Source of the DNA: Pseudanabaena biceps
Lineage (GTDB): Bacteria; Cyanobacteriota; Cyanobacteriia; Pseudanabaenales; Pseudanabaenaceae
Assembly: GCA_013361095.1 (NCBI GenBank)
Contig: JAATWA010000001.1
Coordinates: 620,001-684,000, forward strand
Reading direction: 5' to 3'
Length of the DNA: 64,000 nucleotides
Under the pieces are notes generated by a model, which searched no databases, was not told where the DNA came from, and saw nothing but the letters and a program-made list of their open reading frames with translations. This document shows, in pieces, positions 1 to 64,000 of the stretch; position 1 is the stretch's first letter, and each line of letters begins with the position of its first letter. The translations under genes and the position numbers were made by a program.

Positions 1-228
1 CCCAACAAAACTACGCACTTCTTCATTAGCTAAGAAAGCAGCATATAAAAGGCTTGCTTTAATATCTTCAGGTTCAAGATCGGGATATTCGTCAAGGATT
101 TCCATTGTTGTTAAACCATTAGCAATCAGGCTTAGTACAAGAGAAACCGTAATTCTCATTCCACGAAGACAAGCTCTACCACCCATAATCTGTGGATTGA
201 AGGTAATGCGATCAAATGTTTTTTGCAT
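1..228 (-). CDS. DUF433 protein, partial (C-terminus outside window)
   Basis: An ATG on the minus strand at 228 opens a frame that runs without a stop off the left edge (76 codons visible). It reads MQKTFDRITFNPQIMGGR..., followed by a helix-rich segment with YPDLEPEDI. This is the pattern of DUF433 proteins: an N-terminal 'R(I/T)..P.I..G.P.I.G.R(I/V)' segment and a small helix-turn-helix. DUF433 proteins are usually about 75-110 aa and are often the antitoxin-like partner of a PIN-like DUF5615 protein, which would lie beyond the edge and cannot be checked here. Function is inferred from the family only. Confidence 0.75.
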   Translation of the reverse strand, partial: MQKTFDRITFNPQIMGGRACLRGMRITVSLVLSLIANGLTTMEILDEYPDLEPEDIKASLLYAAFLANEEVRSFVG

Positions 229-415
229 ACATTTATTATTTAAACTTAAGCTTGGAGTTGAGAATCTTAATATACTTATTATCGCCTCGCTCAAGATTTT
301 TTTATAGAATTAAGCCCAAAGTGTTACAAAAAATAGATGTTCTTGATGATGAGGTTAGGGGCGATCGCTTCAACAAAAAAGTGGTACGATAAACTGTACG
401 AGTTTAGGTTCCTAA

Positions 416-679
416 ATGAAAATCCTTAATGCGAGTGAAGCGAGAGCAAACTTATTCAGCTTAGTCGAGCAAGTTAACAAAGATCATTTACCAAGATTTA
501 TTACGAGTCGGCAAGGCGACGCAGTATTGCTATCTAAATCTGATTGGGAAAGCATACAAGAAACCCTCCATCTACAATCTATCCCTAATCTAGTTGAGTC
601 AATAAGAGCCGCCGAACAAGAGGATGATTGGGTTTCTGAAGATGAATTTCTAGGAGCTTTGAATGGATTGGATGATTGA
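416..679 (+). CDS. yefM: YefM/Phd-family antitoxin
   Basis: This 87-aa protein starts MKILNASEARANLFSLVEQV, the classic Phd/YefM N-terminal fold that binds DNA, and continues with TSRQGDAVLLSKSDWESIQETL, the YefM dimer signature. The acidic C-terminal tail (EQEDDWVSEDEF) is the part that normally wraps the toxin. It overlaps the downstream YoeB-like toxin gene by 17 nt, so the two are translationally coupled. By family, it neutralises the toxin and represses its own operon. The promoter probably lies in the 185-nt spacer upstream, where I see no clear operator palindrome. Confidence 0.9.
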   Translation: MKILNASEARANLFSLVEQVNKDHLPRFITSRQGDAVLLSKSDWESIQETLHLQSIPNLVESIRAAEQEDDWVSEDEFLGALNGLDD

Positions 680-920
680 ATTTAGTCGGAATGTAATTAA
701 GGATGCAAAAAAGTTAAAGTCTGCGAATTTGGACTCTAACCTCAAATCTTTAATAGAAATTCTCAAACAAAATCCTTATGAACCTCCCTATGAAAAACTT
801 TCAGGCAACTTGAAAGGATATTGCTCAAGGCGAATCAATATCAAGCACCGTTTAGTTTATGCAGTCAATGATGAAACTAAAACCATCAGAGTTGTTTCTG
901 TATGGTCACACTATGAATAG
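663..920 (+). CDS. yoeB: YoeB/Txe-family mRNA interferase toxin
   Basis: This 85-aa RelE/YoeB-fold protein contains the diagnostic stretch PYEKLSGNLKGYCSRRINIKHRLVY and ends VSVWSHYE, matching the YoeB C-terminus with catalytic His and Tyr. By family it is a ribosome-dependent endoribonuclease that cuts mRNA in the A site. The start at 663 is preferred because AGGAG lies 6 nt upstream inside the antitoxin gene; a second ATG at 672 is possible. It forms a module with the preceding yefM-like gene. Confidence 0.9.
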   Translation: MDWMIEFSRNVIKDAKKLKSANLDSNLKSLIEILKQNPYEPPYEKLSGNLKGYCSRRINIKHRLVYAVNDETKTIRVVSVWSHYE

Positions 921-1062
921 CCAGAGATTAGGGGCGATCGCTATTTGATGTTGTTGGTTTGTTGGGGGCGATCGCTGTTTGATTGAGGTTAGATGGAATG
1001 ACTTTATTTAAAGCAAACTCCTTTGATAGCGCTCACATCCGTGAGGTTATGAATGTCAAAAA

Positions 1063-1251
1063 CTAACTCTCTGGTTCGCTGCTAATTTCAACATCTAGAG
1101 TGTCTTCATCAATTTGGATATACAACACATTTGGCTGGCAACATACCTGACAATCTTCCACATAGGACTGTTGCATTCCAGCACTGAAGTCAACGAATGT
1201 CATATTGGGTTCCCCACAAAAAGCACAGTTATATTCGATAGTATCTTGCAT
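1063..1251 (-). CDS. CPXCG-motif cysteine-rich small protein
   Basis: The 62-aa product starts MQDTIEYNCAFCGEPN and has a second cysteine pair in EDCQVCCQPN, so two CxxC knuckles can bind a zinc ion. This is the layout of the CPXCG-type small cysteine-rich proteins found in cyanobacteria and proteobacteria, with an acidic tail (IDEDTLDVEISSEPES). The frame stays open upstream to 1281, but the inner ATG at 1251 gives the usual family start. No function is established for the family. It is a single gene followed by a family D repeat on its 5' side. Confidence 0.75.
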   Translation of the reverse strand: MQDTIEYNCAFCGEPNMTFVDFSAGMQQSYVEDCQVCCQPNVLYIQIDEDTLDVEISSEPES

Positions 1252-1311
1252 GATTTTAAAATTAATCATAATTGTACGCAATTTGATGATTGATTTAAAT
1301 ATTTCTCAAAA

Positions 1312-1416
1312 TACAGCCTATTGAGGCTTTAAGTAGTACAGAGAAATTCATGAAAGCGCCGCAAAGCGGTGCTTTCATGAATTTCTCTGTGGTTTAAGTT
1401 AGTGCAAGGCGCTGTA
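1312..1416. repeat. Family D hairpin element (D1)
   Basis: A 105-bp element bounded by TACAGCC and GGCGCTGTA. Its centre (1339-1389) is a near-perfect hairpin with AGAGAAATTCATGAAAGC arms and a CGCAAAGCG tip. Compare D2 at 28877-28981, which has the same ends and a different core. It fills most of the 209-nt spacer between two minus-strand genes. Confidence 0.8.
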
Positions 1417-1490
1417 GTTGGAATTTTGATGAGATCGCTTGTGTGATGGAAATAGGGAGATCTTAGGCGATCGCCTTTTGACCTTGAAGC

Positions 1491-1754
1491 TCAAGCTAGA
1501 ACCTTCCAAGATCGGTAGTCATGCAAAGTAATAGAACCAGTTACTGCATCGGGAATACGATTCTTTTCAAAGGTAACTTCAGATTTACCGCTTTCAATAC
1601 CTGTAAAAAACTTTAACTCCTGAGTTAATCTACTATCCTTGCTAAATTTGCCTTCGGGACTGGGCGCAAAGCGAAAGTTGAGTTCCCTTTTTAGTGGATC
1701 AATGGCTAATAGGCTTACTTCTAAATCCATCCGATTAAATGCAAAAGCAATCAT
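1491..1754 (-). CDS. Hypothetical protein, 87 aa
   Basis: I do not recognise this protein. It is 87 aa with a mixed hydrophobic/charged pattern, no cysteines, no signal peptide and no membrane segment. The ATG at 1754 gives MIAFAFNRMDLEVSLLAIDP. Alternating beta-like segments (LEVSLLAI, LNFRFAP, SEVTFEK, GSITLHD) suggest a small beta-rich fold. It stands alone, divergent from the phytochrome operon across a 235-nt spacer. Composition and length support a real gene, but no role can be given. Confidence 0.6.
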   Translation of the reverse strand: MIAFAFNRMDLEVSLLAIDPLKRELNFRFAPSPEGKFSKDSRLTQELKFFTGIESGKSEVTFEKNRIPDAVTGSITLHDYRSWKVLA

Positions 1755-1989
1755 ACAGAGCTTTGTACTTAATTAAAACCCAGAGAAATTTTGGGGTGTT
1801 TGTTGATATTGAGGATCAAAATATAAAGGAAATTATCCAGTAAATGAATAGAGCTTGACGAAGATTTTATGCGATCTTAAGAAAACAGGTTGCTTTCTGG
1901 TTGAAGGCGTAAACTTTCACTATTATCAATTTTCATAAGTATTTATGGATACATCCCAAGGAAAAGTCTTGGCATAAGGATATTAGTTG

Positions 1990-4308
1990 ATGAACCAGCT
2001 TTCGATACAAATCACCAAGGATAAGATTAATGAGCTTGACACAGTTAATCTTACTAACTGCGATCGCGAACCTCTACATATTCCTGAGCATATCCAGCCC
2101 CACGGGTTGCTGTTGGTGGTGGATGAACCCGATCTGCGGATCGTTCAAGTAAGTGAAAATGCTCCTGATATTTTAGGGATGAGTGTTGACAAATTATTAG
2201 ATCGCCCATTGGCAGATTTTATTGGTGGCGATCGCGGTGATTTTATAGAAGCGATTCGTGGCTGTCTAGACAGTGATTTTGAGCAGATTAATCCCCTGCG
2301 TCTTTCCATTACTACAGACGATGACAATAATGAGAACCGCTTATTTGATGCGATCGTTCATCGCGCTCTTAGCGGAGAGATTGTTATAGAACTGGAGCCT
2401 TTGCAAGTAAAAGCTGAGAGCGATTCTTTTAAATTTTATCGTCAGATTAAAGCCATTCTGTCAAAACTGCAGGCAGCAGAAAATCTTGCCGCCTTATGCA
2501 CCGTAGTAACTGATGAAGTGCGAGCGATTACAGGATACGATCGGGTAATGATCTATCGCTTAAATGAGGGCGTAGATGGCACAGTGATTGCCGAATCCAA
2601 ACAGAATGAATTAGAACCTTTTCTGGGAATGCATTATCCCGACACTGATATTCCCAAACAAGCAAAGCACCTTTACAAACTTAATTGGCTGCGAATTCTT
2701 GGAGATGTAAATTATCAACCGATTGGATTAGTAACGACTCATAAAGAATCTCGCCAACCTCTTGATATGAGCTATTGCGGTTTGCGAGCCATTTCTCCAA
2801 TGCATATTCAATATCTCAAGAATATGGGTGTCGCTGCAACAATGACAATTTCTTTAATTCGACAGAATCGGCTTTGGGGACTGATTGCCTGTCATCACCA
2901 CACTCCAAAACTTTTACCCTATGAAGTGCGTAAAGTCTGCGAGCTTTTAGGGCAATTAATGTCTACCGAGATCGCGAGTAAGGAAAATAGTGAAAATATC
3001 GATTACAAGTTGCAATTAAAGATCATCCAAAGTGAGTTCGTTGATCGTTTGACTGGAACGGACGACTTTGTTGCCGAAATTACTTCTGATCAATTAACCT
3101 TGTTGAAGCTGACAGGAGCTTCAGGCGTTGCTGTGTGCGATGGAGACGAAATTGTCTTAATCGGGCAAACTCCCAGTCACGAAAGCTTAAAAGATTTACT
3201 CCCATGGCTTCCCGATCGCTTCAAACGCGATATTTTTATTACCGATAATTTATCTAAGCTCTATCCGATCGCGGAGAATTACCAAGATGTCGCCAGTGGA
3301 TTGCTAGCGATGGAAATCTCTAAAACCCAGCGTCAATATGTCCTTTGGTTTCGTCCTGAAATATTGCAGACAGTGACTTGGGCGGGTAATCCCGAACAGG
3401 TGAATTGGGTGGAAAAAGAGGGCAATTTGACGTTCTTTCCGAGGAAGTCCTTTGAAGCATGGCAAGAGACTGTGCGTGGTAAATCTAATGCTTGGTTAAA
3501 CTGCGAAGTGGAAGGGGCGATCGAATTACGAATCGCGATCGTTGAGATTGTGTTGAGGCACGCAGCGGAACTTACCAACATCAATTTGGAACTGGAAAAC
3601 TCTAACAACGAACTCGATGCTTTTGCCTATATTGCCTCTCACGATTTAAAAGAGCCTCTACGTGGTATTCATAATTACGCTTCTTTCTTGTTAGATGATT
3701 ATGGCGAGATACTTGATGGCGAGGGCGCTGAAAAACTGCACACGCTCTTACGACTGACTACCCGCATGGAATCACTGATTGAATCCTTGCTGAAATTTTC
3801 TCGCTTAGGTCGGCAAGAATTACAAATGAATTCTATCGATCTCAATCACTTAATGCGGAATGTAACCGAATTGTTCGGGATGAATCCAGATTGGGAAAAT
3901 TGCAAGATTGTTATTCCCCGATCGCTACCGCTAGTGCTTGGCGATCGCGTTCTAATTGAAGAAGTTTTTACCAATCTAATTTCTAATGCTTTTAAATACA
4001 ACAATCAACCTGAAAAATGGGTAGAAATTAGCTGGATCGAATCGATTGGTCAGCCCCATAATATCTTGACCTTTTATTTTAAAGACAATGGCATCGGTAT
4101 TCGTGAGAATCATCTAGAATCAGTATTTCGCATTTTCAAGCGATTACACGCACCCAGTAAATATGGAGGTGGTACTGGGGCTGGACTAACCATTGTCAAA
4201 AAGATCATTGAGCGTCACGGGGGTGAAATCCAATTGGAATCGGTTTACGGTCAAGGAACTACGTTTTGGTTTGCGTTACCAATTCAAAATGTAAATAATA
4301 AAATATAA
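1990..4308 (+). CDS. Bacteriophytochrome histidine kinase (PAS-GAF-PHY-HK)
   Basis: A 772-aa red/far-red photoreceptor kinase. PAS occupies about residues 20-125, GAF 145-315, PHY 330-500, HisKA 530-600 and HATPase 640-765. Cys24, in NCDREPLHIPEHIQPHG, is at the position where bacteriophytochromes attach biliverdin. In the GAF domain the Cph1-type cysteine is replaced by Met (ISPMHIQYLKNMG), so this is a BphP/CphB-type receptor, not a phycocyanobilin-binding Cph1. PDTDIP stands for the PASDIP motif. The phospho-acceptor is His551 (ASHDLKEPLRG), and the ATP lid is GGGTGAGL. ATG at 1990 is chosen over the overlapping TTG at 1987 because it places the Cys at 24. It leads a three-gene signalling operon; the next gene is 13 nt downstream. 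Confidence 0.93.
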   Translation: MNQLSIQITKDKINELDTVNLTNCDREPLHIPEHIQPHGLLLVVDEPDLRIVQVSENAPDILGMSVDKLLDRPLADFIGGDRGDFIEAIRGCLDSDFEQINPLRLSITTDDDNNENRLFDAIVHRALSGEIVIELEPLQVKAESDSFKFYRQIKAILSKLQAAENLAALCTVVTDEVRAITGYDRVMIYRLNEGVDGTVIAESKQNELEPFLGMHYPDTDIPKQAKHLYKLNWLRILGDVNYQPIGLVTTHKESRQPLDMSYCGLRAISPMHIQYLKNMGVAATMTISLIRQNRLWGLIACHHHTPKLLPYEVRKVCELLGQLMSTEIASKENSENIDYKLQLKIIQSEFVDRLTGTDDFVAEITSDQLTLLKLTGASGVAVCDGDEIVLIGQTPSHESLKDLLPWLPDRFKRDIFITDNLSKLYPIAENYQDVASGLLAMEISKTQRQYVLWFRPEILQTVTWAGNPEQVNWVEKEGNLTFFPRKSFEAWQETVRGKSNAWLNCEVEGAIELRIAIVEIVLRHAAELTNINLELENSNNELDAFAYIASHDLKEPLRGIHNYASFLLDDYGEILDGEGAEKLHTLLRLTTRMESLIESLLKFSRLGRQELQMNSIDLNHLMRNVTELFGMNPDWENCKIVIPRSLPLVLGDRVLIEEVFTNLISNAFKYNNQPEKWVEISWIESIGQPHNILTFYFKDNGIGIRENHLESVFRIFKRLHAPSKYGGGTGAGLTIVKKIIERHGGEIQLESVYGQGTTFWFALPIQNVNNKI

Positions 4309-4321
4309 ATACAATTATAAA

Positions 4322-4828
4322 ATGAAAACTTATACTCAAAGACTATTGACTTCCCCTTGGGACGACCTCATTAATCCTGTCATTTTGATCGTTGAAGATA
4401 ATGATGAAGACTTCTATACCTTTATGCGAATAACGCAAAGTATAGACCCATTAAAGCGAACGCATTATAACTTTTTGCGCTTTGAAGATGGAGATGAAGC
4501 ACTAGACTACCTATATCGTAAAGGAGACTACCAAGAACTAGATGCTCCTCTACCTGTGGCGATTTTGCTCGACCTAAATCTTCCTGGCACTGATGGACGC
4601 GATATCATCAAAATGGTTAAGCAAACTCCACAACTGAAAATAATTCCGATTGTGGTTTTGTCTACTTCTAATAATCTTAACGATATTAAATCTTGCTACC
4701 AACACGGTGCAAACTGCTACATGCTAAAACCGATGGGTCTTCCCGATATGCAGAAGACCATCCAAACTTTGTTTCAGCAATGGTTCCAGTTTGCGATTTT
4801 ACCTAGTTATGGACAATTTGCCTCTTGA
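4322..4828 (+). CDS. rcp1: Rcp1-like phytochrome response regulator
   Basis: A 168-aa single-domain receiver. The acidic pocket is ILIVEDNDED, the phospho-acceptor is Asp84 in LLDLNLPGTDG, the switch Thr/Ser is in VVLSTSNN, and the lysine is in MLKPMG. The insert DYLYRKGDYQELDAPLP after helix 2 is characteristic of Rcp1, the partner regulator of cyanobacterial phytochromes. It lies 13 nt after the phytochrome gene and overlaps the start of the next kinase, so the three are almost certainly one transcript. It has no output domain, so it should relay phosphate, probably onward to the hybrid kinase or another histidine phosphotransfer protein. Confidence 0.92.
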   Translation: MKTYTQRLLTSPWDDLINPVILIVEDNDEDFYTFMRITQSIDPLKRTHYNFLRFEDGDEALDYLYRKGDYQELDAPLPVAILLDLNLPGTDGRDIIKMVKQTPQLKIIPIVVLSTSNNLNDIKSCYQHGANCYMLKPMGLPDMQKTIQTLFQQWFQFAILPSYGQFAS

Positions 4829-6998
4829 GACTATGATATCTTCTTCTTTGTTATCGCCTCCCTCGTTATCTCATCCCTTGTTATCTAGGAGCATTGCTGA
4901 AGTGTCGCCAACTACAAAAATAACAATTTTGCTTGTGGACGATTCGGAAAGCGATCGCGATTCTTATTTGCGTTATCTGAAATCAGACAAAGATTGCGCC
5001 TATGCGGTCACTGAAGCAGAAACGCTCGAAGATGGTCTGGAACTGTGGCGATCGCAACATCCTAATGTCATATTACTGGATATAAATCTGCCCGATGGAA
5101 ACGGGTTAGAACTGTTAGAAGCCATGTCCGAAGATCCATTGGCTCAACAATCTTGCGTAATTGTGTTGACGGGGAAAGGAGATGAGCAGACGGCAGTGCG
5201 CGCGATGAAAATGGGCGCGGATGACTATCTGGTAAAAAGTGATGTCACCCCAGTTTCGCTCTGCCATGCTGTTAATCAGGTACATAATTGCTGTATCACC
5301 AAACTCCAACTAGTGCGATCGCAACAACAACAACAAGAACTCCTGCAAAATCTCCAACAATATACAAATCAACTTCAAAAACGCGAAGCAGAACTCGAAA
5401 GACTATCAGAACGCCTCACCCTGTCTCTAAAATCTGGAGCGATCGGTTGTTGGGAATGGGAACTTATCGAGAACACCATCCATTGGGATGAGCGCATGTA
5501 CGAACTATATGCAGTCAAGGAGAGTCCAGCCCTTGATCTCTATAATGTTTGGGCAAACGCTCTACATCCCGATGATCGTGTTGTTGCTGAGTCACTACTT
5601 CAGCAAGCTATCCTCGAAAAGGAAAAGTATGAGGCTGAGTTTCGGATCGTCCATCCCGATCAAAGTATTCATTTTATTCACTCCTATGCAACCGTATTGA
5701 GAGATTCGGAAGGCACAGCTCAAAGGGTCATCGGGGTTAATTTTAATATTAGCGATCGCAAAGAAGTCGAAGAACAACTACAACAAACCAATGAACAACT
5801 GATTAGGGCGACAAGACTCAAGGATGAATTTCTCGCCAACATGAGTCACGAACTCCGCACCCCACTCACTGCGGTTTTGGGTATGTCAGAAATATTGCAA
5901 AAGGAAATATTAGGTTCGATAAATGAACGTCAACAGAAAGCACTGGCCTCCATTAGAAAAGGAGGACGACATCTACTAGAACTAATTAATGACATTCTTG
6001 ACCTGTCAAAAATCTCCTCAGGCAAAGTGGAACTTGACCTTGAATCCGTCTCAGTCCAAAATGTCTGCGATTCTAGTTTGGTCTATGTCAAGCAGCAAGC
6101 ATTTCAAAAGCGTGTAGAAGTCTATAGCAATATTGCTCCGAATATTAGCAATATTGTGGTTGATGAGCGCCGCCTTAGACAAATTTTAATTAATCTCTTG
6201 GTCAATGCTGTAAAATTTACACCAAAAAAAGGAAAAGTCTGTCTTCTAGTTTCCGTTGGCTGTGGTGATACATGGGAAGGTGAAGCCACTGTTCCCGATC
6301 AATTAAAAGATCAAGACTTGCCCATGATCCTGTTTCAAGTTACCGATACAGGGATTGGCATTTCTAGTAAAGATTTACACCGACTGTTTCAACCCTTTGT
6401 GCAGCTTGACAGTGGAATAAATCGTCAATATGAAGGCACTGGATTGGGGCTAGTCATGGTCAAGCAGATTGCTGAGCTACATGAAGGTCAGGTCGTGGTC
6501 TCAAGTGTGGTTGGTCAAGGGAGTACATTTACTGTAGCTCTACCCTATCAAATGTCCGCATCTACCATGCGATCGCCTGAGCTAATCACGCCATTCTCAT
6601 TACCCACCGCCAAGTCAAAAAATGCGATCGCGCCTCTAATCTTGCTTGTAGAAGACAATGAAGCAAATATCCAAACCTTTATTGCTTATCTAAACGCTTA
6701 TGAATATCGGGTGCTCTTAGCGAAAAATGGCGAAGAAGGCGTTGCTATGGCAAAAGAACACCAGCCAGACATCATCCTCATGGATATTCAGATGCCTGTA
6801 ATGGATGGGCTACAGGCTACTCGCTTAATTCGATCTGACCCAAAACTCGCCAAAGTCCCAATTATTGCTTTGACCGCAAGAGCTATGCAAGGTGATAAAG
6901 AACTTTGTATAGAAGCGGGTGCTAATCAATATCTCAGTAAACCGATAGAACTAGAACAACTTGTCGCCGTGATTGGACAGTTTTTTGAAAGGTTATGA
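4809..6998 (+). CDS. Hybrid histidine kinase (REC-PAS-HK-REC)
   Basis: A protein of about 729 aa. Receiver 1 (about 40-155) has LLVDDSESDRD and the Asp motif ILLDINLPDGNG. A Gln-rich coiled coil follows, then a PAS/PAC domain (about 200-315), HisKA with NMSHELRTPLTAV, and HATPase with DTGIGI and GTGLGL. Receiver 2 (about 605-725) has LLVEDNEAN and ILMDIQMPVMDG. The ATG at 4809 overlaps the rcp1-like gene by 20 nt; TTG at 4791 and ATG at 4833 are alternatives. An N-terminal receiver on a kinase allows input by phosphotransfer, so with the phytochrome and Rcp1-like genes it may form a phosphorelay. The output target is not encoded nearby. Confidence 0.9.
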   Translation: MDNLPLETMISSSLLSPPSLSHPLLSRSIAEVSPTTKITILLVDDSESDRDSYLRYLKSDKDCAYAVTEAETLEDGLELWRSQHPNVILLDINLPDGNGLELLEAMSEDPLAQQSCVIVLTGKGDEQTAVRAMKMGADDYLVKSDVTPVSLCHAVNQVHNCCITKLQLVRSQQQQQELLQNLQQYTNQLQKREAELERLSERLTLSLKSGAIGCWEWELIENTIHWDERMYELYAVKESPALDLYNVWANALHPDDRVVAESLLQQAILEKEKYEAEFRIVHPDQSIHFIHSYATVLRDSEGTAQRVIGVNFNISDRKEVEEQLQQTNEQLIRATRLKDEFLANMSHELRTPLTAVLGMSEILQKEILGSINERQQKALASIRKGGRHLLELINDILDLSKISSGKVELDLESVSVQNVCDSSLVYVKQQAFQKRVEVYSNIAPNISNIVVDERRLRQILINLLVNAVKFTPKKGKVCLLVSVGCGDTWEGEATVPDQLKDQDLPMILFQVTDTGIGISSKDLHRLFQPFVQLDSGINRQYEGTGLGLVMVKQIAELHEGQVVVSSVVGQGSTFTVALPYQMSASTMRSPELITPFSLPTAKSKNAIAPLILLVEDNEANIQTFIAYLNAYEYRVLLAKNGEEGVAMAKEHQPDIILMDIQMPVMDGLQATRLIRSDPKLAKVPIIALTARAMQGDKELCIEAGANQYLSKPIELEQLVAVIGQFFERL

Positions 6999-7018
6999 GC
7001 TTATACTCCCCATCTAGT

Positions 7019-8482
7019 TAGGACTTACGCGAAGTGAAGTCTCCCCTCATCCCCCAACCCCTTCTCCCGCGGGAGAAGGCAGGGTGGTTTCATTTTCGGA
7101 AAGGGCTATCGTGTAAAGAGTACAGAAAAGAGCAAGAGTTAGGAGAAGAAGCCAAAACAGTAAAAAATGGTCTGGTAGAAGCTAAGCAAAAAGCAAAACC
7201 AGACCATGAACTTTATAGAACAATTAAAGCAGATCCCAGACCCTCGAAAAAGTAAAGGTAAGCGCCATCCCTTGTGGCTAGTAATGTGCTTAACCTTGCT
7301 GGGAGTATTGTGTAATTATCACGGATATCGCCCATTAGCAGATTTCTGTGAGAAACATTGGCAAACGCTACAAACAATGCTAGAGCTAGCACCAGAGAGC
7401 CAAATCCCCTCATACTCCACCTTTCGCCGTGTCATTCAAGGGGTAGAAATCGAGTCAGTAGTCAAACTATTTAACGAGTGGTGTCGAAATAGTCATACAG
7501 GAGAATCAGGGCAATGGCTAGCGATGGACGGTAAAAGCATCAAATGTACGGTCACCAATCAGACCGATTCTAAGCAAAACTTTACCAGTACCGTGTCAGC
7601 CTTTACCCACGAAACAGGAGAAGTAATTGCCCTTGCTGTATCTGAAAATAAGCAAATCAGCGAAATCGAAGTAGTTAAACAAGTGATTACTTCCTTACAA
7701 GGACAACCAGCCTCTTTCACAATGGATGCCTTACATTGCCAAAAAGATACGGTGAAATTAATTGCTGAGCAGGAACAGCATTATTTGATTGCCCTCAAAA
7801 ATAATCAACCCAATCTGGTCAAGGCTTTGGATCACTTACATCAAAACACGGTCGCTCTTAGTTATGCCGAAGAGTTTGACAAATCTCATGGTCGGCAAGT
7901 GCGTCGTCGTGTTTGGGTCTATCCTGCTCCACTTCACTTACGCAAACATTGGTCGTCTCTACAGTCTTTGATTTATGTCGAACGCGAGGGCTGGCGTGAT
8001 GATAAGCCCTTTTTCGAGTCCCTTGGTTATATTTCTGATTTGGCTCTTAATGCGGCTCAGTTTCTGGACCCGATTCGCCTACACTGGGGTATTGAAAATC
8101 GCTTGCATTGGGTGCATGATGTCCTTTTTCAAGAGGATACTGGCTTACGACGTGGCGGCAATGCTCCTACTATTTGGGCTATTATTCACTGCTTTATCAT
8201 GACTACTGTCCGCCGTCTTGGTTATCGCACGATTCCTCAGGGGCAACGTGTTCTCGCTAATCAAGTTCACCAAGTTTTTGATATTCTCTCTTGTTCTTAT
8301 TCTTACTGATTTTTCTCCCTCTAATTTTTCTGTAACTTCCTTCCTGTTTGCCTTTCCGAAAATGAAACCACCCTGCTTCTCCCGCGGGAGAAGGGGCGCA
8401 AGATTCTAACTTTTTCTTATTCCCCTCGCCTGCGGGAGAGGGGCTAGGGGTGAGGGCTTAATCAATTTCTGCGTAAGTCCTA
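7019..8482 (+). mobile_element. ISAs1-family insertion sequence (1464 bp)
   Basis: The element is bounded by a 12-bp perfect inverted repeat, TAGGACTTACGC at 7019-7030 and GCGTAAGTCCTA at 8471-8482. It carries one ISAs1-type transposase gene. Inside the ends is a second, longer inverted repeat of about 44 bp (7061-7105 and 8351-8394), nearly identical, which includes the self-palindrome CTTCTCCCGCGGGAGAAG. CTAGT occurs on both sides (7014-7018 and 8483-8487). Removing the IS plus one CTAGT restores a family A hairpin element of normal length (98 bp against 97 bp for two other copies), so CTAGT is probably the target duplication. ISAs1 elements more often duplicate 8-10 bp. The element looks intact. 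Confidence 0.9.
7206..8309 (+). CDS. ISAs1-family DDE transposase
   Basis: A 367-aa transposase that starts MNFIEQLKQIPDPRKSKGKRHPL, the typical ISAs1 N-terminus (DUF4338/DDE_Tnp_1-associated region). The DDE residues are visible as D in LAMDGKSIK, D in FTMDALHCQK and E in HDVLFQEDTG. The intervening IENRLHWVHDV motif is typical of the family. Length is normal (about 370 aa), there are no frameshifts, and the gene lies centrally between the element's inverted repeats, so it is probably active or only recently inactive. Confidence 0.95.
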   Translation: MNFIEQLKQIPDPRKSKGKRHPLWLVMCLTLLGVLCNYHGYRPLADFCEKHWQTLQTMLELAPESQIPSYSTFRRVIQGVEIESVVKLFNEWCRNSHTGESGQWLAMDGKSIKCTVTNQTDSKQNFTSTVSAFTHETGEVIALAVSENKQISEIEVVKQVITSLQGQPASFTMDALHCQKDTVKLIAEQEQHYLIALKNNQPNLVKALDHLHQNTVALSYAEEFDKSHGRQVRRRVWVYPAPLHLRKHWSSLQSLIYVEREGWRDDKPFFESLGYISDLALNAAQFLDPIRLHWGIENRLHWVHDVLFQEDTGLRRGGNAPTIWAIIHCFIMTTVRRLGYRTIPQGQRVLANQVHQVFDILSCSYSY

Positions 8483-8570
8483 CTAGTGAAGGATTAGACG
8501 TTGCGGCGCTTCGCGCCGCAACGTCTAATCCTTGGTTTTTAATTTCTATTTTGATAGTGGGAAGGGAGTA
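8483..8570. repeat. Family A hairpin element (A1), right part; left part at 7004-7018
   Basis: The element begins at 7004 with TACTCCC, is split by the IS at 7018/8483, and ends at 8570 with GGGAAGGGAGTA. The core hairpin (8489-8533) has GGATTAGACGTTGC arms and the tip GCGGCGCTTCGCGCCGC. The asymmetric right flank (TTGGTTTTTAATTTCTATTTTGATAG) matches A3 and A4. The right end encodes the last nine residues of the convergent membrane-protein gene. Confidence 0.85.
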
Positions 8571-9132
8571 TGAGCATTACAAGCAAAACAATGCCTGTTA
8601 ACAGTCCATAAATAGCGCCAATTGTTAAAGTCAAAAAATAGCCCAACTTATTTATTAGCAACCATCCTATCCATACTCCTCCATACCAACTCGCCGTACT
8701 GACCACAATCCACCACTCCGATCGCCTGAAATATTGCTTGAGAATTGTCCATTGCACTAATCCCACCGAAAGCCCTCGCAAACACGCATAAACTATCACC
8801 AAATCCACCGCATCGCCGTAAGTAATGGCTAATTGAAAACTTGCCCAAGAACTTAGCGATCCACCCACAGTGCCACCGATTAGAGTTGCCCAAAACCAAC
8901 CGAGTCCCACAATATATTTGCGGATTACTAACCACTGCGAAAAAGCGATCGCAAAACTCATCACCCCAAAACTCAGAAGCACACCCAAAGTCCCTGTGAT
9001 GAAATCAGTCACAAAGGCACTGACCCAACCACCGATCGCATAACTAAAAGCCGTGGCGATAATCCATAGAGGCAAAAAACTCCAATGTAGTTTTTTGGTG
9101 GCTATCTCTTTTAACTTAAACTTGTTGAGCAA
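8539..9132 (-). CDS. Multi-pass membrane protein of unknown function
   Basis: A 197-aa protein that I cannot place in a named family. It has five or six hydrophobic segments (about residues 18-35, 45-70, 80-100, 110-128, 140-160, 165-190) with Gly/Ala-rich helices and aromatic edges, so it is an inner-membrane protein. The final residues, LPSHYQNRN, and the stop codon are encoded by the end of the family A repeat. The original C-terminus was therefore probably different or was lost on insertion. It is divergent from the glycosyltransferase gene across 30 nt. Confidence 0.7.
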   Translation of the reverse strand: MLNKFKLKEIATKKLHWSFLPLWIIATAFSYAIGGWVSAFVTDFITGTLGVLLSFGVMSFAIAFSQWLVIRKYIVGLGWFWATLIGGTVGGSLSSWASFQLAITYGDAVDLVIVYACLRGLSVGLVQWTILKQYFRRSEWWIVVSTASWYGGVWIGWLLINKLGYFLTLTIGAIYGLLTGIVLLVMLILPSHYQNRN

Positions 9133-9162
9133 GGATTTGCGCCTAATATTTGAGCTTAGTAA

Positions 9163-10170
9163 ATGAGAAGACTGTACTTTTTGCTGCCAGGAACGACAAA
9201 TAAATTTGCCTGTGGAGGCTTGTGGGCAGAGCTAAAAACTCTAGAACTAGCCAAAAAAGTATGTCCTGCTGAAGTCGTCACCTATCGCCAACGAGAAAAA
9301 GATCATCTCTGGCTTGATGACTTACTAGATTCTGATGATACCTTTCACGCCCTTGATGATGCGATCTTTGTGATGAGTTGGGGCTTTGATGTGGCTAAGC
9401 TTGCCCAAAAATTAAAAAACTTCAACACGGTTTACCATGCCCATAGTGCAGGCTATGGTTTTAACTTGCCTGCCAGTGTGCCAATTATCACCGTCAGCCG
9501 CAACACGCTTGGCTATTGGGGACAGCGATCGCCACATTCTTTACTCTATTACTTACCCAATGAGATTTCTGATAAGTTCCAAAACCAGCAAGGCGATCGC
9601 GATATTGATGTATTAGTACAAGCTCGTAAATCTTCAAGTTATTTGCTGACCCAACTTATTCCTGCGTTGCGATCGCAATGCAGGGTAGAAGTCATTGATT
9701 ACTATGTAGAAAACTTAGAAGAACTATTTAATCGCGCTAAGGTTTACCTCTACGACTCGGCAGAATATTGGGCAGTACAGGGTGTGACGGAAGGATTTGG
9801 ACTGCAACCAATGGAAGCTCTTGCTTGCGGATGTCAGGTTTTTTCTAGCGTCAATCATGGCTTGTCAGATTATCTAGATCCCGCCTTTAACTGTTACAAG
9901 ATTGCAGGATATTCTCAAGAATTTGACGTGCAGAGGATTCTCAAGGTAATTCATAGCAATCAAAAACTGTCTTTATCGCCCACCCTCTTAAATGAATATC
10001 GTGCTGAAAATGTGATCACGAGGTTACAGGTGATACTTACGGAAATTAATGAATTTTTTGATCACAAACAGAACCACCAAAGCAATATTCCCGACTTGGA
10101 CTCTTGGCAAGTACTAAAATTGCGATCGCAAAGGCTGTGGACAAAAATCCGTAAACGCTTATCCAAGTAG
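9163..10170 (+). CDS. Glycosyltransferase, GT4-like
   Basis: A 335-aa protein beginning MRRLYFLLPGTTNKFACGGLWAEL, a nucleotide-binding Rossmann start with a Gly-rich loop. The C-terminal half contains VTEGFGLQPMEALACGCQVFSS, the E-x7-E donor-sugar motif of GT4 retaining glycosyltransferases. It is shorter than most GT4 enzymes (about 380 aa) but has both lobes. Acceptor and donor cannot be predicted. It stands alone upstream of the cpc leader, separated by 290 nt. A role in surface polysaccharide is likely but is only an inference. Confidence 0.8.
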   Translation: MRRLYFLLPGTTNKFACGGLWAELKTLELAKKVCPAEVVTYRQREKDHLWLDDLLDSDDTFHALDDAIFVMSWGFDVAKLAQKLKNFNTVYHAHSAGYGFNLPASVPIITVSRNTLGYWGQRSPHSLLYYLPNEISDKFQNQQGDRDIDVLVQARKSSSYLLTQLIPALRSQCRVEVIDYYVENLEELFNRAKVYLYDSAEYWAVQGVTEGFGLQPMEALACGCQVFSSVNHGLSDYLDPAFNCYKIAGYSQEFDVQRILKVIHSNQKLSLSPTLLNEYRAENVITRLQVILTEINEFFDHKQNHQSNIPDLDSWQVLKLRSQRLWTKIRKRLSK

Positions 10171-10460
10171 CTTTTCAGCCCTTACAACCACCTTCATAAA
10201 TGCCTTTGTAAAACTTGTCTTTATAATTCGTGACAATCTGTAATGAAAAAGGATCCAACGACATAGTATAAACAAATAGGTAAGAGATTAAGTCCTTGCT
10301 CAGCAAAGCCTCGGTCTTCTACCAAATTTAAAAATAAAGATTTTTCTAAATTTTTCAATCTCAAATTTGAAAAAGTTTAGATTGGTTAATAAGGTATTGA
10401 GCTTTGCTCCGTACCTAACCTAAAAACAAAAAATTACACAAAAACTGGAGATAACAGTAT
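10171..10460 (+). promoter_or_regulatory. cpc operon promoter/leader region
   Basis: This 290-nt non-coding stretch precedes cpcB. It is AT-rich and holds two possible -10 elements (TATAAT at 10222-10227 and TATAAA at 10267-10272) without good -35 boxes. It also has an inverted repeat at 10346-10380 (CTAAATTTTTCAA against TTGAAAAAGTTTAG) that would form a stem in the leader. Long structured 5' UTRs are known for cyanobacterial cpc operons. The exact start site cannot be read from sequence. Confidence 0.5.
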
Positions 10461-10979
10461 ATGTTCGACGCATTTGCAAAGGTAGTATCCCAAGCCGATT
10501 CTAGAGGCGCTTACATCAGCTCTTCTCAAATTGATGCTCTTAGCGCTATGGTTGCCGAAAGCAACAAGCGTTTGGACACCGTAAACCGCATCACCAGCAA
10601 CTCCTCTAAGATCGTTGCTGACGCTGCTCGTTCTTTGTTTGCTGAACAGCCTGCTTTGATCGCTCCTGGTGGAAATGCATACACCAACCGTCGTATGGCT
10701 GCTTGCTTGCGCGACATGGAAATCATCTTGCGTTATGTCACCTACGCTATCTACTCTGGCGATGCCAGCATCTTGGAAGATCGTTGCTTGAACGGCTTGC
10801 GTGAAACATACTTGGCTCTTGGTACTCCTGGCGCTTCCGTTGCAGTTGGCGTACAAAAAATGAAGGATGCTGCAATTGCGATCGCTAACGATACCAATGG
10901 CGTAACCCGTGGTGACTGCTCCGCTCTAATGAGCGAAGTTGCTAGCTACTTCGACAAGGCTGCTTCTGCTGTTGCTTAG
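10461..10979 (+). CDS. cpcB: C-phycocyanin beta subunit
   Basis: The 172-aa length is exactly that of CpcB. Both bilin-binding cysteines are present: Cys82 in [12 protein letters not shown] and Cys153 in TRGDCSALM. Asn72 in [10 protein letters not shown] is the conserved site of gamma-N-methylation. The protein forms the alpha/beta phycocyanin unit of phycobilisome rods and carries two phycocyanobilins. Codon use is strongly biased (GCT, CGT, TTG, AAC), as expected for a very highly expressed gene. cpcA follows after 124 nt. Confidence 0.98.
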
Positions 10980-11103
10980 TTCTTAATTAGTCGCTAATTA
11001 TATTTACAGACAATTAGCAACTAATAAAACTACTCGATGCTTTATTTGCTTGCATTCCACTTAACAAAACTCTTATCAAAACCATTCTGGAGAACATTTC
11101 ACT

Positions 11104-11592
11104 ATGAAGACCCCTCTAACCGAAGCTGTATCAGCCGCCGATTCTCAAGGTCGTTTCCTTAGCTCCACCGAAACCCAAGTTGCTTTCGGTCGTTTCCGTC
11201 AAGCAACCGCAGGATTGGCTGCTGCAAAGGCACTCAGCGAAAAGGCTGACTCTTTGGCTTCTGGTGCTGCTAATGCTGTATACAGCAAGTTCCCTTACAC
11301 CACCAGCATGACTGGCCCTAACTACGCTTCTACCCCAACTGGTAAAGAAAAGTGCGTACGTGACATCGGCTACTACTTGCGTATGGTCACCTACTGTTGT
11401 GTAGTTGGCGGTACTGGCCCTATGGATGATTACTTGGTTGCTGGTGTTGCTGAAATCAACCGCACCTTTGATCTTTCTCCTAGCTGGTATGTAGAAGCTC
11501 TCAAGCACATCAAATCTAACCACGGTTTGTCTGGAGACTCTGCTGTTGAAGCTAACTCCTACATTGATTATGCAATCAATGCTCTTAGCTAA
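11104..11592 (+). CDS. cpcA: C-phycocyanin alpha subunit
   Basis: The 162-aa length is exactly that of CpcA. It starts [20 protein letters not shown], and the single bilin-binding cysteine is Cys84 in [15 protein letters not shown]. It pairs with CpcB in phycobilisome rods and carries one phycocyanobilin, attached by the CpcE/CpcF lyase encoded about 560 nt downstream. Codon bias is as strong as in cpcB. A strong terminator follows directly, so no rod-linker gene (cpcC/cpcD) is attached in this window. Confidence 0.98.
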
Positions 11593-11604
11593 TCGCTTTT
11601 AGAT

Positions 11605-11640
11605 AACAAAAAAGCACCCCGACTGGGGTGCTTTTTTGTT
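11605..11640 (+). terminator. Rho-independent terminator of cpcBA
   Basis: GC-rich stem AAAGCACCCC-GACT-GGGGTGCTTT followed by a run of Ts, 12 nt after the cpcA stop. This is the clearest intrinsic terminator in the window. Confidence 0.92.
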
Positions 11641-11671
11641 TTGAGAAAAGAATAGTCACTTGCCTTAAGAC

Positions 11672-11736
11672 GACATAAAACCCAAGAATTGATTGGCGGC
11701 ACTTCGTGCCGCCAATCAATTCTTGGGTTTTATGTC
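11672..11736. repeat. Family C hairpin element (C1)
   Basis: A perfect 65-nt palindrome with outer arms GACATAAAACCCAAG and the core GGCGGCACTTCGTGCCGCC. The same outer arms occur in C2 (16554), C4 (26413) and C5 (33922) around different cores. It directly abuts a family A end. Confidence 0.85.
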
Positions 11737-11737
11737 A

Positions 11738-11786
11738 TACTCCCTTCCCAGTCTAAAAATAGACATTAAAAATCAAGGATTAGACG
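11738..11786. repeat. Family A element, left-end remnant (A2)
   Basis: TACTCCCTTCCCAGTC, then the small stem TCTAAAAATAGA and AATCAAGGATTAGACG. This matches one end of A6 and A9 in the same orientation, but the core hairpin and the other end are missing. A family F element follows immediately, which may have replaced the missing half. Confidence 0.7.
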
Positions 11787-11792
11787 ATCCGC

Positions 11793-11980
11793 CTGTAGGG
11801 GCATAGCATTCCCAAAGAAATCTATAAGTTTTCAGATAATTTTAATTGGGGAATGCTTTGCCCAAACCTCGCAACGCAGGGACAAATTATCGACGAAAGC
11901 ACAAAGGGTTGAGCATTTGCGTTTCAAGATGATCGTGAGGAGTATAAAAATATTGGCGCAAATGCTCAACCCCTCCAAGT
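11793..11980. repeat. Family F bipartite repeat (F1)
   Basis: Two hairpins lie in tandem. The first pairs GGGGCATAGCATTCCC with GGGGAATGCTTTGCCC. The second pairs GGGTTGAGCATTTGCG with CGCAAATGCTCAACCC. The same layout with diverged loops occurs at 51879-52086. After it, 11981-12157 holds a lone family D end (GCGCAAAGCGCTGTA at 12053-12067) and no gene. Confidence 0.75.
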
Positions 11981-12157
11981 TTGTGTTTATAAGGTTTTGA
12001 GGGCGCGAATAATTCATGACACTAACGGGGAGGGAATAGCTATAGTTGATTGAGCGCAAAGCGCTGTAAATTTCCTTCCTTCTAATTTTTAGAATTTGTA
12101 GGGTAAAGCAATGTATCTGTATCATGATTTACAGATCACAACTTAGATGTAAGAGCT

Positions 12158-12973
12158 ATGAATGAAGAAGCCAATATTCCTGATGACAATCAGTTAACAA
12201 TCGAACAGGCGATCGCCAACTTACAAAGTGAAGACTTAGGATTGCGCGTATATGCTGCTTGGTGGTTAGGACGCTTTCGGGTTAATCTCCCTGAAGCAGT
12301 TGACTTGCTAATTGTCGCTTTAGAAGATGAAGCCGATCGCACTGAGGCTGGTGGCTATCCATTGCGGCGTAATGCAGCGCGGGCATTAGGGAAATTGAGC
12401 GATCGCCGTGCTGTCCCCGCCCTAATTCAATCTTTAGATTGTTCAGATTTTTATGTGCGCGAGGCATCTGCCCAATCTTTGGAGATGTTGGGTGATATTT
12501 CTTGCGTACCGAAGTTGATAGAGTTAATCAAAAATATTCATCCTCAAGCTAGCGATGCATCAGCAACTGACCAGCCCTATGATGCCTTTTTAGAAGCATT
12601 AGGCACATTGGGCGCTGTAGAAGCTATTGCTGATATTTTGCCCTTTTTGGAATACCCCATTCCCAAGGTGCAATATGCTGCGGCAAGAGCGATGTACCAA
12701 CTTTCTGAGCCTAATATTGCTGACCAATATGGCGATCGCCTCGTGGCGGCTTTACGAAATAATGATTTGCAATTACGGCGGACAGTTTTGTCTGATCTAG
12801 GAGCGATTGGCTATTTGGGCGCTGCTGAGGCGATCGCTAACACGATGGCAGAAAACAGCCTCAAACTCATCTCTTTAAAAGGGCTATTAGAAAAGCAAAT
12901 CCCTTTGGCTAAACCGCCTGCTTTAACTCATGGAGCGATTAGAGTCATGACATTGATGGATAATTTATTGTAG
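12158..12973 (+). CDS. cpcE: Phycocyanin alpha-84 bilin lyase, subunit E
   Basis: A 271-aa HEAT/PBS-lyase-repeat protein. CpcE features are visible: AIANLQSEDLGLRVYAAWWLGRFRV near the N-terminus, ALEDEADRTEAGGYPLRRNAARALGKL, and repeats of about 30 aa (VPALIQSLDCSDFYVREASAQSLEMLGD). With CpcF it attaches phycocyanobilin to Cys84 of CpcA. Length is normal (about 270 aa). It lies downstream of cpcBA but is separated by a terminator and repeats, so it probably has its own promoter. cpcF follows after a family E repeat. Confidence 0.93.
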   Translation: MNEEANIPDDNQLTIEQAIANLQSEDLGLRVYAAWWLGRFRVNLPEAVDLLIVALEDEADRTEAGGYPLRRNAARALGKLSDRRAVPALIQSLDCSDFYVREASAQSLEMLGDISCVPKLIELIKNIHPQASDASATDQPYDAFLEALGTLGAVEAIADILPFLEYPIPKVQYAAARAMYQLSEPNIADQYGDRLVAALRNNDLQLRRTVLSDLGAIGYLGAAEAIANTMAENSLKLISLKGLLEKQIPLAKPPALTHGAIRVMTLMDNLL

Positions 12974-12980
12974 AGTTAAC

Positions 12981-13071
12981 TAAGTAGCTAGACGAAATTA
13001 AATATAAAATTCAAAACCTGTAGCGCACACACAGCGTGCGTCACAGGTTTTGAATCTGAGTTTTAATTTAG
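12981..13071. repeat. Family E hairpin element between cpcE and cpcF (E1)
   Basis: Starts TAAGTAGCTAGACGAAATTAA and ends TTTTAATTTAG. The core hairpin pairs AAAACCTGTAGCGCAC with GCGTCACAGGTTTT. It lies inside the probable cpcE-cpcF transcript, so it would form a stem between the two reading frames. Confidence 0.7.
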
Positions 13072-13102
13072 AAATTTACATTCACCCATACTCCATTAAC
13101 CT

Positions 13103-13888
13103 ATGACCGATCGCCTATCCCAACTTATTCAAGCTGTAGAAGAAGCAGATTCTTCAAAACTACTTCTCGAAGCAGTACAAAATTTGGCATCGGCACGCCT
13201 TGAGGGTGCTATTCCTACCTTGATTGAGGCTCTAAGTTATAACAATCCTGGTGCGGCAGTTGCTTCCGTTGAGGGTTTGATTTTATTAGGAAATTCTGCT
13301 GTTCCTCACCTGATCAATCTATTGGATATGCATAACTACACCTCGCGAGCATGGGCAATCAGAGCCTTAGCGGGTATCGGCGATCCGAGGGGTTTAGTTA
13401 CTTTATTAGGTGTGGCAACTGCGGACTTTGCATTGAGTGTACGTCGAGCCGCAGTCAGAGGTTTGGGGATGATGAAATGGCATTGGTTTCCCGATGAATT
13501 GCGGGAAGTTGCTCAAGAAGAAGCTTTGGAAGCCTTGCTATTTGTGGCGCAGCAAGATGAAGAGTGGGTTGTCCGCTATGCAGCAGTGGTGGGATTGCAA
13601 TCTTTGGCAACTACTATCGGCAATACGCAACCTCAATGGCAAGCAGCGATCCAAACCCAATTTAATTTGATGTCTTGTAATGATCAAGTTTTGGCAGTGC
13701 GCGGTCGGGTCTGGCTAGCACAGCAGCAACTTTTACAAATGTTCCAACAGTCTAATGTACCTCATGAGCCTGATCAGGCTCATGATTTAGCCGAACAGTT
13801 GTCGCCCCTAAGCTCTAATGATTGGCAAGACATTTTAGCTAAATTGTATGAAATTAAGCGACAAGAACGAGCTGATGCTAAGAATTAA
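13103..13888 (+). CDS. cpcF: Phycocyanin alpha-84 bilin lyase, subunit F
   Basis: A 261-aa HEAT-repeat protein of the CpcF subfamily. AVASVEGLILLGNSAVPHLINLL, NYTSRAWAIRALAGIGDPRG and SVRRAAVRGLGMMKWHW are visible, followed by the Gln-rich DEEWVVRYAAVVGLQSL segment. It acts as an obligate partner of CpcE in a heterodimeric lyase. It lies 129 nt after cpcE on the same strand, as in most cyanobacteria. It ends in a bidirectional terminator. Confidence 0.92.
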   Translation: MTDRLSQLIQAVEEADSSKLLLEAVQNLASARLEGAIPTLIEALSYNNPGAAVASVEGLILLGNSAVPHLINLLDMHNYTSRAWAIRALAGIGDPRGLVTLLGVATADFALSVRRAAVRGLGMMKWHWFPDELREVAQEEALEALLFVAQQDEEWVVRYAAVVGLQSLATTIGNTQPQWQAAIQTQFNLMSCNDQVLAVRGRVWLAQQQLLQMFQQSNVPHEPDQAHDLAEQLSPLSSNDWQDILAKLYEIKRQERADAKN

Positions 13889-13929
13889 TAATTGTGAGTG
13901 CGCGGCAAAGCCGCGCACTCACAATTATT
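13887..13929. terminator. Bidirectional terminator hairpin
   Basis: Perfect palindrome with AATAATTGTGAGTGCGCGG arms around CAAAG, overlapping the cpcF stop codon. It lies between convergent genes (cpcF and the minus-strand HTH gene). Confidence 0.75.
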
Positions 13930-13944
13930 CGATGGAATATTGTT

Positions 13945-14364
13945 TTAGGGAATCTCTTCGCGCTTTTCTCTAAAACCCAGCTCTGTCAAAGCTCTACGAA
14001 TTTTAGCTTTAGAAGGCTGAACTTGGGGCATGGCGAGGTCAAGCTCTCGCGCTGTTTCTAGCATTTGCCTAATTAAAATATCGAGCAAGTTATCATCTAC
14101 ATCTTCAGGAACTTGCTCGATTCTGCCCTGATAGGCAAGGGTATAAAGCTCTAAATGATGCTTACCCATAATTCTTGCTAATTTCCTCAAGGTTTCAGGC
14201 GTCGGACAAGTGCCTTTAAAGCAAGCTCCTCGCAGTCTCGGTTGAGGTACACCCGCTAATTCTGCAAGGTGGTTCATACTAATGCCTTGTTCTTCTAAAT
14301 ATTGAAGAACGTACAGCCCCAGAGGTGAGCATTCTTCGATTTTGACCTGTAACCTTGGTGGCAT
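13945..14364 (-). CDS. HTH (Cro/C1-type) DNA-binding protein
   Basis: A 139-aa protein. The N-terminal half reads GLYVLQYLEEQGISMNHLAELAGVPQPRLRGACF, a lambda-repressor-type helix-turn-helix. It is followed by a second helical part with LLDILIRQMLETARELDLAMP. It probably binds DNA as a dimer. Its target is unknown. It is convergent with cpcF and downstream of the carotenoid oxygenase on the same strand, but 154 nt away, so it need not be co-transcribed. Confidence 0.75.
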   Translation of the reverse strand: MPPRLQVKIEECSPLGLYVLQYLEEQGISMNHLAELAGVPQPRLRGACFKGTCPTPETLRKLARIMGKHHLELYTLAYQGRIEQVPEDVDDNLLDILIRQMLETARELDLAMPQVQPSKAKIRRALTELGFREKREEIP

Positions 14365-14460
14365 TGATGAAGCTAGATAATGGTGAAGCTAACTCATTAT
14401 ATTGGATAAAACTTTAGAAGCAAAGGGTGACGCTTCTCGTCGCTCCTTGATTCTAGAGAC

Positions 14461-14505
14461 CAAAGAAGCTGATTCTCTCGCAAAGCGAGAGAATCAGCTT
14501 CTTTG
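14461..14505. terminator. Hairpin downstream of the carotenoid oxygenase gene
   Basis: Palindrome with CAAAGAAGCTGATTCTCTCG arms, 14 nt past the stop of the minus-strand carotenoid oxygenase gene. The run of Ts lies on the plus-strand side, so it is a weaker terminator for the minus gene. It may instead be a repeat element. Confidence 0.5.
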
Positions 14506-14518
14506 TTTTTTTATTTTT

Positions 14519-15943
14519 CTAGTCACGCCAAGTACCATGAAAACCCATCGGCACAATGCTAGGCAAAGCTAGCCGACAAACTGGTTCGCCATTTAAGCGA
14601 TCGCTATCAAATATCCATACTTCCGAACATTCGAGATCGCCATCAAAGACAACGGTGATTACCCAGCCAGCTTCAGGATTAGCAGGATCGGGCGCGAAGA
14701 TTGGCTCCATTGGATAGCGATTTGTTCCGAAATCAGCTTCAGTGATTGTATTGGTTTGGTAGTCGTAGCGAGCGATCGCGCCAAATAGTTCTTGATTAAT
14801 CACCGCATCAGGACGATGAATAGAAAGATAGGTATAGCGAGAGTTTTGTCCAACTTGGGAAGGTGCAACGCTAGGAAATTCAGAACCGCGATCAATTAGC
14901 TGTGATGCTTCCAAGAATTCCCCTGTTTTAGGATTTAGACGCATTTGCCATAATGTTCCCTTTGCATTAGTTTTAGTCTCGCCTGATGCAACTTCTTTAA
15001 GGTATTGATTGGTCGTGAAGTCAGGATAGCGAATGAGATCGAAGACGACATTGCCATCGCGATCGCCATAGCCATTACCAAAATGCCATTGATACCAAGG
15101 CTCGGCATTGCTGCGACTTACTAATTCTAGATTATGGCGATTAAACACCAAAACTTCTGTTCCTTCTTGGGGCTTCCATGCCAAGGAGTCACTGTAACTC
15201 TGCAAATTTAGCAGTACAGGAATTGGATTCATCCGCAATGGTGGCACACAGAAAATTAGATAGTCTCCCGCCAAAACAAAGTCATGCACCATCGATAAAC
15301 CTTGGAGATTGACCTGATTCTTTTTGATCAGCTTGCCTTGGCGATCGCTACGATAAATATTTAATGTCGCATTCTTGCCATAGGAAACTCCGAAATTAAA
15401 AATCTCTCCTGTCTGTGGATCGCGCTTAGGGTGAGCCGAATAGGGCAAACAGTTATCCAAACCTTCGAGATTTTCTAACCCGTAAGTTTCAAGGGTTTCT
15501 AAATCTAAAGCATGGGGTAAGCCACCTTCCCAAAGGGCAAGAAGTTTGTCAGGTAGCGCAATAACAGAAGTATTTGCCACATTCTTAGAAGCTTTACCGA
15601 AACGTTGCCACCATTTACCTGTGGCAGTCATGCCATAATTTCCGTAAATTAATTTATCGGCGCTTTCTTCTTCCAAATATCCTTTGGTTTGGACATAGCG
15701 ATAGGTGGCACGGGCTTTCCCTTCAGCAAAATGCACGGCTAAAATTGCGCCATCTCCATCAAACCAATGCCCAACTCGTAGCCCACCACGCTCCATCCTT
15801 GCGGGACCATTGCGATAAAGAGAGCCTTGCAAACCTTCAGGAATTTGACCCGAAATCGTGGAGAGTTGAGTAAGCGAAAACTCCTTCGCAGGCTTAGCGA
15901 TCGCCTTTGCCCAAGATGCTATCTTTTGAATAGTTGCAGTCAT
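14519..15943 (-). CDS. Carotenoid/apocarotenoid cleavage oxygenase
   Basis: A 474-aa member of the RPE65/carotenoid oxygenase family, with a seven-bladed propeller and four histidines holding a non-haem Fe(II). Likely metal ligands are the His in PYSAHPKRDP, SMVHDFVL, YLSIHRPD and the C-terminal MGFHGTW. The N-terminus has LQGSLYRNGPARMERGG and HWFDGDGAIL, typical of the family. It probably cleaves apocarotenals or carotenoids to retinal-type products (as Synechocystis ACO/Diox1). The exact substrate cannot be read from sequence. A cupin gene lies 32 nt upstream on the same strand, so the two may be co-transcribed and controlled by the palindrome at 16456-16505. Confidence 0.9.
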   Translation of the reverse strand: MTATIQKIASWAKAIAKPAKEFSLTQLSTISGQIPEGLQGSLYRNGPARMERGGLRVGHWFDGDGAILAVHFAEGKARATYRYVQTKGYLEEESADKLIYGNYGMTATGKWWQRFGKASKNVANTSVIALPDKLLALWEGGLPHALDLETLETYGLENLEGLDNCLPYSAHPKRDPQTGEIFNFGVSYGKNATLNIYRSDRQGKLIKKNQVNLQGLSMVHDFVLAGDYLIFCVPPLRMNPIPVLLNLQSYSDSLAWKPQEGTEVLVFNRHNLELVSRSNAEPWYQWHFGNGYGDRDGNVVFDLIRYPDFTTNQYLKEVASGETKTNAKGTLWQMRLNPKTGEFLEASQLIDRGSEFPSVAPSQVGQNSRYTYLSIHRPDAVINQELFGAIARYDYQTNTITEADFGTNRYPMEPIFAPDPANPEAGWVITVVFDGDLECSEVWIFDSDRLNGEPVCRLALPSIVPMGFHGTWRD

Positions 15944-15975
15944 GACTTTCTCTATTGATAATAAGATTCGGTTAA

Positions 15976-16440
15976 TTAAGAGGAATAGGGAGTTCCATCT
16001 TTATGTGTAAATTGCCAGCCTTGTTCGGTTGCTTGAGCGATGAGGTCATCGTCGGGATAAGTTGCTCCGTCATTGGGAGTGCGATCGCCGATTTCCAAAT
16101 ATGTGGCGATCGCTTCAGTGTGGTTATACAGGCAATGACCATTTGCCTCACCTGCACGAAATCCTGCCGCTTGTCCTGCTTGTAAAACTGTCTCTCCTTC
16201 ATCGGTAATCAGGGTTAATTCTCCTGATAAAACATAGATGAATTCATCCTGTTTTGTATGCCAATGGCGGAGCGCAGATTGAGATTTTGGTGACAGTGTG
16301 GTTAAGTTCACGCCAAAGTTTTTTAGCCCTGCTGCCTCACCTAAACGCTTTTTTTCACGCCCAGCAACCACTGGCTTGAAGCGATCGGGATAGTTACTGC
16401 CTGTGCGACTGGGGACTTGATCGGGATCGATGATTTGCAT
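15976..16440 (-). CDS. Cupin-domain protein
   Basis: The 154-aa product starts MQIIDPDQVPSRTGSNYPDRF (ATG at 16440; the frame is open further up but would cross the operator). The cupin motifs are SALRHWHTKQDEFIYVLSGELTL (motif 1, with two His and a Glu for metal binding) and AGFRAGEANGHCLYN (motif 2). It resembles cupins that act on sugars or small acids, but the substrate is unknown. The carotenoid oxygenase gene follows on the same strand, and a PadR-type regulator gene is divergent across a long palindrome. Confidence 0.88.
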   Translation of the reverse strand: MQIIDPDQVPSRTGSNYPDRFKPVVAGREKKRLGEAAGLKNFGVNLTTLSPKSQSALRHWHTKQDEFIYVLSGELTLITDEGETVLQAGQAAGFRAGEANGHCLYNHTEAIATYLEIGDRTPNDGATYPDDDLIAQATEQGWQFTHKDGTPYSS

Positions 16441-16455
16441 AAGTGTTTTTGTTAA

Positions 16456-16505
16456 TATGCACTTAGTTGAATATACTAAACAATGTATACTCAACTAAGT
16501 GCATA
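16456..16505. promoter_or_regulatory. Long palindromic operator between cupin and padR genes
   Basis: Two 21-bp arms (16456-16476 and 16485-16505) are complementary at 20 positions and separated by 8 nt. The arm core is TGCACTTAGTTGA. The palindrome ends 16 nt from the cupin start codon and 157 nt before padR. It has no repeat-family ends, lacks a GC-rich tip, and is AT-rich like a protein-binding site. It is most likely the operator of the adjacent PadR protein. Confidence 0.7.
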
Positions 16506-16553
16506 TGTCAATCCTAACTTTATAGCTATAGTCATCAATGTCTAAACAAAGCC

Positions 16554-16606
16554 AAAACCCAAGAGCGAGTTGCGGCGCTTCGCGCCGCAACTCGCTCTTG
16601 GGTTTT
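16554..16606. repeat. Family C hairpin element (C2)
   Basis: Perfect palindrome with outer arms AAAACCCAAGAGCGAGTT and tip GCGGCGCTTCGCGCCGC, followed by ATGTCCTGAC. It sits between the operator palindrome and the padR start codon. Confidence 0.85.
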
Positions 16607-16661
16607 ATGTCCTGACTTGGCTGGCAACGGCTATAAATATAAATTTATAAATTTCAAAAAT

Positions 16662-17201
16662 ATGTCTCTCGCTTACGCCATCTTGGTTTCCCTTATTTGT
16701 GAACCGAAAAGCGGTTATGACCTTGCTAAACAGTTTGACGGGACAGTGGGATTCTTTTGGCAAGCCACACACCAACAGATTTATCGGGAATTAACTAAAC
16801 TAGAGCAACAAAACTGGATCGTGGCAGAGGCGATCGCCCAAGAAGGGCGACCTGATAAAAAAATATTTTCTGTAAATGATTTGGGCTTGTCTCACCTGAA
16901 AACATGGCTGCTGCAATCTAGCGAAGTTGCCCCTGTTAAAGATGAATTTTTACTTAAGATTTATGCTGGTTATTTGATTCCTGAAGATACGATCGCCCAA
17001 AAGATCACATCTCATCGCCAATTACATCAACAGCAACTAGAAATTTATCAAGCGATCGAGCGTAACTTTTTTAGTTCACCTCAAGATTGTGCTAAAGAAT
17101 CTCGTTTTGCCTATTTGACTCTGCGCCGAGGTATTAATTTTGAAAAAGGCTGGATTGATTGGTGTGATGAAGTGATGGAGCTTTTAGCTAACTGGAAATA
17201 G
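16662..17201 (+). CDS. PadR-family transcriptional regulator
   Basis: A 179-aa protein. The winged helix is SLAYAILVSLICEPKSGYDLAKQFDGTVGFFW...QIYRELTKLEQQNWI, a textbook PadR N-terminus. The C-terminal part is a helical dimerisation domain (DEFLLKIYAGYLIPEDTIAQKI...RRGINFEKGWIDWCDEVM). ATG at 16662 gives the family start; the frame is open to 16617 but adds a lysine/asparagine-rich tail. PadR proteins usually repress a divergent neighbour in response to small aromatic or lipophilic compounds. Here the target is probably the divergent cupin-carotenoid oxygenase unit. Confidence 0.9.
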   Translation: MSLAYAILVSLICEPKSGYDLAKQFDGTVGFFWQATHQQIYRELTKLEQQNWIVAEAIAQEGRPDKKIFSVNDLGLSHLKTWLLQSSEVAPVKDEFLLKIYAGYLIPEDTIAQKITSHRQLHQQQLEIYQAIERNFFSSPQDCAKESRFAYLTLRRGINFEKGWIDWCDEVMELLANWK

Positions 17202-17297
17202 CTCAAAAAATTAGTGGCGCTGCGATGTGGCGATCGCTAGGTTAAACTTTGTAAAGTAATCAGCAAAACAAAAAATACAAATAAAACCTAAAAAGCA

Positions 17298-17486
17298 ATG
17301 AGTGAGAAGATTGTATGGACTCCTGAAGCCGAAGTCAAACTTAAGGACATTCCTTTTTTTGTTCGTCCTTTTGCCCGCAAAAAAATTGAGAAATATGCTC
17401 TAGATAATAATTTTTTGCCAATCACTGTCGATGTTTATGACCAAGCCAAAAAAATGTTCAATAAAAAATTTGAGCAAATGAATTAA
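17298..17486 (+). CDS. PCP_red-domain small protein
   Basis: A 62-aa protein, MSEKIVWTPEAEVKLKDIPFFVRPFARKKIEKYALDN. It matches the short helical domain found at the C-terminus of the light-independent protochlorophyllide reductase B subunit (PCP_red), with W-x2-EA-x-L-x2-IP-FVR-x2-AR. Stand-alone copies are common in cyanobacteria and have no proven role. The gene is complete, with its own ATG, and lies directly before a nested repeat cluster. Confidence 0.82.
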   Translation: MSEKIVWTPEAEVKLKDIPFFVRPFARKKIEKYALDNNFLPITVDVYDQAKKMFNKKFEQMN

Positions 17487-17500
17487 GGGGACTGTGCAAA

Positions 17501-17719
17501 CAGCAATGCTCATTGTAAAAATCATTTTTTTTGAAAGCTACTCCCTTCCCAGTGAAAGATTAGACGTTGCGGCGCGAAGCGCCGCAACGCTAATTCTTGG
17601 TTTTTAATGTCTATTTTTAGACTGGGAAGGGAGTAGCTTAGGCTTTCAAAAAAAATGATTTTGGGATTTTCAGCGGCTTCGGCGCTGAAAATCCCAAAGT
17701 TGGTTTCGTAATGAGAATT
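17501..17719. repeat. Family B element (B1), split by a family A element
   Basis: Left end CAGCAATGCTCATTG and right end TAATGAGAATT, with the two inner hairpins of family B: a GAAAGC stem, and GGGATTTTCAGC paired with GCTGAAAATCCC. The apex of the first hairpin is interrupted at 17539-17635 by A3. Removing A3 and one TA leaves GAAAGCTAGCTTAGGCTTTC, close to the intact apex in B5. Confidence 0.8.
17539..17635. repeat. Family A element (A3) nested inside B1
   Basis: A 97-bp element, TACTCCCTTCCCAGTG to CTGGGAAGGGAGTA, with the core GTTGCGGCGCGAAGCGCCGCAAC. TA is present at both ends, consistent with a TA target duplication. Length equals A4 at 33804-33900. Confidence 0.88.
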
Positions 17720-17780
17720 ACGAAAGACTAGGTAAAGCGCTGTAAGATATGAGTAAGTTCTGATAGGGGACTTACAAAAT

Positions 17781-19475
17781 ATGAATGAAATATTAGAGCA
17801 GTCAGTAGGGGAATCAGTCTGGAAAAGGTTGCGTCATGGCAATATTGCCACTTGTTCAGAAGCATTACAATTTTTAGTTGACATAGAAGGTAATGTTCAC
17901 TTGTCTTGGCTTGACCAAGATTTAACGCATCGTTTTTTTCGGGCATTTGAAGACCGCAGCGTTTTGCCGCCCATCATTCCCTTGTTGCTATGGCGCAACT
18001 GTTTTTACATCGGCAGTCCCCAAGGATTGACCGATCAACAAATTAAGCTAATTAGCGATCGCACTTTGACTGAGATCAAAGTGATCAATGTTTCTACCGA
18101 TAGTTATCGCAAATGGTTTCGCAGCCAGAATGTCCCCAATCCCAATCAAATTCATGCCACGCAAGCGATTAACCCACTGACAGGCGAGACTGAGCAAACC
18201 GACATTACTGAAGTTACGGATCTCTATCTATCGCAAGCAGTCGATCAAACAAGGCGAATTAATGCCATCATTTCGATCGCTTTACAACATCGTGCCAGTG
18301 ATATTCACCTAGAGCCAACACCTAAAGGTTTGCGCGTACGCTTTCGGATTGACGGTATTTTGCGTGATATCAAAATCTTGCCCCTCGATATTAGCCGCAA
18401 GATTATTGTGGCGCTAAAAGTCATGTCCGATATGGATATAGCCGATAGCCGCCGTCCTCAAGATGGACGCATCGGCAAAGAATATACCAGTGACGACAGC
18501 ATCCATAGCAAGCTCGATATGCGGGTCAGCACCCTTCCCTGCGTCTGTGGCGAAAAAGCAGTAATTCGTTTATTACCTCGTGATAATCCCTTTTCTAATA
18601 ACTTAGCAGCATTAGGATTTAGCGATCGCGCTCTAAAAATTTATGATAGTTGGTTGCGGCAACCGCAGGGGCTAATCATCATGACTGGCCCCACGGGATC
18701 AGGCAAAACCAGCACCCTCTACACCAGTTTGCAGGCGATCGCTCAAGAGCATGTCAATGTGATCACCGTTGAAGATCCTGTCGAATATATATTGCCCAAC
18801 ATCACCCAAACCCAAGTATGCGAACCCGCTGGCATGACCTTTGCCGCAGGTTTACGCGCCATTTTGAGACAAGACCCTGACATTGTAATGGTCGGTGAAG
18901 TCCGCGATCCTGAAACGGCGGAAACAGTAGTAAGGGCAGCTCTGACGGGACACTTAGTTTTATCGACCATGCACACCAATGATGCCGCCAGTGCGATCCC
19001 CAGACTCAAGGATTTAGGCCCTGATCCCGGATTGATTAGTGATGCTTTGTTAGGAGTGGTGGCGCAACGATTGGTTCGCAAAAACTGCCCCCATTGCTCT
19101 ACGCTCCATTTGCCTACTGTGGCTGAGTTGCAAAGTTTGAGACTAGAGCGGGAGGATGTCGAGACAAGTCAATGGCGTAAAGGTAAGGGCTGTGAAAAAT
19201 GCTTTTTGACTGGCTATATCGGGCGAGAAGCAGTAGTGGAGTTGATCGATATTGATGATGTGTTTAGACAACTAATTTATGAAGGAACGGTTACCCAAAT
19301 AAATCGTTATCTTAATGAGATTGATTTTATGTCTTTTCGCAAAGCGGCGATCGCTAAGTTAAATTCTGGAATAACTACCAGTGAAGAAATCTTACGGGTG
19401 CTACCGCGAAGTTCGTTATATCGGTTGACTGATTCTCCATTGCGTCCCGTTCACATGAAAGCAGTGAATACATAA
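17781..19475 (+). CDS. GspE/PilB-type secretion ATPase
   Basis: A 564-aa type II secretion/type IV pilus ATPase. The C-terminal core has Walker A GPTGSGKT at about residues 303-310, the Asp box ITVEDPVEY, Walker B DPDIVMVGEVRD, the His box HLVLSTMHTND, and a tetracysteine zinc motif (CPHC...CEKC). The N2-type domain is at about 150-280 (INAIISIALQHRASDIHLEP). The N-terminus is shorter than in PilB1 (about 670 aa) and does not resemble its MshEN repeats, so this is a second PilB/GspE paralogue. It would drive pilus assembly or secretion at the inner membrane. No other pilus gene is nearby. Confidence 0.9.
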   Translation: MNEILEQSVGESVWKRLRHGNIATCSEALQFLVDIEGNVHLSWLDQDLTHRFFRAFEDRSVLPPIIPLLLWRNCFYIGSPQGLTDQQIKLISDRTLTEIKVINVSTDSYRKWFRSQNVPNPNQIHATQAINPLTGETEQTDITEVTDLYLSQAVDQTRRINAIISIALQHRASDIHLEPTPKGLRVRFRIDGILRDIKILPLDISRKIIVALKVMSDMDIADSRRPQDGRIGKEYTSDDSIHSKLDMRVSTLPCVCGEKAVIRLLPRDNPFSNNLAALGFSDRALKIYDSWLRQPQGLIIMTGPTGSGKTSTLYTSLQAIAQEHVNVITVEDPVEYILPNITQTQVCEPAGMTFAAGLRAILRQDPDIVMVGEVRDPETAETVVRAALTGHLVLSTMHTNDAASAIPRLKDLGPDPGLISDALLGVVAQRLVRKNCPHCSTLHLPTVAELQSLRLEREDVETSQWRKGKGCEKCFLTGYIGREAVVELIDIDDVFRQLIYEGTVTQINRYLNEIDFMSFRKAAIAKLNSGITTSEEILRVLPRSSLYRLTDSPLRPVHMKAVNT

Positions 19476-19478
19476 CTT

Positions 19479-19654
19479 CAGCAATTCTCATTATAAAAAT
19501 TGTTTTTTTTGAAAGCCAGCCGTAGGCTGGCTTTCAAAAAAAAACAATTTTGGGGTTCGCTGGGCCTAAGGCGCAGCAAACCCCAAAATTGTTTTTTGCT
19601 GGCACAACTTGTTTGGGGGCGCATTGCGCCCCCAAACAAGTTATTGAGAAAGCT
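19479..19654. repeat. Family B element (B2) with an extra hairpin near the right end
   Basis: Left end CAGCAATTCTCATTAT at 19479, GAAAGCCAGCC hairpin, then the GGGGTT/AACCCC-type stem. The usual right end is disturbed. A separate hairpin at 19606-19642 (AACTTGTTTGGGGGCGC arms) lies where the right end should begin, followed by TTATTGAGAAAGCT, which may be the decayed terminus. Confidence 0.65.
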
Positions 19655-19934
19655 ACTGGACTTTTACACCACGCCAAAAGGCAATATATCCTTTGATCTG
19701 CTTAGCAGCATCCTTTGGTTCAGGATAGTACCAAGCTGCATCCTTATTAGTTTCGCCATTTACCTCAATGCTGTAGTAGCTAGCCACGCCTTTCCATCCA
19801 CAAGTAGTGTGAGTACCACTAGGTTTGAAGTATTCCATATGCAAAGAATCGGCAGGAAAATATTGATTTCCGTCCACAACTTCACAGCGATCGCTTTCCG
19901 CAAGGACAGCACCATTCCAAATAGCTTTTGGCAT
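19653..19934 (-). CDS. DUF427 domain protein
   Basis: The 93-aa protein contains AIWNGAVLAESDRCEVVDGNQYFP, TTCGWKGVASYYSIEVNG and AAWYYPEPKDAAKQIKGYIAFW, which together define DUF427, a compact beta-rich domain. Length is normal for a single-domain member. The biochemical role is unknown. It is convergent with the PilB-like gene, with the family B element B2 between, and is followed upstream by B3. Confidence 0.88.
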   Translation of the reverse strand: MPKAIWNGAVLAESDRCEVVDGNQYFPADSLHMEYFKPSGTHTTCGWKGVASYYSIEVNGETNKDAAWYYPEPKDAAKQIKGYIAFWRGVKVQ

Positions 19935-19970
19935 ATATTTAAATTTTTGGCAATTATTACTTTACTTACG

Positions 19971-20099
19971 CAGCAATTCTGATTATAAAAATTGGTTTTA
20001 TGAAAGCCATCCGTAGGATGGCTTTCATAAAACCAATTTAGGATTTTCAGCGCCGAAGGCGCTGAAAATCCTAAATTGGTTTTGTAATGAGAATTGCTG
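19971..20099. repeat. Family B element (B3) with 9-bp target duplication
   Basis: A 129-bp element, CAGCAATTCTGATTAT to GTAATGAGAATTGCTG. It is flanked by TTACTTACG at 19962-19970 and again at 20100-20108. The first hairpin has the apex GAAAGCCATCCGTAGGATGGCTTTC (written here as arms GAAAGCCATCC and GGATGGCTTTC). The second has CAGCGCCGAAGGCGCTG. Confidence 0.92.
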
Positions 20100-20109
20100 T
20101 TACTTACGA

Positions 20110-20154
20110 GTAAATCGCACTAAAAAACTAATTTTGTTTTTTAGTGCGATTTAC
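20110..20154. repeat. Hairpin, AT-rich
   Basis: Perfect 19-bp arms GTAAATCGCACTAAAAAAC around a 7-nt loop. It begins 2 nt after the target duplication of B3. No gene lies in 19935-20529 except repeats. Confidence 0.7.
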
Positions 20155-20223
20155 TGCTTAATTACCTATACATTGTATTGCTTGATAGAGTCAGCTAGGT
20201 AACTTTAGCGTTAGTATTATGCT

Positions 20224-20363
20224 CTATAGCAGGGCTAAATCATTTATGAGGAAAACAGGGTTTTGACACTTCAGCAAGCTCAGTGCATCGCTTCGCTCAG
20301 CCAACGTATATCTTTGGCTGAGCGAAGTCAAAACCTCTGACAACTCATTTAGGATTGCTATAG
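20224..20363. repeat. Long imperfect inverted repeat (CTATAGCA ends)
   Basis: The ends are CTATAGCA and TGCTATAG. Flanking partly complementary arms contain CTAAATCATTTATGAGG and CAACTCATTTAGGATT, and an inner stem pairs CTTCGCTCAGCC with GGCTGAGCGAAG. I see only one copy in the window. Confidence 0.6.
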
Positions 20364-20384
20364 ATGTTGATAGTAATTTTAAGA

Positions 20385-20490
20385 AGTAAGTATCTGGATT
20401 ATAATTAAAATCCAAATCTAAAAACTGTGGCGTAAGCTCAGTATGCGCCGCAAACTTAGGCTTTTGTATTTAATTGCGCCTAACTACTTA
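20385..20490. repeat. Family E element (E3)
   Basis: A diverged copy. Left end AAGTAAGTATCTGGATTATAA, right end AATTGCGCCTAACTACTTA, core around AACTGTGGCG and CGCCGCAAAC. It ends 39 nt before the start of the fusion glycosyltransferase gene, so it lies in its promoter or leader. Confidence 0.6.
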
Positions 20491-20529
20491 CTCAAAAACA
20501 TCTAGATTTGATTTAGAAAGGCTCAAGAT

Positions 20530-22656
20530 ATGCTTTTAATCACAGTTGGTACAGAACAATATCAATTCAATGCGCTTATGCATTGGATTGAGTTATTAGT
20601 TAAGTATCGATTGCTCAATGAAGAAATTTTAGTACAGTATGGGGCTTCGACCTATATTCCAGATGGGGCTAGAGCCTATCGCAAGCTAAGCGAACAGGAG
20701 CTTTTGAGCTTTGTGGATGCTGCTAGTTTGATCATTAGTCACTGCGATGAAGCAGTCGCACAACTACTCGAAGATAAAGATACGCCCTATGTTTTAGTGC
20801 CGAGGTTACAAAGATTTCGCGAACATGTAGACAATCATCAAATGGAAGTCGCCGACGACTTTGAACGTCGAGGTATCGCGATCGCCAGATCGCCTGGGGA
20901 TTTAGTTAAATTTCTGAAACTTCGGCAAACGTCAGCCGTTATTCCTAAGATTGATGAGAATCAACTATGTGAATATTTAAAAGAGAGATTTCAGCCCCAG
21001 AAACTAATGTTGGTCTGCGCTTCGGGTGGTTACTTTCGTTATATGCAAAGCCTCACATCCTTTTGGAAAGAATATAGCGATCGCCTATGGATATCTGTAC
21101 GTAATAAGGCAACGAAACAAGAGATAGAAGATCGTCATTACTGGGGATATGCGCCTGTCAAAGATAACTTGATCAATATTATTAGAAATGGGTTATTAGC
21201 GATTAAAGTTGTCCCCAGCTATAAGCCAGACCTAGTTGTCTCCACTGGTTCTGGCTTCAGTTTGCCATATTTGCTCATGGCTAAATGGTTTTGCGGAAGT
21301 AAAATTGTTTATATAGAATCCAAAACTCGTTTTCACGATATTAGTTTGCCAGCAAGAATTTTAACGCAACTCAAGGCGATAGATTTGCTGGTTGTCAGAA
21401 GTAAATCTATTTGCGATCTCTATCCGCAGACCGTCTATATTCCTGTCAGTGATGGCACTAACAAGGATCTCAGTTGTAATCGAGACTACAAACAAGTTTC
21501 CGTGGTTACTTTCGATGAGGTCGCTTTTATCTTCTGTCCTGAGCGATTAGAGTTTTCCACAGCACGCCAATTCTTGGATGATTTCCAAAATATTTGTAAT
21601 GCAGATGACTTTTATCCCAAAGTTATTATCGACATGAGTCATACCACAGTCATTGATAGTGCTGGATTGGGAGCATTAACGAATTGTCTGAGGCTAGCCG
21701 CGCAGAATAAGACAGAAATTATTCTGTGGAGTGTCAGCGAGGCTGTTGGCGCTGTGATTGGTCTTTCTTCTCTAAACAATTTATTTATAATTGAGCAAGG
21801 TAGTAATACTTTCCGTTTTGCTGAATTCATCCAACAATCGCGAGTTAGTAACATTACACCCTTTGGTTTATTTCTATTTAGACTGCAACTGGTACTCCGT
21901 AAGATTCCAGTGTTAAGAATATTTTATCCACTTCTTAAATTTCTATTTCCTTGGATTGATGTTGATCCCAGTGTTCCTGTACATCCTTCCGTCAAGAATA
22001 TAACTAAAAGATTGATTGATATAGTAGGCGCGATCATCGGTTTAAGCTTTACTACAATCCTGTTTATCCCGATCGCGATCGCAATTAGTTTAGAGAGTGA
22101 TGGCAGTATCTTATTTGCCCAAACTCGCTGTGGACTGTTGAGCAAACCCTTCCGTATTTGGAAATTTCGCTCAATGGTCAAAAATGCTGAACAGTTAAAA
22201 GCAAAAGTAGAAAATCAAATTGACGCAAATTCAGCGGATATGGATTCTGAATCAAAAGCAAATGGTAAATTCTTTAAAAATGCTGATGATCCTCGAGTCA
22301 CGAGGGTAGGTAGATTTTTGAGAAGGACAAGTCTTGATGAATTTCCGCAGTTTTGGAATGTCTTAATTGGCGATATGAGCTTAGTGGGAACGCGCCCTCC
22401 AACATATAACGAGATTAACTCCTATGAATTAGCAGTGGAATATCATGATGAGCGATATACAGAATGGAATCGTCTAGATGTCAGACCAGGAATTACAGGA
22501 GTATGGCAAGTCAACGGACGCTCGAATGTCCGAACTTTTGCGGAAGTAGTTAACTACGATATTGAATACCGTAAAAACTGGAGTATTTGGTACGATTTGA
22601 AATTGATAGTACAAACTGTTTTAGCTCTATTTGACAAGAAAAATAAGGCTGTCTAA
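20530..22656 (+). CDS. Fusion: Alg13-like + Alg14-like + STAS + sugar-1-phosphate transferase
   Basis: A 708-aa protein with four parts. Residues 1-140 ([17 protein letters not shown]... with [13 protein letters not shown]) resemble Alg13/PssE, the donor half of a GT28 transferase. Residues 155-315 ([17 protein letters not shown]... [15 protein letters not shown]) resemble Alg14/PssD, the membrane-anchoring half. Residues 325-430 hold a STAS fold ([26 protein letters not shown], with the phosphorylatable Ser in DSAGLG). Residues 488-705 are a polyprenyl-phosphate sugar-phosphate transferase ([13 protein letters not shown] membrane segment, [43 protein letters not shown]). It could make the lipid-linked first sugar and add the second, with STAS as a control or partner domain. 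The role in exopolysaccharide is inferred. Confidence 0.88.
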
Positions 22657-22748
22657 CACAGCAAAAAGATAACGTCCCAAAGCGTGAACACAGAAAAGTG
22701 CAAAGTGCTGTAAACATTGTATTCTGGTATAGCGATCTCCAAACAAGC

Positions 22749-22805
22749 GAAGTATAGAGAATTATTTTCCACCGAAGACGGGAGGAAAACAATTCTCTAT
22801 ACTTC
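22749..22805. repeat. Hairpin upstream of trpD
   Basis: Arms GAAGTATAGAGAATT and AATTCTCTATACTTC continue inwards to TTTTCC/GGAAAA around a loop. It lies 51 nt before the trpD start codon, between it and the sugar-transferase gene. It may terminate the upstream transcript or be a decayed family D core (AGTATAGAGA occurs in D2). Confidence 0.6.
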
Positions 22806-22856
22806 ACTAGACGGTAAAACGCTCTAAATAGAACCATAATACATACATAGATAATC

Positions 22857-23903
22857 GTGGAACAAAATTGGTCTCAACTTCTTAAACAACTTATTGATAA
22901 ACAGTCTTTAGCAGAAACACAGGCTACTTCATTAATGCATGGCTGGCTAGAAGGAGCGATCGCACCAGAACTGTCGGGAGCAATTTTAACCGCTTTGCAA
23001 TGTAAAGGAGTAGAAGCTTCGGAGTTGGCAGCAATGGCGATGGTATTGCAATCCCAAAGCGAAGGTCAAAAATTTAACCAGCAATTTGGACATATTGTTG
23101 ATCGCTCTAAACCTCTAATTGACACCTGCGGCACTGGTGGTGATGGTGCTTCCACCTTTAATATTTCTACTTCTGTCGCTTTTGTCGTTGCGGCGGCAGG
23201 GATTCCCGTAGCAAAGCATGGCAATCGCGCTGTTTCTAGTAAGTCAGGTTCGGCAGATGTTTTAGAAGCATTGGGAATTCATCTTTCTGCATCTACGGAT
23301 AAAATTTACGAAGCATTGCCTGCGGTTGGCATCACATTTCTATTTGCTCCGAGTTGGCATCCTGCGATGAAGTCAGTCGGAGCTATTCGTAAGAGTTTAG
23401 GAGTGAGGACTGTATTTAATTTGATTGGGCCATTGGTCAACCCTTTACATCCCACGGCTCAAGTCTTAGGGGTATATAGTAAGCAACTAACTCATACTTT
23501 AGCGGAAGCATTACGCTTACTCGATCGCCAACAGGCTGTAGTTTTGCATAGCCGAGAAGGCATGGACGAAGCAGGTTTGGGCGATTTAACGGATATTTCT
23601 TTTTTAAATAATGGTCAAGTAACTGAAGAAGCGATCTCGCCCGAAGAATTTGGACTCACCCATGCGCCCATTGAGAGCCTAAAGGGTGGGAATGTTGCCG
23701 AAAATGCCGAGATTTTGAGATTGGTTTTGCAAGGGAAGGGAACTCAAGCCCAGACTGATTGTGTTGCGCTAAATAGTGGCTTAGCTTTGAGAATTGGTGG
23801 CGCAGCAAATACTTGGTCAGAAGGGGTAAAACTTGCTACTGATATCCTGCAAAGTGGCACAGCTTGGGATAAAACTGAAGCTTTAGTTAAGTTTCTCAAA
23901 TAG
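22857..23903 (+). CDS. trpD: Anthranilate phosphoribosyltransferase
   Basis: A 348-aa enzyme that transfers the phosphoribosyl group from PRPP to anthranilate, step two of tryptophan synthesis. The PRPP loop is [17 protein letters not shown], followed by [21 protein letters not shown] and [29 protein letters not shown], all strongly conserved in TrpD. The start is GTG at 22857 (MEQNWSQLL). Length is normal. No other trp gene is adjacent, as usual in cyanobacteria where trp genes are dispersed. It ends at a perfect convergent terminator. Confidence 0.96.
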
Positions 23904-23914
23904 AAAAAGATCCT

Positions 23915-23964
23915 ATTCAAAGGAACAGGCAAGGAGCTTAAGCTCCTTGCCTGTTCCTTTGAAT
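23915..23964. terminator. Bidirectional terminator between trpD and upp
   Basis: A perfect 50-bp palindrome without loop bases (arms ATTCAAAGGAACAGGCAAGG, centre AGCTTAAGCT), 11 nt after trpD and 30 nt past the end of the convergent upp gene. The lack of a GC-rich tip and of family ends sets it apart from the repeats. Confidence 0.75.
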
Positions 23965-23993
23965 AAGGTTTGGCAGAAAATGTGGCTTGGTAA

Positions 23994-24647
23994 TTAAAAG
24001 GTTCCGAAGGAGCGATCGCCAGCATCTCCTAGTCCGGGAACAATCCATCCTTTTTCATTGACAACTTCATCAATACAACCTGAATAGATCTGGACTTCGG
24101 AAAATTGTTGATTAATTAGCTGCAAAGCTGGGGGCGCACAAAGAGCATTAATAATCCGAATATGAGAAGCATCAACACCTCTCTCAGTTAATAACTTGAG
24201 AGTTGTTATAATCGAGCCGCCCGTTGCCATCATTGGCTCAACAATAAAAACCCGCGTCTGTGGTTCAAATATCTTGGGCAAACGATCAAGATAACAACTA
24301 GCCTCCAAAGTCTCTTCATTTCTCACCAATCCTAAGTGGTACACACTTGCAGTTGGCAGCAATGTTTGACAACCCTCTAGCATTGATAAACCAGCTCTTA
24401 AAATTGGCACAAAAGCCAAAGGAATAGAACCATCAATTAACTGTCCTGTCGCGCTTGCCAATGGCGTTTCTACAGTCACTTCCTGCACAGGCAAAAATTC
24501 TCGAATTGCCTCGTATGTAAGCCATTTTCCCATCTCATTCATTGCTGTCCGAAAGAGTGGAACTGGCGTATGCTTTTCACGGGCGATCGTGAGCCAGTGA
24601 CGAATAACGGGATGAGGTGGAACATATACGCGCAATTGAGGAGCCAT
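23994..24647 (-). CDS. upp: Uracil phosphoribosyltransferase
   Basis: A 217-aa pyrimidine-salvage enzyme that makes UMP from uracil and PRPP. The PRPP-binding loop is VFIVEPMMATGGSIITTL (the usual form is DPMLATGGS, so Glu replaces Asp). The uracil site is VPGLGDAGDRSFGT at the C-terminus. PILRAGLSMLEG and YHLGLVRNEETLE are also family signatures. It starts MAPQLRVYVPPHPVIRHWLT. A family D repeat lies directly upstream in its promoter region. Confidence 0.94.
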   Translation of the reverse strand: MAPQLRVYVPPHPVIRHWLTIAREKHTPVPLFRTAMNEMGKWLTYEAIREFLPVQEVTVETPLASATGQLIDGSIPLAFVPILRAGLSMLEGCQTLLPTASVYHLGLVRNEETLEASCYLDRLPKIFEPQTRVFIVEPMMATGGSIITTLKLLTERGVDASHIRIINALCAPPALQLINQQFSEVQIYSGCIDEVVNEKGWIVPGLGDAGDRSFGTF

Positions 24648-24678
24648 TGATATTCTCTGAAGTGGACTTAATTTGTAA

Positions 24679-24783
24679 TACAGCGCTTTGCGCTCAAACC
24701 CGAACCAAGAATTTTTTTAATAGTGTTGCTTTGCAACACTATTAAAAAAATTCTTGAGGTTCGTTTAATCGGAAATCGCTGTA
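24679..24783. repeat. Family D element (D3)
   Basis: TACAGCGCTTTGCGC to AATCGCTGTA, 105 bp. The core hairpin has AAGAATTTTTTTAATAGTG arms and a TTGCTTTGCAA tip, unrelated in sequence to the cores of D1 and D2. It abuts and overlaps by 2 nt the end of E2. Confidence 0.82.
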
Positions 24784-24885
24784 AGTAGCTAGGCATAGTT
24801 AAAAACCAGAGTCAAAACTTGTGGCGATCGCTCTGCGTGCGTCATAAGTTTTTGGATTTTATAGGGGATTACGCCTAGCTACTTA
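24782..24885. repeat. Family E element (E2), best-preserved ends
   Basis: 104 bp with a perfect 13-bp terminal inverted repeat, TAAGTAGCTAGGC and GCCTAGCTACTTA. Inside are AACTTGTGGCG and CGTCATAAGTT in an imperfect stem, with a HIP1-like GCGATCGC in one arm. This copy defines the family ends. Confidence 0.85.
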
Positions 24886-24978
24886 GAAGCTATCACAAAA
24901 AATCGAAAGAATCTTAGCTTGAAGCCGCTGTAAAAGACCAATTTTGGTTTTTTGGAAGCTAACCAAATCAGGACGCAT

Positions 24979-25021
24979 AAAACCCAAAAGAGAGTTGCGG
25001 CGCAACTCTCTTTTGGGTTTT
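24979..25021. repeat. Family C-type hairpin at the 5' side of the coiled-coil gene
   Basis: Perfect palindrome, arms AAAACCCAAAAGAGAGTTGC meeting with almost no loop. The right flank (ACAGCCTGTA) resembles a family D end. The open frame of the following gene runs through it, encoding an arginine/lysine-rich stretch that is probably not translated. Confidence 0.75.
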
Positions 25022-25135
25022 AAAAAAGCCGCAACAGCCTGTAATAGCAAATTGCTAGAAAAAATATTGCAAATTGGGCAAAGTCTGCTAATGTTTGTCT
25101 TGTTAAATCCCTCGGCATTGTGGGTGAGGTTATCA

Positions 25136-26341
25136 GTGAGTGAATTGAAACGTGACATAAAGCTGCGCGAAGTAGCAATTGAGTCGTTACCCGTTGATGA
25201 TGATGACCTCGAAGCCCTATTGGGTGGTGTGTTAATCGACAAACAAGCGATCGCTGAGATTAACAATTTGTTGATAGATAATATGTTGCTAGACGATTTT
25301 GATAATCCAGAAAATATTAATATTGACGCAGATGCATGGATGCAAGATAGCAATAAAGATGTCAGCCATGACTCAAAGGAAAAAGAAGCTTTAATCGCCG
25401 AACGCGATCGCCTCCAAAAAGATTTGCAAGAATTGCGATCGCAGCATGAGTTTGAATGTGAATATGTCGATCAACTAGAGCAGGAAATTATTAGTGTTGC
25501 TAATGATCGCGATCGCCAAGTTACAGAGCTAAAGTTACAACTTGAGCAACTGCAAATTCAGTCGCAGCATCAACAATTACAACCTATTCAGCCCGTTGAT
25601 GACAAAGATTTAAGCGATCGGCTGGCTATCCATGTTTTGCAAATAGAAGAGGAATTTCAGCATCGATTGACCCTTGCCCTAGAAATTGAAACTCAGAAAA
25701 TTACGCAAAGTTTTCTGCAAGAGATCAATAAAAAAACAGAGTTAATTCATCAGTTGCAATGCCAAAATACAGTTCTGGATATTTCTCAACAAACTCTGAC
25801 TGCGGAGCTAGAAACAACGCAAAGTTTACTCAAAGAATCTACCAAGACTCTAGAATTAGCCCAAACCAAGCTAACAGAAGTTAAAGCTCAACGCGATCGC
25901 TTTGAAGAAGAATTAATTCAACATCTTTCCAATCAAGCCCAGTTGCATCAGTCTTTGCGGGGCTTAGAAAACGAGTACGTTAGTGACCTTACGAGGGTGC
26001 AAGAACTAGAACAACAAATCGAAGAGTTGCAAAACCAAGTTTTACATCAAGCTTCTAGAGCTTCAGAATATGAAGCGGCTATTCAACATTGGAAAGAGCA
26101 ATCAGTGAGACATCAACATCATTCTTTGCAACTTAGCGGTGCATTGGATCGATTACTTGATGAGAAGCCAATTCGACATCTCACCCAAACGAAGTCAGTT
26201 GTGCAAGCAGATGAATTGATTGCTGAGAAGATATATCAATCGTCTCGCTCAACAGAATCAAGTCTTGAGAAAGTACCCGTGCGATCGCCACATCCAAATG
26301 CCAAGGTCGATCTACCCTTTTTTCTAGTCAAATCTCGCTAG
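25136..26341 (+). CDS. Coiled-coil protein of unknown function
   Basis: I recognise no family. From the GTG at 25136 (GAGG about 6 nt upstream) the protein is about 401 aa: an acidic N-terminal segment (IESLPVDDDDLEALLGGVLIDKQ), then a long Glu/Gln/Leu heptad region (about 80-370) that should form an extended coiled coil. The frame is open back to 24944 through a repeat hairpin; other starts are ATG 25091 and GTG 25124. There is no membrane segment. The form suggests a structural or scaffolding protein. It shares a convergent terminator with the CBS-PAS kinase, but the strand differs, so they are not an operon. Confidence 0.7.
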   Translation: MSELKRDIKLREVAIESLPVDDDDLEALLGGVLIDKQAIAEINNLLIDNMLLDDFDNPENINIDADAWMQDSNKDVSHDSKEKEALIAERDRLQKDLQELRSQHEFECEYVDQLEQEIISVANDRDRQVTELKLQLEQLQIQSQHQQLQPIQPVDDKDLSDRLAIHVLQIEEEFQHRLTLALEIETQKITQSFLQEINKKTELIHQLQCQNTVLDISQQTLTAELETTQSLLKESTKTLELAQTKLTEVKAQRDRFEEELIQHLSNQAQLHQSLRGLENEYVSDLTRVQELEQQIEELQNQVLHQASRASEYEAAIQHWKEQSVRHQHHSLQLSGALDRLLDEKPIRHLTQTKSVVQADELIAEKIYQSSRSTESSLEKVPVRSPHPNAKVDLPFFLVKSR

Positions 26342-26412
26342 CTCATATCCTTTAAAAAGCAGTAGCGCACGCCCAGCATGAGCCAATGCTTTTTTGTTTT
26401 TATATGGGACAT

Positions 26413-26467
26413 AAAAACCAAGAATTGGCTGGCGGTGCTCCGCACCGCCAGCCAATTCTTGGTTTTT
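26413..26467. terminator. Family C hairpin (C4) acting as convergent terminator
   Basis: Perfect palindrome with AAAAACCAAGAATTGGCTGG arms and the tip CGGTGCTCCGCACCG. It lies between the stop codons of two convergent genes (26341 and 26475), 7 nt from the latter, with A/T runs at both sides, so it can end transcription in both directions. Confidence 0.7.
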
Positions 26468-26474
26468 GAACGGC

Positions 26475-28865
26475 TTAAAGCCTTTTGACAATAGGCAGAA
26501 CCACCGTAAAACAGCTACCTTCGCCAAGTTTACTTTCGACAATCACTCTACCGTCATGAAGTTCTACCAGCTTTTTTACCAAATTCAAGCCCAATCCTGT
26601 ACCCGCATATTGACGACTGAGACTGCTGCTAATTTGAATAAAGGGTTGAAAAAGCTTATGGATATCCTCTGGAGATATGCCAATACCTGTATCAGCGATC
26701 GCAAGGTGTAATTCGCCTTCACTTTTTTCTGAAGCCTCATGGCTCCCTACTAACTTTACCTCTAGATTAACTACACCGTCTTTAGGCGTGAACTTAACGG
26801 CATTACTTAATAAATTAATGAGTACCTGTCGCATTCGTCGCTCATCGATCGCGATTGTCGATGGTATATGTTTATTATCAACAAAATTCAATTGAATATT
26901 TTTTTGACTGGCTTGATACCTCACAAAGCTCAAACTACTTTCACACAGAGCATTTATAGAAGCCAATCCCAGATCTAATTCAAAGTTACCTGATTCAATT
27001 TTAGCAACATCTAAAATATCGTTAATTACTTCTAAGAGATGTTCACCACTTTTTTTGATAATTTTTAAGGAGTTTGTTTGACGTACATTGAGTTCTCCAA
27101 AGACTTGATCAAGCAACCCCTCAGACATACCAATTACCGCATTGAGAGGGGTGCGGAGTTCGTGACTCATGGCTGCCAGAAATTCATCTTTAAGGCGAGT
27201 TACTCTTTCTAACTCGATATTTGTCGCTATTAATTTCTCATTACTCAATTTCAATGCTTCTTCAGCTTGCTTGCGATCGCTAATATCTCTCACCAAAACT
27301 AAGACTTCATTATTACCACAGGGACTAACCCGCACCTCTTCATAAACCCATAAGCCATGTTTCTGTATTTTGTGTTCATAGATTTGAACTTCCCCTGTAG
27401 CGATCGCTATTTTAGAAGCAGCGATTTGATTAGCAACAGTTGAAGGAGGGAGAACTTCAGAGATATGTTGGTTGATTGGTAAAAAATCATTTTTGTGAGG
27501 CGATCTAGGTAATATGCAATCTAGACAACTTCCATCAGTTGTAATGCGTATCAATAGATCAGGAATTGCATTAAGTATTTCCTGTTTACGAGTTTCACTG
27601 TCAGCAAGATCAGCAGTTCTTTGTTGAATTCGCAACTCTAAAAGATGATTTAGATCGTTTAGTTCCTGTTGAATATTTTTAAGTTCATTAATGTTTTGAA
27701 TTAGCGCAATATCATACATCGGCTGACCTTGCACATCAAGAACTAGAGATACACTTAGCAAAGTCCAGATAAATTGCCCCTCTTTATGGCGAAATCGCTT
27801 TTCAATGTGAAAGCTGTCAATTTCACCATCAAGTAGCTTCTGATAGTTGTAGAGATCACTTTCTAGATCGTCAGGATGAGTAATCTCTTGAAAACTCAGC
27901 ATCTGTAACTCTGTTTCTGAATATCCCAACATTTGCCTTAAGGCTTGATTGGCGGCAAGGTGCTTACCATCATCAATACGAGCCAATGAAATCCCTACTG
28001 CGGCTGTATCAAATATACTTCTAAAACGCATTTCTGATTCTCGTAAGGCTTCTTCTGCTTGTTTGCGATCGCTAATATTCCGAATAATTGTGAGAGCTTC
28101 TTGATCACTAACTCTGACAATTTGAACTTCTTCATACTGAATTTTTTCACCTATATGCCATTGCTGTTCAAAAACTTGCATCTCGCCCGTTGTGATCGCT
28201 TTTTGAATTGCCGCAAGCTTTAAATCAGCAAGATCCTTAGGTAAAATTTCTAAAATATTTTTATTGATAGGATCAAAACTATCAGGCAACAAATCTTCAA
28301 CATAATCGCTAGAAAAACAATCTAAATAAGTACCATCAATACTAATACGATAGATTAGATCAGGAATAGCATTAAGCACAGCTTTGTGTTGAGATTTAAT
28401 ATTAAGCAGTGCATCTTCACTTAATCTATTTTTAGCAAAAAGAATGCTAGATTGAGTAACAACTCCAAGAATTTGATCAAAGTCATCAACTACAGGTAGA
28501 TATTCGCAGTGCGAATTTTGTAAATAATTGAGCATTATTTCAAAATCTGATAACTGCGATCGCCTGATTTTATTGACCTCTCCAACCATGACATCAGCAA
28601 GACATAATTTGCTTAGCTCCATTTGCTGTGCAACTAAGCGCACCACATCTGACTGCGAAAAAGTTCCCAACAATTTGTTCTGATCGACTACTAAAATGCA
28701 ATTAATATCTAACCTAAAGACTTCTCTCTTATCATATTGCTCAAATTCTCCATTGATCAATTGATAGATTGCATTAATCGCCGTCAAAATCCCAGTCTGC
28801 CCATCTAGCATTAGTTGACATGGACAAATCGCTAGATCAAAGTAAATGCTTGGCGTTAATAGCAT
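26475..28865 (-). CDS. CBS-PAS sensor histidine kinase
   Basis: A 796-aa soluble kinase. Two CBS motifs occupy about residues 15-145 (ILVVDQNKLLGTFSQSDVVRL and YLPVVDDFDQILGVVTQSSIL). PAS-type sensors follow at about 160-265, 275-395 and 430-530, each closing with the PAC-like RDISDRKQAEEAL. HisKA has FLAAMSHELRTPLNAVIGMSEG, and HATPase has DTGIGISPEDIHKLFQPF and GTGLGL. There is no membrane segment and no receiver domain. CBS pairs often bind adenine nucleotides, so energy charge may be one input. No response-regulator gene is adjacent, so the partner is elsewhere. Confidence 0.88.
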   Translation of the reverse strand: MLLTPSIYFDLAICPCQLMLDGQTGILTAINAIYQLINGEFEQYDKREVFRLDINCILVVDQNKLLGTFSQSDVVRLVAQQMELSKLCLADVMVGEVNKIRRSQLSDFEIMLNYLQNSHCEYLPVVDDFDQILGVVTQSSILFAKNRLSEDALLNIKSQHKAVLNAIPDLIYRISIDGTYLDCFSSDYVEDLLPDSFDPINKNILEILPKDLADLKLAAIQKAITTGEMQVFEQQWHIGEKIQYEEVQIVRVSDQEALTIIRNISDRKQAEEALRESEMRFRSIFDTAAVGISLARIDDGKHLAANQALRQMLGYSETELQMLSFQEITHPDDLESDLYNYQKLLDGEIDSFHIEKRFRHKEGQFIWTLLSVSLVLDVQGQPMYDIALIQNINELKNIQQELNDLNHLLELRIQQRTADLADSETRKQEILNAIPDLLIRITTDGSCLDCILPRSPHKNDFLPINQHISEVLPPSTVANQIAASKIAIATGEVQIYEHKIQKHGLWVYEEVRVSPCGNNEVLVLVRDISDRKQAEEALKLSNEKLIATNIELERVTRLKDEFLAAMSHELRTPLNAVIGMSEGLLDQVFGELNVRQTNSLKIIKKSGEHLLEVINDILDVAKIESGNFELDLGLASINALCESSLSFVRYQASQKNIQLNFVDNKHIPSTIAIDERRMRQVLINLLSNAVKFTPKDGVVNLEVKLVGSHEASEKSEGELHLAIADTGIGISPEDIHKLFQPFIQISSSLSRQYAGTGLGLNLVKKLVELHDGRVIVESKLGEGSCFTVVLPIVKRL

Positions 28866-28876
28866 TAGTTTAATAT

Positions 28877-28981
28877 TACAGCCTATTAAGGATTTGAGTA
28901 GTATAGAGAGATTTTGGGAAGCGGCGCTCCGCGCCGCTTCCCAAAATCTCTCTGAGGTTTAATTAAGCGCAAAGCGCTGTA
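28877..28981. repeat. Family D element (D2)
   Basis: TACAGCCTATTAAGG to AAGCGCAAAGCGCTGTA, 105 bp. The core arms are AGAGAGATTTTGGGAAGC around GCGGCGCTCCGCGCCGC. It lies 12 nt upstream of the kinase start codon, in its promoter region. Confidence 0.85.
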
Positions 28982-29054
28982 TTTAGATTTTGATTAGATG
29001 AAAAACTATTCCCTTAGTAAATATTACAACTTCTAAGACGTAGATTAACCTTTT

Positions 29055-29152
29055 TAAGTACTTAGCCTTCTACTTTCTTAACACTCCAAAAGCTATGGCG
29101 CACGCTGCGTGCGCCATAGCTTTTGGAGTGTTACATTTAATCGTGCCTAACT
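29055..29152. repeat. Family E element (E4)
   Basis: Left end TAAGTACTTAGCC, right end TCGTGCCTAACT. The core hairpin at 29080-29132 is perfect (AACACTCCAAAAGCTATGGC arms, GCACGCTGCGTGC tip). Element B4 begins directly at its right end. Confidence 0.75.
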
Positions 29153-29335
29153 CAGCAATTCTCATTACAGCGCTTTGCGCTTTCTTAAAACCCAAGAGAA
29201 TTTTTGAAAGGCTGGCAAAGCCAGCCTTTCAAAAATTCTCTTGTACTAGACAAAGCTGAAACAGACTGTATAAAAATTGGTTTTTTGAAAGCCAGCCTAA
29301 GGCTGGCTTTCAAAAAACCAATTTGGGGGTTTGCA
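29153..29335. repeat. Family B element (B4), interrupted by D5 and truncated
   Basis: Left end CAGCAATTCTCATTA, then D5, then TAAAAATTGG and the GAAAGCCAGCC hairpin. It stops within the second hairpin (GGGGGTTTGCAGCGCC). GCCTAACT lies on both sides of the B4 remnant, which may be its target duplication after an internal deletion. Confidence 0.75.
29166..29270. repeat. Family D element (D5) nested inside B4
   Basis: TACAGCGCTTTGCGC to ACAGACTGTA, 105 bp, with core arms AGAGAATTTTTGAAAGGC. Deleting it with one TA restores exactly CTCATTATAAAAATTGG, the sequence of uninterrupted family B copies. This proves insertion at a TA with TA duplication. Confidence 0.93.
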
Positions 29336-29881
29336 GCGCCTAACTGTTTAACAAAAAACTTAAGTAAAAGTACTTAGTTAAGTTAAGCTAATCTAAATGT
29401 AGTTTTGTAAAGTTGTTAACTCTGCATCTAAATACAGCGTGTTATCTCAATGACGATCTTAAATCCACTCAAAAGCCATACTCTCTCTGCTCATTCGCAT
29501 CAACCTCTGCGAGTAACAGCCTTTGGGGATAGCCTCGTTTATGGCTATGGAGATCCTGTAAATGGAGGCTGGGTAGAACAACTAAGGCGACGATGGATGG
29601 GGCAAGACAATGGTCATATTCTTTACAATTTGGGTGTGCGTGGTGATACAGTCGCGCACGTCAATCACAGATTAGAACAAGAGTTTTTATTGAGGGGAGA
29701 GATTCGTAATAAGCTCCCTAATTTAATAATTTTGTCTGTTGGTATAAATGACTCACCACGAGTTGGCAAACGCAACATGACAGATTTTGACCGCTTTAAT
29801 TTAGAAATAATTAATTTGTTGGATAAAGCTCAAAGTCTTTGTCCAGTAATGTTTGTAGGCATGATCCCCATAGAAGAATCA

Positions 29882-30658
29882 GGCGTTGCACAAATGAAGG
29901 ATGAATGAGTAAATAAAAGACAACGAGTTTAAGCAATAAAAAACAATGAAATGTCCAAAGTGTGGATCATCACATATTCGTAAAAATGGGAAACGAGGAG
30001 ACAAACAAAATCATATTTGTGCTGATTGTGGTCGTCAGTTCATTGATAACTACTCAGTACTTGGATATTCCCAAGATGTCAAAAAAATATGTCTAAAAAT
30101 GTATTGTAATGGCATGGGATTTAGACAGATTGAGAGATGTACTGATGTTAGTCACAACTCAGTCATCAACTGGGTTAGGGACGCAGCAAAGCAATTACCA
30201 GAATATCCACCCATTGAAACTATTCCTGATGTTGGTGAATTAGATGAACTCCAGACTTTTGTTGGGTCAAAAAAAACTTGATTTGGCTATGGACTGCGGT
30301 GAATCATTTTAGCAAAGGTATCTTGGCTTGGGTCTTAGGGGATAGGAGTAGTCAAACCTTTAAACCTTTATGGACATTGATTAAAGTTTGGCAATGCTAT
30401 TTCTGGGTTACTGATGGTTACTGCGTCTACAAAATGTTTATCAACTCGGAGGATCAAATTATCAGCAAGACCTACATGACTAGAGTTGAGGGTGAAAATA
30501 CGAGATTGAGGCATTATTTAGCCAGATTGCACAGAAAAACTTTATGTTATTCAAAATCCGAAGAAATGTTGAGGTATTCAATTCGTCTGTTGATTCACTA
30601 TCTCAAATACAAATCATTTCCTACCTTTCCTTGATTCATCTTTCATTTGTGCAACGCC
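29882..30658 (+). mobile_element. IS1-family insertion sequence (777 bp)
   Basis: The terminal inverted repeats are 25 bp with one mismatch, starting GGCGTTGCACAAATGAA at 29882 and ending TTCATTTGTGCAACGCC at 30658. The 9-bp duplication GAAGAATCA flanks it at 29873-29881 and 30659-30667. Size, 9-bp duplication and two overlapping frames are all typical of IS1 (768 bp). Short decay time is suggested by the near-perfect repeats. Confidence 0.96.
29946..30634 (+). CDS. IS1-family transposase (InsA-InsB', -1 frameshift)
   Basis: The first frame (29946-30281, 111 aa) begins MKCPKCGSSHIRKNGKRGDKQNHICADCGRQF, an InsA zinc finger and HTH. The second (from 30278) has the catalytic region with WVTDGYCVYK (Asp) and VEGENTRLRHYLARLHRKT (Glu and basic residues); the first Asp is in VGELDELQTF. 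The frames join at eight adenines, 30269-30276, before C. A -1 slip there gives ...FVGSKKNLIWLWTAVNHF, matching continuous IS1 transposases, so programmed frameshifting makes the active enzyme. All catalytic residues are present. Confidence 0.93.
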
Positions 30659-30934
30659 GAAGAATCAAAGATGCCTTTTTTAGATTGCTTACACTTCAAT
30701 CATGCCGATCAATTTTCCTATAAAGAAGCTACTAAGTCTGCTTGCAAAGTACGCAGTATTCCCTATTTAGATATATTTGACCTCTGGCAATCTCAAGGAC
30801 AAGATTGGATTAGCGATCGCCTCAGTCCCGATGGTTTACATCCAAATACAAAAGGCTACTCCGCTCTTTTTGAAGAAGTTCTCCATTGGCAACCATTAAA
30901 GCAGTTAGAACAGATGCTATCTGTTGGCGAATAA

Positions 30935-30967
30935 TACTTGGGGAAGCGCAAAGCGCTTCCCCAAGTA
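30935..30967. terminator. Hairpin after the interrupted hydrolase gene
   Basis: Perfect stem TACTTGGGGAAGCGC around AAA, directly after the stop codon of the 3' hydrolase fragment. Confidence 0.65.
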
Positions 30968-30994
30968 CTTTGTTGGAGATCGCTTTGCGAATAA

Positions 30995-31059
30995 GTCTGA
31001 ACCCAAAAAATCAAAAAAACTTTGCTTTGCAAAGTTTTTTTGATTTTTTGGGTTCAGAC
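30995..31059. repeat. Long hairpin upstream of acs
   Basis: A 65-nt near-perfect palindrome with GTCTGAACCCAAAAAATC outer arms and the tip ACTTTGCTTTGCAAAGT. Arms are AT-rich. It lies 90 nt before acs. It could be a second terminator or a repeat of unassigned family. Confidence 0.65.
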
Positions 31060-31149
31060 TCGATTCTGTAATATTTTAACGACTGTGACGATCGCGTGAT
31101 CACCGATACCTGTGGGGGTATGATCTCTGTATAAGTCTTACTAGCAGTT

Positions 31150-33120
31150 ATGTCACAGCCTACAATTGAATCAGTTTTAAATGAAAAGCGCTTATTTGCT
31201 CCATCGGCAGAATTTTCGCAATCGGCACATATCAAAAGTCTTGAAGAATATCAACAAATATACGATCGCGCTAAAGCTGATCCCGCTTCTTTTTGGGCAG
31301 AGCTAGCCGAAACCGAACTCCATTGGTTTGAGAAGTGGCATACAGTTCTCGATTGGCAACCACCATCAGTAAAATGGTTTGATGGCGGCAAAATCAACAT
31401 TTCTTATAATTGCCTTGATCGTCATTTGACCACTTGGCGCAAAAACAAAGCAGCGCTAATTTGGGAAGGTGAAAATGGTGATTCGCGCACCCTTACCTAT
31501 GCCCAATTACATCGCGAAGTTTGTCAGTTCGCCAATGCCCTTAAGCAATTAGGTATTACCAAAGGCGATCGCGTTGGCATCTATATGCCGATGATCCCTG
31601 AAGCCGCGATCGCGATGCTTGCCTGTGCCAGAATTGGGGCGGTACATGGTGTTGTATTCGGTGGATTTAGTGCAGAAGCTCTGCGCGATCGGCTGGTGGA
31701 TTCAGAAGCAAAATTAGTAATTACTGCCGATGGTGGTTGGCGCAAGGATGTCATTGTTCCCTTAAAAGAACAGGTAGATAAAGCTCTAGAGCATAGCGCA
31801 GTTCCTTCTGTTACCGATGTGCTAGTGGTTAAGCGCACGGGGCAACATACTCATATGAGTGCAGGGCGAGATCATTGGTGGCATGACCTACAGCAAGGTG
31901 TTTCCGCAAAGTGCGAAGCAGAACCTATGGATAGCGAAGATATGCTCTTCGTTCTCTATACTTCAGGCAGTACTGGCAAACCGAAGGGCGTTGTCCATAC
32001 TACAGCAGGCTATAACCTCTATAGCCACATGACCACCAAATGGATTTTCGATCTTCAAGATACTGATATCTACTGGTGTACAGCTGATGTCGGTTGGATT
32101 ACAGGGCATAGTTACATTATTTATGGTCCATTATCTAATGGAGCCACTACATTAATGTACGAAGGAGCGCCCAGATCTTCTAATTTAGGATGCTTCTGGG
32201 ATGTAATTGAAAAGTATCAAGTCACGATCTTTTACACTGCTCCCACGGCAATCCGTTCCTTTATCAAAATGGGTGAACATCATCCCAATACCCGTGATTT
32301 AACTTCCCTTAGACTATTGGGAACCGTTGGCGAACCGATTAATCCTGAAGCATGGATGTGGTATCACCGCGTCATCGGCGGCAGTCGCTGTCCGATTGTC
32401 GATACATGGTGGCAGACAGAAACAGGTGGCATTATGATCACAGCCTTACCTGGAGCAATTCCCACTAAACCCGGCTCAGCCACCTTTCCCTTCCCTGGCA
32501 TTATTCCTGATATTGTCGATCTTGATGGCAATCCTGCTAATGATAATGAAGGTGGCTACCTGATCATCAGTCATCCTTGGCCGGGGATGATGCGAACGGT
32601 TTACGGTGATCCAGAGCGCTTCCGTAAGAGCTATTGGGAACATATCCCCCCTAAAGATGGGAAGTATGTCTATTTCGCAGGAGATGGCGCTCGCAAAGAT
32701 GAGGATGGCTATTACTGGGTAATGGGTCGTGTTGACGATGTGATCAATGTGGCAGGTCATCGTTTAGGCACAATGGAAATTGAATCGGCACTAGTTTCTC
32801 ATCCTGCGGTAGCAGAAGCTGCTGTAGTCGGCAAACCCGATGATATCAAAGGCGAGGACATCTTTGCCTTTGTAATATTGGAAGGAGATCGCGTGCCAAG
32901 TGAAGAACTATCAAAAGAACTTAAAAAGCACGTTGTTGCCGAGATTGGCGCGATCGCTCGTCCTAATGAGATTCGCTTTGCGGAAGCTTTACCTAAAACG
33001 CGATCAGGAAAAATCATGCGGCGCTTATTGCGATCGCTAGCGGCTGGTCAAGAAATCACTAGCGATACTTCCACTCTAGAAGATCGTTCGATTTTAGATA
33101 AATTGCGAGAAGGCGCATAA
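31150..33120 (+). CDS. acs: Acetyl-CoA synthetase
   Basis: A 656-aa AMP-forming ligase that activates acetate to acetyl-CoA. The AMP-binding P-loop is [16 protein letters not shown], followed by [20 protein letters not shown] and [12 protein letters not shown]. The hinge is [19 protein letters not shown], and the acetylation-regulated lysine is in [11 protein letters not shown]. Length is normal (about 650 aa). The start ATG at 31150 gives [16 protein letters not shown], the family start in cyanobacteria. It is a single gene; the next hairpin ends it. Confidence 0.97.
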
Positions 33121-33154
33121 GTAATCAAGTTACGACGCTTTGCGCCCCAACTTG

Positions 33155-33207
33155 CAAATCCCAAAGAGAGTTACCGCGCTTTGCGCGGTAACTCTCTTTG
33201 GGATTTG
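33155..33207. terminator. Hairpin terminator after acs
   Basis: Perfect palindrome with CAAATCCCAAAGAGAGTTAC arms and tip CGCGCTTTGCGCG, 35 nt after the acs stop. The arm design (CCCAAAGAG) resembles family C. Confidence 0.65.
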
Positions 33208-33285
33208 TCTTAATATTTCTGGCTATCGCTATAAAATAGGCAATAATTAAACAGTAGATTACAACGATAAATAACGTTAAATATT

Positions 33286-33738
33286 GTGGCACATACTTTT
33301 TTAGTGCAACCTGGGAAATGGTCTCTCGAAGGCAACTGGATTGACAGAGACTCAATGCCAATTGGAGTCAAAGGGAAAACACTAGTTGGTTGGTCGAAAG
33401 ATAATTTCTGGTTCACAATGGTCACAAAATTGACTTTCCCCAATAGCGATCGCAATGAATTGACGATGGCATATAAGGGTCGCATTGATTCTGATGAACG
33501 ACGGTTTACTTTTGTGTTAGATCATAGTGAACTTGGCAAGGTAGAAGGTGAAGGCATAATTGGTCCCGACTCAATCATTCAACGCTACTGGGTTTTAGGG
33601 GATAAAAAAATGAGGACAGGCTTCCAAACACTATATCGCCGTGATACCGACATTTATTCCTTATCAAGTGGCATCATCGCAGGTCAAAACCTTGAAAGCA
33701 CTATGGAAGCCTCACTAACCCGTCATGTTGACAATTAA
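33286..33738 (+). CDS. Hypothetical protein, 150 aa
   Basis: I recognise no family. The GTG at 33286 gives MAHTFLVQPGKWSLEGNWIDRD. Regular beta-strand pattern (KWSLEGNWID, LVGWSKDNFWFTMVTKLTF, LTMAYKGRID, FTFVLDHSELGKVEGEG, IIQRYWVLGD) suggests a lipocalin-like or FABP-like beta barrel of about 140 residues. There is no signal peptide and no cysteine. This could bind a small ligand, but that is only a fold guess. It stands alone between acs and a repeat cluster. Confidence 0.65.
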   Translation: MAHTFLVQPGKWSLEGNWIDRDSMPIGVKGKTLVGWSKDNFWFTMVTKLTFPNSDRNELTMAYKGRIDSDERRFTFVLDHSELGKVEGEGIIGPDSIIQRYWVLGDKKMRTGFQTLYRRDTDIYSLSSGIIAGQNLESTMEASLTRHVDN

Positions 33739-33803
33739 AAAAGTGACCTTGTTTAAGGGGATTCACACCCTCAACAAAATCACTAAAAAATTATTTTTAT
33801 AGC

Positions 33804-33900
33804 TACTCACTTCCCAGTGAAAAATTAGACGTGGCGGCGCTTCGCGCCGCCACGATAGTTCTGGGTTTTTAATGTCTATTTTGATAGTGGGAAGGGAGTA
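33804..33900. repeat. Family A element (A4)
   Basis: 97 bp, TACTCACTTCCCAGTG to GTGGGAAGGGAGTA. The core is GTGGCGGCGCTTCGCGCCGCCAC, with the same asymmetric right flank as A1 and A3. Length is identical to A3. Confidence 0.88.
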
Positions 33901-33921
33901 TCGCCAAATGTAATAAGACAT

Positions 33922-33971
33922 AAAACCCAAGAACTGTCTAGCGGCGTTCCGTCAGACAGTTCTTGGGTTTT
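33922..33971. repeat. Family C hairpin (C5)
   Basis: Arms AAAACCCAAGAACTGTCT pair perfectly; the tip AGCGGCGTTCCGTC is imperfect. It lies 43 nt past the stop codon of the protease gene (minus strand) and may terminate it. Confidence 0.75.
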
Positions 33972-34014
33972 GATTTGTCCTAAAACAAGTGACCGTAGCT
34001 ATATCGGCAAAAGC

Positions 34015-35280
34015 CTAGCGCGCGTTAGCACTCTTTAGCTCATTTGACAGAACCTCTAGGGCTTGAGCAAACTGAGGGTCAGAGACTGTACCAACTAAAT
34101 CACGATTTTTATTTAGCTTTTCAATATCCTCTTTAGTTAGCTCAACCACGCGATCGGGTACGATGCCTAAATGATTGATATCACGCCCACTTGGTGTGTA
34201 GTACTTGGCGATCGTTACTGCCATGCCCGATCCATCACTTAGAGAGTGAACAGACTGAACTAAACCCTTCCCAAAAGTTTTAGTTCCCACCAACACAGCC
34301 CGCTTATTGTCTTGCAAAGCTCCAGACAAAATTTCACTGGCGCTTGCAGAGCCGCCGTCAACTAAAACCACAAGGGGTTTGTTAGTTATAGCTTGACGGT
34401 TAGCAGTTAAACGCTCACTTTCACCCTTGCGATCGACAGTTGAAACAATAGGAGCATTGTCAAGCCACATTCTGGCAATTTCGGCACTGGAGTACAGTAA
34501 TCCGCCTGGATTGGAGCGTAGGTCTAATACAAAGCCCACCGCCCCTTTACTAACGTGATCTTGGATTACTTTACGCATATCGCTGGCGGCATTCGCATTA
34601 AACTGACGCAGGCTAATGTAGCCAACCTTGCCAACATTGGTATCTCTAAGCTCAGCCTTGACTGGATGAATCTCAATTTTGGCTCGTTCTAACTCAATAT
34701 CAAATTTGCGATCGCCGCGTTTGATACCCAATTTAACTTTTGTACCAGCAGGACCACGAATTAATGCTACGGCTTGGTTAATATCCATGCCTTCTGTAGA
34801 TTTATTAGCGATCGAGGTAATTATATCCTTGGTTAAAACCCCTGCGAGGAAAGCAGGAGAATCCTCAATAGGAGCAACTACTGTTAGTTGCTTAGTTTCA
34901 TCATCCATTCCCAACTGGATACCAACGCCCGTGAGTTCTCCTGATGTATCAATCTGCATACTCTTAAATTGACTAGGATCCATAAATCTGGTGTAAGGAT
35001 CATTCAAGAGTTTAAGCATTTCCCGAACAGAGCGATAGGCTTCTGCCTTCGATGAATAATCGCGATTTTCGACATACTGCCGCCTAACTTGTCGCCAGTC
35101 TACTTTATTAAAAGAGCCATCAACATATTCGCGATTTATGAGTTGCCAAGCTTCGTCAACGATTTCTTTGGGGCTATCCCGAAATGCAGCGATGCTGGGG
35201 TTTGCTAGTTGAAAACCAACAACTGCGACAGCCGCCGCCAATGCTGCTGTTGTACCAAGTACAAGTCCGCCTTTTGCCAT
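34015..35280 (-). CDS. C-terminal processing protease (S41, CtpA/B/C-type)
   Basis: From ATG at 35280 the protein is 421 aa. It has an N-terminal hydrophobic export segment (LVLGTTAALAAAVAVVGFQLA), a PDZ domain (about 100-190, GELTGVGIQLGMDD... and EDSPAFLAGVLTKDIITSI) and the S41 catalytic core with Ser in DGGSASASEILSGAL and Lys in TKTFGKGLVQS. It acts in the periplasm or thylakoid lumen. In cyanobacteria CtpA matures PSII D1; other paralogues have different substrates, and the subtype is not certain here. The frame is open to 35370, but the inner ATG gives the signal peptide. Confidence 0.92.
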   Translation of the reverse strand: MAKGGLVLGTTAALAAAVAVVGFQLANPSIAAFRDSPKEIVDEAWQLINREYVDGSFNKVDWRQVRRQYVENRDYSSKAEAYRSVREMLKLLNDPYTRFMDPSQFKSMQIDTSGELTGVGIQLGMDDETKQLTVVAPIEDSPAFLAGVLTKDIITSIANKSTEGMDINQAVALIRGPAGTKVKLGIKRGDRKFDIELERAKIEIHPVKAELRDTNVGKVGYISLRQFNANAASDMRKVIQDHVSKGAVGFVLDLRSNPGGLLYSSAEIARMWLDNAPIVSTVDRKGESERLTANRQAITNKPLVVLVDGGSASASEILSGALQDNKRAVLVGTKTFGKGLVQSVHSLSDGSGMAVTIAKYYTPSGRDINHLGIVPDRVVELTKEDIEKLNKNRDLVGTVSDPQFAQALEVLSNELKSANAR

Positions 35281-35442
35281 GTCAACTTCCTGAAAGGTGA
35301 TGTGTGTGAGGAACGCGATATCTATAAAGTACACCAACTCTAGCACAGGAGTTTTTAAGCTTGTGATCAAATTAGCAAACCTAGAGGCTAAGTCACCCTT
35401 TTGGGTTCAGCATTAATGCTTAAAGTTCTAATTTCTTAAAGG

Positions 35443-35549
35443 TACAGGGTTTTCCACTTTCTTAAAAAACCACGAAAAATTTTTGAAAGGCTCGCTTTGC
35501 CAGCCTTTCAAAAATTTTTCGTGGGACTACGCAAAGCCGCAACAGGCTA
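35443..35549. repeat. Family D element (D6)
   Basis: TACAGGGTTTTCCAC to CAACAGGCTA. The core hairpin at 35470-35524 has CCACGAAAAATTTTTGAAAG arms. Compared with D5 and D7 the arms differ but remain paired, apart from one mismatch near the tip. Confidence 0.78.
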
Positions 35550-35552
35550 AAC

Positions 35553-35658
35553 AACTTATCGCTAAGCGCAATTAAATATAGAAACTAAAAGCCTGAGTCG
35601 CACACTACGAGTGCGACTCAGGCTTTTAATCTAATTTTTAATCATGCTTGACTGCTTA
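35553..35658. repeat. Family E element (E5)
   Basis: Left end ACTTATCGCTAAGCGCAATTAAA, right end AATCATGCTTGACTGCTTA. The core hairpin (35587-35627) has perfect AAAAGCCTGAGTCGCAC arms. It lies 4 nt after D6, so the spacer before amt holds two elements side by side. Confidence 0.72.
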
Positions 35659-35661
35659 AAT

Positions 35662-35675
35662 GTAGCTTCTAATAC
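35662..35675 (+). promoter_or_regulatory. Putative NtcA box upstream of amt
   Basis: GTA-N8-TAC (GTAGCTTCTAATAC), the exact NtcA consensus, 157 nt before the ATG of an ammonium transporter gene, a classic NtcA target in cyanobacteria. A clear -10 box at the expected distance is not visible, so this is a candidate only. Confidence 0.5.
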
Positions 35676-35831
35676 AAATTGATGCCTTACAAATTGATGA
35701 AATCATTGGTGGTTAATTTCTTTATGGTAACTATAAAAAATGAGATTATTAAGAGTTATAGGTTATTAGCCTTCTAGATTCGTGGAAGGCTCTTGAAGTA
35801 ACACTTATTTAGCTCATGTCGCCTTATTGTG

Positions 35832-37448
35832 ATGACAAAAAACTTTGTGAAAGGTATAGAGTCTGTGATCAAAAAATTTCTACTGAGTGCGTTGCTAGTT
35901 TTGTGGTTAGTGAGTTTTCCTTTTACAGGTCAGACCTTTGCACAGTCGACCACTTCCCCTTCTCCGACAGCTAGCCCTACAGAAACTGCTTCTCCTGCGG
36001 CTACAGCTAGTCCTTCTCCTAGTGCTTCGCCATCGTCTACATCCGCGTCAAAAGCAGATGCTTTGACTTTAACCAAAGAGCAAAAAGAAGCTCTTGACAA
36101 GTTGCTGCAACCTGCACCTGCTGCTTCGCCAATCAATTCAGGTGATACGGCGTTTATGCTGGTAGCGGCTGCTCTTGTATTGCTAATGACTCCTGGACTA
36201 GCCTTTTTCTATGGCGGTTTGGTCAGAACCCGCAATGTATTGAACACGATGATGATGAGCTTATTGCTCATGGCTGTTATTGGCGTAACTTGGGTATTGT
36301 GGGGATATAGCTTAGCGTTTGATGTATCAATCAAGGCTCCTGAATTTGGTCAAGGTATCGAAAAGTTTATTGGTGGGCTTGATTGGGCTTTTCTCAACAA
36401 AGTTGCTTTTGATGCCCCCGATCCTGTGGGTTACGCAGGTACGATTCCCCACGCTGTGTTCATGGTGTATCAAATGATGTTCGCGATCATTACCCCTGCT
36501 CTGATTTCTGGGGCGATCGTTGAGCGAATGAGCTTCAAGGCTTATTTCTGGTTTATTTTGATTTGGTCTACATTCGTCTACTCTCCTCTTGCTCACATGG
36601 TTTGGGGAAGAGGTTTCTTGGGGGAACTAGGTGCTTTAGACTTTGCTGGTGGCACGGTTGTTCACATCAGTTCTGGCGTTGCTGCGGTTGTGGCGGTTTT
36701 GGTGGTCGGATCACGCAAAGACTTTGCTTCTAGACCACATACTCCTCATAACGTGCCTTATGTATTGTTAGGCATCGGTTTGCTTTGGTTTGGATGGTTT
36801 GGTTTTAACGCAGGTAGTGCTCTTAGTGCTGGTTCTGTGGCGGCGGTCGCCTTTGTAGCTACCACTGTCTCAACCTCTGCTGCTGGTTTAACTTGGCTAA
36901 TAGTTGAATGGGTACTACGCGGCAAGCCAACGGCTGTTGGGATTGCTAGCGGATTTCTAGCTGGTCTGGTGGGTATTACTCCTGCGGCTGGTTTTGTAAC
37001 TCCTATTGGCGCAATTTTAATCGGATCAATCACTTCTGTATGCTGCTTTATTGCTGTAAGTTTGCGTGCTAAATTCAAGTTTGATGATTCCCTTGACACC
37101 TTCTCAGTCCATGGTGTGGGTGGAACTGTAGGGGCTTTGTTGACTGGTGTATTTGCCACTAAAGCAGTAAATCAAATTAGAGATGCTAAAGGCGAAGTGA
37201 TCAATTTAGGCTTGTTAGATGGCAACTTTAGTCAACTTTGGATTCAATTTATTGGCGTTGCGGTTACCTATGTGTTTGCTGGGATCGCTACATTTATCAT
37301 TCTGCAAGTCTTGAAACTATTCATGGATTTGAGAGTTCCTCAATCTGTTGAAGAGCAAGGTATTGACTTACCAATTCATGGTGAAGAAGGTTACGGTAGT
37401 GACTTTGGCTCTGGAGTATTCGTTAGTCAAAGCTCCTCAGAAAGATAA
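35832..37448 (+). CDS. amt: Ammonium transporter, Amt family (first copy)
   Basis: A 538-aa protein. It has a signal peptide (about 1-37, LLSALLVLWLVSFPFTGQTFAQS) and a low-complexity Ser/Thr/Pro/Ala linker (about 38-75), then eleven membrane segments. The family core is ALVLLMTPGLAFFYGGLVRTRNVLNTMMM, PHAVFMVYQMMFAIITPALISGAIVERM, FAGGTVVHISSGVAA and LLWFGWFGFNAGSAL; twin-His positions include HG in FSVHGVGGTVGAL. ATG at 35832 is preferred to the GTG at 35829. It imports ammonium across the plasma membrane. An NtcA box lies upstream, and a second Amt follows. Confidence 0.95.
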   Translation: MTKNFVKGIESVIKKFLLSALLVLWLVSFPFTGQTFAQSTTSPSPTASPTETASPAATASPSPSASPSSTSASKADALTLTKEQKEALDKLLQPAPAASPINSGDTAFMLVAAALVLLMTPGLAFFYGGLVRTRNVLNTMMMSLLLMAVIGVTWVLWGYSLAFDVSIKAPEFGQGIEKFIGGLDWAFLNKVAFDAPDPVGYAGTIPHAVFMVYQMMFAIITPALISGAIVERMSFKAYFWFILIWSTFVYSPLAHMVWGRGFLGELGALDFAGGTVVHISSGVAAVVAVLVVGSRKDFASRPHTPHNVPYVLLGIGLLWFGWFGFNAGSALSAGSVAAVAFVATTVSTSAAGLTWLIVEWVLRGKPTAVGIASGFLAGLVGITPAAGFVTPIGAILIGSITSVCCFIAVSLRAKFKFDDSLDTFSVHGVGGTVGALLTGVFATKAVNQIRDAKGEVINLGLLDGNFSQLWIQFIGVAVTYVFAGIATFIILQVLKLFMDLRVPQSVEEQGIDLPIHGEEGYGSDFGSGVFVSQSSSER

Positions 37449-37469
37449 AATTTTCTTCTAGAGAAGATC

Positions 37470-37518
37470 AAATAGTCATGATTAAAAAGCATATTGTGCT
37501 GCTTAATCATGACTATTT
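37470..37518 (+). terminator. Terminator after first amt
   Basis: Stem AAATAGTCATGATTAA / TTAATCATGACTATTT with a 17-nt loop, followed by TTATTTAAATTT. It starts 22 nt after the amt stop. Confidence 0.75.
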
Positions 37519-37529
37519 TTATTTAAATT

Positions 37530-37765
37530 TAAGTGCTTAGGCGTAATTAAAAAACTTCGCTAAAACTTATATCAGCAATTCTCATTATAAAAATTGGTTT
37601 TGTGAAAGCTAGCCTAAGGCTAGCTTTCACAAAACCAATTTTGGGGTTCTCAGCACCTTCGGCGCTGAGAACCCCAAAATTGGTTTCATAATGAGAATTT
37701 CTGAACCTATATCGCACGCCCACCATGCGCTATAGGTTTTATATTTGATTGTGACTAGCTACTTA
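37530..37765. repeat. Family E element (E6) split by B5
   Basis: Left end TAAGTGCTTAGGCGTAATTAA, right end TTGTGACTAGCTACTTA. The interior AAACTTAT...CCTATATCGCACGCCC...GCGCTATAGG corresponds to the E core, but B5 (131 bp) sits in its left arm. Without B5 and one duplication the element is about 96 bp, near E2. Confidence 0.8.
37573..37703. repeat. Family B element (B5) nested in E6
   Basis: 131 bp, CAGCAATTCTCATTAT to ATAATGAGAATTTCTG. The flanks AACTTATAT (37564-37572) and AACCTATAT (37704-37712) are a 9-bp duplication with one change. Hairpin 1 apex is GAAAGCTAGCCTAAGG; hairpin 2 is GGGGTTCTCAGC / GCTGAGAACCCC. Confidence 0.9.
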
Positions 37766-37860
37766 TTCAAATTTAGTTGCTTTGTTAAAGAGTATGGACT
37801 TATACAAAACTTATACCCTTTAGTCTGATGTCATGTAATTCAATAATCTTTATATTTTCT

Positions 37861-38050
37861 TACTCCCTTCCCATTAAATGATTAGGGATCTGCAATTTAA
37901 TAAAGTACCAAATATAAAACCAGAATTAGTAGGGCGGCTTCGCTGCCCTACTAATTCTGGAAAATCTGGAATGGTACTTTTTTATTCGCTCGTCCCTTAG
38001 GGTTGCGCGGCTCAGCCGCGCAACCCTAAGCATTTACTGGGAAGGGAGTA
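37861..38050. repeat. Composite family A element (A5) in the second amt promoter
   Basis: TACTCCCTTCCCA at 37861 and TGGGAAGGGAGTA ending at 38050. The right core hairpin (37996-38030) is CTTAGGGTTGCGCGG arms. An inner piece at 37901-37981 has its own ends (AAAGTACCA / TGGTACTTT) and its own perfect hairpin (CCAGAATTAGTAGGGC arms), so another small element seems to have entered the left arm. It ends 32 nt before the second amt start codon. Confidence 0.75.
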
Positions 38051-38082
38051 GGCAAAGCTAACTAATTGAGGAGAATCTTACG

Positions 38083-39594
38083 GTGTTAGTTTACAAGTCA
38101 AATCAAAGAAAGAGACTCAAGAGTTCAGTAAACTGGACTGCTTGCCTTCCCTTAGCGGCAATTATTGCTGTGTTTTGGATCTATGCAGCTACTGCTCAAG
38201 AACCTGCTGCTATGACTATGCCCAAACCTGAAATTGTCGATCCCGTTGCGAAGGCTGCTATCGCGGGGCTAAAAGTTGGTCTAGATACACTTTGGGTTGT
38301 GATCTCAGCATTTCTAGTGTTTTTTATGAATGCTGGTTTCGCTCTCGTTGAGTCTGGTTTTTGCCGTCGCAAAAATACAGTAAATATTCTTTCTAAGAAC
38401 CTAATCGTATTTGCGATCGCCACAATTGCTTACTGGCTAGTAGGCTTTGGTTTAATGTTTGGTGATGACGGTGGCAATAACTTTATCGGTTTACAAGGAT
38501 TTTTCTTGAGTGGGGAAGATAACAGCCCTGCTACTGGTAGTGATTACAAGGGCATATTTAGTGCGCTTAATTGGACAGGTGTGCCTTTAGAGGCTAAGTT
38601 CCTGTTCCAGCTAGTGTTTGCAGGAACTGCGGCAACTATCGTTTCAGGTGCAGTAGCTGAAAGAATTAAGTTCATGTCATTTTTGCTCTTTAGCTTTGTC
38701 CTAGTTGCGATCGCTTATCCGATTACTGGACACTGGATTTGGGGCGGTGGTTGGCTTGCTGACATGGGATTTTGGGACTTCGCTGGCTCTACTGTTGTTC
38801 ACTCCGCGGGTGGTTGGGCTGCGTTAATTGGGGCTGCCATACTTGGAGCACGCTCTGGTCGCTATGGCGAAGATGGTAAAAACCGTGCCATCCCTGGTCA
38901 CAGTATGAGTCTAGCTACCTTGGGTTGCTTGATTCTATGGTTGGGGTGGTTTGGATTTAACCCCGGTTCTACTATGGCTGTTGGTGATGGTCGCTTACTT
39001 GCACACATTGCCTTAACTACAAATACGGCTGCTTCAACTGGGGCGATCGCTTCAACCATTGCGGCATGGCTATATCTTGGCAAGCCTGATTTGTCGATGA
39101 TTGTTAATGGATTGTTGGCTGGTTTGGTCGGAGTAACTGCTTCCTGTGCTTGGGTAACACTGCCTAGTGCCGCTATTATTGGCGCAGTGGCTGGTGTCCT
39201 CGTTGTGTTTGCGGTTGGTTTTTTTGATGTCTTAAAGATTGATGATCCCGTTGGTGCAACTTCAGTTCACCTTGTTTGTGGTATTTGGGGAACCTTGGCA
39301 GTTGGTTTATTTGCTGTTGGTCCTAAGACTCTGATTGGTAACGGTTTTGAACTTTATACCACTGGGCCTGCTGCTGGTCTATTCTATGGCGGCGAGTTTA
39401 CTCAGCTATGGCATCAATTAATTGGTATCGCTGCTGTTGGCGGTTTTACCGTGGCTATTAGCTTTATCAGTTGGTACATTATTGCTTTGATTACTGGTGG
39501 TATCCGTGTAGAAGATGAAGAAGAGTTTAAGGGTCTCGATATTTCTGAACATGGTATGGAAGCATATTCTGGTTTCGTTAAAGAGAGCGAATAA
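38083..39594 (+). CDS. amt: Ammonium transporter, Amt family (second copy)
   Basis: A 503-aa protein with an N-terminal hydrophobic segment (LPLAAIIAVFWIYAATAQEP, possible signal peptide) and then eleven membrane segments. Family motifs are DTLWVVISAFLVFFMNAGFALVESGFCRRKN, FAGTAATIVSGAVAERI, FAGSTVVHSAGGWAALIGA and LGWFGFNPGSTMAVG. Start is GTG at 38083. It is only about 55% of the way to the first copy by eye in motifs and belongs to a different Amt subgroup (no Ser/Pro linker; FCRRKN instead of LVRTRN). Both transporters probably respond to nitrogen status, but I see no good NtcA box here. Confidence 0.94.
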   Translation: MLVYKSNQRKRLKSSVNWTACLPLAAIIAVFWIYAATAQEPAAMTMPKPEIVDPVAKAAIAGLKVGLDTLWVVISAFLVFFMNAGFALVESGFCRRKNTVNILSKNLIVFAIATIAYWLVGFGLMFGDDGGNNFIGLQGFFLSGEDNSPATGSDYKGIFSALNWTGVPLEAKFLFQLVFAGTAATIVSGAVAERIKFMSFLLFSFVLVAIAYPITGHWIWGGGWLADMGFWDFAGSTVVHSAGGWAALIGAAILGARSGRYGEDGKNRAIPGHSMSLATLGCLILWLGWFGFNPGSTMAVGDGRLLAHIALTTNTAASTGAIASTIAAWLYLGKPDLSMIVNGLLAGLVGVTASCAWVTLPSAAIIGAVAGVLVVFAVGFFDVLKIDDPVGATSVHLVCGIWGTLAVGLFAVGPKTLIGNGFELYTTGPAAGLFYGGEFTQLWHQLIGIAAVGGFTVAISFISWYIIALITGGIRVEDEEEFKGLDISEHGMEAYSGFVKESE

Positions 39595-39609
39595 TTTTTC
39601 CTTAGTTTA

Positions 39610-39652
39610 ATCACAAAAGAAGCTGGCGCGATGCGCCAGCTTCTTTTGTGAT
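39610..39652 (+). terminator. Terminator after second amt
   Basis: Perfect stem ATCACAAAAGAAGCTGGCGC / GCGCCAGCTTCTTTTGTGAT with a very small loop, 16 nt after the stop. A second, smaller hairpin (39691-39718, TCACAAAAGTG arms) follows. Confidence 0.75.
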
Positions 39653-39739
39653 TTCAGCAAAGCAAGTTTTGCGTACAAACCAAAACCAAGTCACAAAAGT
39701 GTTGTCACACTTTTGTGAATTAAAACCAAACCCAGTGAG

Positions 39740-39788
39740 AGTATACCAAAACTAAAAATGGCTCAGCCATTTTTAGTTTTGGTATACT
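39740..39788. repeat. Hairpin fused to a family A end
   Basis: Arms AGTATACCAAAACTAAAAAT and ATTTTTAGTTTTGGTATACT around GGCTCAGCC. Its last bases are also the first bases of A6 (TACTCC), and CCCAGTGAGAGTATACC on its left looks like a decayed A end facing the other way. Confidence 0.7.
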
Positions 39789-39880
39789 CCCTTCCCAGTG
39801 TAAAAACAGACATTAAAACCCAAGGATTAGCGTTGCGGTGCGAAGCGCCGCAACGCTAATCCTTGGGTGGGAAAGGAGTA
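39785..39880. repeat. Family A element (A6), reversed orientation
   Basis: TACTCCCTTCCCAGTG, then TAAAAACAGACATTAAAACCC and the core GTTGCGGTGCGAAGCGCCGCAAC, ending GTGGGAAAGGAGTA. The asymmetric flank is on the left, so it lies in the opposite direction to A3 and A4. One mismatch (T opposite C) interrupts the core. Confidence 0.82.
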
Positions 39881-39945
39881 ACTCTAGCAAAGCTATAGTT
39901 CTGCGTTTTGTGAAGTTCACCTTAATTCCGATGGGGTTGTCGGGG

Positions 39946-39951
39946 TATAAT
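39946..39951 (+). promoter_or_regulatory. Putative -10 box of sir
   Basis: A perfect TATAAT, 46 nt before the sir start codon. No clear -35 is seen at 17 bp; GTTGTCGGGG lies directly upstream. An activator-dependent promoter is possible. Confidence 0.45.
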
Positions 39952-39997
39952 AGTGGGGCAAAGAACTAAAAATATCTATAGTTTCGATAGTTGAACC

Positions 39998-41923
39998 ATG
40001 ACAAATACTCTACTTAACCCTGTCAAGATATCCAAGGTTGAGGTTCTCAAGCAGAAAAGCGACTTTTTGCGGGGACCTATCGATACTGAGCTTATTGATG
40101 GCAACCCATTTTTTAGTCAGGATGGACTTCAGATTCTCAAGTTTCATGGTTCCTATCAACAGAAAAATCGTGACTTTGAGAAGGCGAAAGAAAAGGGTGA
40201 CGAAGCTCAGTACAGCATGATGTTGCGGACTCGTAGCCCTGGTGGAGTGATCCCTTGGCAGCTATATGTAGCTCTTGATAAATTGTGCGACAAATATGGC
40301 AACCATACTTTACGAGCTACTACGCGCCAAGGTTTTCAGATTCACGGCATTCTTAAGGAAAATCTGAAAACAGTAATCGCTGACATCACTCGCAACATGG
40401 GATCGACGGTGGGCGCTTGTGGCGATATCAACCGTAATGTGATGGCTCCTGCGGTTCCCTTTAAAAATAGACCCGAATACACCTATGCCCGTGACTATGC
40501 CTTTAAAATCGCTGACTTATTAGCTCCTCAGGCAGGTGCTTATTATGATATTTGGCTGGATGGTGAAGTTGCGGTGACCGCAACTGAAGCGCCCGAAGTC
40601 AAAGAAGCGCGCGATCGCCAAGGTTTAGGTACTGCAAAAGTCAATATTAGCGATATCGAACCAATTTACGGCGTTCAGTATTTGCCTCGCAAGTTCAAAA
40701 TTGCGATCGCAGTGGCTGGTGACAACTCGGTTGATCTTTATACCAATGACTTGGCTTTAGTGGTGATTACTAATCCCCAAACTCAAGCTTTGGAAGGCTT
40801 TAATCTCTATGTTGGTGGCGGCTTGGGACGCGCCCACAATAATGACGCAACCATCGTTCGCATGGCAGACAGTATTGGATTTGTGCCTGTAGGGCAAATC
40901 TATGATGCGATCAAAGCGATCGTGGCACTGCAACGTGATTATGGCGATCGCCATAACCGCCGTCATTCACGCTTTAAGCATATTTTGCATGAGTGGGGCG
41001 TGGATAAGTTCAAGCAGGTTTTGCAAGAATATTATCCAACGGAGTTAGCTCCTGCGCGGGAACTGCCTGATTTCAAATATGAAGACTATTTGGGCTGGCA
41101 TGAGCAGGGCGATGGCAAATATTTTGTGGGAATTTCTATTGAAAATGGTCGGGTTAGCGATCGCAAAGATCTCCAGCTCAAGACCGCTTTACGCGAAATT
41201 AGCGAGAAATTTCACCATGATTTTGTATTGACTCCTAACCACAATTTGCTGGTTACTGAAGTCGCTGTCGATGAAAAAGAAGAAATTCAAAAAATCCTTG
41301 ATCGTTGCGGCGTTTTGGCTCCAGACAAGATTGATTCCCTTGTGCGCTATTCGATGGCTTGTCCTGCTTTCCCGACCTGCGGATTAGCGATCGCTGAGTC
41401 AGAAAGAGTTTTGCCTAGCATATTGGCAAGAATCCGCACATTATTAGTGCGTTTGGGCTTAGAGAATGAAACCTTTGTGACTCGGATGACAGGATGCCCT
41501 AATGGTTGCGCTCGTCCTTATATGGCGGAGCTAGCTTTTGTGGGTAGTGCTGCCGATGAGTACCAAATTTGGTTAGGTGGTAGTTTTAACTCCACACGTC
41601 TCGCACAACCTTATGTGCAGCGCTTACACATCGACAATCTAGAAAAAGGTTTAGAGCCTCTGTTTGTCTATTTCCGCAACGAGCGGATTGCAGGTGAGAC
41701 TTTTGGTGATTTTTGCGATCGCAAAGGTAATGTAGATTTACTTAAATTCTCGGAAACCTATGTGTCCGAGGTTGAGGATACTGATAAATCTAAGCGCAAA
41801 GATGTCCGCCATCGAGTCACACTTTCTACTAGATCCTATGATTTGCTCAAAAAAGCCGTAGATGAAAAGGGTGCTTCGATGAAGGATCTAGTGGAAAAAG
41901 CTCTAGAGAAGTACTTAGAGTAG
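39998..41923 (+). CDS. sir: Ferredoxin-sulfite reductase
   Basis: A 641-aa enzyme that reduces sulfite to sulfide with six electrons from ferredoxin. The [4Fe-4S]/siroheme cysteines are in SMACPAFPTCGLAIAESER and TRMTGCPNGCARPYMAEL, the latter with the sulfite-reductase (not nitrite-reductase) spacing and residues. The N-terminal repeat has MLRTRSPGGVIPWQLY and TLRATTRQGFQIHGI. The last 35 residues (RVTLSTRSYDLLKKAVDEKGASMKDLVEKALEKYLE) are an added helical tail that resembles a ribbon-helix-helix unit. A terminator follows directly. No cys gene is nearby. Confidence 0.95.
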   Translation: MTNTLLNPVKISKVEVLKQKSDFLRGPIDTELIDGNPFFSQDGLQILKFHGSYQQKNRDFEKAKEKGDEAQYSMMLRTRSPGGVIPWQLYVALDKLCDKYGNHTLRATTRQGFQIHGILKENLKTVIADITRNMGSTVGACGDINRNVMAPAVPFKNRPEYTYARDYAFKIADLLAPQAGAYYDIWLDGEVAVTATEAPEVKEARDRQGLGTAKVNISDIEPIYGVQYLPRKFKIAIAVAGDNSVDLYTNDLALVVITNPQTQALEGFNLYVGGGLGRAHNNDATIVRMADSIGFVPVGQIYDAIKAIVALQRDYGDRHNRRHSRFKHILHEWGVDKFKQVLQEYYPTELAPARELPDFKYEDYLGWHEQGDGKYFVGISIENGRVSDRKDLQLKTALREISEKFHHDFVLTPNHNLLVTEVAVDEKEEIQKILDRCGVLAPDKIDSLVRYSMACPAFPTCGLAIAESERVLPSILARIRTLLVRLGLENETFVTRMTGCPNGCARPYMAELAFVGSAADEYQIWLGGSFNSTRLAQPYVQRLHIDNLEKGLEPLFVYFRNERIAGETFGDFCDRKGNVDLLKFSETYVSEVEDTDKSKRKDVRHRVTLSTRSYDLLKKAVDEKGASMKDLVEKALEKYLE

Positions 41924-41924
41924 C

Positions 41925-41971
41925 TAATTGTGTGGTTGTCAGCGCTAAAGGCGCTGACAACCACACAATTA
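41925..41971 (+). terminator. Terminator after sir
   Basis: Perfect stem TAATTGTGTGGTTGTCAGCG / CGCTGACAACCACACAATTA with loop CTAAAGG, 1 nt after the stop codon. Confidence 0.8.
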
Positions 41972-42075
41972 ATTCTTTAAAAGAACCAATTGTGTGATTG
42001 TCATTTTTTTTGCTAGCTTATTAGCTGCAAAATTTGCTATAGTTAAAAATTGTGATTATTCCAAGAGCTTAAATC

Positions 42076-43371
42076 TTGATAGAACGCTATACATTACCCG
42101 AAATGGGACGGTTATGGACAGATCGGCACAAATACCAGACTTGGTTGCAAGTTGAGGTTGCCGTTTGTGAAGCACAGGCAGAATTAGGCTATATTCCTGC
42201 CGATGCTGTCGAAGAAATAAAGTCAAAAGCAAATTTTGACACCGATCGCGTTAATGAAATTGAGTTAACGGTCAAGCACGATATGATCGCGTTTTTGACC
42301 AACGTAAATGAATATGTGGGTGATGCAGGTCGCTACATTCACCTTGGCTTAACTAGCTCTGATGTGCTAGATACAGCTCTAGCGGTGCAATTAGTAGATA
42401 GCTTAGAAATCATCCAAGCCCAGCTAGAAGAAGCAATCCAAGCAATTCGCTATCAGGCGCAGCAGCATCGTTACACGATCATGTCTGGACGTACTCATGG
42501 CATCCATGCAGAGCCGATTACGTTTGGATTTAAGTTGGCTGGCTGGCTAGCGGAAATGTTGCGTCATCGCGATCGCCTATTGAACTTAAATAAAACTATT
42601 GCCGTTGGTAAAATTTCGGGCGCAGTAGGTACTTATGCCAATGTTGATCCTCGCATTGAAGCGATCGCTTGCCAGAAGTTAGGACTACAACCAGATTGTG
42701 CTTCGACTCAGGTAATTTCGCGCGATCGCCATGCGGAGTTTTCGCAAGTATTAGCTCTAATCGGTGCGTCAATCGAGCGCTTTGCTGTCGAGATTCGCAA
42801 CTTGCAGCGCACTGATGTATTAGAAGTAGAAGAACATTTTACCAAAGGACAAAAAGGCTCATCGGCAATGCCCCACAAGCGCAATCCGATTCGCTCAGAG
42901 CGTCTCACAGGTATGGCGCGATTATTGCGTGGCTATGCGACTACAGCCTTAGAAAACGTGGCGCTATGGCATGAACGCGATATTTCCCATAGTGCGGCGG
43001 AACGGGTGTTACTCCCTGATAGCTGTATTCTTACGCATTTCATGCTCAGAGAAATCACCGATCTAGTCAAAAATCTGTTGGTGCATACCCACAATATGGA
43101 GCGAAATCTCTATTGCTATGGTGGTGTAGTTTTCAGTCAGCAAGTATTGCTAACTCTCGTGACCAAGGGCTTGAGCCGCGAGGATAGCTATGCGATCGTG
43201 CAGAAGGCAGCGCACTTGGCATGGAATAAAACTGATGGTGATTTCCGTAAGTTGATTAGTGAAGATGAAACTGTGCGATCGACTCTTACAGAAGAAGAGA
43301 TAGCCGCTTGTTTTGATCCTAATAAACATCTTAAAAACCTCGATCAAATCTATCAACGCTTGGGTATTTAA
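42076..43371 (+). CDS. purB: Adenylosuccinate lyase
   Basis: A 431-aa enzyme that cleaves SAICAR and adenylosuccinate in purine synthesis. The signature loop is KGSSAMPHKRNPI, with the catalytic Ser, and TSSDVLDTALAVQL and SGRTHGIHAEPITFG hold the catalytic His. The start is TTG at 42076 (MIERYTLPEMGRLWTD), the exact start seen in this family. The nearest upstream in-frame ATG is absent. Length is normal. A hairpin follows after 8 nt. Confidence 0.96.
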   Translation: MIERYTLPEMGRLWTDRHKYQTWLQVEVAVCEAQAELGYIPADAVEEIKSKANFDTDRVNEIELTVKHDMIAFLTNVNEYVGDAGRYIHLGLTSSDVLDTALAVQLVDSLEIIQAQLEEAIQAIRYQAQQHRYTIMSGRTHGIHAEPITFGFKLAGWLAEMLRHRDRLLNLNKTIAVGKISGAVGTYANVDPRIEAIACQKLGLQPDCASTQVISRDRHAEFSQVLALIGASIERFAVEIRNLQRTDVLEVEEHFTKGQKGSSAMPHKRNPIRSERLTGMARLLRGYATTALENVALWHERDISHSAAERVLLPDSCILTHFMLREITDLVKNLLVHTHNMERNLYCYGGVVFSQQVLLTLVTKGLSREDSYAIVQKAAHLAWNKTDGDFRKLISEDETVRSTLTEEEIAACFDPNKHLKNLDQIYQRLGI

Positions 43372-43379
43372 CTTCCATA

Positions 43380-43420
43380 AAAAAATGAATGGCGGCGCTT
43401 TGCGCCGCCATTCATTTTTT
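43380..43420. terminator. Convergent terminator hairpins between purB and pyrG
   Basis: Perfect stem AAAAAATGAATGGCGGCGC / GCGCCGCCATTCATTTTTT with T-run, 8 nt after purB. A second perfect hairpin at 43447-43481 (AGCTCTTGGCGCACGC arms) lies 9 nt from the pyrG stop on the other strand. Confidence 0.82.
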
Positions 43421-43489
43421 AAACCCGTTGGGTGGCTTTTCAAAAAAGCTCTTGGCGCACGCTGCGCGTGCGCCAAGAGCTCTTGGTTT

Positions 43490-45199
<1,710 letters not shown>

Positions 45200-45297
45200 T
45201 TATAAAGCGCATTGCACGAAAACACTTTGTAGACAATGCTCAACAGACTGATTATATAGCAGTAACCTAGCGACAGTCATTTTCTATACATTCTATG

Positions 45298-45428
45298 CAG
45301 CAATTCTCATTATAAAAATTGGTTTTTTGAAAGCCAGCCGTAGGCTGGCTTTCAAAAAACCAATTTTGGGGTTTGCAGCGCCTTAGGCGCTGCAAACCCC
45401 AAAATTGGTTTCATAATGAGAATTGCTG
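45298..45428. repeat. Family B element (B6), intact type copy with 10-bp duplication
   Basis: 131 bp with perfect 16-bp ends CAGCAATTCTCATTAT / ATAATGAGAATTGCTG. It is flanked by identical ACATTCTATG at 45288-45297 and 45429-45438. Hairpin 1: AAAATTGGTTTTTTGAAAGC arms. Hairpin 2: GGGGTTTGCAGCGCC arms. A third ATTGGTTT near the right end can pair with the 3' arm of hairpin 1. Confidence 0.95.
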
Positions 45429-45431
45429 ACA

Positions 45432-45536
45432 TTCTATGATGAAGTCTATGAAACAGGAATGTACTCCGCCGATGATGTGGCTAAGATATTAGGAGCTTTG
45501 TATTCAGTCTTTCAGGATTATGAAAGTAATTTATAA
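45432..45536 (+). pseudogene. C-terminal gene remnant beside B6
   Basis: An open frame reading FYDEVYETGMYSADDVAKILG... to a stop at 45536 (about 34 codons). It has protein-like composition but no start. Removing B6 and one duplication joins it in frame to about 15 more codons to the left, again without ATG, so the gene was already broken or truncated. I do not recognise the family. The rest of the 427-nt spacer has no gene. Confidence 0.4.
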
Positions 45537-45617
45537 ATTATGGGCGATCACCATTTGTAGAGATTATTTATGCGATCACCTATCCGTCCCTAACTCAACT
45601 TCTGAATTTTAAGGCGC

Positions 45618-46709
45618 TTATTCCTCAAACTGCCAACGATCTTTAGAGGCTTCTTCATCAAAGAATCTTTTAGGACGTAGAGTTAGGGTGACTCTGCCTA
45701 AGAGTTCCACTTCTGGACGAGACTCAAACCATGCAAACTTGAGGTTCCCTTCAGAGTCAGCGATCGCAAAGTAACTATTCTCATCCCAATCACGTTGAGA
45801 GCGATCGACCAGTATCAAGATGTCCTCAGCGCGATCGCGAATAGCACTCAAAACTTCCTGATTAATCGCCGCTTGCAAAGTATCTGTAGTACAAGCAACA
45901 ATCACACCATCTTTCGCTTCATGTACCACAAACCAACCGGGAAGAGTTGCCCAAGCTTCTGCTCCTGAGCCTTGGACAATGCCAAAGGGAGCTAATTCTT
46001 GAACTTGTGTGACTGACTGGAACTTCTCAAGTGTTAATGGGAGAGAGCCTGCTACTGGCAAAATGCGGGGAATACTATCTTCGCTATCGTAGCGAAAGTT
46101 AGGAAGGTTAGGAGCTTTCTTCTTGGATGGATTCCCCATATCCATTAACAGACGCTCGATCGCTGCACGAGCTTTGTCACTATGGGCAAAGCGTAAACCT
46201 CTCGCGATCAATCTAGTGCGTTCCTGTGGATCGATTTTGCCTTGCGTTGCTTTGAGAATTTGTAAAACTACGGCATCCCCTGGGTGGCGAGTAAATCCTT
46301 CTGGCAAATTAGCGACAGATGCCGCCTCCTTCATTGCCTTGACAACATCCTTAGCTTCCAAAACATCAAGATTCTTTTCGAGGGCGAAGGTTGCCATTGC
46401 TACCCGTTCTGATTGATTGAGTACACGCAACTCATTGAGAATATCACTACCTTTCTGCTCAAAATGCGCTAGCACAATATCAGAAGCGTTGCCGACTTGC
46501 AGACTTGCATAGACCTGAGAAGCCACAACAATCTGATTTTGTTGAATTGGCTCAAAACCTGTATTTTCAAAAATAGCAAGGGAGTTCTCTCCCATTTTTT
46601 GTAGCATTTGACAGGCTAATCCCCACTGTACCCACGTTCCTTCTTTATGGCGTAAAAGTTTTAAGAGTCCTTCTGAGTCGGTGGGAAGTGCAGCTACGGG
46701 AATGGGCAT
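45618..46709 (-). CDS. raf1: RuBisCO accumulation factor 1
   Basis: A 363-aa protein. The N-terminal alpha domain has LLKLLRHKEGTWVQWGLACQMLQKMGE and IFENTGFEPIQQNQIVVASQVY, both diagnostic of Raf1. The C-terminal beta domain includes LPVAGSLPLTLEKFQ and GWFVVHEAKDGVIVACTT and ends in the motif LLGRVTLTLRPKRFFDEE. Raf1 dimers bind RbcL dimers and help assemble the RbcL8 core before RbcS binds. Length is normal (about 360 aa). carA lies upstream on the same strand in the other direction of reading order, 111 nt away. Confidence 0.94.
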   Translation of the reverse strand: MPIPVAALPTDSEGLLKLLRHKEGTWVQWGLACQMLQKMGENSLAIFENTGFEPIQQNQIVVASQVYASLQVGNASDIVLAHFEQKGSDILNELRVLNQSERVAMATFALEKNLDVLEAKDVVKAMKEAASVANLPEGFTRHPGDAVVLQILKATQGKIDPQERTRLIARGLRFAHSDKARAAIERLLMDMGNPSKKKAPNLPNFRYDSEDSIPRILPVAGSLPLTLEKFQSVTQVQELAPFGIVQGSGAEAWATLPGWFVVHEAKDGVIVACTTDTLQAAINQEVLSAIRDRAEDILILVDRSQRDWDENSYFAIADSEGNLKFAWFESRPEVELLGRVTLTLRPKRFFDEEASKDRWQFEE

Positions 46710-46730
46710 AATTTTTAGTAAATGAATGTT

Positions 46731-46823
46731 TAACTCCTCTCCTACGGGAGAGAGGTTAAGTTGAGGGTCTGGCTGGATGTGTTTAGCCCCTCTCCTGCGG
46801 GAGAGGGGTTGGGGTGAGGGCTA
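46731..46823. repeat. CTCTCC-CGGGAGAG repeat between raf1 and carA
   Basis: Two short stems, CTCCTCTCCTACGGGAGAG and CCCCTCTCCTGCGGGAGAGG, followed by GGTTGGGGTGAGGGC. Very similar text (CCCTC..CTGCGGGAGAGGGG.TAGGGGTGAGGGC) flanks the ISAs1 transposase gene, at 8425-8458. The last bases overlap the carA stop codon. Confidence 0.7.
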
Positions 46824-47990
46824 GGCGGCAACTTGCTTAGAATCTTTATGTTCGCGCATTGAGTTTACAAAACGCTCGAATAAATAATCGGCATCGTGAG
46901 GGCCGGGACTAGCTTCAGGGTGATACTGCACCGAGAAGATTGGCAAGGTTTTATGTTCTAAACCAGCGACAGTACGATCGTTGAGATTAATATGGGTCAA
47001 CATGGCGGGAGACTCACCAAAGGACTCACCTGTGAGCGCGAAACCGTGATTTTGACTGGTGATTTCCACACGGCGATCGGCATTTTCGGCTTGGTTTTGG
47101 GCAGGTTGATTGAGTCCGCGATGTCCAAACTTAAGCTTAAAGGTGTCACCACCCATTGATAAGCCTAAAATTTGATGCCCTAAGCAAATACCAAACATGG
47201 GCTTGTCAGCAGCTAGTAAAGCTTTAGCGGTTTCAATACCCTGAGTTACGGCGGCGGGATCACCAGGCCCGTTAGACAGAAAGATACCATCGGGATTGTA
47301 AGAAAGAATCTTTTCGGCAGACGTGTCAGCAGGGACGACGATGACATGGCAGCCATAGCTAGCAAGACGGCGTAAAATGTTACGCTTTACACCAAAGTCC
47401 ATCGCAACGACAGTTAATGTATCCTCTGTTAATTGTGATGCTTCGATAAATTCCCATTCAGGTAATGTTTTCTCAGCCCATTCATAAATGCTCTTAGTGG
47501 AAGCTTCTTGAGCTAGGTTTTGACCTTGCATCGAGGGGGCTGCTTTTACTTTAACAAGTAATACTTCAGGATCAAGAATTTCTGTAGAGATACCGCCATT
47601 CATCGCGCCAAGCGATCGCAGTTTACGGGTAAGAGCGCGAGTATCAATTCCTGCAATACCAACTACATTATGCGCCTTGAGGTAATCGGGCAGAGATTGG
47701 CGCGATCGCCAATTACTTGGCACTGCCGTAATATTACGCGCAATTACGCCACGCACTTGAGGGCGATCGGACTCTTCATCTTCAGGAGTTACGCCTGTGT
47801 TACCTAGTTCAGGGCAGGTAAAAGTGACGACCTGTCCGCGATAGCTAGGATCGGTAATGACTTCTTGGTAGCCCGTCATACCCGTGTTAAATACTACTTC
47901 ACCGATCGCAGTTCCTGATGCACCAAAGGCATAGCCTCGGTAACAAGTACCATCTGCCAAGACCAAAATCGCTGCTTGCTTTGTTGCCAT
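46821..47990 (-). CDS. carA: Carbamoyl-phosphate synthase small subunit
   Basis: A 389-aa glutaminase subunit that feeds ammonia to CarB for arginine and pyrimidine synthesis. N-terminal domain: [15 protein letters not shown] and [20 protein letters not shown]. Glutaminase: nucleophile Cys in [16 protein letters not shown], His/Glu in [15 protein letters not shown], and [12 protein letters not shown]. Length is normal. Its last codons fall in a repeat (46731-46823) but the family sequence is complete before that. carB is not in the window. Confidence 0.96.
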
Positions 47991-48209
47991 ATCTTCAAAT
48001 ACTCGTTCATCAAGTATCCATTGTGGACACTAGCGAACATTCTAAACGTTATATAGGTCACAAGAATGGATTTTAATTAGTTTGCTGCTGAATATTTTGG
48101 GGAAGGTTTTTAAATCGGGGGTAAATTTTACTTGTTTTGAGGCGATCGCTTTTTGTCATCATCAAGCGCGATCGCTGACTCACAGGGCTAAATTCCGTTT
48201 AAAACCTGA

Positions 48210-48316
48210 TACAGTCTCCTTTGAGACTTTATGTAGTCCAAGAGACTTTTTAAAAGGCTGGCGAAGCCAGCCTTTTAAAAAGTCTCTTGGGTTTTAAGAA
48301 AGCGTAAAGTGCTGTA
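48210..48316. repeat. Family D element (D7)
   Basis: TACAGTCTCCTTTGAGAC to AAAGTGCTGTA, 107 bp. The core hairpin (48238-48290) has CCAAGAGACTTTTTAAAAGG arms. Compared with D5, two arm positions differ and both are compensated on the other side. The rest of the 514-nt spacer (47991-48504) has no gene. Confidence 0.85.
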
Positions 48317-48504
48317 CTTTAATCAAAAGTTAAAAACTAAATTTAGTCAAATAATCGTAAATACTAGAATAATTAATATTGAAAGCTATTTATCAATCCC
48401 CCAGCAATTCCTTACTCTGATTTACTCATTTTTAAAATAGATCTGCCCCAGAATTGGAAGTTAGGGTCTTAGCAACTTCCGCCTAAGTCCTAACTGTTTC
48501 TGAC

Positions 48505-50142
48505 TTATCGCAATTTAGCGACAGGATAATCTGTTAATAATTGCTGATTGGTCAGCAAATCGATCGCAGTTATCCGTAACTCTCGATTATCACTAATGCT
48601 AAATAACACCTTGAGCCGATCGCCATCGGGTTGACCAAGAGGATCGAGATGAGCGATCGCCTGAGCCATTTCTAATCCATCACTGCTAATCTGTAGCGGT
48701 TGAAAAGTTTCTTGCGGCTTTTGATCAAATTGCATCACTAAGCGATCGCCATCAAAGCTAATTTCGGCTGCACCTTGGGGACGACTTTCGAGTTCCCCGA
48801 TCGTTAAGGCGATTTCCGATTGATTGGGTTGAGAAGCTCTTAGCAAAATCTCGACAGGACGGCGCGTGGGATAGCTCTGTCCGCGCTGGAATAAAGGTTG
48901 ATATTTCCACTGCTCGGTAAGCCGATCACGATAGCGAATGGCGTAGGAATGAAAAAGATAATCTTGTAAGTTTACCCCTTGATTGAGCATCAACGCCCCG
49001 TGAGCGATCGCCTCAAAGGGCTTATGACTATATACTTTTGCCATCGAAAAATGATTGCTAATAAAATCAATAACAGATGGAATTAGCGTACAACCTCCAA
49101 CTAATAGAATAGTTTTGATATCACCTTTGAGAATTCCTTTATTAAAAGCACGGTTAGTTAATTCACTAATCGCAGTTTGTAAAATACGATAAAAACCTCT
49201 ACGATCTAGCAATTGCTCTAACTGCTGACGGGTATAGGTTATCTCCACCGCTGATTGGCTTTGAAGATCAAAAAACATTTCGGAAGCAATTTGCGATTCT
49301 GATAGCTGTAATTTGATTCGCTCCATTAAAAGTTTCAAAATTGACGAATTTTCTAGACTCTCTACTCCCGTGATTCCCTCACTCGTTTTATTCTCCAAAT
49401 AGTCTTGAATTAGCCAGAGATCAATATCTTCTCCACCGATCGTATAGCCAGTTTTGGCGATTACTTCGGCTTTATGTTCTGTCCATTGCTCACTGCTAAC
49501 ACCAATGCGATCGCCCCATTGCGATACATTAGTGCTACGCGGTAAGCGCACCAAAGCTAGATCCAAAGTGCCGCCGCCAAAGTCAATTACTAACACCAAC
49601 CCACTGGGCGAGATCGCTTCATAACCCAAAGCTGCTGCCGTTGGTTCATCCAAAATCCTAATCCTCGGTGGTGGCAAATTGGGCAAGTTTGATTGTAAAA
49701 TTTCGGCGCTAGATGCTTCTAACCAACGTAGGTATTTCTCGTAGGCTTGCACAGGTACGGTCAAAATTATTTCATGGGGAAATATTTGCTGCGATCGCAA
49801 TTTTTGAAATATTTCTCGCAAAAACTGTTTACCTGACCATTCGGGAGTGATTTTAACGCCATCTAATTTGGGAATGTACTTCACGTTGGCAACCAGACGG
49901 CGTTTGATTTGGCTAAATAATCGCGGCTGTGGGGCATCTTTGCCCCTGTCAATAATTTTCTGTCCGATCTCAACTATTTCTTCTTGAGCATTTTGGACAT
50001 ACAGCAGAGATGGCACAAGCGATTGTAGCGGAGCAGGGCGATTAACATCATCAAGGATAATTGTTTCAGGCTGATTTGTGACGATATTCCATCGTGCTAT
50101 CACTGTGTTGCTACTACCAAAATCAATCGCGATCGCCTTCAT
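48505..50142 (-). CDS. Hsp70-like protein
   Basis: A 545-aa actin-fold ATPase. The phosphate-1 motif is AIDFGSSNTVIARW, the phosphate-2 motif is LVIDFGGGTLDLALVRL, and the adenosine motif is ILLVGGCTLIPSVIDFI. ILDEPTAAALGYEA matches Hsp70 proper. The peptide-binding domain is much reduced compared with DnaK (634 aa) and lacks the EEVD-type or lid tail, so it is an atypical Hsp70 (similar to HscC/YegD-like proteins). Client and partner are unknown. It is not linked to dnaJ or grpE here. Confidence 0.88.
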   Translation of the reverse strand: MKAIAIDFGSSNTVIARWNIVTNQPETIILDDVNRPAPLQSLVPSLLYVQNAQEEIVEIGQKIIDRGKDAPQPRLFSQIKRRLVANVKYIPKLDGVKITPEWSGKQFLREIFQKLRSQQIFPHEIILTVPVQAYEKYLRWLEASSAEILQSNLPNLPPPRIRILDEPTAAALGYEAISPSGLVLVIDFGGGTLDLALVRLPRSTNVSQWGDRIGVSSEQWTEHKAEVIAKTGYTIGGEDIDLWLIQDYLENKTSEGITGVESLENSSILKLLMERIKLQLSESQIASEMFFDLQSQSAVEITYTRQQLEQLLDRRGFYRILQTAISELTNRAFNKGILKGDIKTILLVGGCTLIPSVIDFISNHFSMAKVYSHKPFEAIAHGALMLNQGVNLQDYLFHSYAIRYRDRLTEQWKYQPLFQRGQSYPTRRPVEILLRASQPNQSEIALTIGELESRPQGAAEISFDGDRLVMQFDQKPQETFQPLQISSDGLEMAQAIAHLDPLGQPDGDRLKVLFSISDNRELRITAIDLLTNQQLLTDYPVAKLR

Positions 50143-50298
50143 GCTTCAGCACCTAAATCTAGCTGTAGTATAGCTGTCTCTAGTCTTATCCAAGCCCAGC
50201 AATATATCAAGTTTCACAAACACGATCGCCAGTCACTTCATTTTTTAGACAAATTCTTCTAAACTTAGCCTAGGAATAGGAAATAAATAACTTGTGCA

Positions 50299-50357
50299 AA
50301 TAAAACCCAAAACCGTTGCGGCGGGCGAAGCCCGCCGCAACGGTTTTGGGTTTTATT
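50299..50357. repeat. Family C hairpin (C6)
   Basis: Perfect palindrome, arms AATAAAACCCAAAACCGTTG and tip CGGCGGGCGAAGCCCGCCG. It lies in the 412-nt gene-free spacer 50143-50554. Nothing else is recognisable there. Confidence 0.82.
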
Positions 50358-50554
50358 AAATTTTCATTCCTTATCAGTTTGCACTGAACTTAAAAACTTA
50401 TTGAATCTCACTGAAAATGTCTCTTTTTCTAGTAACTGCAATAATTCCAGTTTTTCTTCTAGATTGCATTACAAGATTACTGTTTTAAGTTGAGGAAAAT
50501 CTATGAAGATAGATACATCCATTCTTTTCTTCGCTTGATAAATAATATTTGACT

Positions 50555-50911
50555 CTAGGTTAATTCTAATGCAGCTTTTAGACAGTCATTGACCTTTTGG
50601 AACATGGGGCTAGGTATCTGCCCCAATTTTTTTAGGATTTTATCTTTGCTGAGTGTAAGTAAATTGACGCAGTTAATAACAGAATCTTGTCTTAACCCAG
50701 ATTGTTGTCCCTCATTGGTAGCAATCTTGATTAATAGTTGAGTGGATTCTAAAGAGCGTTGGGTTTGGCTTGTGATTTGGACTACGATTGTATTTTTGAG
50801 TCGTTGGTTGTCGCGATCGTTCTGGATTACAAGGACTGGACGGACTTTAGTTTCATTACTCGAAGTGTAAGGATAATCAACTAGTACAATATCTCCGCGT
50901 TGAATATTCAT
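50555..50911 (-). CDS. mazF: MazF/PemK-family endoribonuclease toxin
   Basis: A 118-aa toxin. It begins MNIQRGDIVLVDYPYTSSNETKVRPVLVIQND, the MazF SH3-like barrel with the catalytic Arg in KVRPVLV and the conserved Ser/Thr in VVQITSQT. LRQDSVINCVNLLTLSKDKI is the second conserved block. It cleaves mRNA at short motifs. It overlaps the upstream antitoxin gene by 4 nt (ATGA). Confidence 0.92.
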   Translation of the reverse strand: MNIQRGDIVLVDYPYTSSNETKVRPVLVIQNDRDNQRLKNTIVVQITSQTQRSLESTQLLIKIATNEGQQSGLRQDSVINCVNLLTLSKDKILKKLGQIPSPMFQKVNDCLKAALELT

Positions 50912-51174
50912 GATTGTCTACGCGGGTCAAGATCGTTATATATATCCATCAATGGATCGTCCCAGCCTTCTTTGCCGAAGGTTTCCATGACAGGAAGGTA
51001 CATATCTTGCAAGAATTGATTGTTTTGTTCTTCGATTAAAAGTGCTTTTATTTTTGCATATACTTCTTCGCGAAGAAGTACATAGGTTATTTGTGTATCT
51101 GGGTCAATCGCACGGGGAGGAGTTTCTCCTTGTTTGATGACATCTTGTCTTTGCTCAAAAGTTAGTTCAATCAT
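50908..51174 (-). CDS. Antitoxin of the mazF module
   Basis: An 88-aa protein, MIELTFEQRQDVIKQGETPPRAIDPDTQITYVLLREEVYAKIKALL, with an acidic C-terminal half (EGWDDPLMDIYNDLDPRRQS). It is not a classic MazE; it resembles the cyanobacterial antitoxins that precede MazF/PemK genes. The N-terminal part probably dimerises and the disordered tail binds the toxin. The 4-nt overlap with the toxin gene is the main evidence for its role. Confidence 0.8.
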   Translation of the reverse strand: MIELTFEQRQDVIKQGETPPRAIDPDTQITYVLLREEVYAKIKALLIEEQNNQFLQDMYLPVMETFGKEGWDDPLMDIYNDLDPRRQS

Positions 51175-51219
51175 ATTAGGACTCTCTATTTCTTATAATC
51201 AGTGTTTTAAGATTTTTTC

Positions 51220-51615
51220 TTAATTGATAGACAAAGATGGATTAGCCTCTGGAATTTCCATGTCAGTAGAAACATTACTTTCTACTGAGGTCGGAGCAAT
51301 AATTCTTAAATTAATATCAATAGCTATTTGATTTTTCTCAAGAACTACATTCGCTCTTTTGACTAAAATTTTTACAGAGAAGTGATCGTCTGACTGTATT
51401 TCATCAGGTATTTGTTTTCTATAACCAGCATCTTCAAGCCATTCAGTGATACTTCTCCAATTGTCAATTTTTCCGTTAGACTTCCCAACTAAATTCTTGA
51501 CATATTGATGCAGTTTTAGACGGAATAAATGAATTCTGTGTATCTGATAAGGTTGCCAGTGAACTGCGTGCAAAATATAAAGATGGTGACTATTGGGCAT
51601 TAACCATAGGAACAT
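51220..51615 (-). CDS. Hypothetical protein, probably truncated
   Basis: The frame is 131 codons. Its C-terminal part (WRSITEWLEDAGYRKQIPDEIQSDDHFSVKILVKRANVVLEKNQIAIDINLRII) looks like a real protein. The N-terminal 40 residues (WLMPNSHHLYILHAVHWQPYQIHRIH) are antisense to another protein-like frame and have an unlikely composition. I therefore think an older gene was joined to foreign sequence near 51500-51540. No family recognised. It lies 45 nt upstream of the antitoxin gene on the same strand. Confidence 0.4.
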   Translation of the reverse strand: MFLWLMPNSHHLYILHAVHWQPYQIHRIHLFRLKLHQYVKNLVGKSNGKIDNWRSITEWLEDAGYRKQIPDEIQSDDHFSVKILVKRANVVLEKNQIAIDINLRIIAPTSVESNVSTDMEIPEANPSLSIN

Positions 51616-51758
51616 GGAATGATAAATTCCCAGAAGAATATGAGTGGGAGATAATAGAAGATGATCGGACTATTATTCGCAACCCAATTATTAAAGGGAT
51701 TGTTAAATATGAAAATAGTTTACCAATCTTAGCATTATATTCTGAGGGAGATTTCTAG
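51501..51758 (+). pseudogene. 3' gene fragment facing the hypothetical gene
   Basis: A plus-strand frame without a start reads DGINEFCVSDKVASELRAKYKDGDYWALTIG, then continues with TWNDKFPEEYEWEIIEDDRTIIRN to a stop at 51758. Composition is protein-like (Glu/Asp/Lys-rich, no rare runs), unlike the opposite strand. No family recognised. It ends 13 nt before A7. Confidence 0.4.
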
Positions 51759-51771
51759 TAGATAATGCGTA

Positions 51772-51844
51772 TACCCTTCCCAGTGAATAATTAGGCGTGC
51801 GCGGCGAAGCCGCGCACGCCTAATTATTCACTGGGAAGGGAGTA
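51772..51844. repeat. Family A element (A7), fully palindromic form
   Basis: 73 bp. Apart from the outer bases it is one perfect hairpin: arms CCCTTCCCAGTGAATAATTA continue into GGCGTGCGCGGC around GAA. The asymmetric flank seen in A1, A3 and A4 is missing, and the arm sequence (GAATAATTAGGCG) is unique in the window. Confidence 0.88.
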
Positions 51845-51878
51845 ACAACAAATTTGATCGCCTGTGTTGTTGCTGTTT

Positions 51879-52086
51879 TGTAGGGGCAAAGCATTCCTGC
51901 AACCATCTATCAATTTTTAGATCCTCTTAAATCGGGAATGCTCTGCCCAACACCTCCAACATATACCCAAAAATCTCTAACCGTAGAGAAAATTTATTGG
52001 TTATAGCAAAGAGGGTTGAGCATTTGCGCGATCGCGATTTTAGTGGGAAGTTGCGAAATAGTCGCGGAAATGTTCATCCCCTACAT
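51879..52086. repeat. Family F bipartite repeat (F2)
   Basis: TAGGGGCAAAGCATTCC pairs with GGGAATGCTCTGCCC, and GGGTTGAGCATTTGCGCG pairs loosely with CGCGGAAATGTTCATCCCC. Same arrangement as F1, with different loops. It lies in a 484-nt gene-free stretch downstream of dnaK. Confidence 0.72.
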
Positions 52087-52190
52087 TTGCTTTTGGGATT
52101 TGGATTTGATTGTTAAGAGTGGCAATCGCTTCATATATTAGAGCAAACCCACCAAAACTCTGGTTCAAGAGACATTCATCGCTACAAAAT

Positions 52191-52231
52191 AAAAGAGAGG
52201 ACGATCGCTTAGCGATCACCCTCTCTTTTAA
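52191..52231 (-). terminator. Terminator of dnaK
   Basis: Stem TAAAAGAGAGG and CCTCTCTTTTA closing on GATCGCTTAGCGATC, 12 nt past the dnaK stop on the minus strand, with a T-run in the minus direction. Confidence 0.8.
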
Positions 52232-52242
52232 GTTAGAAACTA

Positions 52243-54147
52243 TTACTTCGATTCAGTGAAATCAGCATCAATCACATCATCATCGCCACTAGCTGCATCC
52301 TTAGTAGAATCATCAGGAGCCGCACCTGTAGACGCTTCTTCACCGCCACCTTGCTGATAGACAGAAGCACTTAGAGCATAAAGCGCTTGCTTCAGTTCTT
52401 CAGCTTGAGCCGTAATCGCTTCGTGGTCGTCCTTAGCAATGGATTCACGAAGAGTCTTGACCAAACCTTCAATCTTGGTCTTGTCAGCATCAGGAACCTT
52501 GTCGCCAAGATCCTTGATTTGTTTCTCGGCTTGGTATGCCAAGGAATCAGCTTGGTTCTTCGCTTCAATGCGATCGCGCTTTTCTTTGTCAGCAGAAGAG
52601 TTACGCTCAGCTTCATTAACCATGCGCTCAACTTCATCCTTAGGCAAGGTGGACGCACCAGAGATCGAGATAGTTTGAACCTTTCCAGTTCCCTTGTCCT
52701 TAGCGGTTACAGATAGCAAACCGTTAGCGTCAATATCAAAGATAACTTCGATTTGAGGTACGCCACGAGGAGCAGGAGGGATTCCATCTAAACGGAAGGT
52801 TCCCAAACTCTTGTTATCGTTAGACATTTCACGTTCGCCTTGCAGCACATGAATCTCAACATTGCTTTGTCCATCAACCGCAGTCGAGAAGACTTCTGAT
52901 TTCTTAGTAGGAACGGTGGTGTTTCTAGGAATAATCTTGGTCATTACGCCGCCCAAGGTTTCGACACCGAGAGATAGAGGAGTAACGTCAAGCAAGAGAA
53001 TGTCTTTAACTTCACCAGCCAATACACCCGCTTGCACGGCTGCACCGATCGCCACAACTTCATCGGGGTTAACACTTTGGTTAGGATCTTTGCCAAGAAT
53101 CTTCTTAACAACTTCTTGTACCGCAGGAATACGGGTAGAACCACCAACTAGCACAACTTCATCGATTTTAGACTTATCGATCTTGGCATCACGAACTGCT
53201 TGCTCGACAGGAATGCGGCAACGATCAATTAGATCGGAGCAAAGCTCTTCAAACTTGGCACGAGTCAAGGTGGTGTCTAAGTGCTTAGGTCCATCTTGAG
53301 TTGCGGTGATGAAAGGAAGGTTGATTTCAGTTTGAGTAACACTCGAAAGTTCAATCTTTGCTTTTTCCGCAGCTTCAGTCAAACGTTGCAAAGCTTGCTT
53401 GTCTTTGCGAAGGTCGATACCCTCAGCAGATTGGAACTGATTAGCGAGGAAATCCACGATCTTCTTATCGAAATCATCGCCACCCAAGTGGGTATCGCCA
53501 CTGGTGGACATTACTTCAAACACACCATCGCCAACTTCAAGGATCGATACGTCAAATGTACCGCCACCAAGGTCAAATACGAGGATAGTTTCGTTAGTCT
53601 TGCTATCTAGACCATAAGCCAACGCCGCCGCCGTAGGCTCGTTAATAATGCGGAGAACTTCCACACCTGCAATTTTGCCAGCATCTTTGGTGGCTTGACG
53701 CTGAGAGTCATTGAAATAAGCAGGAACGGTGATAACTGCTTGAGTAACGGTTTCGCCGAGATATTTGCTAGCGTCATCTACTAACTTACGCAGAACTTGA
53801 GCCGAAATTTCTTCGGGTGCAAATTGCTTGCCAGTTGCAGGCGCGTCAATTTTGACGTTTTCGCCAACTTTCATCACTTTGTAAGCGACTTGCTTGGATT
53901 CGCCACTAACTTCGTCATAACGTCTGCCGATAAAGCGCTTGACTGAATAAAATGTGTTGTCAGTGTTCATAACTGCTTGACGCTTAGCAATTTGTCCAAC
54001 TAAGCGATCGCCATTTTTGGCATAAGCAACAACTGACGGTGTGGTACGGAAGCCTTCGGCGTTTGCAATCACCGTTGGCTTGCCCCCTTCCATGACGGCG
54101 ACAACTGAGTTTGTCGTACCTAAGTCGATCCCAACTACTTTAGCCAT
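52243..54147 (-). CDS. dnaK: Chaperone DnaK (Hsp70)
   Basis: A 634-aa complete DnaK. Phosphate-1 is [17 protein letters not shown], then [14 protein letters not shown], phosphate-2 [19 protein letters not shown], and adenosine [14 protein letters not shown]. The substrate domain begins [17 protein letters not shown]. The C-terminal lid ends in a disordered Gly/Ala/Asp tail ([13 protein letters not shown]), as in cyanobacterial DnaK2. It folds proteins with DnaJ and GrpE, which are not in this window. No CIRCE element is seen upstream; only a TTAGCAC half-site lies nearby. Confidence 0.97.
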
Positions 54148-54326
54148 AAGGCTTCCAACTCCTGAGTTTTGTAAATCTTTTATCTCCTACAAGATTAACC
54201 ACTTTTCCCGATTAGCACATCAGGGGGACTCTACCTAAATCTGTAGGGTTTACCGTACAAAAGGCAAAAGTAGAAGCGCTAGTTGCCTTACCATAAGTAT
54301 TTGCCTCTTCATTTTTCTCAAATTCA

Positions 54327-55379
54327 ATGTCCTTAAGCTCACAGGTAAACTCTCCATCTTTTAATGTTTTATTACTAGTGCCGACGGGGATCAATGCGGC
54401 AATAGGCGGTTATGCAGGGGATGCTTTGCCAGTTGCTAGAGCGATCGCCTCAATTGCCGACAACTTAATTACGCATCCCAATGTCTTAAACGGTGCGAGT
54501 TTATATTGGTCAATGCCGAATGTTTTGTATACCGAGGGCTATGCGATTGATCGCATGGCAAGGGGCGATTGGGGATTGCGTCCTGTGAGATCAAATCGCA
54601 TTGGCGTAATTCTCGATCGCGGAATGGAACCAGATTTAGAATTGCGTCATCGACAAGCGATCTCCGCCGCTCAAGCAACATTAGGTTTAAACATTACTGA
54701 TGTTCTAGTTACTGATAGTGAGCTTGGTGTAGAACTGCGATCGGGAGACTCAGGTGCAACTTGGGGAACGATCGCTAATCTTGATAGTTTGCTCAGAGCC
54801 GCCGACAAGCTAATTGGGGTGTCTCAGGTAGAAGCGATCGCGGTTGTGGCGAGATTTCCTGATGACTCGGACAGCGAAGCGTTACAAAACTATCGCCAAG
54901 GTAAAGGAGTGGATGCTCTTGCAGGAGCCGAAGCCGTAATTAGTCATGCGATCGTCCGCGAATTTGCCATCCCTTGCGCCCATGCTCCAGCTTTGCAGCC
55001 TTTGCCCCTCGATCCGAGTGTGTCTCCTCGCGCTGCGGCCGAAGAATTAGGCTATACGTTTCTGCCCTGTGTATTAGTGGGGTTAAGCCGCGCTCCCAGA
55101 ATTATTACATCGTCTAATTTATTTAATGCTGATGATATTACGGCTGATCGGATTGATGCGATCGTTACGCCTTACAGTGCTTGCGGCGGTTCAGGTTTGC
55201 TAGCGCTTAATCCATTGCCTCATGTGCAAACTATTTTTGTAAAGGAAAACCAAACAGCGCTATATGTTACACCTGAGATGTTGGGATTAAAAGGGATTCA
55301 GGTTGAGAATTATTGGGAAGCGATCGGGGTTTTAGCAGCCCTTAAATTGGGAATTAATCCACAAAGTTTAAGGGTTTAA
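54327..55379 (+). CDS. DUF3326 protein
   Basis: A 350-aa protein with the family pattern LLLVPTGINAAIGGYAGDALPVARAIASI, ITHPNVLNGASLYW and NVLYTEGYAIDRMARGDWGLRPV. Also visible are HAPALQPLPLDPSVSPRAAAEELGYTFLPCVLVGLSRAP and YSACGGSGLLALNPLPH. DUF3326 is widespread in cyanobacteria and plants' chloroplast ancestors, but no activity is known. Conserved Gly- and Pro-rich loops suggest an enzyme. ATG at 54327 adds about 11 residues before the family core. It is divergent from dnaK across 179 nt. Confidence 0.9.
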   Translation: MSLSSQVNSPSFNVLLLVPTGINAAIGGYAGDALPVARAIASIADNLITHPNVLNGASLYWSMPNVLYTEGYAIDRMARGDWGLRPVRSNRIGVILDRGMEPDLELRHRQAISAAQATLGLNITDVLVTDSELGVELRSGDSGATWGTIANLDSLLRAADKLIGVSQVEAIAVVARFPDDSDSEALQNYRQGKGVDALAGAEAVISHAIVREFAIPCAHAPALQPLPLDPSVSPRAAAEELGYTFLPCVLVGLSRAPRIITSSNLFNADDITADRIDAIVTPYSACGGSGLLALNPLPHVQTIFVKENQTALYVTPEMLGLKGIQVENYWEAIGVLAALKLGINPQSLRV

Positions 55380-55431
55380 TAAGTACTTGATACTTAAGAC
55401 GACAAACCCAAAAGTTAATCACAAAAAATCC

Positions 55432-55466
55432 TACTCCCTTCCTAATCATTCACTAGGAAGGGAGTA
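55432..55466. repeat. Minimal family A element (A8)
   Basis: Only 35 bp: TACTCCCTTCCTA, ATCATTCAC, TAGGAAGGGAGTA. The ends are kept and the core and flank are missing, so it looks like an internal deletion or an ancestral minimal form. Confidence 0.75.
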
Positions 55467-55474
55467 GCTTAAAA

Positions 55475-55633
55475 GCTTATTTAGATGAGGCAATGTCAGA
55501 AGGCTATGAGTCAGTATTAGATTTAGTGGTGAGATAAACACCTTTGAATTACAAAGACTTACCTCAAGTGTGTGCTTATGCGATCGCCCAAATTTTTGAC
55601 AACAATTTTCATATGGACGTAGAAGTGGGATAG
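55475..55633 (+). pseudogene. Short gene remnants between DUF3326 and rpmG
   Basis: Two tiny frames follow A8: one reading AYLDEAMSEGYESVLDLVVR to a stop (55475-55537), and a TTG-started 29-codon frame (55544-55633, NYKDLPQVCAYAIAQIFDNN). Both look like gene ends. I do not recognise a family, and neither is likely to make a functional protein. The 306-nt spacer otherwise holds only A8. Confidence 0.3.
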
Positions 55634-55685
55634 TTCTATGTAATACTAGTAGATCGCACTTTTAAGTAATCTCACAACTAAAAAA

Positions 55686-55880
55686 ATGGCTAAAAACAAA
55701 GGTGTCCGTCTCGTTGTTACATTAGAATGCACCGAATGTCGCACTAATGCTAACAAGCGATCGCCTGGTGTGTCTCGTTACACCACCATGAAAAATCGTC
55801 GTAATACCACTGCAAGATTAGAACTCAAAAAGTTCTGCCCTCATTGCAACTCCCACACCGTCCACAAAGAAATCAAATAG
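55686..55880 (+). CDS. rpmG: 50S ribosomal protein L33
   Basis: A 64-aa protein, [64 protein letters not shown]. Two CxxC pairs (CTEC and CPHC) mark the zinc-binding form. It belongs to the large ribosomal subunit near the E site. rpsR follows 38 nt downstream, the usual rpmG-rpsR pair of cyanobacteria and chloroplasts. Confidence 0.97.
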
Positions 55881-55918
55881 TCCCTTAATCCAATCATTAA
55901 AACCGCGTAATCCCAATC

Positions 55919-56146
55919 ATGGCAATCAACTCCTCTTTTTATCGCAAGCGCCTCTCTCCGATCGCGCCTGCTGCCAAAATCGACTATAAAGATGTCGAAT
56001 TACTGCGTAAGTACATCACCGAACGTGGCAAAATTCTTCCCCGTCGTATTACAGGCTTGACCGCTAAGCAACAACGCGCTTTGACAACTGCAATTAAACA
56101 AGCTCGTGTTGTTGCGCTACTACCCTTCATCAATAAAGAAGGTTAA
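55919..56146 (+). CDS. rpsR: 30S ribosomal protein S18
   Basis: A 75-aa protein, with [59 protein letters not shown], the conserved S18 core that binds S6 on the small subunit platform. Length is normal. It forms an operon with rpmG and ends in two terminator hairpins. Confidence 0.97.
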
Positions 56147-56150
56147 AAAG

Positions 56151-56175
56151 ACAAAGGACACGGTGTGTCCTTTGT
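56151..56175 (+). terminator. Terminator after rpsR
   Basis: Stem ACAAAGGACAC / GTGTCCTTTGT with a 3-nt loop and following T-run, 4 nt after the stop codon. Confidence 0.85.
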
Positions 56176-56190
56176 TTTACAAAATTTATT

Positions 56191-56234
56191 TTACAAAAAT
56201 AGAGAGCCGCGATCGCGGCTCTCTATTTTTGTAA
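56191..56234. terminator. Hairpin overlapping the end of the HDAC-like gene
   Basis: Perfect palindrome TTACAAAAATAGAGAGCCGC / GCGGCTCTCTATTTTTGTAA around GATC. It includes the stop codon and last two codons of the minus-strand HDAC-like gene, so its end was fixed together with the hairpin. Confidence 0.75.
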
Positions 56235-57200
56235 GCATTGTTCAATCACCGTAACGACCGATCGCGAGAGACTATCAAAGTCATAGCCGCCCTCTAATCC
56301 AAATAAAATTTTGGGAGTTAGTTCTAAACACAGCTTGGTAAAAGTCCCAAAATCTTCTGGTGTGAGCAAAATACTTGCTAAAGGGTCATCGGCATTAGCA
56401 TCAAATCCTGCGCTGATGATTAGTAAGTCAGGATTAAATTTTTTGAGAAATGGCATAATCTGATTTTCAAATACGGGTAGATATTCAGCCATTGTGGAAC
56501 CCGATCGCATGGGAATATTCAAAATATTGTTGTAAGCGCCTGTCTCATCTTTGCGTCCTGTCATGGGATAAAAAGGTGCTTGGTGTGTAGAGACATAGGC
56601 AATGTCGGCGCGATCCCAGACAGCCTCCTGTGTGCCGTTGCCGTGATGCACATCCCAATCGAGAATCGCCACGCGATCTAGATTGAGGCGATCGCAAGCA
56701 GATATTGCCGCGATCGCGGCATTGCCAAAAATACAAAAGCCCATACCTGAGTGAGCGCGAGCATGATGCCCAGGGGGACGGGCTAGCACGAAAGCGGGGC
56801 GACCAGAATTTAGGACTATATCAACGCCATCTAGCCATGCACTGACAGCTAAAAGCGCGACATCATAGGTTTTTGGTGAAGCGATCGTGTCACCATCGAT
56901 ATAACCACCTCCGCGATCGGTTAGAGCCTCTAAAGCAGATATGTACTCAGAACTATGAAAGCGCTTGACTTCTTGCAAAATGTCTAACCCTGACTGCTTT
57001 TGGGTATGGATATCAGTCGGTTCTTGCCAAATTAATTGTGAGGCGATCGCAGAATCTTTTAGAGCTTCAACGATCTCGGTAAGCCGACCTGCTTTTTCGG
57101 GATGATAAGTGCCAGTATCATGCTCCAGAAAAAAATCAGAATAGATAACGGGAAACTTAGGGTTGATCTGATAGTTATTAATCAATTTTGGGGTGACCAT
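56223..57200 (-). CDS. Histone-deacetylase-family hydrolase
   Basis: A 325-aa zinc amidohydrolase of the arginase/deacetylase fold. RPPGHHAR holds the catalytic His pair. ILDWDVHHGNGTQEAVW has metal-binding Asp and His. LIISAGFDANADDPLA holds the third metal Asp. Bacterial members deacetylate polyamines or small amides, or have unknown substrates. No active-site residue is missing. It starts MVTPKLINNYQINPK. It is divergent from the next gene across 130 nt. Confidence 0.92.
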   Translation of the reverse strand: MVTPKLINNYQINPKFPVIYSDFFLEHDTGTYHPEKAGRLTEIVEALKDSAIASQLIWQEPTDIHTQKQSGLDILQEVKRFHSSEYISALEALTDRGGGYIDGDTIASPKTYDVALLAVSAWLDGVDIVLNSGRPAFVLARPPGHHARAHSGMGFCIFGNAAIAAISACDRLNLDRVAILDWDVHHGNGTQEAVWDRADIAYVSTHQAPFYPMTGRKDETGAYNNILNIPMRSGSTMAEYLPVFENQIMPFLKKFNPDLLIISAGFDANADDPLASILLTPEDFGTFTKLCLELTPKILFGLEGGYDFDSLSRSVVTVIEQCLQK

Positions 57201-57330
57201 ACGCGCTTTTGCTGATACGCAAATTAATGTAGAGTTGCTGTCTCTTTAAAGACTAGCGTTATACTTTTAAAAATATGGAATTGATGGCAATCTTTTATAG
57301 TTCCACAGCAATTTTACTTGGGTTTTTCCT

Positions 57331-57966
57331 GTGGTCGATCCCTCACTACCAAAAAGTCATTTAGATAGGCATTTAGATACGGCAAGTCTGGCAGTGCCGA
57401 CTGATCTTGCACCAATTTTTAAAGAGATTATCAAGCTTTATCAGGATAGCCCTAATCTAAACTTAGTAGAATCTCTGGAAAACCTCATTGCCGAGATCAC
57501 AGATGATGGCGACTATTCTCTAATCCCAAATAAAACCTCTCCACAGTATCCCCATAGTTTAGAGGAAGACAGTGAAACAGACTTTCTTAAAAGTTGGGAT
57601 GATATTTTTAATGTCCAAGTCTATGTTGACACAGATATCTATGGAGAATTAGACTCCAGACCGCCTGTATTAAAGGATACTGAGCCTTATCAAGAAAATC
57701 ATGAGACGATCATCCAGCATACTGAAGCTACCGAAGCCTATGTGCAGTCGTGGAAAGAACTAGCCCAAAGTATTTCTTCTTATCCTGATGATTTATTTAC
57801 GCGCCTATGGACGACAATCGAGATTTCTAAAATTATTGATTGTTCTCCTAGTTTTCTTAGGAAATCGCGTAGACAAGGACGCTTACCTCTCAAGGTTCAA
57901 AATTTGATTTTGGACTGTATTTCCCGCGACGGTAAGCGGAGTTTGTGGTTTGTAAGACCAGCCTAG
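57331..57966 (+). CDS. Unknown protein with C-terminal HTH-like segment, 211 aa
   Basis: I do not recognise a family. The start is GTG at 57331 (MVDPSLPKSHLDRHLD). The first 150 residues are acidic and low in hydrophobics. The last about 60 residues are distinct: LWTTIEISKIIDCSPSFLRKSRRQGRLPLKVQNLILDCISRDGKRSLWFVRPA, with a helix-turn-helix-like pattern followed by a basic patch and a short beta pair, rather like MerR/excisionase-type domains. It could bind DNA or act as an adaptor. It stands alone. Confidence 0.6.
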   Translation: MVDPSLPKSHLDRHLDTASLAVPTDLAPIFKEIIKLYQDSPNLNLVESLENLIAEITDDGDYSLIPNKTSPQYPHSLEEDSETDFLKSWDDIFNVQVYVDTDIYGELDSRPPVLKDTEPYQENHETIIQHTEATEAYVQSWKELAQSISSYPDDLFTRLWTTIEISKIIDCSPSFLRKSRRQGRLPLKVQNLILDCISRDGKRSLWFVRPA

Positions 57967-58069
57967 AGTGATGGGGGGTGCGCCACATTTTTTTGAGATA
58001 TGGCGGAGATGTTTTGCTAATCGGGATAAGCTAAAGTAAGAGAATACTTGTGATTCGCTAGATACGTTT

Positions 58070-58360
58070 ATGAAAGATCAAATGATAGAAAAAGAAGCTT
58101 TAGATGAAGATCAGCTATTTCACTTGGGAGGGAAAACATCAAACTTTGTAATTGTGCCTGCCCAAATTCAACGTAAACATATCAAAGTTGATGACTTAGA
58201 AAAGCCCGTCGCCGCAATTATCTACAACAACTATACTTACAGCCTATTTCGGACTAGTGATAGCTGGGCAGAAGTCGAAAAACTGACCAGCCGCCTTTCC
58301 GCCGCCTACGTAATTACAGTGACCGTCAAAGGCTGGGCAATTTGGGTGTTTGAATATTAA
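58070..58360 (+). CDS. Small unknown protein, 96 aa
   Basis: A 96-aa protein, MKDQMIEKEALDEDQLFHLGGKTSNFVIVPAQIQRKHIKVDDLEKPVAAIIYNNYTYSLF. It has a compact mixed alpha/beta pattern, no cysteines and no signal peptide. The C-terminus AAYVITVTVKGWAIWVFEY is strongly beta. Composition and length suggest a conserved cyanobacterial protein, but I cannot name it. It is convergent with the AAA+ gene, 31 nt apart, with no obvious terminator between. Confidence 0.6.
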   Translation: MKDQMIEKEALDEDQLFHLGGKTSNFVIVPAQIQRKHIKVDDLEKPVAAIIYNNYTYSLFRTSDSWAEVEKLTSRLSAAYVITVTVKGWAIWVFEY

Positions 58361-58391
58361 GCAGCTAGAAATTTTACATCGCTCGCCTATT

Positions 58392-60293
58392 TTAAATACG
58401 CTGTTCTGTAATTTCTGCAAAGGCTTTTTCAAAGTCCTCATTATTAATTTGTAGACTCTCTAACTGTGCAGAACTATCCTGTTGATGGCGGCGAATTGCA
58501 AAAATAGCTGCACGATTGCTGAGAAAAGCGAGATCAGCTCCGTTCCAATTTTCAGTACGTTCTGCCCAAATGCTCAAATCAAGACTTGGATCAAGGGGGC
58601 GATCGCGATTGTGAACAGCCAAAATGGCAGCCCGACTATCGCGATCGGGCAAATCTACCATCATGTGTAATTCAATTCTTCCCGATCGCAGTAGTGCAGG
58701 ATCGATAAAATCACGGCGATTGGTTGCACCGATGACCAACAAACCTTCTACCGATTGCAGTCCATCGAGTTCCGTTAGTAGCTGACCGATCACGCGATCG
58801 CCAACGCCACTTTCGCCTTGATAGCTACCCCTCGCAGGAGCCAGCGTATCAATCTCATCAATAAAAATCACACAGGGAGATGCTTGTCTCGCTTGAGCAA
58901 ACAACTGTCTGATCGCTTGCTCAGAAGCTCCCACCCATTTTGTCAACAATTCAGAGCCTGCGACCGCAATAAAGTTAGCTTGGGCTTGAGTTGCGATCGC
59001 CTTAGCTAAGAGCGTTTTGCCAGTCCCCGGCGGCCCGTAGAGCAGCACACCGCGAGGAGCTTTGGCGCGAGTATGGGCATAGAGAGCAGGATCAACTAAT
59101 GCACCCGCAACAGCCTCTTGGAGAGTTTGCTTAATTTTGGCAAGTCCGCCAATTTCTGACCATTGCACTCGTGGAACTTGAATTTGCAGCGATCTCAATA
59201 CGGCAGGTTGAACTTGCTTGAGCGCAACTTCAAAATCTTGAAGATTGACATTCAAGTTTTCAGGAATATCCGCCACATTGGCAACTTGACGACGCAGGGC
59301 ATTAGTGGCGGCGACTTGACACAGCCCCTTAATATCTGCCCCCACATAGCCGTGAGCGCGATCGGCAATATCATCTAAATCGACATCCTCAGTCAGAGGC
59401 ATGGCGCGAGTATGGATATCGAGGATTTCACGGCGGGCTTTGCGATCGGGAATGGGAAACATAATTTCGCGATCAAATCTACCTGGACGGCGCAGGGCAG
59501 GATCGATCGCGTCAGGACGATTGGTTGCGGCTAATACAATTACCCCCTTAGTTTCGGCAAATCCATCCATTAATCCCAACAACTGCGCCACCAGACGCTT
59601 TTCTACTTCTCCTTCGACATTAGCCCGATTGGGAACTAGAGCATCAATTTCATCAATGAAAATCAAACAGGGAGCAGATTTGACTGCTTTCTCAAATACT
59701 TGCCTTAGTCGAGTTTCCGCTTCCCCATAATATTTACTAATAATCTCAGGGCCAACGATCGCCACATAATTCACACCCAATACATTGGCAAGCGATCGCG
59801 CGGTTAAGGTTTTGCCCGTACCAGGGGGACCCACTAGCAATACGCCTTTGGGCGGCTCCAAACCTAACTTAGCTAAAATATCAGGACGTTTCAGGGGAAT
59901 CTCGACCAAATCTCTCAGTTGGGCAAGGGTTTCGCCCAGTCCGCCGACTAATTCGGCGATCGCCTGTGGTTGATCGCTTTTGCTATTTTCTTTAGGAACA
60001 TCAGGCTTAACGACATCAGGAGATGTAACTTCGCGATCGCCATTAGTATAGGTTGAGGCAGCACTGCGGGGCGATCGAGGAATATTGCTTCTGCGAGGAA
60101 TGCTCGATAGAGGACGTGAAGTAATATTTACTTCGGTGTGAATCTCTCCTGATTTCTGCTTTTCGTCCAATTTTTGCGCCAGATCGATGAGTTGATCGAG
60201 GTTTAGCAACTGTTTGACTTCATCCACTAGAGATTCCATGCCTTCGACTTTAAAAGCAAATTTATCTCTAAAACTATCTTTATCGTTACTCAT
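58392..60293 (-). CDS. Tandem AAA+ ATPase (CDC48/VAT-like)
   Basis: A 633-aa protein with two AAA modules. D1: Walker A LLVGPPGTGKTLTARSL (about residues 154-161), Walker B CLIFIDEIDALVPNR, sensor ATNRPDAIDPALRRPGRFD. D2: Walker A LLYGPPGTGKTLLAKAIA, Walker B VIFIDEIDTLAPARG, arginine finger region LLRSGRIEL. It lacks the CDC48 N-domain; instead there is a 100-aa Ser/Arg-rich leader. It should form a hexameric unfoldase with two rings. The substrate is unknown. Such CDC48-like proteins are rare in bacteria but occur in cyanobacteria. Confidence 0.92.
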   Translation of the reverse strand: MSNDKDSFRDKFAFKVEGMESLVDEVKQLLNLDQLIDLAQKLDEKQKSGEIHTEVNITSRPLSSIPRRSNIPRSPRSAASTYTNGDREVTSPDVVKPDVPKENSKSDQPQAIAELVGGLGETLAQLRDLVEIPLKRPDILAKLGLEPPKGVLLVGPPGTGKTLTARSLANVLGVNYVAIVGPEIISKYYGEAETRLRQVFEKAVKSAPCLIFIDEIDALVPNRANVEGEVEKRLVAQLLGLMDGFAETKGVIVLAATNRPDAIDPALRRPGRFDREIMFPIPDRKARREILDIHTRAMPLTEDVDLDDIADRAHGYVGADIKGLCQVAATNALRRQVANVADIPENLNVNLQDFEVALKQVQPAVLRSLQIQVPRVQWSEIGGLAKIKQTLQEAVAGALVDPALYAHTRAKAPRGVLLYGPPGTGKTLLAKAIATQAQANFIAVAGSELLTKWVGASEQAIRQLFAQARQASPCVIFIDEIDTLAPARGSYQGESGVGDRVIGQLLTELDGLQSVEGLLVIGATNRRDFIDPALLRSGRIELHMMVDLPDRDSRAAILAVHNRDRPLDPSLDLSIWAERTENWNGADLAFLSNRAAIFAIRRHQQDSSAQLESLQINNEDFEKAFAEITEQRI

Positions 60294-60379
60294 CGATACT
60301 GATTCCTATGGGTTGCCTAAGCTATAAGTCTATGTTAACGCTGAACCCATCGCGATCGCATCGGCATTATCGCGAGTCT

Positions 60380-60416
60380 AGAATTGGGGGCGGCGCTCCG
60401 CGCCGCCCCCAATTCT
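60380..60416. repeat. Hairpin upstream of the AAA+ gene
   Basis: Perfect arms AGAATTGGGGGCGGCG around CTCCG. The tip (GCGGCGCTCCGCGCCGC) is the same as in D2 and C7 although the outer arms are unrelated. It lies 86 nt upstream of the AAA+ start codon. Confidence 0.75.
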
Positions 60417-60470
60417 TAGGTTACACTTGACGACATCCATAAAAGCCAAAAACTTTAGTCAAATCGCTCT

Positions 60471-60932
60471 ATGATCCAAAATCTTGGCAATGATTTGCAA
60501 ACGCTTTCTCAAACTCATTCGCCATGCCGTGTCTTTGTCTATGGCACATTAAAGCCCAAGGAAGACAACTTTGAAGCATACTGTGCAGATGGAATCCTAA
60601 GCAGTCAACCAGCGATCGCCTATGGAGAGATATTTGCGCTGCCAATGGGCTATCCTGCAATGGTGCTAGGAGATCAGAGTTCTCAATCAGTTTATGGCTA
60701 TCTGTTTACATTCCCCGATCGTAGGACTTTAGAATCGTTAGATGAATTAGAAGATTACCAATGCGATCGCCCATCTTGTGAGAATTTATATAATCGCCAA
60801 GAGATAGAAGTATTTGACCTCGCAGTCAATTCTCTGGGCTTAGCATGGGTATATGTGATGACAAAAGAACAAGTCAACAAGTTTAATGGCATTCCCCAAC
60901 CCAATGGAAGTTGGTCTGGTTTAACAACCTAA
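60471..60932 (+). CDS. Gamma-glutamylcyclotransferase-family protein
   Basis: A 153-aa protein with RVFVYGTLKPKEDNF, the YGTL-type loop that binds the gamma-glutamyl group. PAIAYGEIFALPMGYPAMV and VYGYLFTF follow, then LDELEDYQ, whose Glu is the expected general acid/base. By family it cyclises gamma-glutamyl peptides or amines to 5-oxoproline, or plays a repair role (AIG2/GGCT superfamily). Exact substrate is unknown. Its stop codon lies inside a terminator hairpin. Confidence 0.88.
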   Translation: MIQNLGNDLQTLSQTHSPCRVFVYGTLKPKEDNFEAYCADGILSSQPAIAYGEIFALPMGYPAMVLGDQSSQSVYGYLFTFPDRRTLESLDELEDYQCDRPSCENLYNRQEIEVFDLAVNSLGLAWVYVMTKEQVNKFNGIPQPNGSWSGLTT

Positions 60933-60979
60933 TAATTTTTGAGATTGTCGCAAAGCGACAATCTCAAAAATTATTAGGT
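60927..60979 (+). terminator. Terminator overlapping the GGCT stop codon
   Basis: Perfect palindrome, arms ACCTAATAATTTTTGAGATT and tip GTCGCAAAGCGAC. The arms contain the stop codon of the upstream gene. Confidence 0.8.
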
Positions 60980-61006
60980 CGGTCTTGAGTGCGAAGCCCT
61001 ATAAAG

Positions 61007-61165
61007 TTAATAGCCACTATCGGCAACGCAAATACCTTGGCATTTGATGCCATTAGAAGCAGTCCGCAAACAATGAGGACAAAGAATTTCTTCCTGCTTG
61101 GTTTGATTAGTCACGCGATCGCCTAATTGTGGTGCGGATTGAGTTTGCTTAACTTGAGAAGTCAT
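61007..61165 (-). CDS. Small zinc-ribbon protein, 52 aa
   Basis: A complete minus-strand frame from ATG at 61165 to TAA at 61007: an unstructured Gln/Thr-rich start (MTSQVKQTQSAPQLGD), then EEILCPHCLRTASNGIKCQGICVADSGY. The four cysteines are in a CxxC...CxxxC pattern that could hold one zinc. The coding potential is good, and the same short type occurs widely in cyanobacteria as an uncharacterised protein. Function is unknown. It is too short for most gene finders. Confidence 0.65.
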   Translation of the reverse strand: MTSQVKQTQSAPQLGDRVTNQTKQEEILCPHCLRTASNGIKCQGICVADSGY

Positions 61166-61188
61166 GTTTTTGACGATATATCTAATTT

Positions 61189-61237
61189 CAGAGCCTTGTA
61201 AAAAAGTTTACTTTGCAAACTTTTTTACAAGGCTCTG
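61189..61237. repeat. AT-rich hairpin upstream of the small zinc-ribbon gene
   Basis: Perfect arms CAGAGCCTTGTAAAAAAGTT around an ACTTTGC loop. It starts 24 nt upstream of the small gene's ATG, on its 5' side. Confidence 0.65.
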
Positions 61238-61299
61238 GGTTTTGCTGTAATCAATTCTAGCTAAGTTCAAAATGAGAATTTCTACTTTAGGGTTTCATT

Positions 61300-61391
61300 T
61301 ACTCCCTTCCCAGTCTAAAAATAGACATTAAAACCCAAAGACTAGCGGCGCGAAGCGCCGCACCGCTAGTCTTTGGGTTTTGGGTTTTATT
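61300..61391. repeat. Family A element (A9), right end lost
   Basis: TACTCCCTTCCCAGTCTAAA, then the asymmetric flank and a core hairpin with AAACCCAAAGACTAGC arms and a GCGGCGCGAAGCGCCGC tip. The expected GGGAAGGGAGTA end is missing; GGTTTTATTATGCC follows instead. Confidence 0.72.
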
Positions 61392-61445
61392 ATGCCAAGG
61401 TACTTAGCTGTAGCTATATAATTGGTGACACTATGTTTCCCAGAC

Positions 61446-61484
61446 AAATATTGCTTCACCGCCTTTGGCGGTGAAGCAATATTT
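61446..61484 (+). terminator. Hairpin 32 nt before hisH
   Basis: Perfect stem AAATATTGCTTCACCGCC around TTT. It lies in the hisH leader. It could be an attenuator-like stem or an end of an upstream transcript; the sequence does not decide. Confidence 0.5.
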
Positions 61485-61515
61485 AACTATTGACTAAATT
61501 TTAAGGAGTAACATC

Positions 61516-62139
61516 ATGCCAATTGTGGCAGTGATCGACTATGACATGGGTAACTTGCACTCCGCTTGCAAGGGGCTAGAAATGGCAGGTGCAACACCCA
61601 TCGTCACCCATAATCCTCAGGAACTAGCCGATGCCGATGGTATCGTCTTACCAGGAGTTGGCTCCTTTGATCCTGCAATGCAAAAATTACGCGCCACTAA
61701 TTTAGAACAACCAATTCATGACGCGATCGCCTCAGGAAAACCCTTTTTAGGTATTTGTTTGGGGATGCAAATCTTGTTTGAAAGCAGCGAAGAAGGGCAA
61801 GAAACAGGGCTAGGAATCATCAAAGGACAGGTTAAACGGTTCAGCCCTGAGCCAAATCTGACCATCCCTCACATGGGTTGGAATCAACTCGAACTAACTC
61901 AAGCTAGTTGCCCACTTTGGCAAGAGCTAGGCTCTAGTCCTTGGATGTATTTTGTGCATTCCTATTACACTGCGCCTGTTGATAACTCAGTCACGGCGGC
62001 AACCACGACCCACGGCAGTCAAAATGTAACTGTGGCGATCGCCAAAAATAATGTCATGGCTGTGCAATTTCATCCCGAAAAATCATCCACAACAGGGATA
62101 CATTTGTTAAAAAATTTCGTCAGAATGATGAGTGCGTAG
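61516..62139 (+). CDS. hisH: Imidazole glycerol phosphate synthase, glutaminase subunit
   Basis: A 207-aa class I glutaminase that feeds ammonia to HisF in histidine synthesis. The start is VIDYDMGNLHSACKGLE. The nucleophile Cys is in FLGICLGMQILFESSEEG, the oxyanion region is in VLPGVGSFDPAM, and the His/Glu pair is in VQFHPEKSSTTG. Length is normal. GGAG lies about 8 nt before the ATG. No other his gene is adjacent. It is followed 17 nt later by a secreted DUF2808 gene, possibly co-transcribed. Confidence 0.96.
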   Translation: MPIVAVIDYDMGNLHSACKGLEMAGATPIVTHNPQELADADGIVLPGVGSFDPAMQKLRATNLEQPIHDAIASGKPFLGICLGMQILFESSEEGQETGLGIIKGQVKRFSPEPNLTIPHMGWNQLELTQASCPLWQELGSSPWMYFVHSYYTAPVDNSVTAATTTHGSQNVTVAIAKNNVMAVQFHPEKSSTTGIHLLKNFVRMMSA

Positions 62140-62156
62140 CATAATAATAGAGTCTT

Positions 62157-62693
62157 GTGAGATTTATGAAGATCCAAATGATCAAAAAACTGGGTATCGT
62201 TTCTTGTCTAGCTGTAGCTTGCGCTGTAGTATCCCCGTCTGTAGTTCGCGCTCAATCCAATGCAGGATTTATTTTATTTGGCGGAGTTAAGGACAGCGCA
62301 CTTGACTATTGCCTTGATAATGGAACCAATAGTCGAAGCGATCGCTACTATTTGGAGATCAAACCTCAAATCTTTAAGATTTCAGAAGTGATCGTTACCT
62401 ATCCCGATCATTTCAACGGTAGTTTTGATACTAGCGATATGAAGTTGCGTGTTACTAATCAATGTCGGGGCGGTAAAGATTTAGAAATTGAATCAGCAAC
62501 TTGGGACAAAGAAACTCGTCGCATTACTGTAGTTCCTAAAGAAGCAATTCCTGCGAAGACTGCACTCAGACTAGTAATGTCTAATGTCCGAAATCCCGAC
62601 TATAGCGGATTTTATCAATTTGATGGCAGAGTTTTGAGGGCGGATATACCAGTCCCTGTTTACATAGGATCTTGGGTAATTACCCTCGACTAG
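62157..62693 (+). CDS. Secreted DUF2808 protein
   Basis: A 178-aa protein starting at GTG 62157 (or ATG at 62166). It has a signal peptide (MKIQMIKKLGIVSCLAVACAVVSPSVVRAQS, with cleavage after VRA) and then the DUF2808 domain: YYLEIKPQIFKISEVIVTYPDHFNGSFD, IESATWDKETRRITVVP and VMSNVRNPDYSGFYQF. DUF2808 is confined largely to cyanobacteria, and members are exported. No function is known. A terminator follows directly. Confidence 0.88.
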   Translation: MRFMKIQMIKKLGIVSCLAVACAVVSPSVVRAQSNAGFILFGGVKDSALDYCLDNGTNSRSDRYYLEIKPQIFKISEVIVTYPDHFNGSFDTSDMKLRVTNQCRGGKDLEIESATWDKETRRITVVPKEAIPAKTALRLVMSNVRNPDYSGFYQFDGRVLRADIPVPVYIGSWVITLD

Positions 62694-62725
62694 ACATAAA
62701 AGGCTCGCCTAGCGAGCCTTTTATG
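62694..62725 (+). terminator. Terminator after the DUF2808 gene
   Basis: Stem ACATAAAAGGCTCGC / GCGAGCCTTTTATGT with CTA loop, then a T-run, directly at the stop codon. Confidence 0.9.
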
Positions 62726-62746
62726 TTTTTTGTTTATAGCTAAATC

Positions 62747-62791
62747 CCAAAAGATGAGATGCGGCGCTTCGCGCCGCATCTCATCTTTTGG
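62747..62791. repeat. Family C-like hairpin (C9) upstream of surE
   Basis: Arms CCAAAAGATGAGAT with tip GCGGCGCTTCGCGCCGC; perfect. It is 44 nt upstream of surE, in its leader. Confidence 0.78.
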
Positions 62792-62834
62792 CGACAGATA
62801 TATTTAGGATGAAATTAACTTTTAATCATTTTTT

Positions 62835-63602
62835 ATGCGAATTTTAATTAGTAACGATGATGGCATTTATGCCCCTGGGGTAAGAGCTTTAGCTGAAGCT
62901 CTCAGTGATACAGAGCATAAAATTACAGTGGTTTGTCCCGATCGCGAACGATCAGCCACAGGACATGCACTGACATTACAAGAGCCTTTACGAGTTGATC
63001 AAATTTCTGGGATTTATCCATCAAATATCGAAGCTTGGGCTTGTTCAGGCACACCTTCGGACACAGTGAAATTAGCTCTGGATGCATTATTAAGCGATCG
63101 CCCCGATCTAGTTTTGTCTGGCATCAATCGCGGCGCAAATTTAGGTACTGATGTTTTATATTCAGGAACAGTATCCGCAGCGATGGAAGGTGTGCTAGAA
63201 GGTGTGCCAAGTATTGCTTTTAGTCTTGCTAGCTTCGCGCATCTAGACTTTAGCGCTGCTGCCAATTTTGCCAAAAAGATGGTCAAGGCGATCGCTGAGC
63301 GACCTCTCAAAGAAACAATTTTATTAAACGTAAATATTCCTGCGATCGCAGAAGAAGATATCTGCGGAGCAGTGGTCACAAGGTTAGGAATCCGCCGCTA
63401 TCGCGATCAATTTGAAAAGCGCGTCGATCCGAGGGGTAAAACTTACTATTGGTTATCAGGAGTAATTATCGAAGAGGAAGCAGACGCGGATACTGATATT
63501 CAAGCGATTAGAGATAATTACGTTGCAATTACGCCGCTTAAATATGATTTGACCTATGCGACAGCAATGTCATCTTTGCAAAGCTGGACAGAAAAACTAT
63601 AG
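62835..63602 (+). CDS. surE: 5'/3'-nucleotidase SurE
   Basis: A 255-aa metal-dependent phosphatase acting on nucleoside 5'- and 3'-monophosphates. The start [19 protein letters not shown] has the metal-binding Asp pair. [15 protein letters not shown] holds the conserved Ser/His, and [26 protein letters not shown] the Asn/Gly loop. Length is normal (about 250 aa). It is a single gene, followed by C7. Confidence 0.96.
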
Positions 63603-63609
63603 CTACAGT

Positions 63610-63658
63610 ACCCAAGAATCGGCTGGCGGCGCTCCGCGCCGCCAGCCATTTCTTGGGT
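63610..63658. repeat. Family C hairpin (C7)
   Basis: Arms ACCCAAGAATCGGCTG and CAGCCATTTCTTGGGT pair with two mismatches; the tip is GCGGCGCTCCGCGCCGC. It lies between surE and the convergent glycosyltransferase gene and can serve as a terminator. Confidence 0.78.
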
Positions 63659-63685
63659 TTTATGTCCTAGCACACATGGTGATCG

Positions 63686-64000
63686 CTATATACCCGCGAT
63701 CGCCATGTCAAAGGCTAGGCAAACTGAAGGAATCGAGAATTTAGTTTGGGCTTGAAGATAGGCGAGATTAACCATCTTCTCGGTGGCGGCGCGATCGCGA
63801 AATACGGTGGTGATTGCCTCGGCAAGCAGATGAGGATTATTGGGCGGAATTAAAAAACCTGTAACGGCATTTTCAATAATTTCGCTAGTGCCGCCGCCTA
63901 TCGTAGCGATCGCAGGACGTTTGGCTAGTTGCGCCTCCACAATTACTCTGCCAAAGGGTTCGGGAGCGGTCGAGCAATGGGCGATCGCATCGCAAGCTTT
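63686..64000 (-). CDS. Glycosyltransferase, partial (N-terminus outside window)
   Basis: The minus-strand frame runs off the right edge, ending at the TAG at 63686. The visible 104 residues read ACDAIAHCSTAPEPFGRVIVEA, then QLAKRPAIATIGGGTSEIIENAVTGFLIPPNNPHLLAEAI. This is the C-terminal donor-binding part of a GT4 glycosyltransferase, with the E-x7-E motif in EPFGRVIVE. The true start must lie beyond 64000; an internal ATG-like GTG at 63940 would give only a fragment. Substrates cannot be deduced. Confidence 0.85.
   Translation of the reverse strand, partial: KACDAIAHCSTAPEPFGRVIVEAQLAKRPAIATIGGGTSEIIENAVTGFLIPPNNPHLLAEAITTVFRDRAATEKMVNLAYLQAQTKFSIPSVCLAFDMAIAGI

Follow-up and report, generated by a model that had tools for sequence, protein, structure and literature searches.

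The window, i.e., the whole 64,000-nucleotide stretch of Pseudanabaena biceps DNA analysed here, carries on its forward strand an ATG-initiated open reading frame (20530..22656) for a 708-aa protein with four domains in the order Alg13-Alg14-STAS-PGT. Its Alg13/PssE-like donor half (residues 1-140; 20530..20949) contains, by alignment, an altered donor loop, H71-C-D-E-A-V76 (20740..20757). There follows an Alg14/PssD-like acceptor half (residues 150-316; 20977..21477) in which alignments place G166-G167-Y168 (21025..21033) at the GGH catalytic loop, with Tyr replacing the His. The STAS domain (residues 322-430; 21493..21819) contains the D376-S377-A-G-L-G motif picked out in an earlier, sequence-only reading of this DNA; Ser377 (21658..21660) is the equivalent of SpoIIAA Ser58 in phmmer alignments to SpoIIAA and TM1442. 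A helical linker (residues 431-484; 21820..21981), with modelled helices at 432-440, 444-458, 462-472, and 474-477, leads from there into a monotopic PGT (Bac_transf) domain (residues 485-708; 21982..22653).

All four parts were recognized by Pfam above the respective curated cut-offs, namely Glyco_tran_28_C (PF04101) at residues 1-128 (E 6e-6), Alg14 (PF08660) at residues 214-304 (E 5e-8), STAS (PF01740) at residues 324-420 (E 7.5e-10; 39 bits versus a cut-off of 22.6), and Bac_transf (PF02397) at residues 493-701 (E 5e-64). Among NCBIfam profiles, PssE matched residues 3-155 (E 5e-17) with 62.2 bits, below its equivalog cut-off of 120, and PssD matched residues 160-303 (E 7e-22) with 78.4 bits, below its equivalog cut-off of 110. 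The WelK profile also matched these glycosyltransferase (GT) halves, and profiles for anti-sigma antagonists and EPS sugar transferases matched the STAS and PGT stretches at scores below their own cut-offs. The 708-aa protein was modelled by AlphaFold from an input of 64 sequences, with a mean pLDDT of 84.8 and a pTM of 0.75. Foldseek searches with this model matched the PGT domain to PglC (TM 0.79 by target) and WbaP, the STAS domain to TM1442 (rmsd 1.6), SpoIIAA, and RsbV, and the GT half to the MurG fold, the latter in a sequential alignment that does not handle permuted order. Pfam, AlphaFold, and Foldseek thus agree on an Alg13, an Alg14, a STAS, and a PGT part, such that the four-part fusion proposed from sequence is real, with the domain order that had been given for it and with a genuine STAS fold.

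Within the PGT domain, the model has a hydrophobic, membrane-associated helix at residues 491-522, and the motif SLD603E604FPQ, conserved in aligned relatives, retains the Asp-Glu catalytic dyad intact. The PGT of the window protein is predicted to be active, transferring a sugar-1-phosphate onto polyprenyl phosphate.

The intergenic region upstream of the gene contains six near-perfect inverted repeats with arms of 18-29 nt and spacers of 1-3 nt (19495-19642, 19989-20083, and 20109-20155). Some of these share words such as GAAAGCCA, suggestive of dispersed palindromic elements.

Two paralogous fusions and their split relatives

Nearly all Pseudanabaena genomes examined carry four-domain proteins, and these occur as two paralogues, clades A and B, which a PGT-domain tree resolves as sisters. 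Each clade is represented by 22 distinct sequences, one of those in clade B being truncated where its contig ends, and three other genomes (L032-L034) contain more distant four-domain fusions. The window protein belongs to clade A; over residues 1-480, it is 65-74% identical to other members of that clade and 41-45% identical to those of clade B. A chance or frameshift fusion is ruled out by the conservation of the open reading frame in dozens of genomes, and the architecture is likewise no assembly error, since it recurs in clade A, clade B, and the three additional genomes. A search of the window genome returned neither a clade-B copy nor any further Alg13/Alg14 match. In a genome that retains clade B, fragments of a clade-A gene (G019:C103:101427-101700; residues 1-29 at 90% and residues 27-91 at 55% with a stop) represent a decaying copy.

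The two paralogues differ in their surroundings. In the loci read, clade-A genes are flanked by an open reading frame of ~564 aa for a T2SSE-type ATPase and by one of 348 aa, the latter, in the window, an anthranilate phosphoribosyltransferase as judged by eye. Clade-B genes adjoin Poly_export and GNVR genes, i.e., they lie in an exopolysaccharide export operon. In other cyanobacteria, the module is split among genes, for which the arrangement Alg14, Alg13, STAS-PGT is frequent; STAS-PGT proteins of two domains are common there. The Alg13-Alg14 order of the fusion is the reverse of that in the split operons. A three-domain form, Alg13-STAS-PGT (473 aa), also exists (L119:1495-2916), with an RsbW-type kinase gene 51 bp away on the opposite strand.

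The STAS serine and linked kinases

The STAS domain had been proposed from sequence to act as a phospho-switch, and conservation of its Ser bears on this directly. The residue equivalent to SpoIIAA Ser58 is a Ser in 46/46 split proteins, 22/22 clade-B proteins, and 14/22 clade-A proteins including that of the window. By the yardstick of the sequence-only reading itself, this tells in part against the switch, since 8 of the 22 clade-A sequences depart from Ser (Gly in seven, Thr in one); the residue is invariant in clade B. The clade-A proteins with Gly cluster together in the PGT-domain tree (support 93), and the distant fusion L034 also has Gly; in all of these proteins, the domain is otherwise conserved. 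For clade A as a whole, the STAS domain is constrained (dN/dS 0.074). All three Ser changes fall on lineages with degenerate GT motifs; strict coupling between the two losses is not counted as evidence, because only three events are involved and two other loci with degenerate Alg13 neighbours (L058 and L141) keep the Ser.

A second line of evidence comes from gene linkage. Among non-identical loci with sufficient flank, 18/44 STAS-PGT genes have an RsbW-type kinase gene no more than 1 kb away, in 17 cases on the same strand, as against 0/40 genes for STAS-less PGTs (Fisher p 1.2e-6, a nominal value given that related genomes are not independent), leaving 26/44 STAS-PGT genes with no adjacent kinase. 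The anti-sigma-type kinase that the sequence-only reading suggested seeking nearby was encountered beside split homologues but not at the fused genes, with none near the window gene or near the other fused copies checked, 21 per clade in all. Linked kinases form one group in a tree (SH-aLRT 96; 18 linked and 2 unlinked members) and retain the ATP-binding N-box EGFTN and a W/Y-D-x-G motif. A gene for a free STAS protein often follows the kinase gene, as in Nostoc (L049), where an Alg14-Alg13-(STAS-PGT)-kinase-STAS operon lies downstream of GT2 and Wzx-type genes and encodes a kinase of 158 aa (HATPase_c_2, E 1.6e-12).

RsbW-type kinases do occur in the window genome at unlinked positions, as do free STAS proteins and SpoIIE phosphatases. 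Two kinases considered as Pseudanabaena orthologues of the linked kinase (C17:755828 and C17:2375953) do not belong to the linked group in the tree. A cluster at G000:C17:2374416-2376309 (L187) comprises a STAS protein, a SpoIIE phosphatase with a receiver domain, and an RsbW-type kinase, and resembles Nostoc HmpUVW. Directly upstream of the STAS-PGT and kinase genes in two loci (L059:3064-3711 and L129:2723-3388) is a DUF3318 gene, possibly a further part of the module.

Taken together, the kinase linkage (often with a free STAS gene) and the invariant Ser of the split and clade-B proteins give good support to a phospho-switch as what the STAS-PGT module did ancestrally. For the window protein, which retains Ser377 but has no linked kinase, and for other copies with this Ser, phospho-control of the STAS domain is no more than possible, and it is not universal in clade A. 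The alternative with the greatest weight, which we nonetheless regard as unlikely, is that the STAS part is a structural or docking domain, serving in dimerization or in GT-PGT coupling with no phosphorylation involved, for which MlaB, a STAS subunit, offers a comparison. Such a role would suit a domain that stays constrained in clade A while Gly stands for Ser in seven clade-A proteins and in L034, with no kinase near any fused copy checked; it is at odds with the invariance of the Ser in all split and clade-B proteins, and with a kinase linkage that is specific to STAS-bearing PGTs.

Glycosyltransferase halves of clade A

At the GGH position of the Alg14 half, clade A has GGY in 20, GNY in one, and GGA in one of its 22 sequences; GGH is kept in 22/22 clade-B sequences, and in split genes where the motif is readable. 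The Alg13 loop reads HCDExx in all 22 clade-A proteins (with D-E-A-V in the window protein), and an intact HCGEG[TS] is present in every one of the 22 clade-B proteins, as it is in nearly all readable split genes. Asp73-Glu74 is fixed across clade A, and the HQ.E motif is mostly retained there. In the distant homologue Agl24, the GGH His is essential, with the H14A variant inactive (PMC8993221). By pairwise Nei-Gojobori estimates (19 pairs per clade), dN/dS for the Alg13 half is 0.069 in clade A and 0.056 in clade B, and for the Alg14 half 0.119 and 0.056, respectively, i.e., the latter half evolves about twice as fast in clade A. With values this low, both GT halves are constrained in clade A.

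The simplest reading of these data is that the clade-A GT module has been retained but is probably non-catalytic, since both the GGH His and the GEG[TS] donor loop have been lost. The substituted loops could instead denote a changed donor or acceptor, which is conceivable because Asp73-Glu74 is fixed in the clade. That clade A constitutes a new GT with altered donor and/or acceptor chemistry, as opposed to a dead one, would also fit the purifying selection on both halves and the largely retained HQ.E motif. We nevertheless consider it distinctly unlikely, as the His that was lost is the one essential in Agl24, the GGY that replaced it is not strictly kept (GNY, GGA), as expected for a position that is no longer catalytic, and the Alg14 half has accelerated relative to clade B.

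Less probable still is a fully active bifunctional enzyme that would make the first sugar-PP-lipid and then add a second sugar, with the STAS domain as an on/off phospho-switch. All four domains are present, the window copy has Ser377, the WelK, PssD, and PssE profiles match (lipid-linked sugars primed by a PGT are the substrates of the PssD/PssE families), and clade B has every motif along with a place in an export operon. For the window protein, however, the earlier suggestion that one polypeptide could perform the first two steps of synthesis is unsupported, since GGH has become GGY and GEG[TS] has become DEAV, with both motifs gone in 22/22 clade-A proteins; the PssD and PssE equivalog cut-offs are missed as well, and the Ser is not conserved across the clade. 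Two-step synthesis within one polypeptide is plausible for clade B.

Three loci outside the fused clades (L058, L126, and L141) have an Alg13-like gene beside STAS-PGT and no Alg14 gene in the flank examined; two of them, L058 and L141, encode an Alg13-like protein with an altered donor loop. Loss of GT function may thus extend beyond Pseudanabaena.

A proposed mechanism and its relation to known systems

As an explanation for the whole, we favour, at slightly better than even, a STAS-controlled variant of a priming PGT in which the GT halves are non-catalytic yet under selection. The gene product would be a STAS-regulated, membrane-associated PGT that primes polysaccharide synthesis by transferring a sugar-1-phosphate to a polyprenyl-phosphate carrier. 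It would descend from the module widespread in cyanobacteria, in which a STAS-PGT protein of two domains accompanies the Alg14/PssD and Alg13/PssE proteins that jointly add the second sugar. In that module, the linked kinase would bind the STAS domain and phosphorylate the Ser of its DSSG motif, with a free RsbV-like STAS protein competing for the kinase; the phosphorylation state would then turn the priming PGT up or down, with the STAS domain setting either the activity or the oligomeric state of the enzyme. Fusion of the parts as Alg13-Alg14-STAS-PGT and duplication of the gene would have taken place in a Pseudanabaena ancestor. One copy, clade B, would have kept all motifs and a place in the exopolysaccharide export operon; the other, clade A, would have lost the GGH His and GEG[TS], with its GT module passing to an acceptor-binding, docking, or regulatory role. 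More tentatively, and at somewhat less than even, we propose that this constitutes partner switching with an enzyme as its output, i.e., that a dedicated kinase gates the first exopolysaccharide step via STAS, in an arrangement rewired to a pseudo-GT fusion in clade A.

Partner-switching systems classically control sigma factors and several loci do have a free STAS gene, but that the linked kinase should act only on free STAS proteins to control transcription, with STAS on the PGT incidental, is quite improbable, as several loci have a kinase beside STAS-PGT with no free STAS detected nearby (L059, L122, L129-L131, L133, and L135-L137) and no kinase is found at STAS-less PGTs.

With a STAS domain held covalently in a polysaccharide-starting enzyme, and with relatives encoded beside their own kinase, the gene itself names the target of regulation, and the switch would probably control the start of slime-polysaccharide synthesis. 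Whether a priming transferase is under direct phospho-control thereby becomes testable in genetically tractable Nostoc or Anabaena. The clade-A/clade-B pair provides a natural contrast between an apparently dead and an intact GT module on one type of regulated transferase.

A STAS domain inside a glycan enzyme is not as fresh as had been supposed from sequence, since Anabaena all4160 had already been described as having an N-terminal STAS domain fused to a glycosyltransferase (PMC8256260, with reference to work by Wang et al. 2007 on genes for heterocyst envelope polysaccharide); from that description, we infer that all4160 is a two-domain STAS-PGT protein. A literature search, mostly without subscription journals, found no paper on STAS with a phosphoglycosyl or sugar transferase, on the kinase linkage, or on the four-domain form, and the linkage of STAS-PGT genes to a kinase is new here. 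Relative to cyanobacterial STAS-PGT proteins, with which its STAS and PGT domains are homologous, the window protein has the additional Alg13 and Alg14 halves and lacks an adjacent kinase.

PssD/PssE (Cps14F/Cps14G) and the one-chain WelK act next after the priming PGT. Both of their GT28-type halves are recognizable in the window protein, in the reverse order to that of WelK; it differs from these enzymes in the loss of the catalytic GGH and GEG[TS], in the attached STAS-PGT, and in falling short of the equivalog cut-offs. The same reversed order occurs in natural Alg13-Alg14 fusions of Entamoeba and Dictyostelium, which are eukaryotic and for which no STAS or PGT part is described in that account (PMC8993221).

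As for the STAS domain, it shares with SpoIIAA, RsbV, and SypA the fold and the Ser of DS(A/S/T)G, and its split orthologues are encoded beside an RsbW-type kinase; unlike them, it lies inside an enzyme, has no kinase beside the fused gene, and has lost the Ser in part of its clade. In Vibrio fischeri, polysaccharide-dependent biofilm formation is under the control of the STAS protein SypA at a level below transcription; like HmpV of Nostoc, SypA functions outside the classical sigma-factor scheme, the target being unknown in both cases (PMC10120452). A further precedent for our proposal comes from Myxococcus xanthus, where the PGT EpsZ is activated, it appears through direct contact, by the single-domain phosphoprotein EpsW~P (PMC12802240). 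There too, a phosphorylatable single-domain regulator operates on a priming PGT; EpsW, however, is a response-regulator receiver protein acting in trans, whereas the STAS domain described here is fused to the transferase itself.
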